Assembly: GCF_003259895.1 (NCBI RefSeq)
Contig: NZ_QLME01000027.1
Location: 1-44,779, forward strand
Direction of reading: 5' to 3'
Origin: Halanaerobium saccharolyticum
GTDB lineage: Bacteria; Bacillota; Halanaerobiia; Halanaerobiales; Halanaerobiaceae
DNA length: 44,779 bases
Shown here piece by piece: positions 1 through 44,779 of the stretch; the first letter of the stretch is position 1, and every line of letters begins with the position of its first letter. The notes under the pieces are model-generated. The model made no database searches. It worked only from the letters and a program-made list of their open reading frames with translations, and was not told the origin of the DNA. The translations under genes and the position numbers were made by a program.

Positions 1-100
1 GAATATTTTGATTCTGATAACGATAAATAATAGATCAATTTGAAATACTAAGAATCAGGAAGAATAGGACCGGACAAATGTCCTAAATGTAAATATTGAA

Positions 101-121
101 CTTGAATTCGGCAAGTAAAAA
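101..121 (+). repeat. Left inverted repeat of the IS1380-family element
   Basis: These 21 bp match the reverse complement of 1800-1820 with no mismatch. The repeat is preceded by TTGAA, which recurs directly after the other end. It is the end distal to the transposase start. Confidence 0.9.
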
Positions 122-302
122 GTTAAAGTAGTTCTTTTTAGATTTTTGCCGTTAAAAAATCATTTCAATCTATTAAAATCAAATATTTAGTCTTAATTTA
201 AATAACCAGTTAAATAAATTGTCCAGCTTCCAGATTTTAGACGCACTTAACTAAACTATGGTTTTCATAGTTTAAAAATTAGTCTAAACTGTACTGGTGG
301 TT

Positions 303-1659
303 TTAATTTAGCACCACCTTCTTTCTAAAATCTGTTAATGCTTTTCTAAGATGTATAATTGTTTTTTCCAGCAGTTTATTTGGGGCAAAGCGGATGTGTT
401 TGTACCAGCCGCTGCCGCAGATATTACCTGCTATTTTGTAAAAGATCCTTCTTAGAGTTGTTATCTCATGATGATGCATATTTTCAGGTAAGAAAGTTCT
501 TTTAAACCAATTATTAAGGTTAAAAGCAATCATTTTAATCAGCAAATACAGCTCATTACATTTGCGATTAATCTGAGTGTTCTGGTCAAAAGCAAAGCCT
601 TCTTTCAGCTCGTCAATCTTGTTTTCAATATTGCAGCGTTGGTTGTAGTCATTGAATATTTCTTCAGCTGTTAGATAGTCTACATTAGTGACGATAGCCT
701 GATACTCATAGGTAAATTCTTCAAAGAGCATCTGTCCATTTTTGTTATATTTGGGAAGAGACTTTTTGATTAAGACAAATCTGCGTTCTCTATCCCAGCT
801 TTTTAGTGGTACTCTAATTTCAGTAACACTAAAAGTGTTATCGATTTTGACCCAGGGATACTGATCTGGATTTTCATTGACATAATCAATAATCTTTTTG
901 ATACCATTTTGCATTTTAGCTTTAATGACATATTCGATACCGTTATCTTCACAATATCTGAAGTTTTTCTGATCAAAGAAACCTCTATCTGCTCTGATTC
1001 TTTTTAGATACCAGCTTTCAGGTAGAGTCTCAATACAGGATAAGGAATTCATGGTTGCTGTGATGAGTACCTTCTTCCAGTGTCAGGTTAAGTAGTTTAT
1101 CAGTTTTAGATATGATACCCACTTTTTCTTTAAAGGATGGTCTGCCTTTATATCTTGGATTATATCCATTTGCAGAACCTTCCTGATTACCAAAAACGGT
1201 ACAGACTGTATCGTCAAAGTCGAGTATCACTTCTTTAGCAGGCTGTGTTTTAGCAATTGTTTCGAGAAGATTTTTATTAAGTTCTCTCAGTTCATTTACA
1301 CTTTCTTCAGGCATAGCTTTCAGAAGATCACGACATACTTTTTCACTGGGAACATTAAAATCTTTAATCTTTAGATATCCTGCATCTTCTCTAAGATTTT
1401 CATAATGAGAAAAGCGGGAATACCCCAGAATAGATGCATCAACCATAAAATCCAAGATATCATTGGGTTGATAAGTTGCATTAGGTGCTTTTTGATAGCT
1501 AATATTATCCGAAATTAAAGATTTAAAATCTATACTGGATTTAGCAGCTTCCAGGTAAGAAAAAGCTGGACAACTAGACACTGTCTCACTATCAAATTTA
1601 GCTGGAATATTTAATTTGTTAAAACTATTTATTTTAGTGTTGTTTTGTGGTAAACTCAT
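303..1659 (-). pseudogene. IS1380-family DDE transposase, frameshifted
   Basis: Two consecutive minus-strand reading frames make up one transposase of about 450 aa. The N-terminal part starts at ATG 1659, chosen because AAGGAG (1669-1675 region) lies just upstream; an in-frame start at 1707 has no such site. This part carries the first catalytic Asp region (VILDFDDTVCTVFGNQEG) and ends at 1030 after LEEGTHHSNH. The C-terminal part continues in another frame from about 1052 to 303, with IRADRGFFD (second Asp) and NIENKIDELKEGFAF (Glu). The frame change falls near 1045-1055 and equals one lost or gained base. IS1380 transposases are normally one uninterrupted frame, so this is read as a disabling mutation or a sequencing error, not a programmed frameshift. 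Confidence 0.85.
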
Positions 1660-1799
1660 ATCAGAATCTCCTTTTTGGTTTTGGTATGGTTTTTGTGTTA
1701 AAAACATTTTACCACAAACCTTAAGGAGATTCTATTTTTTTATTCAAAAAAATTTGAACTAGATTTACTGTTTAAAGACTATCATAACTGGATTCGGTA

Positions 1800-1820
1800 T
1801 TTTTACTTGCCGAATTCAAG
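1800..1820 (-). repeat. Right inverted repeat of the IS1380-family element
   Basis: Perfect 21-bp inverted match to 101-121, followed by the TTGAA copy at 1821-1825. It lies about 140 bp upstream of the transposase start codon. Confidence 0.9.
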
Positions 1821-2223
1821 TTGAATTAAAGGGACTTTTTAACTCGAAAATTTTTACTCTTTATTACTGTTCTTTTACTCATTTACTGGTAAAAATCATG
1901 TCCTGGTTACTGAAATATTTCTTGGCTCATAACAGCAATAACTCTTTTTTCGTACCATATTTTGTTCTGGTACTATCTTTCTGCCTAAATTCCCCCGGAT
2001 CCCAGAAATTATAAGCAGTATATACTTCATTAACCTTGAAAAAACAACAAAATACTAATAAAAGTAATATAGTAGAATCAATGCCAATATATTTTCTAAA
2101 CACTTTTTATCCCTATTTTCAATTACAAACTACACAAATTATTTAAAATAAAATGTAAGGCTGGATCTACTGGCAACTACAGCTGCTGTAAAAACAAATA
2201 CAAGAAAATTTTAATTATAGATG
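1821..2223. other. Gene-poor stretch with one doubtful small ORF
   Basis: No recognisable gene lies between the IS1380 element and the porin terminator. On the minus strand a GTG-initiated frame of 58 codons runs 2103-1927, with a hydrophobic run (IDSTILLLLVFCCFF) followed by NFWDPGEFRQ. Its upstream GGGAT is a weak ribosome-binding site. The frame stays open after the TGA for 15 more codons, so it could be the decayed end of a small membrane protein. I would not annotate it as a gene without homologues. Confidence 0.3.
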
Positions 2224-2263
2224 AAAACCCTATTCCAATAAAATAATTAGAAATAGGGTTTTT
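2224..2263 (-). terminator. Intrinsic terminator of the SLH porin gene
   Basis: An 11-bp perfect stem (2224-2234 AAAACCCTATT with 2252-2262) with a 17-nt loop sits 21 bp after the porin stop codon. On the minus strand it is followed by a short T run. No neighbour other than the porin can use it. Confidence 0.75.
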
Positions 2264-2283
2264 GATTTGAACATTTTTAAATT

Positions 2284-3939
2284 TTACCACCAGGCTTCAA
2301 ATTGAACACCATAAACGGTTCCACTATCCTCATCAAATTCATCTGCAAAAACAGAATCAGTTTTTGCATCATCTTTGTACTCATCACCAAAAGCATGAGT
2401 TACAAAAATTCTTATCTCAGGACGGCTCCAGAAATTACTTTCTAATTTAATTGTAGGAGCAATAGTTAACTTAGTTACCTTATAATCTCCTTGGTCATCA
2501 ATATCAGTATAATCATAACCAATATCATATTGCATTGCAAAATTATCAGTTAAGTAATTTACAAAACGGGCACCAGCAGTAATATTAGTTTTATCATTTT
2601 TACCGTCATAATCTTGATCTAATTGATAGACAAATTGCGGCATAACATCCCAATTTTTATTAATCGAAGTTAAACCATAAGTTAATAATCTGACAGAGCT
2701 TTGTTCTTCATTTTTATCTAAACCATATGAAGAACCTACATTAGATCCTAAATCATCTCCATACTGCAGAGCTGCTGTCATGTTTCCATTTGTAAAACCA
2801 TAAAAGTCAGAACGGTTATAAACAGCTGCGGCTTGAATACCAGTTCTATCCTTTGTATTCACTTCGTTTTCATCTCCATTTGACCAAGAAGGAGTTAATT
2901 CAAATTCCCAATAACCACCTAAACCTTCAATATCTTTTAGTCTTATATCGATATTTTGTTGTGACTTTTCCCCAACGTTTTCAAATACAGTACCTTCAGA
3001 CTCTCCAATAAAAGCTAAATCCATAGAAAAATCACTAAATTTAATTCCCTTAACTCCAGCACCATATCCACTCATATCTCGCCAGTAAAAATCTGTAATA
3101 TGAATGTCGTTTCTACCGTAGAAACGACCACCAGCCCAAAAATTAGCTTCAGGTGCAAAATCAAAACCTCCACCTTCTATAAAAGCTTCTCTAACTGCGA
3201 TTCCATCTTCCCATATACCATAAGTTCCATTTAAATCATTAGAATGGGCAAAAGTAAATTGACCTTTCATCCAAGCCCCAGAATTAGTAGTCATCTTATT
3301 AGAAACTGTTTGTTCAAAATAAGTATCCATTTCATTTCCCAGTCTAAAATCGCTAGGAAGTCTCTGATCTGTCGAACCTCCATTGGCATTCATCACATAA
3401 CCAGAACGGGCATATCCGTGCCACTCAAAACCTTCCCAACGACTTTGCTTTTCCTCAACAGTATCTAATCTTGTATTCTGCTTTGCATCACTTTCTTTTA
3501 AAACAGAAATATCAGAACCAATTACTTCGAGTTCACTTTCAAATTCAGCTGTCAGAGACTTAATAATATTTTTTACTTCTTCAGCCTCAGCATCACTTAT
3601 GTTATTATCATCAGAATTTCTCTTATTTAATATTTCCTTAACTATAACTGTAACATCTTCCGCTTCACCTTCACTTAAATTTTGATTATTCTTATCTATT
3701 TCATCAGTAATCTCTTTTAAAACTCTATTCACTATTACAGCCATTTCATAACGATTCATAGAATTTCCGCCCTTAAATTGACCATCAGAATATCCCTCAA
3801 TAATTCCACTGGCAATCAAATTGTTAATAGCATCATATGCCCAGTGATCAGAAGGCACATCAGAAAGAGTTGAAGCACTTATTGATAAAGAAAATGTCAA
3901 AAACATTAGAACAGCTAAAATTGTTATAGTTTTTTTCAT
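2284..3939 (-). CDS. SLH-domain outer-membrane carbohydrate porin, LamB-like
   Basis: About 551 aa. It starts with a signal peptide (MKKTITILAVLMFLTFSLS), then one SLH domain at about residues 23-70 (SDVPSDHWAYDAINNLIASG, MNRYEMAVIVNRVL), an acidic, probably helical linker, and a beta-barrel. The barrel has LamB/maltoporin signatures: WHGYARSGYVMN near its start, then FWAGGRFYGRNDIHITDFYW followed by GYGAGV. The protein ends in an aromatic residue (VQFEAWW), as outer-membrane barrels do. SLH porins are known from diderm Firmicutes, where the SLH domain ties the outer membrane to the cell wall. A TTG start at 3960 is possible, but AAAGGGG would then lie inside the gene, so ATG 3939 is preferred. 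A LacI-type operator lies upstream and an oligosaccharide importer lies beyond two IS remnants, so the inferred role is oligosaccharide entry into the periplasm. Confidence 0.88.
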   Translation of the reverse strand: MKKTITILAVLMFLTFSLSISASTLSDVPSDHWAYDAINNLIASGIIEGYSDGQFKGGNSMNRYEMAVIVNRVLKEITDEIDKNNQNLSEGEAEDVTVIVKEILNKRNSDDNNISDAEAEEVKNIIKSLTAEFESELEVIGSDISVLKESDAKQNTRLDTVEEKQSRWEGFEWHGYARSGYVMNANGGSTDQRLPSDFRLGNEMDTYFEQTVSNKMTTNSGAWMKGQFTFAHSNDLNGTYGIWEDGIAVREAFIEGGGFDFAPEANFWAGGRFYGRNDIHITDFYWRDMSGYGAGVKGIKFSDFSMDLAFIGESEGTVFENVGEKSQQNIDIRLKDIEGLGGYWEFELTPSWSNGDENEVNTKDRTGIQAAAVYNRSDFYGFTNGNMTAALQYGDDLGSNVGSSYGLDKNEEQSSVRLLTYGLTSINKNWDVMPQFVYQLDQDYDGKNDKTNITAGARFVNYLTDNFAMQYDIGYDYTDIDDQGDYKVTKLTIAPTIKLESNFWSRPEIRIFVTHAFGDEYKDDAKTDSVFADEFDEDSGTVYGVQFEAWW

Positions 3940-4014
3940 AAAATATTTAACCCCTTTCAAATTTTTGAATTTTTTATAACCAATTTGTCTATATTACATC
4001 ACCCTTTAATAGTT

Positions 4015-4026
4015 ATCACCTCCTTT
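4015..4026 (-). promoter_or_regulatory. Very strong Shine-Dalgarno sequence far upstream of the porin start
   Basis: The minus strand reads AAAGGAGGTGAT, a 12-nt match to the complement of the 16S rRNA 3' end. It sits about 75 nt before the porin start codon and does not serve a recognisable gene: the only frame it could start is GTG plus five codons. In Bacillus such isolated sites (STAB-SD) bind ribosomes and protect the mRNA 5' end from decay. That role is inferred here. Confidence 0.6.
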
Positions 4027-4037
4027 TTTATTTTTGT

Positions 4038-4057
4038 TTGCACAATCGTTTGCACAA
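4038..4057 (-). promoter_or_regulatory. LacI-family operator before the porin gene
   Basis: The plus strand reads TTGCACAATCGTTTGCACAA. It differs at one position in 20 from the site at 11237-11256 before the GH31 gene. The core is an imperfect palindrome centred on CG, usual for LacI-family sites, and TTTGCACAA also occurs as a direct repeat at 12-bp spacing. A possible minus-strand promoter (TTGAGA at 4089-4094, 17-bp spacer, TATTTT) would put the operator just past the -10 box, where a repressor blocks initiation. No LacI-type regulator gene lies in the window. Confidence 0.7.
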
Positions 4058-4252
4058 ATTTTAAAAAAATAATTATTATTTAATATGATCTCAACACAAA
4101 AAGCATATAATATTTTCCAATTCATATAAATATAAATAATAAGTAAAGTCTTTTAGAACAATAATAAAAGCTATTAAAAGTCCTATAATCGCTGATATAA
4201 CAGGATTATATGTATAATTAGTATAACAAATAATACTAATTGGGGTGCTTTT

Positions 4253-5205
4253 GTGTTTTCTAAAAATGAATTTCAACAACTGTCTTTTAATGATTCTGTC
4301 TTAGATATGCCAGAATATCTTAAGAAAATATTTGAAGATAGCTAGACTTATCCTTTTCAGCAGGTGATATTCCCTTCAATTGACGAGGATAGATTTGAAG
4401 TACTGTATTCTGATAAACTATCCAGACCTAATTCTCCAGTTAATGTAATCATTGGAGCTTTAATTCTAAAAGAAATCTTTGGTTTTTCTGATGCAGAGCT
4501 TTTAGCTTCTATCTACTTTTATGATAGATTTCAGTATGCTCTTTGTCTGACCAGTGAAGAAAAACCTCCAGTTTCAATTAATATTTTTCCGAATTTCAGA
4601 AAAAGAGTTTATGCTTATGAAAAAGAAACTGCTTGAGATTTAATTAAAGAAGAAGTAAAATCACTTTCTGAACTTATCGCTCAAACTTTAAAGATTGATA
4701 ACGAAAAAGTTAGAGTTGATTCCTTTATGGTTGCTTCTTCCTGCAAAAATCTGTCAAAAATAGAACTGGTATATACTGTTAATACTAATTTAATCAAAAA
4801 GCTCAATCAACTAGATAAAGCTGCAATACCTGAAAGCAGTCTTAGCTATTTAGATAAAGATCATAAAAATGAGATCATCTACAAAACCAGAGATAAAGAA
4901 AGTGAATCAAAACTTGATTTTCTCTTAAAACAATCACAGATGCTCTACAGAACAGCTTTAGAAAGTGCTTCTAAAATATCAGAAACTGAAGAATTTAAAT
5001 TTCTAAAAAGAATGCTCGGAGAGACTGATCATGATAATTTTGATGACCTTGATCCAGATAATATTGAAGCTAAAGATGCAAGAAAATTGGATTCAGATAT
5101 TCTTCAAAACCCCAGTGATCCTGATGCAACATATCGTTTTAAGTATAATAGTAATGTTGTATACTGCTAATGTTGTTGAAGTATTTGATGCTGAAAAAGA
5201 TGTCT
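4253..5205 (+). pseudogene. IS1182-family transposase remnant
   Basis: One plus-strand frame from GTG 4253 reads as an IS1182-type transposase: MFSKNEFQQLSF at the start, then SRPNSPVNVIIGALILKEIF, YFYDRFQYALCL, and later KVRVDSFMVASSC and the PDATYR region. It is broken by in-frame stops near 4343 (TAG) and at 4634-4636 (TGA). A frameshift near 5150 then leads into YTANVVEVFDAEKD. All following family domains are missing, because the sequence runs directly into a second IS remnant read on the other strand. The element is certainly dead. The boundary at about 5205 is a judgement from where homology-like sequence ends. Confidence 0.75.
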
Positions 5206-5444
5206 GGACTGCTTGTAAATTATATTTATTGCTGACATCAATGCTTAAACTACCGAGAGAAGATACAGATTCAAGCTGACCATAGAGTAAAATTTGAAAT
5301 AACTTTTTAGTTGTAAGTTTTTTGGTATATTTATCCAGTTCAAGTTCAGTAACAATTTTTGAAAATAAATTAAAATTTATAAAACAAGTAGTTGATTAAA
5401 TGTGATTTCTGTGATATTTTGTCCATAGTATTTGCTCCTTATTT

Positions 5445-5479
5445 ATTGGGATTTGGACAAAGGCTATCCTAATCCCAAT
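5445..5479 (-). other. Hairpin upstream of the IS4-type transposase start
   Basis: ATTGGGATT (5445-5453) pairs perfectly with 5471-5479 around a 17-nt loop. It lies just upstream of the transposase ribosome-binding site and start codon (ATG 5426). IS elements often carry such hairpins to block transcription from outside. It is not likely to be the malG terminator, because it belongs to the inserted element. Confidence 0.45.
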
Positions 5480-5536
5480 TATAGGAGTTTTTCTATTTTA
5501 AGCAAGTATTTTCGCTAAAAATAAAACTTGACTTTT

Positions 5537-5563
5537 CTTAAATATTTTTATGCAATGCTAGTG
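5537..5563 (-). repeat. IS terminal repeat shared with the window end
   Basis: On the minus strand this reads CACTAGCATTGCATAAAAAT and then ATTTAAG. It is identical over 27 bp to 44686-44712 on the plus strand, after which the two sequences diverge. It is best explained as the terminal inverted repeat of one IS family. Confidence 0.7.
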
Positions 5564-5581
5564 CTGTATAATAATTAAAAA

Positions 5582-6457
5582 TCATCCTTTTACTCCACCC
5601 AGGGTTAAACCTCCCACTAAGAAACGAGAAAGTAAGAGAAAAATTGCCATAACTGGCAGCATAATTAATACTGAAGCTGCGGCAAATTGTGCCCAGGCAG
5701 TATTAAACTGACCTGCTAAATTAGTTAAACCAACTGGTAAAGTATATAAACTATTGTCTGTCATTACAACCCTGGCCACCATATATTCATTCCAGGCTGT
5801 CATAAAAGAAAATAGAGCTGTAATTACCAGTGCTGGTTTGGCAAGGGGAAGTATTATCATATAAAAAGCCTGAAATTGATTTAAACCATCAACTAATGCT
5901 GCTTCTTCCAGACTTTCGGGAATGGTATCATAATAACCTTTCATCTGCCAGACACAGAGGGGTAGGGCGGTAGAAGAATACATAATTATCAAACCAATAT
6001 GAGCCTTAGCCATTCCTAAAAAGGGAACCACTATCGTCTGCTGTGTTAAGCCAAATTGAGATAATAATATATACATCGGTAGCAAAAGCATTGTAGCAGG
6101 GAACATCTGAGTTAATAAAAAGAATGTTAAACCAGATTTACGACCTGGAAATCTTTTGCGAGAAAAGACATAACCAGCTGTTGAGGCCAGTGAAACACCA
6201 ATAATTACAGTAAAAAAAGTAACTAAAAGTGAATTTCTTAACCAGATTAAAAATCCCTTATCAAAAATTAAGGTTCTATATGCCTCAAAAGTTGCATTAT
6301 CAGGAATAATGGCAAGACTCGTTGAATGTAATGAGTCACCAGGTCTTAAGGATGTACCAAAAACTCTTAATGCCGGGTAAACAGCAATAACTACAGAAAT
6401 TAATAAAATTATATGAAAAATAATCTTCTTCCATTTACTATCTTTTTTTACTGACAT
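5582..6457 (-). CDS. Sugar ABC transporter permease, MalG type
   Basis: 291 aa inner-membrane permease with six predicted transmembrane segments. The cytoplasmic EAA loop that docks the ATPase is clear: EEAALVDGLNQFQAFYMIIL, followed by PLAKP, at about residues 185-210. The C-terminus ends GGLTLGGVKG, typical of MalG-like proteins (CUT1 family). It starts 14 nt after the MalF stop with AAAGGAGG upstream, so the two are co-translated partners. It forms the importer with the preceding MalF-type permease and the binding protein. No ATPase gene follows. The gene ends only 18 bp from an IS end, so its original downstream sequence and terminator appear displaced. Confidence 0.92.
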   Translation of the reverse strand: MSVKKDSKWKKIIFHIILLISVVIAVYPALRVFGTSLRPGDSLHSTSLAIIPDNATFEAYRTLIFDKGFLIWLRNSLLVTFFTVIIGVSLASTAGYVFSRKRFPGRKSGLTFFLLTQMFPATMLLLPMYILLSQFGLTQQTIVVPFLGMAKAHIGLIIMYSSTALPLCVWQMKGYYDTIPESLEEAALVDGLNQFQAFYMIILPLAKPALVITALFSFMTAWNEYMVARVVMTDNSLYTLPVGLTNLAGQFNTAWAQFAAASVLIMLPVMAIFLLLSRFLVGGLTLGGVKG

Positions 6458-6471
6458 TTAAGAACCTCCTT

Positions 6472-7413
6472 TTAGTCTGCATTAATATAATCAATAAAGC
6501 TAATTGCCCAAACAAGTAAAATCACAAAAATAATTAAAGAAAATGCTGCCGCATAACCATAACGATAAAATTCAAAAGCGGAACGGTAAACATGAGTAAC
6601 TAAAATATCTATTTTATTTGTAAGAGTGTTTTGAGTTAATAAGTAAATTACTCTTAAATTATTAAATGTCCAGACAACTCCCAGTATAACTGCAGGTAAC
6701 ATAACAGGTTTTAATAATGGTAAGGTTATATGTTTAATCTGCTGCCAGTTGCTTGCACCATCGATTTCGGCGGCCTCATAAAAATTAGGATCAATACTCT
6801 GCAGACCCCCGAGAGCAATCATCATCATAAAGGGAATTCCAAGCCAGATATTAACAATTAAGGCAGCGCTAAATCCTGTATTTGCCTGACTCAACCAGGC
6901 AATTCCTGGTATACCTATTTTTCTCAGCAGTAAATTAACCGCTCCATAACGGTAATTAAACATTCCTTTCCAGACTAAAACCACAATATACTGAGGTATT
7001 GCCCAGGGGATAACCAGTAAAGTTCTATAGATTGATTTAAACATTAAATCTCGATCAAGTATAATAGCATAAAATATTCCAAAACTTACATGGGCTACAA
7101 CATTAATAACTGTCCAGGCAACTGTTCTCAATAGAATAATCCAGAACGAACTTTCAGTTATTATTTGAATAAAATTATCAATCCCAATATAAGTGAGTTG
7201 ATCACTTTGTATAAACTGCCTCATATTGTACATATTCAGATTTGAAAATGCTAATCTAAAATTATAAAAAAATGGATAAATAACAACAAATAATACAACT
7301 ATAAAGGCCGGCAGCAGCATCAAATAAGAAAATTTATGTTCTCTCCAGAAGTCTTTAAGTGAAAAACTTGCTAATGATGATGTAAACCTCAAGTTTTGAT
7401 CAGGTTGACTCAT
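6472..7413 (-). CDS. Sugar ABC transporter permease, MalF type
   Basis: 313 aa inner-membrane permease with a short cytoplasmic N-terminus (to about residue 28) and six predicted transmembrane segments. The EAA loop reads EAAEIDGASNWQQIKHITLP at about residues 212-232. It lacks the extra N-terminal segments and large periplasmic loop of E. coli MalF and so resembles the shorter Firmicute CUT1 permeases. AGGAGGTAATTA precedes ATG 7413. A terminator-like hairpin separates it from malE, so it is probably made in smaller amounts than the binding protein. Substrate is inferred as an alpha-linked gluco-oligosaccharide from the GH31 gene. Confidence 0.92.
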   Translation of the reverse strand: MSQPDQNLRFTSSLASFSLKDFWREHKFSYLMLLPAFIVVLFVVIYPFFYNFRLAFSNLNMYNMRQFIQSDQLTYIGIDNFIQIITESSFWIILLRTVAWTVINVVAHVSFGIFYAIILDRDLMFKSIYRTLLVIPWAIPQYIVVLVWKGMFNYRYGAVNLLLRKIGIPGIAWLSQANTGFSAALIVNIWLGIPFMMMIALGGLQSIDPNFYEAAEIDGASNWQQIKHITLPLLKPVMLPAVILGVVWTFNNLRVIYLLTQNTLTNKIDILVTHVYRSAFEFYRYGYAAAFSLIIFVILLVWAISFIDYINAD

Positions 7414-7442
7414 TTAATTACCTCCTAAAAATTTAAAAAAGA

Positions 7443-7466
7443 AAAAGAGGGGGCGTCCCCTCTTTT
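7443..7466 (-). terminator. Intercistronic hairpin/partial terminator between malE and malF
   Basis: A perfect 10-bp stem (7443-7452 with 7457-7466) and 4-nt loop, followed on the minus strand by TTCTTTTTT, has every feature of an intrinsic terminator. It lies inside the operon, after the binding-protein stop codon and before malF. It would let only part of the transcripts continue and would protect the malE 3' end, giving the excess of binding protein that such importers need. Confidence 0.75.
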
Positions 7467-7479
7467 AATTTTATTAGAA

Positions 7480-8754
7480 TTACTGCATACTTTTAATATT
7501 TTCTTCAGCTTCCTGCTGCATTTGTTCAGCAGCAGCTTCAGGTGCTAAATCATCACTCATTACACTCTGTAAAGCTGGTCTAACAGCATCCCAGATACCT
7601 CTCATTTCTGGAACTACAGGCATGGCTTTACCATTTCTCAGCTGTTCAGCAGACCCTTTCATTATTGGGTCATTTTGAATTTGAGGTAAACCATAAGCCT
7701 GGTCATTGCTTGGAAGGAAATTATTTTCAACATATAATTCCTGGGCAGCAGTACTTGTCATGAAATCAATAAAGTTAATTGCTGCAATTTGCTTTTGCTC
7801 AGCTAAACCTGACATAACAATAAATCCCTTTCCACTTGTCATTGGCTGACCATATTTACCAGTTTTTTCGAATCTAGGAATTGGAGCAACTCCTAAATCA
7901 ACATTTTTCGCACTTTTATAACCTTCAATTGACCAGTCTCCATTAATAATAAAGGCAACATTTCCTTCTTTAAATAAGCTGTCCATCAGGTCATAATCAG
8001 ATTCTTTAGGTACAATTTCATGCTCAAATTTAAGTGAATGAACAAACTCTAAAGAATCAACTGTTGCTTCAGTATTTAAAGTTGGATTATATTCTTCATC
8101 AAATACCCAACCACCAAAACCACCGTGGAATGCAGCCCACCAGAATGGTTCATTCAAATTATAAGCTAAACCATACTTATCAACCAGGCCATCACCATCT
8201 TCATCAATAGTATTTGCTTTAGCTACTTCAATTAATTCAGACCATGTTTCTGGAGCTTGATCTACAATGTTTTTATTGTACATTAACATTAAGTGATTAC
8301 CCATAGTTACAGGCACACCATAAGTTTCTCCACGTAAGCTCATACCAGGAAGAGCTGCATCAATATACTTATCTTTCATATCCTGACTCATTAAGTCATC
8401 TAATGGTTGAGCAAGTCCCATAATGGAGAATGGTCCCATATGGTCAAAAGGACTTAATACTACATCTGGACCCTGACCACCCATGTATGCAGTTTGAGTA
8501 TTCTGTCTTAAATCCTCAACACTGCCGGCGTGTGTTCTTTTTACGGTAACATTAGGAAATTTGTTTTCGAATTTTTTGATTAGTGGATCTAAAATTTCAG
8601 TATCGATTCTTTCCTCGTCAGCTTCCCATAACTTAAGTGTTACTTTTTCTGTAAGCTCTTTTTTATCGAGATCCTGTTGAGCAGCAGCACCTACAGAAAA
8701 GATTAGAGATAAGGCTAAAACTAAAATTGAAACAGTAAAAATTGACTTTCTCAT
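7480..8754 (-). CDS. Sugar-binding protein of the ABC importer, MalE type
   Basis: 424 aa extracytoplasmic solute-binding protein of the MalE/CUT1 type. The signal peptide (MRKSIFTVSILVLALSLIFS, then VGAAAQQ) has no lipobox cysteine, so the product should be a free periplasmic protein and not a lipoprotein. That is unusual for Firmicutes but fits a cell with an outer membrane. The mature part has family features such as VTLKLWEADEER, GPDVVLSPFDHMG and VAFIINGDWSIEGYK. AGGAGGAATTATT precedes ATG 8754. It follows the GH31 gene and precedes the permeases in one operon. Confidence 0.92.
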   Translation of the reverse strand: MRKSIFTVSILVLALSLIFSVGAAAQQDLDKKELTEKVTLKLWEADEERIDTEILDPLIKKFENKFPNVTVKRTHAGSVEDLRQNTQTAYMGGQGPDVVLSPFDHMGPFSIMGLAQPLDDLMSQDMKDKYIDAALPGMSLRGETYGVPVTMGNHLMLMYNKNIVDQAPETWSELIEVAKANTIDEDGDGLVDKYGLAYNLNEPFWWAAFHGGFGGWVFDEEYNPTLNTEATVDSLEFVHSLKFEHEIVPKESDYDLMDSLFKEGNVAFIINGDWSIEGYKSAKNVDLGVAPIPRFEKTGKYGQPMTSGKGFIVMSGLAEQKQIAAINFIDFMTSTAAQELYVENNFLPSNDQAYGLPQIQNDPIMKGSAEQLRNGKAMPVVPEMRGIWDAVRPALQSVMSDDLAPEAAAEQMQQEAEENIKSMQ

Positions 8755-8783
8755 TAATAATTCCTCCTTTTAATTTGTAAAAC

Positions 8784-11192
8784 TTAACTTAATTCAATGG
8801 TAATTTTATTTATAACAACTGGAACTTTAAATTCCAGTCTGTTATCAGAGTAATTAAACTCACTTAATTGATTACCATCAACATAGATATTTAGAGGATC
8901 CTTATTTAAATTATTGAAAATCATCTTATAATCTTTAAATTCCTGCTGATAGTTTTTTTCCTTCCTATCTATATTAAATATTATCTGATTATCAGTATAT
9001 TGATATTTAAATTCAGTAATGTTATAAACTCCATTTTCATAATTATAGGAAAGACCATCATCATCATAAAGTTCATAACTACCTAGATTATTTTCCTCAT
9101 TTAAGAAAACATTTAACTCCAGACATTCAATCTCCTTTTCTCCAATATAGTTTAACTTATCATTTAAGGGAATAATACTGCCTGCCTTAATAAAAATTGG
9201 CATTTTCTCCAGAGGAGCATCCACTATTAAATGTTCTTCTCCCTGATATACTTCTTTTGTCCAGAAATCAATCCACTTTCCTTCAGGTAAGTAAAGCATT
9301 CTCTTATCTTTATCAGGCTGATAAACTGGAGCCACCAGAACACTATCTCCAACCATGAATTGGTCTGAGAGATTCTGACATTGCCTGTCAGCAGGAAATT
9401 CCATAATTAAAGGCCTCATAAGCGGAATTCCTGTTTTGGAAGCCTGATAAAAGAGATTATATATATGTGTTATAAATTTATATCTTAATTCAATATATTT
9501 TTTAATAATCTTTTCAAATTTTTCTCCAAAGGACCAGGGTTCCTGAGAAACAGCTCTAACTTCACAGTGATTTCTAAAGAAAGGGACAAAAGCTCCCATC
9601 TGAGTCCAGCGGGTTAAAAGTTCACCATTACTGTTACCGGTAAAACCTCCAACATCGGTACCACAGAATGTAATACCTGACAGTCCCATATTCATCAGCA
9701 TCGGCATAGCAAGTTTAATATGATCCCAGAAACTCCGGTTATCTCCGGTCCAGACAGCAGAATAGCGCTGAATACCTGCAAAGCCAGCTCTGGTTAAAAC
9801 AAAAGGCCGCTCATTATCCAGACTTTCCTTTAAACCTTCAAAAGTTGCCTTATTTTCTAAAAATCCATATAAATTATGAAAACGGCGGTGGGTACCAGAA
9901 TCACCATCATTCTGATGCATCACCTCAACATCCATGGTATCAGATTTATTAAAAGCAGCCGGTTCATTCATATCATTCCAGATTCCTTTTACTCCAAGGT
10001 CTGTGTAATCTTTCTGCAGGCCGGCCCACCAGTCTCTTACCTTTGACTGAGTAAAATCTGGAAAAGCACAATTTCCTGGCCAAACTTTATCTATAAACAC
10101 TTTGCCATCAAGATATTTGCAGAAATAATCATTTTCCATACCCTGCTGATAAAGTTTATATTCGGGATCTTTTTTTACACCGGGATCAATAATTGTAACG
10201 GCTTTAACTCCATTTTCTTCCATCTTGGAAAACATTGCTTCAGGATCTGGAAAGCGATCTTCATCCCAGGTATAAATTTTATATTGATCCATATAATGAA
10301 TATCAAAATGAAAAGCATCACATGGAATTTCTTTATCCCTAAAAGTTTTTAACAGCTGCTCAACTTCAGCCTGGGGATAATAACTGTAGCGTGACTGATG
10401 ATAACCCAGTGACCATTTGGGTGGTAGAGGCATAGTACCAGTTATTTGAGAATATTTGCTGACTACTTCTTTTAATGAAGGACCATTAATAAAATAATAA
10501 TCCAGCTCTCCCCCTTCTGCCCAGAAGGAAAAATAGTCCTGACCTTCACTTCCCAGATCAAAAAAACTCTTATATGAATTATCAAAATAAATACCATAAC
10601 TATTTTTGGGATTAAAAGCTATTAAAAATGGTATTGATTGGTATAAGGGATCAGTATCACTGACATGAGGAAGAAAAGTATCATGATTCCACATCTCATA
10701 TATTCTACCCTTTTTATCAAGCCAGCCTGTTTTCTCTCCTAGACCATAAAATCTTTGACTCTGTTCAAATGATTTCCAGGCTCTAACTTTTTGTTTTTTC
10801 CAGCCCAGAGCATATTCATTGTGATCTTTATGAATTAATTTCCCCTGTTTATTAAATACTTCAAGCAGAAAATTTTCTTTCTTAAGCTTAAGAACTAAAT
10901 TATCTGTTTTAATAATTAATTCACTATCTTTTTCATTAAAAATAAAGTCATCATAAGTTAAATTATGTTCAATAACTGCCTCAGTACTTTTATAATTAAT
11001 TTTCTGATCTGAATGTGCCATAATAACTCTAAAAATATCAGCAGTTAAAAATCTGATTGCCAGACTGGCATGTTTAAAATTTAACCTAATCTCATTATTC
11101 TTTATTTCATAATTCAAAATACCACTTAATTTATGGTAATCACTACTGTTATCTCTGCTTTTACCCTGCAGTAAGGCTTCACTATTATCCAT
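8784..11192 (-). CDS. Alpha-glucosidase, glycoside hydrolase family 31
   Basis: About 802 aa. GH31 enzymes release alpha-linked sugars, mostly glucose, from non-reducing ends with retention of configuration. The nucleophile Asp lies in WNDMNEP (about D407) and the acid/base Asp in VWTGDNRSFW (about D484). The N-terminal beta-sandwich and C-terminal domain (FLNEENNLGSYELYDDDG) are present. There is no signal peptide, so it acts in the cytoplasm on imported oligosaccharides. The start is set at ATG 11192 because GAGAGGAGA precedes it; the longer frame to 11264 would run through the operator. It is the first gene of the GH31-malE-malF-malG operon, under the LacI-type site at 11237-11256. Whether it prefers maltose, isomaltose or another linkage cannot be told from sequence alone. 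Confidence 0.92.
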   Translation of the reverse strand: MDNSEALLQGKSRDNSSDYHKLSGILNYEIKNNEIRLNFKHASLAIRFLTADIFRVIMAHSDQKINYKSTEAVIEHNLTYDDFIFNEKDSELIIKTDNLVLKLKKENFLLEVFNKQGKLIHKDHNEYALGWKKQKVRAWKSFEQSQRFYGLGEKTGWLDKKGRIYEMWNHDTFLPHVSDTDPLYQSIPFLIAFNPKNSYGIYFDNSYKSFFDLGSEGQDYFSFWAEGGELDYYFINGPSLKEVVSKYSQITGTMPLPPKWSLGYHQSRYSYYPQAEVEQLLKTFRDKEIPCDAFHFDIHYMDQYKIYTWDEDRFPDPEAMFSKMEENGVKAVTIIDPGVKKDPEYKLYQQGMENDYFCKYLDGKVFIDKVWPGNCAFPDFTQSKVRDWWAGLQKDYTDLGVKGIWNDMNEPAAFNKSDTMDVEVMHQNDGDSGTHRRFHNLYGFLENKATFEGLKESLDNERPFVLTRAGFAGIQRYSAVWTGDNRSFWDHIKLAMPMLMNMGLSGITFCGTDVGGFTGNSNGELLTRWTQMGAFVPFFRNHCEVRAVSQEPWSFGEKFEKIIKKYIELRYKFITHIYNLFYQASKTGIPLMRPLIMEFPADRQCQNLSDQFMVGDSVLVAPVYQPDKDKRMLYLPEGKWIDFWTKEVYQGEEHLIVDAPLEKMPIFIKAGSIIPLNDKLNYIGEKEIECLELNVFLNEENNLGSYELYDDDGLSYNYENGVYNITEFKYQYTDNQIIFNIDRKEKNYQQEFKDYKMIFNNLNKDPLNIYVDGNQLSEFNYSDNRLEFKVPVVINKITIELS

Positions 11193-11236
11193 TTTACTAT
11201 CTCCTCTCAACCGAAAATCTTTGTTATATAAAATCA

Positions 11237-11256
11237 TTGCGCAATCGTTTGCACAA
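11237..11256 (-). promoter_or_regulatory. LacI-family operator before the GH31-ABC operon
   Basis: The plus strand reads TTGCGCAATCGTTTGCACAA, one mismatch from the porin site at 4038-4057. The core GCAATCGTTTGC is a near-perfect palindrome centred on CG, as for LacI-family repressors. It lies 45 bp upstream of the GH31 start codon, within the leader or promoter. A clear -35/-10 pair for this operon was not found. Confidence 0.72.
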
Positions 11257-11352
11257 ATTGGCAAAAAAATATTATTTCTGTTTCTTTCTTATTTATAGCT
11301 TAATACATTATTCTGACATTTGCAAGTCTTTTAAGAATTTTTTTCTGTTTTT

Positions 11353-11382
11353 TTGTAAAATTTATCTCAAATCTGATATAAT
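11353..11382 (+). promoter_or_regulatory. Promoter of the DUF815 ATPase gene
   Basis: TTGTAA (11353-11358), an 18-bp spacer and a perfect TATAAT (11377-11382) fit a SigA-type promoter. The start codon follows about 36 bp downstream, preceded by AAGGAGGAATC. Confidence 0.65.
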
Positions 11383-11417
11383 TGTGTTTAATTAGAGTAG
11401 TTAAGGAGGAATCAAAT

Positions 11418-12680
11418 TTGAAGAAGAATGATTTTAAAATTGCTTTACAGGAAAGTGAAAAAATAATACTATTTAAAAATATTAAAGAAGCTGAAATTAT
11501 TTTAAAGTTAAAGAACTGCTTAACAGCAGAAAATGATTCCAGATCAAATCTAAGTGATCTAATTTATAACTTAATAGAACTGAGTATTAATCAGGGGCTT
11601 AGTGGTGATCTCTGGCATAATTACCTTAAATTAAAAATTTGTGCTGCTGAAAATGTATTTACTTTAAGAGCAGAAAAAAAGTTAATTAACCGCGAAGACA
11701 GTCTTTATCAGATTGCGTTAAATGATGTTGAAATAATTAACAACTTATTTTCTTTCTCTTTTCAGGATATTCTAAAACATTTAAATCAAAGCAGACTTAC
11801 AAATTTAAATAGCTTTAAAATTACAGACTCAGAATTAATGCCCTATAATCTAAAAGACTTGCAACAACTATTTAGGTCTAATTCCCCAGGGGAAAATTTA
11901 GATAACTTAATTAAATTTTATCAGAATTATGGTGTTGGACTTTTAAATCAAAGTAGAGCCTTTTTCTGGCAGCAGAATACTTTAAAGGCAGTAAATAATC
12001 CCGACCCTATTACCTTTGATCAATTAATTGCCTATCAAAAGGAGAAACAGAAGTTAATAGAAAACACCGAAAGCTTTTTAGAAGGTTACCAGGCTCATAA
12101 TGTATTATTATATGGTGACAGTGGTACTGGAAAATCTTCCTCTGTTAAGGCGGTTTTAAACAAATATTATCAGCAGGGACTGAGACTAATAGAAATCAAC
12201 AGTTCTCAAATTAAAGAGCTGCCAGAGATTCTTGAATATTTAAATCAGCGAGGTCTTAATTTTATTATTTTTATGGATGATCTTTCTTTTGAAGAATTTG
12301 AAACTGACTACAAATATTTAAAGGCAGTAATGGAAGGTGGTATAGAATCAAAACCCGAAAATGTGCTCTTTTATGCAACAAGTAACCGCAGACATCTGGT
12401 CAGAGAAAAATGGCAGGATCGAGAATCTGAAGTCCACGAAAATGATATTTTAAATGAAAAATTATCACTTAGCGAAAGATTTGGACTGACCTTAATGTAT
12501 AACAATCCTACTCAAGCTGAATATTTAACCATAGTAAATGAACTGGCTGCTCAGTCAGGTTTAAACCTGACAAAAAAAACTTTAAGAAGCAAAGCTCTTC
12601 AGTGGAGCAAATGGAATAATGGTCGTTCAGGACGTTCGGCAAAACAGTTTATTAATCAACTTCTAAAAGAAAAAAAATAA
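11418..12680 (+). CDS. DUF815-family AAA ATPase
   Basis: About 420 aa. The N-terminal half (to about residue 200) is helical and of unknown role. The C-terminal half is a DUF815-type AAA domain with Walker A GDSGTGKSS at residue 233 onward, Walker B FIIFMDDLSFEE, the sensor region LFYATSNRRHL, and LSERFGL. Members of this family are cytoplasmic ATPases of unsettled function. The TTG start at 11418 is chosen because AAGGAGG ends 7 nt before it; the frame extends upstream to another TTG at 11382, but that overlaps the promoter. It is transcribed alone and ends at a terminator shared with the convergent reductase gene. Confidence 0.85.
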   Translation: MKKNDFKIALQESEKIILFKNIKEAEIILKLKNCLTAENDSRSNLSDLIYNLIELSINQGLSGDLWHNYLKLKICAAENVFTLRAEKKLINREDSLYQIALNDVEIINNLFSFSFQDILKHLNQSRLTNLNSFKITDSELMPYNLKDLQQLFRSNSPGENLDNLIKFYQNYGVGLLNQSRAFFWQQNTLKAVNNPDPITFDQLIAYQKEKQKLIENTESFLEGYQAHNVLLYGDSGTGKSSSVKAVLNKYYQQGLRLIEINSSQIKELPEILEYLNQRGLNFIIFMDDLSFEEFETDYKYLKAVMEGGIESKPENVLFYATSNRRHLVREKWQDRESEVHENDILNEKLSLSERFGLTLMYNNPTQAEYLTIVNELAAQSGLNLTKKTLRSKALQWSKWNNGRSGRSAKQFINQLLKEKK

Positions 12681-12686
12681 TTTAAA

Positions 12687-12720
12687 AAAACTGCTCCCAG
12701 TTAATTTGGGGGCAGTTTTT
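12687..12720. terminator. Bidirectional terminator between DUF815 and aldo/keto reductase genes
   Basis: A 12-bp stem with one G-T pair (AAAACTGCTCCC at 12687-12698 with 12708-12719) is followed by a T run on the plus strand. An A run before it provides a T run on the minus strand. It lies between two convergent genes. Confidence 0.85.
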
Positions 12721-12739
12721 GTTAATTATACTATTCAAT

Positions 12740-13606
12740 TTATTTTGGGATTGGATATAATTTTCCCCCGTGGCTATCTAAAAAGCTCTTTAGTTCTTTT
12801 AATTCTGATTCTGAAATCTGCATCTTTTCTTCATTTTCCTGATAAATTTCTAATGCCAGATCAAGCATCCTGCTGTCTCCAGGAGTTACTGCAGTATCCA
12901 TATTCTGGGATAAAGTAAATTTCAGTGCCAGTTCGGCCAGCCCCCGATTGTCGTAGATTGGTTTATACCAGGTATTATAATTATCCTGGCGCCCGGATTC
13001 CCACTGTTTTTGGGCCAGTGCCTTAATTGCAATGATTCCCATTTCTTTTTCTCTGGCTTTTTTTATTACTTCTGGTCCCTGATCATAGTTAAACCAGTAA
13101 TTCCAGTTTATAGGAAACATCACTGTATCAAAATCAAAGCTTTCAATTAATTTTAAAGCCGCCCATTCTTTATGGGCAGAAAAACCAATATTTTTAACTA
13201 AGCCTTCTTCTCTGGCTTCAATAATTGCTTCCAGTGCACCTCCAGTAGCAAATGCCTTATTAAGAGCTTCTTCATCTGTAACCTCATGCAGCTGATAAAG
13301 ATCAAAATAGTCGGTTTCCAGAAGTTCCAGTGACTTTTCCATATCTCTGCGGACCTGATCTTTAGTCTGACCGGGCTCAGTCTTATTTGCTAAATAAACT
13401 TTGTCCCGATATGGCTTTAAAGCAGGTCCCAGTATATTCTGTGCATTTCCATAAGTTGGACCTACATCGAAAAAATTTATACCATTTTTAACAGCATTTT
13501 TAACAATCAGTTCAGCTTCAGCCTCTGGAGTATCCATCAACATAATACCGCCAAAGCTAATTTCTGAAACATTTAAATTAGATTTTCCCAGTTTTCTATA
13601 TTTCAT
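12740..13606 (-). CDS. Aldo/keto reductase
   Basis: 288 aa cytoplasmic NAD(P)H-dependent oxidoreductase of the aldo/keto reductase superfamily. The catalytic tetrad is readable: Asp in FFDVGPTYG, Tyr in the same motif, Lys in YLANKTEPG and His in LYQLHEV. The cofactor end carries AVTPGDSRML. The start is set at ATG 13606, preceded by GGGGTG; a GTG at 13615 overlaps that site. It stands alone on the minus strand, convergent with the DUF815 gene. Its substrate cannot be predicted. It follows the GH43 gene in the same direction but is separated from it by a terminator. Confidence 0.9.
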   Translation of the reverse strand: MKYRKLGKSNLNVSEISFGGIMLMDTPEAEAELIVKNAVKNGINFFDVGPTYGNAQNILGPALKPYRDKVYLANKTEPGQTKDQVRRDMEKSLELLETDYFDLYQLHEVTDEEALNKAFATGGALEAIIEAREEGLVKNIGFSAHKEWAALKLIESFDFDTVMFPINWNYWFNYDQGPEVIKKAREKEMGIIAIKALAQKQWESGRQDNYNTWYKPIYDNRGLAELALKFTLSQNMDTAVTPGDSRMLDLALEIYQENEEKMQISESELKELKSFLDSHGGKLYPIPK

Positions 13607-13695
13607 AAACCTCACCCCATTTATTTAATAACATAAATTATTAAAAAAGTTCAACTTCTCTATATGATATAATAATACATCTTTATAAAAATAGC

Positions 13696-13729
13696 AAGAA
13701 AGCCAGACGATTAAAAGTCTGACTTTCTT
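13696..13729 (-). terminator. Terminator of the GH43 gene
   Basis: AAGAAAGCCAGAC (13696-13708) pairs with 13717-13729, giving 12 of 13 base pairs and an 8-nt loop. It lies 9 bp after the GH43 stop codon. Confidence 0.75.
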
Positions 13730-13737
13730 TAAATGAT

Positions 13738-14910
13738 CTATTCTAATCTTATTTTAGCTTCAACTTCCTGATCAGCATCCACTTTTAAACCAGGATAGGC
13801 AAAATAAGGATCTCCATTTTGATCCCAGAATAATTCCTGTATCCTTCCATGACGATTCGGATCATAAAGTGGGTTTCCCTCTATTTCTTTATAAGGACGA
13901 GCATGATAAACTAAGAGATCAGTTACACCATCCTCAGAAACAGTAAAAGAATTATGACCCGGGCCATAAAGTGAAGTTTCCTCGGAAGTTTCAAGTACAG
14001 GTTTTGAACTTTTAGTCCAGGACCTGCGATCCAGTAAGTCACTATTCTGATCTGCACTTAAAAGTCCCATACAGTAATTATGACCAGTTTCGCTGGCTGA
14101 AAAAGCTACAAATATCTTACCGCTGCGCTTAATTACTGCCGGCCCCTCATTTACATCAAAACCAATAACTTCCCAGTCATATTTTGGTTCAGATAATAAA
14201 TGCTGTTCTTTAATTGTCCAGGGGTTTTCCATTTCAGCAATATATAAATTAGAAATGGTATTATCTGCAACTTTTTGAGCCCAGATTAAATATCTTTTAC
14301 CCTGATGTTCAAATGTTGTTGCATCAAGACTAAAACTTTCAAATTCAATATTGACTTCACCTTTTTCAGTCCAGTCACCATCCAGTGGATTTTCAGCAGT
14401 ACATTCTAGAACATAAGGTCTAATGGCCCAGATATCATCTTCGCGTCCGGCAGCAAAATGAATATACCATTTATCATCAATAAAATGTAGTTCAGGAGCC
14501 CAGATATGTTTGCTCATTTCTCCCTTTTGATATTTTTCCCAGATAACAACTTCTTCTGCTTGCTGAAGATCTGATAAATTTTTAGCCCTTCTTAAAACAA
14601 TACGATCATATTCCGGATAAGACCCGGTAAAATAGTAATAACCATCTTTATGTTTATAGACATAGGGATCTGCTCTTTTTTCGACAAGTGGTTCCGGATA
14701 ATTTATTTCTTTTATCTTACCCTTAACCTTTACTTCTTTATTTTGCTTCAGACCAGACAGATCAATTTCTTCCCATTCTACTCCACGATAACTATATTTA
14801 TCGTCAAGAAAAATTTTAATTTTTTCAGGTAGTTCAATCTGTTCTAAATTATCTGCAGTTATTTCTATATTTTCAACATCGGTAATCTTTTCAGTATATT
14901 TATTTTTCAT
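13738..14910 (-). CDS. GH43 arabinofuranosidase
   Basis: 390 aa. An N-terminal module of about 70 residues resembles a bacterial Ig-like fold (RGVEWEEIDLSG, EVKVKGKI). It is followed by a five-bladed GH43 propeller with the general base in EKRADPYVY (D81), the pKa modulator in FSLDATTF (D196) and the general acid in NEGPAVIKR (E255). GH43 enzymes invert configuration. Together with the adjacent GH51 enzyme, removal of arabinose from arabino-oligosaccharides is the likely reaction, but xylosidase activity is possible in this family. No signal peptide is present, so it works in the cytoplasm. AAGGAGGAGAC precedes ATG 14910. It lies 68 bp after the GH51 stop, in the same direction, with a 16-bp palindrome between them. 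Confidence 0.85.
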   Translation of the reverse strand: MKNKYTEKITDVENIEITADNLEQIELPEKIKIFLDDKYSYRGVEWEEIDLSGLKQNKEVKVKGKIKEINYPEPLVEKRADPYVYKHKDGYYYFTGSYPEYDRIVLRRAKNLSDLQQAEEVVIWEKYQKGEMSKHIWAPELHFIDDKWYIHFAAGREDDIWAIRPYVLECTAENPLDGDWTEKGEVNIEFESFSLDATTFEHQGKRYLIWAQKVADNTISNLYIAEMENPWTIKEQHLLSEPKYDWEVIGFDVNEGPAVIKRSGKIFVAFSASETGHNYCMGLLSADQNSDLLDRRSWTKSSKPVLETSEETSLYGPGHNSFTVSEDGVTDLLVYHARPYKEIEGNPLYDPNRHGRIQELFWDQNGDPYFAYPGLKVDADQEVEAKIRLE

Positions 14911-14938
14911 AATTACTATTGTCTCCTCCTTAACTTAA

Positions 14939-14954
14939 AGTAACTAAAGTTACT
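14939..14954 (-). promoter_or_regulatory. Palindrome upstream of GH43, candidate operator
   Basis: AGTAACTAAAGTTACT is palindromic in both 7-bp arms. It lies 28 bp before the GH43 start and 23 bp after the GH51 stop. A related sequence, AGTAACTAAATTAC, lies at 16537-16550 before the GH51 gene, so an operator is more likely than a terminator: there is no T run. The divergent ArsR-type protein is the natural candidate to bind it. Confidence 0.5.
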
Positions 14955-14977
14955 GGTTAGTTAAACTTTTCCTTCTA

Positions 14978-16513
<1,536 letters not shown>

Positions 16514-16536
16514 TTATTTCTTTTAAATAGTGTCTC

Positions 16537-16550
16537 AGTAACTAAATTAC
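16537..16550 (-). promoter_or_regulatory. Candidate operator upstream of abfA
   Basis: AGTAACTAAATTAC shares its first ten bases and its TTAC end with the palindrome before GH43 (14939-14954). It lies 51 bp before the abfA start codon, where a repressor could act. The symmetry here is weaker than in the GH43 copy. Confidence 0.4.
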
Positions 16551-17044
16551 ACAAATTAGATAAAAAAAGAATCAGTTTCTAGTTCAATTATTTCTATTAA
16601 TTATTGTACAATATAATTCCAAATTTAGTTTTTACTAAAATTATAAATAGTATTGTATAATAAGTTATTTTAATATTAATTCAAAAACAAAAAAATTCAT
16701 ATATGTTTTGTACTCAAAATATTATAAAAAGCATTTAAAAGTCTATATTATAAATTTTAATAGTTGATTGAAAAGTTTAGTTCTTTAATTTTCACTAAAA
16801 GTATAGCATAAATTTTAGATTAATGTCAAATAAATTGACTTGAATTATCTAATGATTTTAATAATTCAGGGTTGAGCCTGGAATAGAGAGCATTATTCTA
16901 TTAATTTTTAAATATATAGTTTATTAATATATTACATTAATTAAGTTTAAATTAAATAATTGTCTTTAAAGCAGCTTTAAATTTGATTTTTTTAGGTTTT
17001 TGTTTTATAATTGACTAAAATAAATAAAGTTTGGGGGGAGAAGT
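16551..17044. other. Divergent intergenic region of abfA and the ArsR-type regulator
   Basis: About 500 bp with no gene and very high A+T. It holds inverted repeats of the type TTTAGT/ACTAAA: a close pair at 16624-16639 (4-bp gap) and a wide pair at 16776-16799. GACTAAAA lies near 17012, just before the regulator start. These share ACTAAA with the candidate operators before abfA and GH43. Promoters for both directions must lie here, but no strong -35/-10 pair stands out. Confidence 0.4.
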
Positions 17045-17950
17045 TTGATTTTAATTGATAATTTAAGAGATGGATTAAAAACTTTTAAAGCCTTAAGTTC
17101 AGAATCTAGAATTAAAATTCTGGAACTTTTATCAGAATATAATCAGCTTAATATGAATGAACTGGCTGAAAAGCTTGGCTTAACAAATGGTGCTATTACT
17201 TCCCATGTTAAAAAATTAGAAGAATGTGGTTTGATTAAAGTATCAACTGAGTCAGCGGCCAGAGGTAATCAGAAATTATGTTATTTACATGAAGATAAAC
17301 TAATTTTTGACTTAAAAAAACAAACTGAAGAAAAATTTTATGAATCAGAGATAGCAGTTGGACATTTTTCTGATTATGAGGTCTATCCTACCTGTGGGTT
17401 GGCAAATAAAGATCATATTATAGGAGAAGTAGATGATCCCAGTTTTTTTGCAGATCCAGAAAGAATAAACAGTCAAATCTTATGGTTTACTAAAGGATTT
17501 ATAGAATATAGGCTGCCCAATTATCTAAAACCGGGACAGGAATTAAGTGAGATTCAAATTTCTATGGAAATAAGTTCGGAAGCTCCTGGTGTCTGTAATG
17601 ACTGGCCTTCTGATATTTTCTTTTATCTTAATGATGTGGAACTGGGGAGTTGGACAAGCCCAGGAGATTTTGGAGAAACAAAAGGTCTTTTCACACCTTC
17701 CTGGTGGTATCCTAACTGGAATCAATATGGGCTTTTAAAATTACTCTCAGTTAGCAAATATGGTACTTTTATTGATGGATCAAAGATTTCGGAAATAACA
17801 ATTGATCAGCTAGAACTTGATCATAAAAGTAATTATAAATTTAGAATGGCTGTACCCGAAAAAGCTGAAAATAAAGGTGGATTAACAATTTTTGGTGACA
17901 ATTTTGGTAATTATAATCAGAGTATCTATGTTCGTTTAATTTACAATTAA
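17045..17950 (+). CDS. ArsR-type transcriptional regulator with an unrecognised C-terminal domain
   Basis: 301 aa. Residues 10-80 form a winged helix of the ArsR type (SSESRIKILELLSEYNQLNM, NELAEKLGLTNGAITSHVKK). The remaining 220 residues are rich in aromatic residues, look beta-rich and contain IEYRLPNYLKPGQ, FYLNDVELGSW and a CNDWPSD segment. I do not recognise this domain, though it resembles a sugar-binding sandwich. No metal-binding ArsR cysteine pair is seen. The TTG start is set by GGGGGGAG just upstream. Placed divergently from abfA and GH43, it is probably their regulator, responding to arabinose or an arabino-oligosaccharide; that is inference. Confidence 0.75.
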   Translation: MILIDNLRDGLKTFKALSSESRIKILELLSEYNQLNMNELAEKLGLTNGAITSHVKKLEECGLIKVSTESAARGNQKLCYLHEDKLIFDLKKQTEEKFYESEIAVGHFSDYEVYPTCGLANKDHIIGEVDDPSFFADPERINSQILWFTKGFIEYRLPNYLKPGQELSEIQISMEISSEAPGVCNDWPSDIFFYLNDVELGSWTSPGDFGETKGLFTPSWWYPNWNQYGLLKLLSVSKYGTFIDGSKISEITIDQLELDHKSNYKFRMAVPEKAENKGGLTIFGDNFGNYNQSIYVRLIYN

Positions 17951-17997
17951 AATTAAAAGATAGATTATAATACTTGTAATTGAGGTGTAAAAGCAGG

Positions 17998-18423
17998 ATG
18001 ATGTATAATCAGGATCAGTTTATTATCAAATTAGGCAGGAAAGCAACAATTTATGGTATTATAGGATTTATTCTTGGTATTATTGCTGCGTTTTTACTTT
18101 CTTTTTCTAAAATTGCTATTATTATTACTGCAGTTATTTTTTCTTTCTTTTTTACTTCTTCTTTCTGGGGAATACACAATTTAAAAATGTGGTTTAATAA
18201 ATATCGTTATCGAATGCCTGAATATCTCTGGTATTTTTTAAATATTTTTGTTTATTTAGCAGGGGTCTTCGTTGGTCTTGTTGGTTATGGATTTATAGAG
18301 CATTTTTTGCTTTTGCTGGCTATGGATCAGCATCAAAAGGGTACTGGTTTAATCGGAGCTCAAATAATTCTATTACCCTATCTTGGTAAGATATACGCAG
18401 AAAAAATTGATTATAATATTTAG
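17998..18423 (+). CDS. Small four-helix membrane protein, function unknown
   Basis: About 141 aa with four predicted transmembrane segments (for example IIGFILGIIAAFLLSF and YFLNIFVYLAGVFVGLVGYG). ATG 17998 is chosen because GAGGTG lies 10 nt upstream; a TTG at 17980 would swallow that site. A possible TATAAT at 17966-17971 suggests its own promoter, but it lies only 47 bp after the regulator and could be co-transcribed. I do not recognise a family. It is convergent with the HD-GYP remnant, with one base between the stop codons. Confidence 0.65.
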   Translation: MMYNQDQFIIKLGRKATIYGIIGFILGIIAAFLLSFSKIAIIITAVIFSFFFTSSFWGIHNLKMWFNKYRYRMPEYLWYFLNIFVYLAGVFVGLVGYGFIEHFLLLLAMDQHQKGTGLIGAQIILLPYLGKIYAEKIDYNI

Positions 18424-18424
18424 T

Positions 18425-19593
18425 TTAAAAGATAAAGTCGATAAATTTATCTGTTAATTCTGGATCAAATTGAGTTCCACTACAGCTTTTCAGTTCTCTG
18501 ATGGCTGCTTTTTTTGTCATCTTATTTTTGTAAATATTTTTATTTCTCATCACATCATAAGCATCAATTTTTAGATCAATATAATCACCAAATTCAGCTG
18601 CTGTTCTTTTCATCCTCTGCAGGTGTTCCCTGTTTTCACCACTTTTATTTTCCAGATTAATTAATATATTTTGCACCAGTTTTTTCTTAGCTTCTCTGCT
18701 TTTAGACATTTTTTATTATTAAATTTATCATAAGTTTCCATAATATATTCTTGATCCTGATCTTCTAGAATATTGCTGATTTTTTGTCTGGCTCTTATCT
18801 TAAATTTAGCTGGTACCAAATTTTCGAACATACTGTGGCCCTCAAGTTCATCTTTACTGTAACCTGTGTAATCACAGATAGAATTATTAACCTGGATTAT
18901 CTTACCTTTTTTGTCAAGCAGAAGCATACCCGCAGGAGACTGGTCAAATAACTTTTGGTATTGTTCTTCTCTTATTTTTAATTTATACTGCAGGTCTTCG
19001 TAATAAACTGCGAACAAACTGATTCCAAATAGCAATCCCAGCAGTCCTTTTAAAAAAATACCATAGCGGTTAAACCAGTTTAATCTCATTAAATAAGGAG
19101 CTACTAAAAGATTTAAACCGAATAATGAGCTTACAACTGCTGTAAATGTTGAAACTTCGTTAAATGATAATTTAAAAAATAATGTTCCTGACTTAATAAA
19201 GGCAAAACTGAGATATACTAAGGTAGGAGCCAGTATAAATAGCTGGCTTCTAAAAAGGAAACCAAATACAGATAATAAAACCAGTGCCTTTAAAAAGCTA
19301 TACCAGATATCAGCTGTTTTTTGATTAAAATACTTGTGTACAGCCTCTACTAAAAAAACAGCTTCTAAAAGATGCATTATAGAGTTCAGTAAAACAAAGA
19401 AGTTATTTTGAAAATGAAAATATAAGATTTCTGCAGTAGTAGCAGCAATAGCAAAAGTCCAGAAATAGGAGAAATAGAGTAAATATTCTTTCTTTTCTTT
19501 GTTATATAAAAATGTAATACCCAGCCAGAACATTATAAGCCCGGCTAAGTATATATATGTAAAACCTGTTTCCAGATGATTATCGAAAGTCAA
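18425..19593 (-). pseudogene. Membrane PAS HD-GYP protein, gutted and frameshifted
   Basis: The N-terminal half has about seven predicted transmembrane segments (residues 5-210), then a PAS domain (LFDQSPAGMLLLDKKGKIIQ, CDYTGYSKDELEGHS). A frameshift at an A6 run near 18709-18716 leads into the start of an HD-GYP domain (LENKSGENREHLQRMKRTAA). This jumps straight to the end of such a domain (KIDAYDVMRNKNIY, GTQFDPELTDKFI). The middle of about 90 residues, with the HD metal-binding and GYP motifs, is deleted, so it cannot hydrolyse cyclic-di-GMP. The TTG start at 19593 follows GAGGTGG; the frame extends to 19611 but covers that site. It may still produce a membrane-PAS fragment. Confidence 0.75.
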
Positions 19594-19673
19594 GACTACC
19601 ACCTCAGACAAATAGTATTATTGAAATTAATTCTATATATATTATATTCTAGAAAAATTAACTATTGCCTTCT

Positions 19674-20627
19674 TTATTTAGTATTATTATATAACTTAAT
19701 TGTAATATTTTCTATTATTTCATATTTAGCAAGTTTTGTTTTCCATTTTTCAGGAATAGCATCATAACCATAATAGGCTCCTGCCAGCTGACCGGTTACT
19801 GCAGCTGTAGTATCTGTATCTTCACCCAGATTAACAGCTAGCAATACTGCCTCAGCAAAAGAATCACTGTTTATAAAAGACCAGAGGCTGGCCTCCAGAG
19901 TATTAATTACAAATGCATCAGATTTTATCTCATCTCTTTTTTTGTTAAAGGCTCCATTAACAGCTTTAATAATTTTTTGATTCAGTTCTAAATCTGCAGC
20001 TGTATCCTTAATCACTTTAATTTTAAAAGCATTCATTTCAATTCGGGAATTAAGAAACTGCTGCAGTAATCCTCCAAAATAGCGACAGCTGTCGACTGCT
20101 AACTGATTATTATGTGTTGTAAGAGAACTCCCTCCTGAATATTTAACAGCTTTTTTAAAATCATCGCGATAATAAATTGCCGCAGGAGCTAGACGCATTA
20201 AAGAACCATTACCTGCTGCTCTTTCGCTTGCTGGTGGAAATTTATTATTTTTATCATAATATTTGAGTGATCTGGCTGTATTAGAACCAATGCCAAAACA
20301 CTCACCGGTAGAACTTAAATAACCTTCTTTATACCACTTTAAATATTTCTGCATCTGGTGATGTGGATTATAGCCATTTTCGGTTAAACTTTCTGCCAGA
20401 CAGAGTGCCATAGAACTATCATCAGTCCAGTAACCAGCCTTTAGATTATACGGTCCACCAGCTCTCATATCCTTAATTTCTTTAAAACTACCTCGTTCTC
20501 TGGACTCAACTACTGCTCCAAGAGCATCACCTACAATTAAACCCAAAAATGCTCCAAACACTTTATTTTTAATTTCTTTTTCAATCTTCTGCATTAACTT
20601 TTGATTATCAGATGGAGTTGATTTCAT
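19674..20627 (-). CDS. ADP-ribosylglycohydrolase family protein
   Basis: About 317 aa. It belongs to the DraG/ARH family, which removes ADP-ribose from proteins or hydrolyses related compounds using two metal ions. Family motifs are present: GLIVGDALGA, GYWTDDSSMALCLAE (metal ligands), GNGSLMRLAP and LGEDTDTTAAVTGQLAGAYYG (C-terminal metal ligands). It is cytoplasmic. ATG 20627 is chosen because AGGTG lies just upstream; a GTG at 20636 overlaps it. The gene follows prs but is separated from it by a strong terminator. No nitrogenase or ADP-ribosyltransferase gene is nearby, so the substrate is unknown. Confidence 0.9.
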   Translation of the reverse strand: MKSTPSDNQKLMQKIEKEIKNKVFGAFLGLIVGDALGAVVESRERGSFKEIKDMRAGGPYNLKAGYWTDDSSMALCLAESLTENGYNPHHQMQKYLKWYKEGYLSSTGECFGIGSNTARSLKYYDKNNKFPPASERAAGNGSLMRLAPAAIYYRDDFKKAVKYSGGSSLTTHNNQLAVDSCRYFGGLLQQFLNSRIEMNAFKIKVIKDTAADLELNQKIIKAVNGAFNKKRDEIKSDAFVINTLEASLWSFINSDSFAEAVLLAVNLGEDTDTTAAVTGQLAGAYYGYDAIPEKWKTKLAKYEIIENITIKLYNNTK

Positions 20628-20683
20628 AATTAACACCTACTTTATTCTTAATATAAGTTAAGATAAAATTTAGAACCTTAAAA

Positions 20684-20713
20684 AAAGAGAATAATCAGCT
20701 GATTATTCTCTTT
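20684..20713 (-). terminator. Terminator of the PRPP synthetase gene
   Basis: A perfect 30-bp palindrome (arms 20684-20698 and 20699-20713; AAAGAGAATAATCAG in the first arm), followed on the minus strand by a T run. It begins 6 bp after the prs stop codon. Confidence 0.9.
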
Positions 20714-20719
20714 ACAAAT

Positions 20720-21871
20720 TTATTTTCCTACAATCTTTTTAATTTTATTGGTTGCATCTAAAAGTGGACTGACAGAGTCATCATAATTCACAGTATCAAT
20801 CAGCAGGGAAATCATTTTAGACATATCAACTTCCTCAAACCATTCTGCATCTTTAAATTTCTGTGGAATATAGGTCATATTAGTTGAGAATAATTTGGAG
20901 ATATAACCTTTTTCATAGTACTCATTCATTTTTTCTATACCATTTGTAAAAAACGTAAAAGAAACCGCTACATATACATTTCGTGCTTTTTTCTTTTTCA
21001 ATTCTCTAGCAATATCAAAAACTGACCCTCCAGAGGCTATCATGTCATCAACAATTAAAATATCTTTGCCCTCTACTTCTGCTCCCATATACTCGTGCTG
21101 GATAATTGGATTTCTACCATCTATTATTTTTTTATAGTCTCTACGTTTATAAAATAAACCTACATCCAGGCCTAAAACACTGGCATAATAAATTGCTCTA
21201 TCCATAGCTCCTGTATCAGGAGAAATAACCATCATCTCATCCTTATCAAAGCAGATTTGATCATCAACTCTATTCATTGCTTTAATAATCTGATATGTGG
21301 AATGTAAGCTTTCAAATCCGGTCTGTGGAATAGCATTCTGAACCCTTGTTTCATGAGCATCAAAGGTAAAAATATTTTCTACCCCCAAATTCTCTAATTC
21401 CTGTAATGCCATAGCACAATCTAAAGATTCTCTGCTGTTTCTTTTATCCTGTCGACTTTCGTATAAGAGAGGCATAATAACATGGATTCGTCTGGCCTTA
21501 CCCGCAATAGCAGAAATCAGGCGTTTTATATCCTGAAAATGATCGTCAGGACTCATTCTGTTTTCAACACCAAACATGTTATAAGTAACATTATAATTAC
21601 CAATATCAGCTAAAATATAGATATCCTTACCCCGAATTGATTCTTTAAGATGCCCTTTGGCTTCTCCATTAGCAAAACGAATTATATCATTATCAATAAT
21701 GTAGGAATCCTTAATTTCCTCTACATGATATTCGCTGCAGCTGCTGGCAAATTCTTCTCTCCTGCGCCTAACAATATAATCATCTATCTTTTTACCTAAT
21801 TCCTTACAGCTCTCATGGACAATAATTCCCAACTGACCAAATGGTATCTTTGTTATTTTTTGATCTTCCAC
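20720..21871 (-). CDS. prs: Ribose-phosphate pyrophosphokinase, long divergent form
   Basis: 383 aa, against about 315 for the usual enzyme. It makes PRPP from ribose 5-phosphate and ATP. The PRPP-binding loop is clear (DILIVDDMIASGGSVFDIA). The catalytic flexible-loop region is ESRQDKRNSRE and the ATP-site region FTFDAHETRVQNA. Other conserved stretches are RFANGEAKGHLKESIRGKDI and MVISPDTGAMDRA. The N-terminus has extra sequence with a Cys-Ser-Glu stretch, and the C-terminus extends beyond the usual end. GTG 21871 is preceded by GAGGTG at 11 nt. It is transcribed alone. Confidence 0.85.
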   Translation of the reverse strand: MEDQKITKIPFGQLGIIVHESCKELGKKIDDYIVRRRREEFASSCSEYHVEEIKDSYIIDNDIIRFANGEAKGHLKESIRGKDIYILADIGNYNVTYNMFGVENRMSPDDHFQDIKRLISAIAGKARRIHVIMPLLYESRQDKRNSRESLDCAMALQELENLGVENIFTFDAHETRVQNAIPQTGFESLHSTYQIIKAMNRVDDQICFDKDEMMVISPDTGAMDRAIYYASVLGLDVGLFYKRRDYKKIIDGRNPIIQHEYMGAEVEGKDILIVDDMIASGGSVFDIARELKKKKARNVYVAVSFTFFTNGIEKMNEYYEKGYISKLFSTNMTYIPQKFKDAEWFEEVDMSKMISLLIDTVNYDDSVSPLLDATNKIKKIVGK

Positions 21872-22029
21872 GTTTGTTTTAGCACCTCATTTATATATTA
21901 TTTTCTTGTCCATAATAATATTTCAAGATTTAATTTAAATATCCTCTTTCTACCCTTTAATTAATGAAAGTTTATATATTAATTATATTCACACATTGAT
22001 ATATTATTCCAATTTAATAAAGTTTTAAC

Positions 22030-23376
22030 TTATATTAAATAGACTATAAATCCTCTGGCTAAACCTAAAAACACAAAAAATCCAAATACATCTGTTACAG
22101 TTGTTAAAAATATTGCTGAAGCCAGGGCCGGATCTATGCCAAGTGACTGCAGGAATAATGGAATTAAGAAGCCAAACATTCCGGCGACCAATAAATTTAA
22201 GATCATTGCTAAAAAGATAATTAATCCCAGATAATAATTCCCATACATCAGATATAAAATTAGACCTGTTACTAAGCCTGTTGCTGCACCATTAATCACC
22301 CCAACCATTGCTTCTTTAAATAAAAGAGTCCAGTTGTCTTTAAAATCGATCTCTCCCAGGGCAATCCCTCTAATAACTATAGAAAGAGTCTGAGTCCCGG
22401 CATTTCCTCCCATTCCAGCTACTATAGGCATTGCAGCAGCTAGAGCAGCAACCTGAGCAATAACATCCTCAAACATAGCCACAGTAAAAGTAGCCAGAAA
22501 AGCTGTCGCCAGATTAATAAACATCCAGGGCATTCTGCTTTTAATCGACTGTAGTAAAGTTGTATCCGAACTTTCTTCTTCATCTACCCCGTGCATTTTA
22601 TATAAATCCTCGGTGTTTTCTGCCTCAATAACATCAATTATATCATCAACTGTAATAATTCCGATTAAAATTCCACTCTTATTAATTACGGGAATTACTG
22701 TCAGGTCATATTTAGCAACCTGTTGAGCAACAATTTCCTGATCCACATCTGCAGATACTTTAATAATATTATCGTCCATTAATTCTTCCAGTTTTTTCTC
22801 ATCATCTGAACTCAAAATATCTCTTAAGTCAACACTCCCTACCAATTTTTTATTACTATCTGCCACAAAAATAGTGTCAATTATTTCTGTATCGGGAGCA
22901 ATTTTTTTTATTTTATTTAAAGCTTCAGTTGTTGTTAAATTTTTACTTAAAAGTAAATACTCAGTGGTCATTATCCCACCAGCGGATTCTCTATCATATC
23001 CCAGAAGATTTTTAACTACAAGTGCATCATCCTGTTTCATGTGCCTCAGTAATTCTTTTCTTTTTTGGATCGGTAACAGACCTAAAATATCAGTTATATC
23101 ATCAGCAGCCATATGAGAAAAAATTTCAATTATCTCTTCTGAACTTTTACATTTCAGAATATCAATCTGTAGATCTTTTTCTGATTCCTCAAAGATATCT
23201 GCCAGATCTTCTGTCTCCAACAACTTTGTAAAATCATTTATTTCTGAAGCATCCAATTCAGAAAGCGCTTCTGCAATATCTATAGGATGATTCTCTTCTA
23301 TCCATTCTTCTTTTACATTTTCTTCCTTATTCAAATAATAATTAATTTCATTTTTAATATTATCTATTTTTTCCAC
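22030..23376 (-). CDS. mgtE: Magnesium transporter MgtE
   Basis: 448 aa. It has a cytoplasmic N-terminal superhelical domain (HPIDIAEALSELDASEINDF), two CBS domains (MTTEYLLLSKNLTTTEALNK; YDLTVIPVINKSGILIGIIT) and five transmembrane helices with the pore motif MPIVAGMGGNAGTQTLSIVIRG interrupted here only by display length. It forms a dimeric Mg2+ channel closed by Mg2+ binding to its cytoplasmic part. The GTG start at 23376 follows AGAGGTGAT; a TTG at 23409 would cover that site. It lies 29 nt after a 47-aa membrane microprotein and is probably co-translated. No M-box riboswitch was recognised upstream. Confidence 0.93.
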   Translation of the reverse strand: MEKIDNIKNEINYYLNKEENVKEEWIEENHPIDIAEALSELDASEINDFTKLLETEDLADIFEESEKDLQIDILKCKSSEEIIEIFSHMAADDITDILGLLPIQKRKELLRHMKQDDALVVKNLLGYDRESAGGIMTTEYLLLSKNLTTTEALNKIKKIAPDTEIIDTIFVADSNKKLVGSVDLRDILSSDDEKKLEELMDDNIIKVSADVDQEIVAQQVAKYDLTVIPVINKSGILIGIITVDDIIDVIEAENTEDLYKMHGVDEEESSDTTLLQSIKSRMPWMFINLATAFLATFTVAMFEDVIAQVAALAAAMPIVAGMGGNAGTQTLSIVIRGIALGEIDFKDNWTLLFKEAMVGVINGAATGLVTGLILYLMYGNYYLGLIIFLAMILNLLVAGMFGFLIPLFLQSLGIDPALASAIFLTTVTDVFGFFVFLGLARGFIVYLI

Positions 23377-23405
23377 TCTTAAATCACCTCTATCAAAAAG
23401 TAATT

Positions 23406-23549
23406 TCAAAAAATGTATGTACTTAATATTCCAGCCAAGCCCCCAATCACAATTGCTATAATAATACCTTTTTTAGCTGATAAATCAAAATAATTGACAA
23501 CAAAACCTATTATTAGCCCCAGTAGTAAATAATAAAAAAGATTTGACAA
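23406..23549 (-). CDS. 47-aa membrane microprotein upstream of mgtE
   Basis: Two hydrophobic segments (LFYYLLLGLIIGFVVNYF and GIIIAIVIGGLAGILSTYIF) joined by DLSAKKG. The start is TTG 23549, given by a strong GGAGGTGAT 4 nt upstream; a longer frame to 23606 lacks a site. The stop lies 29 nt before mgtE, whose ribosome-binding site follows directly. The gene pair suggests a helper or regulator of the magnesium channel, but this is only positional inference. I do not recognise the family; the glycine-rich second helix resembles small XapX-like proteins. Confidence 0.65.
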   Translation of the reverse strand: MSNLFYYLLLGLIIGFVVNYFDLSAKKGIIIAIVIGGLAGILSTYIF

Positions 23550-23681
23550 AGTATCACCTCCGCCCAGAGTGACTCTAGATTTAATTATAACAGCAATTGT
23601 AGACATATAAAAGTAATTGAAAACAAAAAATATTTTTTGCTGTTATTATTTATAAAATTATAACAAAATTTTAAAAGCTAA

Positions 23682-23711
23682 TTGTGAAAATTATGGAATT
23701 TGTGTTATAAT
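23682..23711 (+). promoter_or_regulatory. Promoter of the cNMP-DUF2225 gene
   Basis: TTGTGA (23682-23687), an 18-bp spacer and TATAAT (23706-23711). It lies about 55 bp before the GTG start codon, which is preceded by AAAGGG. Confidence 0.65.
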
Positions 23712-23764
23712 ATAAAGTGCTTTAACTATTAAATTTATACTCATCAAGAAAGGGCTGGGTTGTT

Positions 23765-25030
23765 GTGTCAGAAAAAAATAATTTTAAAAATTTATTAGCA
23801 AAATATAGTAATTTAAAAGAATTTAAAACTGGTTCAGAACTTTATAGTTATCAAGAAAAAGCTGATAAGATATATTTTATTTTAAGTGGGCTAATTAGGA
23901 TCTATATTAAAGATAATGAACAAGAATTAGAAATTCAGCGTCAAAAAAACGGAAGTTTTGTTGGAGTGACTGCTTTTACAGCTCTTAATTATAGTTCCCG
24001 GGCAGCAGTATATCTAGATACAAAAGTACTGGAGTTTAAAGTATCAGATCTCAGAAAAATTATGCAAAAAAATAATAGCTTTGCCAGTAAAATTATTAAT
24101 AGTCTTTCTCAATATATAGAAAAATTAGAAAACAGAAACAAAGTGCAGTTAGCTCCAATATCTGAAATCAACAAAAAAATTGAAACCGAAAAAGAAATCA
24201 AAAAAACATTAGCTGCTGAAAAAGCTGCCGCAAAGAAAAAGGAAAAGTTCATTGACCAGGCAGCTGCTGAGATAAGAAAACCAGCAGATTTTTATTTGAA
24301 TGATCATAGTGTTTATGATCAAAAAACCGCTAAAGAAGATCAATATTATCTTTATGATAAAGAAATAGAATGTCCTGCCTGCTCACATAAAATGGAAGTT
24401 AAAAAAATTAGAAACTCCAGATTAAGAATCGAAGAAATCAGAGCAGATTTAAGGCCGCTTTATAAAAACTTTAATCTCTATAATTACAGTATTCTCTCCT
24501 GTCCCAGCTGTCTTTTTACGGCCAGGAGAAATGATTTTTATGATTTTTCGAAAAGTAGAAAAAAGAAAATAAAAAATAACTTTAAAAAAATAATTAGCGA
24601 GGATCTGGGCAGTGATTTTAAAATTGAATATAATGATCTGAGGACAATCAATCAAGTTTTAGATGCCCATTACCTGGCTTTAAAGCTCTATGATTTTACA
24701 GATTATCATGCCGATAAAAAAGCCTTTCTCTGGCGTGAGTTAAGCTGGATCTACGAAGATCTCGAAGAAGACGAACTGTCAGAAAAAGCTTCTTTAAAAG
24801 CTCTGAAAAATTTAGAAGAATTTTATTTTAAGGAAGATACAAAAAGTACAAAAAAAGAAAGTGATAATATAACTCTACTGCTGGCAGTTTTATATCACAA
24901 ACACAATCAGAGAGATAAAGCTTTACCACTGCTGGATGAGCTGATCAGAGACAACCGCGTTAGCCTCAGACAGAGAAATAAAGCCAAAGATTTATTTTTA
25001 GAAATTAGAGAAGCAAATAGAAATAGGTAA
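23765..25030 (+). CDS. Cyclic-nucleotide-binding-like domain fused to DUF2225
   Basis: 421 aa. Residues 8-120 form a Crp-type nucleotide-binding beta-roll (KIYFILSGLIRIYIKDNEQE, GSFVGVTAFTALNYSSRAAV) without the DNA-binding helix-turn-helix. A charged coiled-coil segment follows (residues 125-180, ETEKEIKKTLAAEKAAAKKK). The C-terminal half is DUF2225: a zinc-ribbon-like pair (ECPACSHKM and SCPSCLF) and TPR-like helices. No signal peptide is seen, so it is a cytoplasmic protein of unknown function, perhaps a ligand-controlled scaffold. The GTG start is preceded by AAAGGG at 10 nt. It is transcribed alone. Confidence 0.8.
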   Translation: MSEKNNFKNLLAKYSNLKEFKTGSELYSYQEKADKIYFILSGLIRIYIKDNEQELEIQRQKNGSFVGVTAFTALNYSSRAAVYLDTKVLEFKVSDLRKIMQKNNSFASKIINSLSQYIEKLENRNKVQLAPISEINKKIETEKEIKKTLAAEKAAAKKKEKFIDQAAAEIRKPADFYLNDHSVYDQKTAKEDQYYLYDKEIECPACSHKMEVKKIRNSRLRIEEIRADLRPLYKNFNLYNYSILSCPSCLFTARRNDFYDFSKSRKKKIKNNFKKIISEDLGSDFKIEYNDLRTINQVLDAHYLALKLYDFTDYHADKKAFLWRELSWIYEDLEEDELSEKASLKALKNLEEFYFKEDTKSTKKESDNITLLLAVLYHKHNQRDKALPLLDELIRDNRVSLRQRNKAKDLFLEIREANRNR

Positions 25031-25053
25031 AATTTAAATAAAAAGCTAATTAT

Positions 25054-25079
25054 AGTGCGGATTTTTCCGCACTTTTTTA
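25054..25079. terminator. Terminator between the DUF2225 and yhaN-type genes
   Basis: AGTGCGG (25054-25060) pairs with CCGCACT (25067-25073), followed by TTTTT on the plus strand. An outer AGCTAA/TTAGCT pairing could extend the stem. It separates two convergent genes. Confidence 0.85.
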
Positions 25080-25091
25080 GCTTAAGATTAA

Positions 25092-27716
25092 TTAATAACT
25101 GAGATGATCGAGTAATTTTTCCTGATCACTGAGTTCAAATTTACCCTCTTCCAGCTTCCAGTACTGAGCAGAATCAGTTATTCTGCTGATAAATGAAACT
25201 AAATGTGGGTGACAGCTTAAAATAAATATTTGGTGCTGGCTGGCTAAATTAGAGATAATTTCTGCTGTGTTATAAAGATGACTGCGGTCAAAATTAACTA
25301 AAGAATCATCTAAAACAAGTGGTAATGCCGGCTTGATTTCTCTAATTCTGCTGATTCTAACAGCCAGAAATAACTGTTCTAAACTGCCCCGACTTAACTG
25401 CTGAACACTATTAAATACTTTCCCATTTTCTGTAATGACTTTAAAATCGGACTGATCCAGGTCAGCAGGTGTCTTAAGATCTGTATAGTACTGACTGCTA
25501 ATCCTGCTCAGAATTTCTGAAGCAGGTTCTAATAATTCCTTTTCTGCTTTCTCAATCATTCTGGAACGCAATTTTTTTAAAATGAAATTTACACTTTTGT
25601 TAACAGCATAGTTTCTGGCTTTTTTTTCTAAATTATTTTGTGCCTGATCAATTTTTTGCTGAGCTTTTTCTATTTTGCTGGAAGAAGATAAATCATCAAT
25701 TCTATTTTTTAAAGTTGTTATTTTTTCCTCTAAACTACTTTTCTCCTCTTTAAAAAAGTTTAACTGCTCAGATAACTCTCTTTTTCTTTCTTCAACAGCA
25801 GTCATCGAAGAAAATTCTCCATATAAGCTAATAAAACTCTGATAATAATCCTCTTCTCCGTTTTTTTCATTTAGAGCATTTTTGATTTTGTCAGAAGATT
25901 TTAAAATATATTCAAGCTGAGACTTTTTAGATAGATATTCTTCGGACAGGGTCCAAATATCAACTAATATATTGAAATCTTTAAATATGGTCTGAGATTT
26001 ATTTATCAAATTCATCTCTGCAGTAGTATTAAAGTCATGACTGCAGTATACAGCTGCATTAAATATTAAATCATTTAACTGTTTAAGGTTTTCTTCTAAT
26101 TCCTTTCTTTTTTCTTTGTTATCCCGTTCCTCTACTTTGAGCTCCCGATATCTCCTTTTTTTTTCTTTAATCTCTCCAAAATATGAATCTATAAATTCTA
26201 AATAATCAGCTTCTGTAATTCCTAAAATATGAGCATAATTTTCCAAATCAGCCTCAGTTTCAGTTAACTGGTCAATTTTAATCTTAAGCTGCTGTTTTAA
26301 CACCTTTCTTTTTTTCTTTTCTGACTTAATTTCATTTTTTATTTTATCTGTTCTTTCCTTATTCAATTTGGAACTCTTATAATTAGAACTATAGTAGATA
26401 AAAGCAGTCAGAGCAAAAATTATTGCCAAATAAGTTATTTGACTATAATCTACAAAAAAAGAAGTGCTTAAAGTTATAACAGCCAGAGCAATTATCATAT
26501 AACTTCTTTTTAAAATAGTTTCCGGCATTTTAAATTTAATATCTTTCAGTTGTAAATTTTTTTCTTCAATTTCAAACACTAAGTCATTTATATCTGATTC
26601 TATTTTTTCAATTTCAGCAGTTAACTGTTTATATTCTCTTAACTTTTTATTTAATCGCTGTTCCTGTATTAAATCAGTTTCAATTTTTTCTAGCTCCTGC
26701 AGTGGTTTTTCCCAGCTTGAATTTAAGCTCTCCACTTCGGAAATCAAAACTTGTAAGTTATTATTTATTTTTACTTTTTGAAGCTGATAGTTTTTTATTT
26801 TTTCTTTTAAAACTTCCTCATTTTGCTGCTGCTTTTTTACTTTTTTACTCTGAGACTTAAAAAAAGAAAGTAAATTAGCCAGTCCTCTTTGAGTATTACT
26901 TTCTTGATTTGATTTATCAGAATCAAAATTTATAGGTCCAGCAGCTTCTTTTTCCAGTTCTGCTTTCAATTCTTCTATCTCTTCCAACTCTAAATAATTA
27001 TTTTTTAAAAGATCCAGCAGAAAATATCTTTGTTTTAAATTTTCAATCTTATCCTTTTTCTGCTTCAATTTTTCCTGACTCTGCTGCAGTTCTTCTCTTT
27101 TCTGGTTAAATTCTTTTATCTCTAAAAGTGCCTGATCTCTCATTTCCTCAGCCGTTTTGATTTCATTGTAATATGGTTTAAAAGAGGCTACAGCTGGGTC
27201 ACCAAGAATTCCACCTATTTTTTTAGCATTAGTATGATATTTATCTGCCAATTCTGGTACTTTTACTAATTCTGAAAAACCTGCTCCCAGAAGAATAGAA
27301 AAAAGTCTTTTTTCTTTCTTTTTTCCCTTTGCAATTTTAGATAAATGCTGCAGTTCATCCAAACTAATGCTAAAAAGATGCTGATAACTCAACTGATCTA
27401 GATGATTAAAAAGCTGAGCTGCAGTATGCTGTTCCTGATTTTGATCTAAAACTTCTGGACTGGAATAACCATTTAAAATTAAATTATAATTTTTATTTTC
27501 TTTTTCCAGTTCTGCTTCTATGTAATACTGATTTCTGGCTGGAGGTATGGAATCATTTTGCGGTAATCCATAAGGCAAATAACGCAGAAGTTTTAAAAAA
27601 CTGCTTTTACCGGCTCGATTTTTGCCGCCGATAACCACCAGGTTTTTAGAAATATTATTTAGATTTTGGTTGTTAAAAATTCCAAAATCACGGATATACA
27701 AATTTTTATAATACAT
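25092..27716 (-). CDS. yhaN: SbcC/YhaN-type SMC-like ATPase
   Basis: 874 aa. It has a Walker A motif at the N-terminus (VIGGKNRAGKSSF, residues 28-40). Two long coiled-coil arms surround a central hydrophobic hairpin (residues about 405-447, YMIIALAVITLSTSFFVDY and ITYLAIIFALTAFIYY). The ABC signature LSRGSLEQLFLAVR and Walker B LPLVLDDSLVNFD lie at the C-terminus. The membrane hairpin at the tip of the arms and the size match YhaN rather than SbcC, which has a zinc hook there. With YhaO it should form a membrane-bound DNA end-processing complex. ATG 27716 directly follows the YhaO stop codon (TAAATG), so translation is coupled. Confidence 0.85.
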   Translation of the reverse strand: MYYKNLYIRDFGIFNNQNLNNISKNLVVIGGKNRAGKSSFLKLLRYLPYGLPQNDSIPPARNQYYIEAELEKENKNYNLILNGYSSPEVLDQNQEQHTAAQLFNHLDQLSYQHLFSISLDELQHLSKIAKGKKKEKRLFSILLGAGFSELVKVPELADKYHTNAKKIGGILGDPAVASFKPYYNEIKTAEEMRDQALLEIKEFNQKREELQQSQEKLKQKKDKIENLKQRYFLLDLLKNNYLELEEIEELKAELEKEAAGPINFDSDKSNQESNTQRGLANLLSFFKSQSKKVKKQQQNEEVLKEKIKNYQLQKVKINNNLQVLISEVESLNSSWEKPLQELEKIETDLIQEQRLNKKLREYKQLTAEIEKIESDINDLVFEIEEKNLQLKDIKFKMPETILKRSYMIIALAVITLSTSFFVDYSQITYLAIIFALTAFIYYSSNYKSSKLNKERTDKIKNEIKSEKKKRKVLKQQLKIKIDQLTETEADLENYAHILGITEADYLEFIDSYFGEIKEKKRRYRELKVEERDNKEKRKELEENLKQLNDLIFNAAVYCSHDFNTTAEMNLINKSQTIFKDFNILVDIWTLSEEYLSKKSQLEYILKSSDKIKNALNEKNGEEDYYQSFISLYGEFSSMTAVEERKRELSEQLNFFKEEKSSLEEKITTLKNRIDDLSSSSKIEKAQQKIDQAQNNLEKKARNYAVNKSVNFILKKLRSRMIEKAEKELLEPASEILSRISSQYYTDLKTPADLDQSDFKVITENGKVFNSVQQLSRGSLEQLFLAVRISRIREIKPALPLVLDDSLVNFDRSHLYNTAEIISNLASQHQIFILSCHPHLVSFISRITDSAQYWKLEEGKFELSDQEKLLDHLSY

Positions 27717-29033
27717 TTAATCTTCATCCCCAATTAACTCAGTTATTATTATTTTTTCTGCATCAGTTAAAATTTCTTGCTGTAACTTTTGATCAGCATA
27801 AAACCTGTGATTATCTCTATCTTCTGGATTTTGATCTCCCTGCCAGATCTGTCCCCACTCTGCCAACAGTTCTTGATTTAATTCCTCATCAGTTAAAATT
27901 TCGTCTATTAAATCCTGTATATTTTGATAGAGAGGATTATTATCTTTCAATTCATCTAGATTTGAGAGAGAATTTGCCGTTCTAAATAAAATAGAATGAA
28001 GCCAGATAAAAGGACTTTCATTTAGCTGCCTGGCTCTAAATTCTTCCAACAGAGTTTCCTCCAGTTCTTCTCTGTCGGACTCTATATAATAATGCAGTTC
28101 AGTCCGTCCTTTAATAACCAGGCGTGTAATTACAGCTTCAATTTTATATTTTTGATTCCTGTTTTGAAGTCTAATCTTTTCTGCCAGATTATTAATTTTT
28201 TTGGCTATGAGCTGCTGTAATTCTGTAATATTATTTAATTTTTTTGCTTCTAAATCCAGCTTAATTTCTTTAAAAATAACAGGTGCCAGAGACATAAATT
28301 TTTCCTTAGTATTTAAATTGCTGTCTACCTCTACTAAAATTGCTCCTTTACGTCCCTGCTCACTAATATTGTGAGCCTGCAGAGTCCCGGGGAAATAAAC
28401 AGCAGGTTTATCATTTACCCGCTGATATTGATGTAGGTGACCTAAAGCCCAATAATTGATTTCAGTTTTAGATAACAATTCATTTTTATTAACAGGAACA
28501 TAGCGATTATTATCTTTACTTAAAGCAGTATGCAGTAAGGCAATATTGAAAACTGACTGATCAGGAGCGGTATAAAAATTATACATTGTTCTTGATTCAA
28601 ACTTCTGCCGGTAAGATTGCCCCAGTATCCGTGCTGCCAGTTTTCCGCCTTTATGATACTCATAAATCTCCACTTCCTGACTGGAAAAATAGTGAACATT
28701 TGCCGGGAGCTCAAAAACTTCTTTTTCCACCCCTGCCGGATCATGATTGCCTGAGATCACAAAAATCTCTATTCCCTGATTTTCAAGTTGCTGAGCCTGT
28801 TTTAAGAAAAAGCGACTGGACTTAATTGATCTTGCCTCTCGATCATAGAGATCACCAGCAATTATGATAAAATCAACCGCTTCTGATACCGCCAGTTTAA
28901 CTAAATTTTCAAATGCATTTTTTCCCGCCCTGGAAAAAATATTTTCTAACTTGTGATTGGACAAACTATTAGAGCTTAATTCTTTAGCCAAATGTATATC
29001 TGCTGTATGGATAAATTTAATTGACTGCACCAT
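27717..29033 (-). CDS. yhaO: SbcD/YhaO-type DNA exonuclease (metallophosphoesterase)
   Basis: 438 aa. Calcineurin-like nuclease with its metal-binding motifs in order: HTADIHL (residue about 9), IIAGDLYDREA, VISGNHDPAG, ALLHTA and ALGHLHQYQ. The C-terminal part (residues 270-438) is helical and should bind the ATPase. It partners with the downstream YhaN-type ATPase as in Mre11/Rad50-like complexes. GGAGG lies 5 nt before ATG 29033, only 14 bp after the end of the preceding membrane-protein gene, so all are probably one transcript. Confidence 0.88.
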   Translation of the reverse strand: MVQSIKFIHTADIHLAKELSSNSLSNHKLENIFSRAGKNAFENLVKLAVSEAVDFIIIAGDLYDREARSIKSSRFFLKQAQQLENQGIEIFVISGNHDPAGVEKEVFELPANVHYFSSQEVEIYEYHKGGKLAARILGQSYRQKFESRTMYNFYTAPDQSVFNIALLHTALSKDNNRYVPVNKNELLSKTEINYWALGHLHQYQRVNDKPAVYFPGTLQAHNISEQGRKGAILVEVDSNLNTKEKFMSLAPVIFKEIKLDLEAKKLNNITELQQLIAKKINNLAEKIRLQNRNQKYKIEAVITRLVIKGRTELHYYIESDREELEETLLEEFRARQLNESPFIWLHSILFRTANSLSNLDELKDNNPLYQNIQDLIDEILTDEELNQELLAEWGQIWQGDQNPEDRDNHRFYADQKLQQEILTDAEKIIITELIGDED

Positions 29034-29047
29034 TTTTGCCTCCAGTG

Positions 29048-29515
29048 TTAACTGTAATCTCTTTCCGTTCTATTTTCCCATTTAACAAAAAACCAGCTAA
29101 AAACAAAAATCTGTGCTGTTACCTCCGGGATTCCGATTAAATGTTCAGCCAGAGACATTTCTGTGTAAATAATTCCTTCAATTGAACCTGGAATGGGAGC
29201 AACTGACCCAATAAGTGAAAAACCCCAGATTAAAAAAAATAATTTCACCCAGGCATAATCACTTTTAATAATCTTGTTATAAAATGGGTATAATATAAAA
29301 GCAAAAAAAGCTCCCCTGAAAATCTGAAAAAGAGGAGCCAGTCTAACAATTGTAGAATCTAAAGAACGAAAATCAGAGAAGCCCTCTATAGTAATAAAAG
29401 CACTGGCATAATTTTGGAGATTCATAAAAACTACACCAATAAAAATATAAGTAATAACATGAACTAGAATAAAACGGATTGTAAAGTAAACAAATCGTTT
29501 AGACGGTTTTCTCAT
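29048..29515 (-). CDS. Four-helix membrane protein, function unknown
   Basis: 155 aa with four predicted transmembrane helices (FILVHVITYIFIGVVFM; IFRGAFFAFILYPFY; VKLFFLIWGFSLIGSVAP; VTAQIFVFSWFFVKW). AAGGAGATTATA precedes ATG 29515. It sits 14 bp upstream of yhaO and 36 bp downstream of the DUF4870 gene, in the same direction, suggesting one operon. I recognise no family. A link to the membrane-bound nuclease is only suggested by position. Confidence 0.65.
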   Translation of the reverse strand: MRKPSKRFVYFTIRFILVHVITYIFIGVVFMNLQNYASAFITIEGFSDFRSLDSTIVRLAPLFQIFRGAFFAFILYPFYNKIIKSDYAWVKLFFLIWGFSLIGSVAPIPGSIEGIIYTEMSLAEHLIGIPEVTAQIFVFSWFFVKWENRTERDYS

Positions 29516-29551
29516 TATAATCTCCTTTTTCTTTAGTATATATATTTGAAT

Positions 29552-29905
29552 TTATTCTTCTTCAAAACTCTCACCAAAAGTTAATTCTTCTGCAAGATTT
29601 CCGACATAAGGAAGTTTAAATAATTTTCCATTATAAGCTTTATACATCAATAAAAACCAGAGAACTGTTCCCACAAAAGTAATTAAAGAAGAAATTATAA
29701 CCCCCAGGACTGGGATTACCAGAACCAAAGATGAAGCAATAAATAGAGAAAAAAAGGTGATTAAAGACTGCATTGCATGAAAACGAACATGGTTATTCTT
29801 TTTTTCTATAAATAAAAAAATCAACCCTGTTACCCAGACACCGGCATAAGCCAGAATAGCCTCAACGTTTTCATCTAAACCAAGACTAGTTTTTTTATGA
29901 TCCAT
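29552..29905 (-). CDS. DUF4870 (Tic20-like) membrane protein
   Basis: 117 aa with three predicted hydrophobic segments. The DUF4870 pattern is clear: ILAYAGVWVTGLIFLFIEKK, then NHVRFHAMQSLITFF, and near the end LLMYKAYNGKLFKLPYVGNLAE. Function unknown; the family is widespread and Tic20-like. It heads a possible operon with the next membrane protein and yhaOyhaN. The Shine-Dalgarno sequence (AAGGAG at 29937-29942) is 31 nt from ATG 29905, with a hairpin in between. Confidence 0.85.
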   Translation of the reverse strand: MDHKKTSLGLDENVEAILAYAGVWVTGLIFLFIEKKNNHVRFHAMQSLITFFSLFIASSLVLVIPVLGVIISSLITFVGTVLWFLLMYKAYNGKLFKLPYVGNLAEELTFGESFEEE

Positions 29906-29942
29906 AATTTTGAGATTGTTATCCAGTGGATAACATCTCCTT
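29906..29942 (-). promoter_or_regulatory. Hairpin between Shine-Dalgarno and start codon of the DUF4870 gene
   Basis: GTTATCC (29918-29924) pairs perfectly with GGATAAC (29928-29934) around 3 nt. It lies between AAGGAG (29937-29942) and the start codon at 29905. Folding the 17 nt shortens the effective spacing from 31 to about 14 nt. No other ribosome-binding site is seen next to the ATG. Confidence 0.55.
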
Positions 29943-30047
29943 CCCCCTTTTTCTATAATATTTTCTTCAGAAAATTAAATAATTTCTTGTATCTTTATTT
30001 TAACATAAAATTTCAATTTAAAAAAGTAATTTAAAAGATAAGAAAAA

Positions 30048-30079
30048 ACCGCCTGTGAGCAATCCAGCTCCAGACGGTT
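30048..30079 (-). terminator. Terminator of the pyruvate carboxylase gene
   Basis: AACCGCCTG (30048-30056) and CAGACGGTT (30071-30079) form a 9-bp stem with one mismatch. On the minus strand it is followed by TTTTTTCTT. It begins 21 bp after the pyc stop codon. Confidence 0.8.
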
Positions 30080-30100
30080 ATCAATTTATTAAATTTAAAC

Positions 30101-33100
30101 TTATTCTAGTTCTAAGATTAACTCTCCGGATTCGAGCTGCTGTCCGGCTGCAGCATGAATTGCAGCAACAGTCCCATCAGCTGGAGCAGTAATATTGGTT
30201 TCCATTTTCATAGCTTCCATAATTACTAAGCTCTGATTTTCTTTTACTTCTGCACCTTCTTCAACTAATATCTCAACTATATTACCCGGAAGACTGGCAC
30301 CAATTTCCATTTCATTTTTAGGATCAGCCATCTGTTTGGCCGTTGAATCAGCTGCAGCTGTACTTGCTTCATCATAAATCTTAATCTCTCTTCTAAAACC
30401 ATTGACCTCAAAAGCAAGTCTGCGATAACCCTGATCATCTACTTTTCCAATTTCCAGCAGTTTAACCACAAGGGTTTTTCCTTCTTCAACTTTAATTTCG
30501 CTGGTTTCTCCTTCACGTAAAGCGTGGAAATATACATCACTTCCCATATGACTTAAATCTCCGTATTCTTCAAGGTAGTCTAAATAATCCTTATAGACTT
30601 TAGGATAGAGAGCATAAGCTAATAAATCTTTTTGAGTAAGCTCAAAATCATATTCTTCTTTTAATTCTGCCTCTGCTTTTTCAAAATCAAAGTCCTCAAG
30701 CAGGGTTCCGGGTCTAACAGTTATTGGCTCCTCACCTTTAAGAACCAGATGCTGCAGCTCTTCCGGAAAACCCCCAGGAGGCTGACCGAGCATTCCCTTA
30801 AAGTAAGCTTCTACTGAATCCGGAAAGGCCATATTTTTAGCTTTCTCACAAATATTATCAGGTGTCAGATCATTTTTAACCATAAAGATTGCCAGATCTC
30901 CTACAACTTTAGAAGATGGGGTAACCTTTGGTATATCTCCCAGCATAAAATTAACCTTTCGGTACATTTCTTTAAACTCCTTAAAACGATGGCCCAGACC
31001 AACACTTTCTACCTGTGGTTTTAAGTTAGAATACTGCCCTCCTGGAATCTCATATTTATAGATTTCTGCAGTTCCAGATTTCAATTCAGATTCAAACTGA
31101 GAATAGACAGGTCTAACTGCACCCCAGTAATTTGAGAGCTTCTGAATATCTTCAATATTCATTTCTGGTTCACGATAGGTATTAGTCAGGGCAGCCACAA
31201 TCGAGTTAAGAGGTGGCTGACTTGTTAAACCGGCCATAGTATTAAAAGCTGTATCCACAATATCTACTCCGGCCTCTGCAGCCATTAAGAGTGTAGCTCC
31301 ACCATTACCACTTGTATCGTGAGTATGCAGATGAATCGGAATTGAAATTTCTGCTTTTAGAGCTTTGATCAGTTCATAGGCAGCATATGGTTTTAAAAGC
31401 CCCGCCATATCCTTGATTCCCAGAATATGTGCTCCCATCTTTTCAATTCCTTTTGCTAATTCTACATAATATTCTAAATCATATTTATCCCGTTGATCAT
31501 CTAAGATATCACCTGTATAACACATTGATACCTCAGCAATTTTACCCTGTTTAACTACTTCATCCACAGAAATTTCCATTCCCGGCAGCCAGTTTAAAGA
31601 ATCAAAAATTCTAAAAACATCAATACCTGCATCTGCAGCTTCGGCTACCAGACTGCGGATTACATTATCTGGATAGTTTTTGTATCCCACACCATTGGAC
31701 CCTCTTAATAGCATCTGGAATAAAACATTTGGTATTCTATCGCGCAGACGCTCAATTCTTTCCCACGGTGATTCTTTTAAGAATCGATAGGAAACATCAA
31801 AGGTTGCTCCACCCCACATTTCAAGTGAGAATAAATTTTTAGCCAGATGTGATGTTGCCTCTGCTATTTTTTCCATATCAACAGTTCTCATTCTGGTTGC
31901 CATCAGGGACTGATGGGCATCTCTGTAAGTTGTATCAGTTAAAAGAATTTCTTCTTTATTTTTAATCCACTCCACAACCGCTTCCGGTCCACCCTGATCT
32001 AAAATCTGTTTTGTACCTTCCAGACTATCAATCTTTTCAAATTCAGGGACTTTTGGCACATCAAAATCAGGCTTTTTACCCCGGGTTTCATTAACAATCT
32101 TTTCTCCCAGATAACTTAAAATTTTCTGTTCCTGATCAGACCCGGGTACAATATCCAGTAATTCTGGATTATTAGAAATAAAGCCGGTATCACAGGTACC
32201 CTTTTTAAATTCCTCGTGATTTAACACATTAATCAAAAATGAAGCATTTGTTTTAACTCCCCGGACTTTCATCTCCTCAACTGAGCGCATAGCTTTACGG
32301 ATTGCATCAGGAAAGCTTCTGGACCAGGAAATTGTTTTAACGAGCAGACTGTCATAATACGGGTTAATAATTGCTCCTGTGTATCCATTACCACCATCAA
32401 GGCGAATTCCATAACCTGAACCAGTACGATAATGATCCAGACGACCAGTATCTGGAATAAAGTTGTTAGAAGGATCTTCGGTTGTTACTCGACACTGAAT
32501 AGAATAACCATTCATTTTAATAGATTCCTGAGATGGAATATTTACTTCTTCCGAATCAAGTCTGTATCCTTCAGCAACCAGAACCTGACTCTGCACAATG
32601 TCAATTCCAGTCACCATTTCACTAACTGTATGTTCAACCTGGATTCTGGGATTAACCTCAATAAAGTAATGATTATCATATTTATCTACTAAAAATTCGA
32701 CTGTCCCTGCATTTTTATAGCCGGCACCCTCACATAATTTAAGGGCATCCTGCATAATCTCCTGTCTTTTCTTATCACTTAAGGCAATCGCAGGGGTAAA
32801 TTCTACAATTTTTTGATGTCGTCTCTGAATTGAGCAATCACGCTCAAATAAGTGCACAAGATTACCATGCTCATCACCTAAAATTTGGACTTCAATATGC
32901 TTTGGATCTTCCAGATACCTTTCCACAAAAATATCGTCTACCCCAAATGCCTTACGAGCTTCTTCTTTGGCATCTCTAAATTGAGCAATTAATTCGTCAT
33001 CAGAACGAACAATTCTCATCCCCCGGCCACCACCACCGGCAGCTGCTTTGAGCATCAGAGGATAACCATGATTTTCAGCAAATATTTTTATTTCATCTTC

Positions 33101-33532
33101 TTTTTTAATTGGTTTTTCTAAACCAGGAATTGTAGGAACCCCATACTCCTGAGCCAGAATCTTAGACTTGATTTTATCTCCTAGCTTCTCCATTACTTCT
33201 GCATCAGGTCCAATAAATTTAATTCCAGCTTCCTCACACTGACGGACAAATTCCGGGTTTTCTGATAAAAAACCATAACCTGGATGAATTGCATCTACAT
33301 CCTTTTTAAGTGCTAAATCAATAATCTCATCAATCGCCAGATAAGCTTCAATTGGTCCTTTGTTATTTCCAATCTGATAGGCTTCATCTGCTTTAGTTCT
33401 AAAGAGGGCCGTTCTATCCTCCTCAGAATAAATTGCTACAGTTCTAATGCCCAACTCCTTACAGGCTCTAATTACTCGAATTGCTATTTCTCCACGATTG
33501 GCCACTAAAACTCTCTTAAACTTTTTCGGCAT
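30101..33532 (-). CDS. pyc: Pyruvate carboxylase
   Basis: 1143 aa single-chain enzyme that makes oxaloacetate from pyruvate, bicarbonate and ATP. Domains in order: biotin carboxylase (RVLVANRGEIAIRVIRACKE at the start, AAAGGGGRGMR, YFIEVNPRIQVEHTVSE), carboxyltransferase (LLTDTTYRDAHQSLMATRMR, LHTHDTSGNG), the tetramerisation region, and a biotin carrier with EAMKMET (biotin on K1109). It is full length. GGGAG precedes ATG 33532. It is transcribed alone from a promoter with a leader of about 150 nt that contains two hairpins. It supplies oxaloacetate in a fermentative metabolism. Confidence 0.97.
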   Translation of the reverse strand: MPKKFKRVLVANRGEIAIRVIRACKELGIRTVAIYSEEDRTALFRTKADEAYQIGNNKGPIEAYLAIDEIIDLALKKDVDAIHPGYGFLSENPEFVRQCEEAGIKFIGPDAEVMEKLGDKIKSKILAQEYGVPTIPGLEKPIKKEDEIKIFAENHGYPLMLKAAAGGGGRGMRIVRSDDELIAQFRDAKEEARKAFGVDDIFVERYLEDPKHIEVQILGDEHGNLVHLFERDCSIQRRHQKIVEFTPAIALSDKKRQEIMQDALKLCEGAGYKNAGTVEFLVDKYDNHYFIEVNPRIQVEHTVSEMVTGIDIVQSQVLVAEGYRLDSEEVNIPSQESIKMNGYSIQCRVTTEDPSNNFIPDTGRLDHYRTGSGYGIRLDGGNGYTGAIINPYYDSLLVKTISWSRSFPDAIRKAMRSVEEMKVRGVKTNASFLINVLNHEEFKKGTCDTGFISNNPELLDIVPGSDQEQKILSYLGEKIVNETRGKKPDFDVPKVPEFEKIDSLEGTKQILDQGGPEAVVEWIKNKEEILLTDTTYRDAHQSLMATRMRTVDMEKIAEATSHLAKNLFSLEMWGGATFDVSYRFLKESPWERIERLRDRIPNVLFQMLLRGSNGVGYKNYPDNVIRSLVAEAADAGIDVFRIFDSLNWLPGMEISVDEVVKQGKIAEVSMCYTGDILDDQRDKYDLEYYVELAKGIEKMGAHILGIKDMAGLLKPYAAYELIKALKAEISIPIHLHTHDTSGNGGATLLMAAEAGVDIVDTAFNTMAGLTSQPPLNSIVAALTNTYREPEMNIEDIQKLSNYWGAVRPVYSQFESELKSGTAEIYKYEIPGGQYSNLKPQVESVGLGHRFKEFKEMYRKVNFMLGDIPKVTPSSKVVGDLAIFMVKNDLTPDNICEKAKNMAFPDSVEAYFKGMLGQPPGGFPEELQHLVLKGEEPITVRPGTLLEDFDFEKAEAELKEEYDFELTQKDLLAYALYPKVYKDYLDYLEEYGDLSHMGSDVYFHALREGETSEIKVEEGKTLVVKLLEIGKVDDQGYRRLAFEVNGFRREIKIYDEASTAAADSTAKQMADPKNEMEIGASLPGNIVEILVEEGAEVKENQSLVIMEAMKMETNITAPADGTVAAIHAAAGQQLESGELILELE

Positions 33533-33589
33533 TCTCTAATCTCCCTTCTTTAATTCTTTAATAGTATAAAGTGTTTATATTTAATAAAA

Positions 33590-33652
33590 TTCTACCCAGA
33601 ATCAGGTAGAAGTTATTAATAAAGTATTTTCACCAGACAAAAATAATTTGTC
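33590..33652 (-). promoter_or_regulatory. Two hairpins in the pyc leader
   Basis: TTCTACC/GGTAGAA (33590-33596 with 33605-33611), followed on the minus strand by TTTTATT, resembles a weak terminator. GACAAA/TTTGTC (33636-33641 with 33647-33652) forms a second small stem upstream. A possible -10 TATACT lies near 33699. They could end read-through from the 34235-33753 gene or attenuate pyc. No known riboswitch motif is visible. Confidence 0.35.
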
Positions 33653-33752
33653 TCACAGTTGATTAAACTTTGTTATTTATTTATATTCTTTTTTAGTATA
33701 CCATAATTAGCGGATAAAATCTAATTAACAACTAGATTATCAATCTTCTGAA

Positions 33753-34235
33753 TTATTTCTTATTTTGATAAAGAAAATAACTTCCAAGAATAATTAAAAC
33801 CACTGGAGTTATATAATTTAAGTATTCCTGATTTTGAATAAAGTCATTATTATCAATAAAAATTACAAAAAGACCAAAAATAATTAAAGCTCCTGCGGGA
33901 TAAATAGGCCAGTCCCATTTTTTAAAAGCATTAGTGTGAATCAAAACACCAGCAAAAGCCAGGCCGAGTAGAATAAAAAACACTCCACCTCCGAGATTAT
34001 CAATAAATTCAATTTTCTCCAGATCTGAAAATAAAGCTATCGCCAGTAAAACTGTTCCGGGAATTAAAAATCCTATATTACCATAATGTTTTCTTGCTCC
34101 CAGCATAAAATAAGCAAAGAGAAAACCTCCACTTAATAGATATAGAAAGATATCATCACTGATCAAATTTAAAGTGTTCAGTAAAATAAAAATTCCAATT
34201 GCTATTAATAAAATTCCCAGTTTCTTTTTATCCAT
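33753..34235 (-). CDS. Membrane protein related to LiaF-type transmembrane domains
   Basis: About 160 aa with five to six predicted transmembrane segments (LGILLIAIGIFILLNTLNLI; LIPGTVLLAIALFSDL; GGVFFILLGLAFAGVLI; PAGALIIFGLFVIFID). The opening IGIFILLNTL and the spacing of helix pairs resemble the LiaF/DUF5668 membrane module, but the C-terminal LiaF domain is missing. ATG 34235 follows GGAGG at 8 nt. It is divergent from the YihY gene. Function unknown. Confidence 0.6.
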   Translation of the reverse strand: MDKKKLGILLIAIGIFILLNTLNLISDDIFLYLLSGGFLFAYFMLGARKHYGNIGFLIPGTVLLAIALFSDLEKIEFIDNLGGGVFFILLGLAFAGVLIHTNAFKKWDWPIYPAGALIIFGLFVIFIDNNDFIQNQEYLNYITPVVLIILGSYFLYQNKK

Positions 34236-34401
34236 TCTCAAAACCTCCAGTTTCTATTTGATAACTTAATTATAACAGAAAAATTTTAGTCAGCAAAGAC
34301 TTTCAATAATATTTATTTTTAATTCAGTGAAGGAGATTTTTTATATTTAAAGAATATAATATTAAGAGATGAAATAAATTTTTCATAAGAGGTGGCGAAA
34401 A

Positions 34402-35676
34402 ATGGAAAATAGAGATAATATATTAAGCAATATTAAAGCGCTGATCTCTTTTGACTTAATTTTGTTATTTATAAAGAGGGTTTATCAAAAATCTAAGGAA
34501 AATGATATTTTTATTCATGCTATGGGAATGGTCTATATCACAACACTTTCGATTGTTCCTTTTTTAATCTTTTCTTTTTATATCATGACTCTCTTTAATT
34601 TCTTTGGTAAAATTGATACTATTGTCGGGGAAATTAGAACTTTGATCTTAAATAATCTTGCTGCCGGCACAGGAGAAAGCCTAATTGATTATCTAGAACT
34701 TTATATTTTAAATGTTGATATTGAACAGCTGGGAATAATAAGTTTTCTCTCTCTAATTTTTATCATTGTCTTTATGCTGGCCCGGGTAGAAATGACTTTT
34801 AATAGAATTTGGAATGTAAAAGAACATCGTGATTTATTTAAACGCTTTGTCTCTTTCTGGACCTTTATTACTCTGGGAACTTTTTCAATAACTCTTCTTT
34901 TAACTTTAAGCCTTTTATTTGCCGAAAGGTATCTTGGATTATGGTTAAGTGGGGAGCAGATAAGTCAGAGTAGTATTTTTAGCTATATTTTATTTTCTTT
35001 TAATTTTTTATTTTTTATTATTGCCTATTACTTTGTTCCAAATACGGATGTTAAACCAAAAGCTGCACTTTTTGCCGGATTATTTAGCGGTTTTTTATTT
35101 GTTCTATCTAAAAACATATATAGTATTTATACAGCTAATATTATTACCTACAATCAGATTTATGGACCTCTATCTATTATTCCAATTTTTCTGCTCTGGC
35201 TCTATTTAATCTGGTTAATTGTACTTTTAGGAGCTGTAATCTCTTATGTCTTTCAGCACCGTTCTGGACTTAAATATCTGCTGAACAGAAAAAAAATCAA
35301 TCAGGGATTAAGAGATTTGATTGCAACAGCAATTCTATTATCATTATATAAAAATTATCAGGTTGAAGGCAAGCCGCCTCTTTCCTTTGAAGAACTACTG
35401 GAAAAAATTAATCTTCCCGCTGAAGATATTGCTTCTGAAATTGACAATTTAAAACAAAAAAATATAATTGCTGAAACTGAAACTGGTCGATATCTACCTC
35501 TAAATAAGGCCGCTAAATTTACTGTCTGGGATAGTTATCAAACTAACTTTTTAAATGAAAAATTTGAAATCAAAAATATTTTTAAGGAACAGGAAATGCA
35601 AAATCTCTATAAAAAAATTAAAGAAGAGGAAAAAAATAGTTTTAAAAAGATGAAATTTATCGATTTTTTAAATTAA
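34402..35676 (+). CDS. YihY/BrkB-family membrane protein
   Basis: 424 aa. Residues 30-290 carry the YihY/BrkB membrane domain of about six helices, with typical stretches AMGMVYITTLSIVPFLIFSF, RVEMTFNRIWNVKE and IYGPLSIIPIFLLWLYLIWL. The soluble C-terminus (residues 300-424) looks like a winged helix (FEELLEKINLPAEDIASEID, IIAETETGRYLP). The family was once misnamed ribonuclease BN; its function is unsettled. AGAGGTGGCG precedes the start codon. The gene lies 83 bp before the sigma-factor gene. Confidence 0.88.
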   Translation: MENRDNILSNIKALISFDLILLFIKRVYQKSKENDIFIHAMGMVYITTLSIVPFLIFSFYIMTLFNFFGKIDTIVGEIRTLILNNLAAGTGESLIDYLELYILNVDIEQLGIISFLSLIFIIVFMLARVEMTFNRIWNVKEHRDLFKRFVSFWTFITLGTFSITLLLTLSLLFAERYLGLWLSGEQISQSSIFSYILFSFNFLFFIIAYYFVPNTDVKPKAALFAGLFSGFLFVLSKNIYSIYTANIITYNQIYGPLSIIPIFLLWLYLIWLIVLLGAVISYVFQHRSGLKYLLNRKKINQGLRDLIATAILLSLYKNYQVEGKPPLSFEELLEKINLPAEDIASEIDNLKQKNIIAETETGRYLPLNKAAKFTVWDSYQTNFLNEKFEIKNIFKEQEMQNLYKKIKEEEKNSFKKMKFIDFLN

Positions 35677-35759
35677 TTACTGTGAGGGCTTTAAATTTTA
35701 TCTTATTTATGCTACAATTAGTGATTGTGTCAGGCATTATGCATTGAGGAGGAATTATA

Positions 35760-36689
35760 ATGGTTAAAAAAGCTGATAAGAAAAATAATGATAACCAGAA
35801 TGACAGTACAGAAGAAGAAAATGATTTAGATCTTTCCATACCTGATGGAGCCGGTATTGATGATTCCGTACGAGTATATTTAAAGGAAATGGGTAAGGTT
35901 GATTTGCTTGACAAGGAAGAAGAAGTTGAACTTGCAAAAAGAATTGAACAGGGTGATCAGGAGGCACGACAAAAACTGACAGAAGCTAATTTAAGACTTG
36001 TTGTCAGTATTGCCAAAAAATATATAGGACAGGGAATGTCTTTTCTTGATTTAATTCAGGAAGGTAACAAAGGATTAATGAAAGCAGTAGAAAAGTTTGA
36101 TTACACTAAAGGATATAAGTTTAGTACCTATGCCACCTGGTGGATTAGACAGTCGATAACCAGAGCTTTAGCTGATCAGGCAAGAACTATTAGAATACCA
36201 GTACACATGGTTGAAACAATGAATAAATTAAGAAGGATTGAAAAAAGACTTAAAAAAGATTTAGAAAGAGAACCTACTCTGGAAGAAATTGGGGAAGAAA
36301 TGAATATGGAGCCGGAGAAAGTTCTCGAAATTCAAAAGCTGGCAATGAATCAGCAGCCTACCTCTCTGGATACTCCCATTGGTGAAGAAAAAGACAGTCA
36401 TTTAAAAGATTTTATTGAAGATCAGGATGCACCAGCACCAGAGATGCTTGCTTCTTCTGAGCTTTTAAAAGATCAATTAGAAACTGTTCTTGATACTTTA
36501 ACAGATAGAGAAAAAAGAATTATCAAATTAAGGTTTGGACTCGAAGATGGACGACAGAGAACTCTAAAAGAAGTTGGAAGTCAGTTTGGAGTTACCAGAG
36601 AAAGAATTAGACAGATTCAGGCAAAAGCCTTAAGAAAACTGAGACATCCAACCAGAAGTAAAGAATTAAGAGGGTATTTAAATAATTAG
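35760..36689 (+). CDS. RpoD-like sigma-70 factor
   Basis: 309 aa. It lacks region 1.1 and has an acidic N-terminus. Region 1.2 is [14 protein letters not shown]; region 2 includes [18 protein letters not shown] and [20 protein letters not shown], then [12 protein letters not shown]. Region 3 and region 4 follow, the latter with [18 protein letters not shown] and [20 protein letters not shown]. The promoter-binding residues match primary sigma factors, but dnaG is not next to it as in many Firmicutes. It may be the primary factor in a rearranged setting or a second group 2 factor. GAGGAGGAATTATA precedes the start. TACAAT at 35713-35718 may be its -10 box. Confidence 0.88.
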
Positions 36690-36751
36690 AATATTTATTT
36701 GGGCAATTTATTTAAAGTAATTTATATTTATTTAAATAAATTAAAAAATTA

Positions 36752-36791
36752 AGGCTGAATCACTGTTGTTTTATAAACAGTGATTCAGCCT
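36752..36791 (+). terminator. Terminator of the sigma-factor gene
   Basis: A perfect 16-bp stem (36752-36767 with 36776-36791) and 8-nt loop is followed by TATTTTTATT. It lies 63 bp after the sigma stop codon and also faces the convergent TetR gene. Confidence 0.9.
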
Positions 36792-36860
36792 ATTTTTATT
36801 CTTATATTGAATTTTCTATTTTAGTGCATTTTATAAATCAAAAGTAAAATTTGATCTATT

Positions 36861-37463
36861 TTAAGCATTAAATTTCTTAACTACATAAGAACTAATTATG
36901 TCATATAAAAACTGAAGATTATCATCTTCTTTTTCAAAATTTTGCTGCAGGAGCGGAATATCTGTCTGAATCATGGTAAAGAGACGATATAAATCTGTAT
37001 TATTTTTTTCTAACTCGATTTTAAATTCTTTTTTTAAAACTGAGACAAACAATTCATAAATTTGATTGATCAAAACTTCTGGAAATCGGATCCTATTAAA
37101 TTTTTCTTTTTGCTCTTCTTCTCCTATTTCAAGATCATTCATAATATAGCGAAAAAGTTCTCTGACAATAGATTTTTTCTTTTTCATCTCTTCAGTCAGG
37201 ACTTTCAAGTAATTCATCAGATGATTTTCGTCTAACTGCTGGCAGTTATTTTTGAGAATCTGATAGGTTTCCCTCCAGCTTTCTTCAAAAACATTAATAT
37301 AAAGCTCCCATTTATTAGGATAATAATTGTAGAGTGTGCCTACAGCTATCCCAACCTCAGAAGCAATTTCACGCATACTAACATTTTGATAGGGATTATC
37401 ATTAAATAATTCAAGAGCCGTTTTGGCTATTTCTTCCTCCAAGTTTTTAATGATTTTTGGCAT
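36861..37463 (-). CDS. TetR-family transcriptional regulator
   Basis: 200 aa. The N-terminal helix-turn-helix is clear (EIAKTALELFNDNPYQNVSM, REIASEVGIAVGTLYNYYPN, KWELYINVFEES). The helical C-terminal domain should bind a ligand. AAGGAGATAATT precedes ATG 37463. It lies 11 bp after the MATE pump gene in the same operon. It is probably an autoregulating repressor acting on the ATGAAT repeats before the pump gene. Confidence 0.9.
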   Translation of the reverse strand: MPKIIKNLEEEIAKTALELFNDNPYQNVSMREIASEVGIAVGTLYNYYPNKWELYINVFEESWRETYQILKNNCQQLDENHLMNYLKVLTEEMKKKKSIVRELFRYIMNDLEIGEEEQKEKFNRIRFPEVLINQIYELFVSVLKKEFKIELEKNNTDLYRLFTMIQTDIPLLQQNFEKEDDNLQFLYDIISSYVVKKFNA

Positions 37464-37474
37464 AATTATCTCCT

Positions 37475-38881
37475 TTATCTGACATTTTTGTGTTCATATT
37501 TTAAATGTAATTTCTGCTTAAGCTTACCTTTTTCTTCAGCTTCCAACTCTTTAATTTCACGATAAACATAAATAAACAACAGAGCTGTTAAGAGTGCCGT
37601 CAGTCCATCAGCAACCGGCTGTGCCATAAATAATCCCTGCATCTTAAAGTTATTAGAAAGTAAAAAAATTGCAGGAATAAAGAATAATCCCTGTCTGGAA
37701 AAAGATAAGATAGTTGCTGGAATACCGTGACCTAAAGCCTGGAATAATGTGTTAATTGTTATGGAAAAACCCAGCAGCGGTAAAACCAGAGCATAGAGTC
37801 TTAAGCCAGTAGAAGCAATTTTTATAACTTCTGGATCTCTGCTAAAAAAGCTGATTACCTGTTTATTAAAGAAAAAGAAAACTACGAATAAGATCATGCC
37901 AAAAATAGTTGTTCGTTTGATAGTAATTTTAATTGAATCTTTCAACCTCTGTATTTTTAGGGCCCCAAAATTAAAACCTGCAATTGGCTGAAATCCCTGA
38001 GTAAAACCTGCAATTATAAAAAAGCCAAAAGAAAATACTCTATTGATGATTCCTACAGAAGCCACTACTGCAGCCCCATATACCGCAGCCATATTGTTTA
38101 AGAGTGTCATTGCAACACTGCTCAGCAGCTGTCTGATTAAAGTTGGAATTCCAATTTTCATAATCTCTGTATAAATAGACAGTGACGGCTTAAATTCTTT
38201 AATTTTAAAGTCAAGAACACTTTTCTCTGATTTATAAAAAAGAATCAGCATTACTGTAGAAACAGCCTGAGCAAAGACTGTAGCTGCAGAAGCACCTGCA
38301 ATTCCCATCCCAAAGTAAAAAATTAAAATGGGATCTAAAATAATATTTAAAACAGCTCCTGTGCTCAAAGCCACCATACTCATTTTTGCACTGCCCTCTG
38401 CTCTAACCATATTGTTCATATTCATGTTGCTCATTGTAAAAATGGAACCAAAAATTATTATAGCCGTATAATTAACTGCATAGGGCATTATTATATCTGT
38501 GGCTCCAAAAAGTCTCAGCAGGGGCCTTAAAAAATACAAACCTCCAACGGCCAGCACAATACCTAAAATAAAAGTAGTAATTATTGAAGTTGTCGAAACT
38601 CGGTTGGCCATCTCCTTGTTATTTTCACCTAGCAGGCGGGAAATTAAAGAAGCTGAACCAACACCAAAAGTTAAACCAATTGCAGAAATTGCCATAAAAA
38701 GTGGAAAAGCTATCGTTACAGCACCAATAGCCTCTGTTCCTATTCGTCCCACAAAAATAGTATCAACTATATTGTAAACTGCACTTACAAGCATCCCGAT
38801 TATTGCCGGGATAGACATTTCTGTTAATAATTTTGGAATCGGTGTTTCTGCTAATTTTCTAGTTTTTTCGTCTTTATACAT
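37475..38881 (-). CDS. MATE-family multidrug efflux transporter
   Basis: 468 aa with twelve predicted transmembrane helices. Family motifs include LTEMSIPAIIGMLVSAVYNI, VDTIFVGRIGTEAIGAVTIA, and in the second half IGIPTLIRQLLSSVAMTLLN and QGFQPIAGFNFGA. Such pumps export cationic drugs or metabolites using Na+ or H+. CAGGAGGTCTAGA precedes ATG 38881. It heads the operon with the TetR gene; its promoter is overlapped by inverted repeats. Confidence 0.92.
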   Translation of the reverse strand: MYKDEKTRKLAETPIPKLLTEMSIPAIIGMLVSAVYNIVDTIFVGRIGTEAIGAVTIAFPLFMAISAIGLTFGVGSASLISRLLGENNKEMANRVSTTSIITTFILGIVLAVGGLYFLRPLLRLFGATDIIMPYAVNYTAIIIFGSIFTMSNMNMNNMVRAEGSAKMSMVALSTGAVLNIILDPILIFYFGMGIAGASAATVFAQAVSTVMLILFYKSEKSVLDFKIKEFKPSLSIYTEIMKIGIPTLIRQLLSSVAMTLLNNMAAVYGAAVVASVGIINRVFSFGFFIIAGFTQGFQPIAGFNFGALKIQRLKDSIKITIKRTTIFGMILFVVFFFFNKQVISFFSRDPEVIKIASTGLRLYALVLPLLGFSITINTLFQALGHGIPATILSFSRQGLFFIPAIFLLSNNFKMQGLFMAQPVADGLTALLTALLFIYVYREIKELEAEEKGKLKQKLHLKYEHKNVR

Positions 38882-38900
38882 TTCTAGACCTCCTGATATT

Positions 38901-38992
38901 TTTATGAATAATGTTCATTAAAATACAAAAAAAAGACTTTATGAATTATGTTCACTATAATAAATTATAATGGATTTTATTCATAAAGTCAA
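38901..38992 (-). promoter_or_regulatory. MATE-tetR promoter with TetR-type operators
   Basis: The minus-strand promoter is TTGACT (38987-38992), a 17-bp spacer and TATAAT (38964-38969). A 12-bp inverted repeat GACTTTATGAAT (38935-38946 with 38979-38990) flanks the core and covers the -35 end. A further palindrome ATGAA-N5-TTCAT lies at 38904-38918 in the leader, and ATGAA-N5-TTCAC overlaps the downstream arm of the large repeat (38941-38955). These are the natural binding sites of the TetR protein encoded by the same operon. Confidence 0.7.
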
Positions 38993-39079
38993 ATATTCTT
39001 ATATTGTTTTATTTATAATTAATAAATAATTGGCATTAAAACATTTTTTTCTTAAGATAATATGTGTTTTTTAACCAAT

Positions 39080-40411
39080 TCACAATTCACTGATTTCAGA
39101 ATCGATATTTTGCTGAATAAATTTTTGTCCTACAGTTGAATTAAAAAATATTAAATTAAAACCCAAGAAAATAACTGATCCAATAATAAAAGTATAACTA
39201 ACTGGTACAAGCTTAATAACTGCTGATGATATTAAAAGTGCTATCGGTACAACAATTTTAATAATGCTCATTTTAACACTCAAAACTCTTCCCAGTATAC
39301 TCTGTGGTACTATTTTTTGAATTATTACATTTGCAGGTACATCTATCCAGGCTACTGAAATCCCACTCATGAACATCAGAAAGCTGTAATAAACTAAAAT
39401 AAAGTTGGAAGTGGGAACATTTTGGAAAACAATAATTGGTAGAGCAAATGCTGTAACTCCTACTGCAGAAATAAAGGCAAGATTTTTTATCAAAATATTG
39501 TAGCTGATTTTGCCCATTATTTTTTCGGTTAGTAAGGCTCCAAATATCATTCCAACTGGAAATGCCGCCTGAATAATTCCATATTTATTAGGATCAATTT
39601 TCCAGATTGTATTTAATAAATAAGGTAGTGGAACAATTAAAGTAAAGTTGAAAAAGAAATTAAGGGCAATAAAGATATAAACTAAAGATTTTAAATTACT
39701 GGATCGAAAAATATAATAAAATCCTTCTTTTAATTTGAAAATAAAAGTATCTAGGTTTTTTTCATTTCCAGTCTCCTCTTCTAGCTGCTGATTATACTGA
39801 TAATCAATAAAATATTCTATTAGAGCAGAAATCAAAAATGAGATGGCATTGATTAAAATAAATCCTTTCAGATTAATAAAACCATAAATTATTCCTCCCA
39901 TCAGTGGTCCTAAAATATGGGACAAAGATTCTATTACTCTGGCCTGAGAATTAATTTTTACCAGACCAGATTCTCTGACCAGACTGGGTTTGGCAGATTC
40001 GAGAGCAATATCAAAAAATACTGTTAAAGTTGTCATTATAAAGGTGCTGAAGTATAAAATATAAATATTAAAAGAATAATTAGTTATAATAAAGTAAATT
40101 AGAGAAAGAAAAATCCCATTTATTAAATCAGATCCAACTACCAGAATCTTTTTATTAAATTTATCTGCTATTACACCTGCAATTGGATTAAATAGAACAA
40201 CCGGTAAAGTGTATAAAACAAGATTAAGAGCAAATGAGAGTGCAGAAGAAGTTGTCCTTAACAAATATAATCCAATAACAAAAGCATATATTGCAGAACC
40301 AAATAAAGAAATAGTTTTACCTGATAAAAAAAGCATTAAGTTTAAATTTTCTCTCTTATCACTTTTGACTTCCTGACTATTTTCAATTCTATTGTCTTGA
40401 TAATTTAACAT
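39080..40411 (-). CDS. MFS efflux transporter, DHA3 type
   Basis: 443 aa with twelve predicted transmembrane helices. It resembles the DHA3 group that includes macrolide efflux proteins: FLSGKTISLFGSAIYAFVIG near the N-terminus, NPIAGVIADKFNKKILVVGS in the motif A loop, and the second-half repeat GRVLSVKMSIIKIVVPIAL. AAAGGAGGTAATTA precedes ATG 40411. The promoter upstream has a 19-bp spacer of the MerR-regulated kind, and the next gene upstream encodes a MerR-methyltransferase fusion. The exported compound is unknown; export of an antibiotic or dye is inferred from the family. Confidence 0.88.
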   Translation of the reverse strand: MLNYQDNRIENSQEVKSDKRENLNLMLFLSGKTISLFGSAIYAFVIGLYLLRTTSSALSFALNLVLYTLPVVLFNPIAGVIADKFNKKILVVGSDLINGIFLSLIYFIITNYSFNIYILYFSTFIMTTLTVFFDIALESAKPSLVRESGLVKINSQARVIESLSHILGPLMGGIIYGFINLKGFILINAISFLISALIEYFIDYQYNQQLEEETGNEKNLDTFIFKLKEGFYYIFRSSNLKSLVYIFIALNFFFNFTLIVPLPYLLNTIWKIDPNKYGIIQAAFPVGMIFGALLTEKIMGKISYNILIKNLAFISAVGVTAFALPIIVFQNVPTSNFILVYYSFLMFMSGISVAWIDVPANVIIQKIVPQSILGRVLSVKMSIIKIVVPIALLISSAVIKLVPVSYTFIIGSVIFLGFNLIFFNSTVGQKFIQQNIDSEISEL

Positions 40412-40441
40412 TTTAATTACCTCCTTTGATTTTCTAATTTA

Positions 40442-40472
40442 ATTATAAAGTGTGGAGGTAACACAAGTGCAA
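40442..40472 (-). promoter_or_regulatory. MerR-type promoter of the MFS pump gene
   Basis: On the minus strand: -35 TTGCAC (40467-40472), a 19-bp spacer and a perfect -10 TATAAT (40442-40447). GTGT/ACAC arms (40450-40453 and 40461-40464) form a dyad centred at 40457, exactly the middle of the spacer. Overlong spacers with a central dyad are the mark of promoters that MerR-family activators untwist. The arms are only 4 bp, so the dyad alone is weak. Confidence 0.65.
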
Positions 40473-40506
40473 GAGGCTATAAAATTATTTTTAGAATTAT
40501 TTCCCC

Positions 40507-40530
40507 AAAAAGTAGAGTTAACTCTACTTT
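40507..40530 (-). terminator. Terminator overlapping the end of the MerR-methyltransferase gene
   Basis: A perfect 24-bp palindrome (arms AAAAGTAGAGTT and its complement) that includes the last codons and stop of the gene. On the minus strand the second arm itself ends in TTTT. It insulates the pump gene, which therefore depends on its own promoter. Confidence 0.7.
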
Positions 40531-41777
40531 TGCTTTCTTTTTTTAGCGTTTACCTGATAGGAAAATATTTGATCTCCTATCTGGGCAAATTCTTCGTATT
40601 TGCCCATTGATCTTTCTATTTTTTTTATTTCAGACTTATATTCATTTAAAAACTCCAAACCCATTTCTTTTAATTTAAGTCGAATATTTGAATACATAAA
40701 GTAATCTCTATATTTTCTTTTAACTATATTATTCTCTCCAAATTTATGATAAATTATAAAAACAGCTGTCATCATAAAATTTTCTTTAAAATACTTAAGT
40801 AATAACTCCGGCAAAAACTCCTGATTATGAAAAGAAAAATTAGAAATCCCAGAAAAATCAATTAGATAGTCAAGAGACTTCTTTTTAAGCGGTAAGTTTG
40901 GTAATTCTGCTGTTAAAAAAATAACTTCAGGACCAGCAGGTGATAGTTCTAATAATGATTTAAGATACCTATTCAGTTCAGAACTATGCTCAATACAGAT
41001 ATAGGTAGTATCTGAAGGCAGCTGATCATAGATGTTTCTTAATAAAAATCCATAACCAGAACCGGGTTCTAAAATCACTTTATTTTTTAAACCAGCATAA
41101 TTAATTCTATTTTTTAACCAGTCCAGGCTCTGATATGATTGATCCATAAATTCAGCATTAGTTTCATTAATATATTCTGTTACATGGAAAAATGGATCTG
41201 TTTTAAAAATTTTTTCCTGATTTTGCTGTTCATAAATCTCTTTTGTATATAAAATCCCCTCTTTTATCAATATTTTTTCTCCACAATTGCAGTTGAGGCT
41301 TCCCTGATGAATTCGATTAGTTTCAATTTTTTGGGCAGATAAAGTTAAATCAGAACCACAGCTTGGACAGGCAAAGAGATTAAGGTGATTTAAATTTAAG
41401 CTGAGATCATTTTGTTTATTTTTATTTTCTGCTTTTAGTTTAGTTAAATGAGAATTCAAAGCATTTTTTGCTTCTTTTAATTCAATAATTCTGTTTTCTA
41501 TATTTTTAAGTTTTTCCTGATATATATTTTGATAATAGCTGTTTTTCTGATAATTACTCAACCTACCAATTCTTTTAAAACTTAAAATTTCCTTAATTTC
41601 ATCTAAAGAAAATTCCATCTTTTTCAAACTCAGTATCTCTTTTATATCGTTTTGATCTTCCGAATCAAATTCATAATGCCCGCCAACTTTCTGGGGATTA
41701 ATCAGATTTAATTTCATATAATAACGAATAGTATCATAGCTTAAATTAAATTTATTTGAAAATTCTTTGATTTTCAT
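40524..41777 (-). CDS. MerR-type regulator fused to a zinc-ribbon SAM methyltransferase
   Basis: 417 aa. Residues 1-70 are a MerR winged helix (MKIKEFSNKFNLSYDTIRYY, then GGHYEFDSEDQNDI). Residues 75-125 are a coiled coil of the MerR dimer type. A zinc ribbon follows with C137-P-S-C140 and C163-N-C165. A class I methyltransferase fold comes next: motif I VILEPGSGYGFL (residues 234-245), the acidic residue after strand 2 in CIEHS (E264 region), then LIDFSGISNFS. The ribbon-methyltransferase order recalls RlmA/TlrB-type 23S rRNA methyltransferases, though I cannot confirm that. AAAAGGAATGAG precedes ATG 41777. The neighbouring MFS gene has a MerR-type promoter. Joint sensing, methylation and efflux control is inferred. 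Confidence 0.8.
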   Translation of the reverse strand: MKIKEFSNKFNLSYDTIRYYMKLNLINPQKVGGHYEFDSEDQNDIKEILSLKKMEFSLDEIKEILSFKRIGRLSNYQKNSYYQNIYQEKLKNIENRIIELKEAKNALNSHLTKLKAENKNKQNDLSLNLNHLNLFACPSCGSDLTLSAQKIETNRIHQGSLNCNCGEKILIKEGILYTKEIYEQQNQEKIFKTDPFFHVTEYINETNAEFMDQSYQSLDWLKNRINYAGLKNKVILEPGSGYGFLLRNIYDQLPSDTTYICIEHSSELNRYLKSLLELSPAGPEVIFLTAELPNLPLKKKSLDYLIDFSGISNFSFHNQEFLPELLLKYFKENFMMTAVFIIYHKFGENNIVKRKYRDYFMYSNIRLKLKEMGLEFLNEYKSEIKKIERSMGKYEEFAQIGDQIFSYQVNAKKRKQK

Positions 41778-41864
41778 TTAAACTCATTCCTTTTAATAAA
41801 TAATCTTTGCTATATTAAAATACTCCAAATTGAGGCCTAACATATTTTTCAAATAACAAATTAA

Positions 41865-41894
41865 TTAAGCTGCTGTTTTAAAACAGCAGCTTAA
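41865..41894 (-). terminator. Terminator of the pepC gene
   Basis: A perfect 30-bp palindrome (arms TTAAGCTGCTGTTTT and its complement), 24 bp after the pepC stop codon on the minus strand. A T run after the stem is weak (TTAATTTGTT), yet it is the only hairpin there. Confidence 0.75.
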
Positions 41895-41918
41895 ATTGTT
41901 ATAAATGATATTAAAAAT

Positions 41919-43265
41919 TTATCTTGCAGCCAGAGATCCCATTGGATCCCATGGTTTTAAGACAACTGGTTCCTTCTGATATGATTCAAAATCACTTTGA
42001 CTTAAATATTTCTTATTAATAACTACTTCGTAATTGAATTCTTTAAACCAGTCATTACTCATGATGAAAAAACCATCTTCTCCAACTTTTTCTCCCCAGC
42101 TATTCTGAACCTTCCAGCTGAGAGGTTCTTCATCTTTGATGTTTACACCGGTAAAAGCCATAGCATGGGTTAAAATACTTTCCCCATACTGCAGGCGCTG
42201 ACCTTTGTCTAAAGTGAATTTGGTATCTAAGACCTCTTCATAATTAAATAGTTTTGTATCCATAATTCCTAAATCTCGATCAGACCACTGACCAACATCA
42301 CAGCCAAACCAGACAGGCTCACCGTTTTTTAACTGGTCTTTTGTATAATCAATCAGCTTTTCAATTGGCAGATTTAAATAATGAATCTGCTGACCTTCTT
42401 TAACATTACCCAAAAATTCAACTGTATAGGTTTGATCAAATGGTTTATCCTGAGTTGGAGCATTGATAATACTTACATAATCAGTCATCTTAACTTTAGA
42501 ATACTTATTGTAGAATTCTTTTGGGGTTAGACTTATATCACGATAAAAATCACCATCCTGATTCTTATATTCAAAATCAAACTCCTGTGGAGGTTCCCCT
42601 AAAAAATAAGCCAGAATTGAATAAATTTCTGACAGCATTTCTTCTTTTTCTTCCCTCAAACTTTCTTTATCAGCTCCCAATTTGAAGTCCTCCCGCAATG
42701 TTTTAGCAAGATTTCTCAATTTTAAACTCAAGATTTTATTCAGGTAGCGGGAATTGCTGCTGTGATATGTTTCGGGCATTACGTATTTAGGTACAATACC
42801 ATACTTTTCAATTAAAGCAGTAAACATATCCCACTGACCTCCGTCATTTGTAGGCTCATTTAAAAGCCACATTACTCTGCGGCTGTCAATTTCATGTTCA
42901 ACTGTCGAAATAATGTTTTCTAAAAAGTAATTGGCCTTCTCCAGTTTGTCCCAAAACATTGTATAAGACTGAGATAGCTCAAAATCATGATCTTCAATCT
43001 TTAAATCTTTAGAGATACTGTAGCGGATATTATTTAAAGCCGCAAACATCCAGCAGCGGCCACTTTTTTCCTGATTGGTAACCTTACCTACATCAATCTC
43101 TTCCGAAAAATCATAGTGCATTTTTTTAACCGATTCATTGTTTAGGGCAGTATCATTAATTCCATTTTTTATTACAGCATTAGCGATAATTTGACTGTTC
43201 TTTCTTTTTTTAAAATAATTAGAAAAAGATTTAAGATTATTTTGATCAATACTATTTCTATTCAT
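41919..43265 (-). CDS. pepC: Aminopeptidase C (bleomycin-hydrolase family, C1B)
   Basis: 448 aa cytoplasmic cysteine aminopeptidase. The catalytic residues are C71 in EKSGRCWMFAALN, H367 in LTHAMAFTG and N388 in WKVQNSWGEK. The C-terminal tail that enters the active site and makes these enzymes aminopeptidases is complete (PMGSLAAR). AGGAGGAATTATA precedes ATG 43265. Length is usual for the family. It is transcribed alone and is divergent from the sensor gene. It should take part in peptide turnover. Confidence 0.96.
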   Translation of the reverse strand: MNRNSIDQNNLKSFSNYFKKRKNSQIIANAVIKNGINDTALNNESVKKMHYDFSEEIDVGKVTNQEKSGRCWMFAALNNIRYSISKDLKIEDHDFELSQSYTMFWDKLEKANYFLENIISTVEHEIDSRRVMWLLNEPTNDGGQWDMFTALIEKYGIVPKYVMPETYHSSNSRYLNKILSLKLRNLAKTLREDFKLGADKESLREEKEEMLSEIYSILAYFLGEPPQEFDFEYKNQDGDFYRDISLTPKEFYNKYSKVKMTDYVSIINAPTQDKPFDQTYTVEFLGNVKEGQQIHYLNLPIEKLIDYTKDQLKNGEPVWFGCDVGQWSDRDLGIMDTKLFNYEEVLDTKFTLDKGQRLQYGESILTHAMAFTGVNIKDEEPLSWKVQNSWGEKVGEDGFFIMSNDWFKEFNYEVVINKKYLSQSDFESYQKEPVVLKPWDPMGSLAAR

Positions 43266-43495
43266 TTATAATTCCTCCTATTATTGTAACTATATCTTAT
43301 TTATGTTATCTTTAAACAATAAAATTTATAATAAAATCTTAGTACCTGTAAACAACTTTCTACAAAAGTTCTTTTATTCCTTTTTTTCTGAGAAAAGTAA
43401 AGTTTTAATAATAATCAATATCAATATAATAATATTTATGGTATAATATAATAATATTTCTTTATCTGGAATTTTTGTTGATTTGAGGTGGCAGT

Positions 43496-44691
43496 ATGAA
43501 TGTTCAAAAATTAAAATCTAACCTTCTTGTTTTGTTTTTAATCCTGAACTATTTCTTTTTTGCTCCAGCAGTTAGCTCTGCTGAAATAATAAATCCTGTT
43601 TTTGATCATCTAAACAGAGATGATGGTTTATCAAATCTATCTATTTCATCTATTGTCGAAGATAAATATGGATTTTTATGGTTTGGTACTCAAAGTGGAC
43701 TTAATTATTATAATGGGCGTGAATTTATTACTTATAGTCATAATCCGCACAGTAATTCTGCTTTAATTCATAACTTAATTCAAACGCTTTACTATGACAG
43801 TACAGAGCATCAGCTATGGATTGGAACCTATCAGGGAATTTCAAGACTTGACATTGCTGCTAATACTTTTGAAAATTATTCTGTTGCTGATGGCTTAAGT
43901 AATCCTATTATTATCGCTATAACTAAAGATATTAATGGAGATCTACTTTTTGGTACAATGAACGGTCTCAATCGTTTAAACCCCGAAAGTGGAGAATTTG
44001 AATATTATGAGATTCCTGGTGAAGTAGTCCGTGATATATTTGTAGACTCCAAAGACAGAGTCTGGATTGCCAGCTATCAGGGACTCTTAAAATATGACAG
44101 AGTTAATAATCTAATAGAAAAATTGAGGTCGAACTCCCTGGAGAATTTGTAATGGCAGTTAAAGAATATCAAGCAGAAATTTTAACCCTCGCCCTCTGGG
44201 ATCAGGGCGTTGTTAAAATTGATGTTTCAGATCTAAAAAATATACAAAATATAAAGGAATATTCTTTTAGTGATAACAGAATCTACTCGCTGCTGAAAAC
44301 TAATTCTCTCAAAGGTGAATCATCCTATAATAATCTGGAATGGGTGGGCAGCTGGGGTGGGGGCCTTTATATCATTGATCAGGAAGGTAATATTCAGGAA
44401 ATTAAATCATCAGAAACTAAAGGGTCACTTATCCATCCAATTATTTATTCTCTTTTTCAGGATCAAACTGGCATTATCTGGCTGGGAACAAATGGTGGAG
44501 GATTAAATAAAATTAATCCCAGAAAAGAAAATTTTGTTCTGGTTGATCATAATGAAAATAATAATTCGCTTTCTCAGGGGAAAATTAATTCAATTTATAT
44601 TGATCATAATGATCATCTCTGGATTGCTGTTTATGGAAGTGGAATCGAAAGATACTTAAACAAAGAAAATAAAGTTATTAAATATCACTAG
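43496..44691 (+). pseudogene. Periplasmic beta-propeller (Reg_prop) sensor, frameshifted and cut by an IS
   Basis: The N-terminus is a signal peptide (LVLFLILNYFFFAPAVSSAE). It is followed by two-component-regulator propeller repeats: WFGTQSGLNYYNG, WIGTYQGISRLD, LFGTMNGLNRLNPESG, WIASYQGLLKYD, and after a frameshift WLGTNGGGLNKINP and WIAVYGSGIERY. The frame changes at an A5 run near 44118-44123: one more A would restore the reading ...EKIEVELPGEFVMAV. The first part would end at 44152. The second part stops at TAG 44689-44691, where an IS end begins. Full-length relatives go on to a transmembrane helix and a histidine kinase, sometimes with receiver and AraC domains, all missing here. GAGGTGGCAGT precedes ATG 43496. 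Confidence 0.82.
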
Positions 44692-44779
44692 CATTGCATA
44701 AAAATATTTAAGCATTGTCAAATTTGAGTTATTGGTAAAGTATACTATCTACAGAATATTCAGTCACTACCCTATCCTT
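44686..44779. mobile_element. End of an insertion sequence running off the window
   Basis: The first 27 bp (44686-44712) are identical, in inverted orientation, to 5537-5563, the outer end of the IS4-type remnant; the sequences then differ. The propeller-sensor frame ends exactly here, its stop codon TAG being formed by the repeat. This is best read as the other end of the same IS family, inserted in the sensor gene. No transposase sequence is visible in the remaining 67 bp. Confidence 0.6.

Follow-up and report, generated by a model that had tools for sequence, protein, structure and literature searches.

A LamB-family porin with an OmpM-type SLH anchor, apparently co-regulated with a sugar importer, in Halanaerobium saccharolyticum

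The stretch of DNA analysed here (the window, 44,779 nucleotides of Halanaerobium saccharolyticum, contig NZ_QLME01000027.1) carries on its minus strand an intact open reading frame for a 551-residue porin. Its coordinates (2284-3939), the motifs WHGYARSG and FWAGGRFYGRNDIHITDFYW and the C-terminal Trp-Trp, all given in the initial annotation, were confirmed when we read the frame. The gene and its surroundings comprise the following features:

303..1707, minus strand: IS element near the contig end, downstream of the porin, with its transposase in two ORFs (Pfam DDE_Tnp_1_4 on both)
2284..3939, minus strand: SLH-stalk-LamB porin gene, 551-aa ORF, ATG at 3939, stop at 2284; Pfam LamB and SLH
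2287..3435, minus strand: LamB barrel, residues 169-551, 18 model strands; Pfam, and ScrY/LamB fold match at Z 38-41
3076..3123, minus strand: constriction-loop stretch, residues 273-288, with R276, D283, Y285 and D288 corresponding in alignments to E. coli R109, D116, Y118 and D121
3436..3690, minus strand: helical, coiled-coil-like stalk, residues ~84-168, like native SLH porins to ~162; model helices 90-110 and 116-157
3739..3864, minus strand: SLH domain, residues 26-67, with HWAY (32-35) and NRYE (62-65) as in OmpM; Pfam and alignment with native SLH porins
4036..4058, minus strand: operator-like near-palindrome TTTGTGCAAACGATTGTGCAAAC, 97 bp upstream of the porin's ATG, one of only two genome sites at <=3 mismatches
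4250..5280, plus strand: broken transposase remnant between porin and malG, with ORFs 4364-4636 and 4727-5170 in broken frames; Pfam DUF772 in the first
5582..6457, minus strand: MalG-like permease; Pfam BPD_transp_1, best NCBIfam match MalG (E=2.8e-58, under cut-off)
6472..7413, minus strand: MalF-like permease; Pfam BPD_transp_1, best NCBIfam match MalF (E=3e-45, under cut-off)
7480..8754, minus strand: sugar-binding protein (MalE/GanS-like); Pfam SBP_bac_8 (E=2e-42), NCBIfam GanS 139 and MalE 133 bits, both under cut-off
8784..11192, minus strand: GH31 alpha-glucosidase (MalA-like) that heads the importer operon; Pfam GH31 (E=7e-128), NCBIfam alpha_gluc_MalA 572 bits, under the cut-off of 800
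11235..11257, minus strand: second operator copy, about 43 bp upstream of 11192, the probable ATG of GH31; in relatives the same site stands before or near the orthologous operon

The porin begins with a signal peptide and a single SLH domain; a coiled-coil stalk then leads to a full-length LamB barrel. The Pfam LamB profile (PF02264) matches residues 173-551 over its positions 1-378 of 378 (E=7.5e-87, 293 bits against a curated cut-off of 25.1 bits), and the single SLH domain is found with E=6.3e-11, which bears out the earlier description of a LamB-like porin with an N-terminal SLH domain. In a phmmer search against solved proteins the porin matches ScrY at 2.2e-32 and the maltoporins at about 1e-25, and its SLH part matches S-layer proteins and OmpM, the VpOmpM1 chain 8bys being matched by residues 2-75 at 3e-12. 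The NCBIfam maltoporin LamB model (NF006860) gives 193.9 bits, under its curated cut-off of 394. By profile, the protein is therefore a member of the Pfam LamB family that falls below the NCBI maltoporin subfamily cut-off, and a genome-wide search found it to be the sole LamB in the 3.31-Mb genome.

What kind of barrel does it form? An AlphaFold model built on 36 aligned LamB proteins has a mean pLDDT of 77.9, the barrel being mostly above 90 and the N-terminal third at about 45-75. We counted 18 barrel strands in this model, the number that the initial annotation had expected for LamB, and two short strands (277-279 and 284-288) occupy the place of the constriction loop. When only the barrel was used in a fold search, ScrY came first (Z 41), then the maltoporins (Z 38-39) and then Campylobacter MOMP (Z 21); Foldseek agrees that ScrY and LamB are nearest. 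The profile search against LamB, also proposed at the outset, likewise placed LamB and ScrY best, far above general porins. The two outcomes that the initial annotation had named as refuting, a 16-strand general-porin barrel and best matches to unspecific SLH porins only, are thus not supported: the model has 18 strands, and LamB and ScrY are the best profile and fold matches. One could still imagine an OmpM-like general porin and tether, resembling LamB in fold only and devoid of sugar specificity, since in Veillonella an anchor of this kind carries OmpM, a porin for general diffusion (PMC10628300). We regard this as very improbable, given the full-length LamB profile match, the 18 rather than 16 strands, the specific LamB constriction residues and a LamB/ScrY fold match twice as strong as that of any general porin; furthermore, a Pfam scan of an SLH porin of the same genome (on contig C9) gave no LamB match. 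By its barrel the window porin is not an OmpM, though it may tether like one.

For the channel itself we compared the porin with E. coli LamB, taking from the latter the residue numbers and roles of the constriction and of the slide (Y6, Y41, W74, F227, W358 and W420). R8, R33, E43, R82, R109, D116, Y118 and D121 of E. coli LamB are all kept in the alignment, as R178, R199, E209, R250, R276, D283, Y285 and D288. At positions 109, 118 and 121, where ScrY has D, D and F, the porin has the maltoporin residue throughout; its aligned constriction matches that of a maltoporin rather than that of a sucrose porin. The greasy slide anticipated in the initial annotation is recovered in part, by alignment and not from a sugar-bound structure: Y176, Y207, W504 and W550 correspond to Y6, Y41, W358 and W420, the place of W74 is taken in the alignment by Y240, W243 lying three residues off, so that either may stand for it, and the F227 position is an asparagine, N386, where ScrY has a serine. 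In the LamB proteins of three other Bacillota genomes (G449, G453 and G454), positions 118 and 121 are Arg and Glu instead of Tyr and Asp, which suggests a substrate other than that of the window porin.

Residues 2-162 of the porin share 47-48% identity with two further SLH porins that this genome encodes on contigs C9 and C6, and this anchor module is present in 37 of the 38 genomes of the order. The aligned likeness to the native porins stops near residue 166 and LamB starts at about 170; alignment and model thus show the join at the stalk-barrel border, at about residues 163-170. The motifs named in OmpM are W34, Y36, G58 and TRYE (PMC10628300), and the HWAY and NRYE of the porin align where OmpM has W34, Y36 and TRYE. 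SLH proteins of Halanaerobiales have been reported as likely OmpM homologues (PMC5007114). Judged by these alignments, the porin's N-terminus is an OmpM-type anchor module native to this genome. Moreover, the genome and its relatives carry Omp85, so that an outer membrane is likely present in the organism. The reading of the initial annotation, a sugar channel tied to the wall of a diderm Firmicute, is supported by sequence and model, and the SLH module is of the native OmpM kind; sugar transport and wall binding we infer.

How did this combination arise? A single genome among 38 of the order carries LamB, as do 5 of 59 in the class and 3 in a 398-genome sample of the phylum. SLH is present in one of the 36 LamB proteins scanned with Pfam, the window porin; neither the 59 class genomes nor the phylum sample held another SLH-LamB, and we found no description of such a protein in the open-access literature searched (subscription journals lay mostly outside the search). 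The combination is thus found nowhere else in the data searched. The four other LamB genomes of the class all belong to one family (f10), whose LamB proteins are of the CBM48-stalk-LamB kind and never carry SLH, one genome having in addition a short LamB with no N-terminal domain; in two further Bacillota (G386 and G252), CBM48/AMPK1_CBM stands ahead of LamB. The tree places the window barrel in a clade with the f10 barrels (support 96/98), within a wider set that holds G386, G252, ScrY, one Cetobacterium and one Vibrio protein, and barrel identity to G455a is 50%. A scan of contigs for close relatives with the porin alone gave no match; the alignment-based scan gave 172 LamB relatives, and among the best 80 of these 172 none is annotated as Bacillota. 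The single LamB genome among the 38 of the order was first read as uptake from outside the class, a reading overturned by the class-wide search and the tree, in which f10 is nearest. As far as the sequences tell, the likeliest origin of the gene is a LamB barrel of the class on which the resident OmpM stalk took the place of a CBM48 module, or was added where no N-terminal module had been. The identity of the stalk to its native counterparts indicates that the fusion event, or the divergence of the stalk, is not recent.

That the gene lies near a contig end, between IS sequences, and that LamB is missing from the other 37 genomes of the order could also be explained by an artefact of assembly or contamination, in which a foreign LamB gene was joined to the contig. 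We find this scarcely credible: the frame is single and open with no stops, the GC content at third codon positions is 0.19 across both halves and not foreign-looking, the N-terminus is of the order's own kind and the barrel of the class's kind, and the porin operator matches that of the importer operon on the same contig, in a genome that is 99.97% complete and 1.5% contaminated.

It is the operator that appears to tie the porin to the importer. The pattern TTTGTGCAAACGATTG[T/C]GCAA has exactly two sites at <=3 mismatches in 3.31 Mb, and the reversed control pattern has none in the same 3.31 Mb. This whole-genome count supports the link by operator to an ABC importer proposed in the initial annotation. 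The location calls for one qualification: the porin lies outside the ABC operon, with the broken transposase between it and malG. Across the genus, the operator and the MalE orthologue co-occur in the same 7 of 12 genomes. A LacI-family gene directly follows the orthologous operon in three relatives (G012, G014 and G016), one GH13 gene lies between in a fourth (G017), and in none of these four is there a porin at the orthologous operon. In the window genome the LacI orthologue is intact (91%) on contig C28, and upstream of it are encoded a GH13 protein and a CBM48-GH13 enzyme that seems to bear a signal peptide; when searched for the operator, the first 16 kb of C28 gave only background (best score 6.9 versus 32-35 for the two true sites). 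Given that relatives encode a LacI-family protein at the operon's end or close to it, and that its gene is intact in this genome, the regulator different from that of E. coli that had been suggested is probable, and a LacI-family protein probably regulates both porin and importer.

Which sugar would pass? Maltodextrin would be the substrate of the importer to judge by distant NCBIfam matches, the binding protein being about equal for GanS and MalE. An alternative is a channel specific for another glucan or oligosaccharide (sucrose, galactooligosaccharides or cyclodextrin), with the same architecture and tether. Consistent with it, the binding protein scores highest for GanS, which binds galactooligosaccharides, and MalE follows closely, ScrY, a sucrose channel, shares the wider clade of the barrel, the F227 position is non-aromatic, and arabinofuranosidase-like genes occur further along the window and in relatives. 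We nevertheless hold it to be unlikely, because the three positions that separate ScrY from LamB (109, 118 and 121) all carry the maltoporin residue, because the operator is common to the porin and a GH31 alpha-glucosidase, and because GH13 separates malG from lacI in one relative and, in this genome, GH13 genes precede lacI.

We therefore favor maltodextrin, and consider it likely that the gene encodes an inducible, maltodextrin-passing, chimeric outer-membrane porin that combines an OmpM-type anchor with an 18-strand LamB-type sugar channel. The barrel would sit in the outer membrane as a trimer and pass maltodextrins along the aromatic slide; behind the outer membrane the MalE-like protein would bind them, the MalF/G-like permeases would import them, and the GH31 enzyme would split the imported sugar. 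The three SLH domains of the trimer would grip the cell wall, each channel doubling as a tether, and the LacI-family protein would repress porin and importer jointly through the shared operator until sugar arrives. It is possible, though we are inclined to doubt it, that the amount of tether rises with the carbon source, coupling outer-membrane attachment to sugar supply, and that the LamB barrels of diderm Firmicutes freely exchange their N-terminal modules (wall anchor, starch binder or none).

With E. coli LamB the porin shares the 18-strand barrel over the whole profile, the eight constriction residues, four of the six slide aromatics by alignment and, as predicted here, an apparent regulation with a MalE/F/G-type importer. 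It differs by a barrel identity of 30% and by the added SLH domain and stalk; its operator suggests a LacI-family repressor, whereas E. coli regulates LamB by the activator MalT. ScrY (PDB 1a0s, 1a0t and 1oh2) has the same fold and belongs to the same wider clade; unlike the window porin, it gave no SLH match in the PDB search, and its constriction differs at 109, 118 and 121. A passage of PMC10542722 that cites Forst 1998 describes ScrY, too, as bearing an N-terminal coiled-coil extension ahead of the barrel.

The likeness to OmpM (Veillonella VpOmpM1, PDB 8bym and 8bys) lies in the plan of the protein, with a signal peptide, one SLH domain, a coiled-coil stalk and a C-terminal barrel, and in the SLH motifs W.Y and RYE, which stand at nearly the same residue numbers. 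OmpM tethers the outer membrane to the wall in Veillonella and Selenomonas (PMC10628300, PMC5007114). Its barrel, however, is a 16-strand general-diffusion one, and the window porin has an 18-strand LamB barrel apparently regulated with a sugar importer. The CBM48-stalk-LamB proteins of other Bacillota (G449, G453, G454, G455, G386 and G252) also have a domain ahead of the barrel and provide the nearest barrels, those from the four genomes in the window porin's class reaching 41-50% identity, but they carry a CBM48/AMPK1_CBM starch-binding module where the window porin carries SLH.

The OmpM general porins of Veillonella are reported to form the wall tether and to be, probably, its sole porins for nutrients (PMC10628300). 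The window gene sets a substrate-type channel on the OmpM anchor, under apparent sugar control. Tethering and nutrient uptake are said to be genetically linked in such bacteria, and this gene lets adjustment to diet be tested. Furthermore, LamB barrels with SLH, with CBM48 or with no N-terminal domain in one class present the outer-membrane proteins of this lineage as assembled from parts. The combination seen in the window porin suggests that anchors and channels change partners as outer-membrane pores evolve.

Several observations concern the surroundings of these genes. Inverted 27-bp repeats at window positions 95-121 and 1800-1826 (26 of 27 identical) bracket the contig-end IS element and are probably its terminal repeats. 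In a Blast comparison of C28 with the window the sole shared stretch is 54 bp; the orientation fits a joining of C27 to C28 across the IS repeat, as we infer from how the genes are ordered in relatives. In four genomes of one family (loci L147, L149, L150 and L151), the CBM48-stalk-LamB gene is followed by large, apparently lipoprotein-like genes whose signal ends in Gly-Cys. Another locus, L148 (9351-10646, in G455), encodes a 431-aa LamB lacking both CBM48 and SLH; a LacI gene and two MalF/G-like permeases lie nearby, and the same genome encodes a CBM48-LamB as well. Finally, the apparently secreted CBM48-GH13 enzyme of C28 (L123, 969-3308) has a CBM48 of the Pfam type AMPK1_CBM, as is found ahead of LamB in other members of the class.
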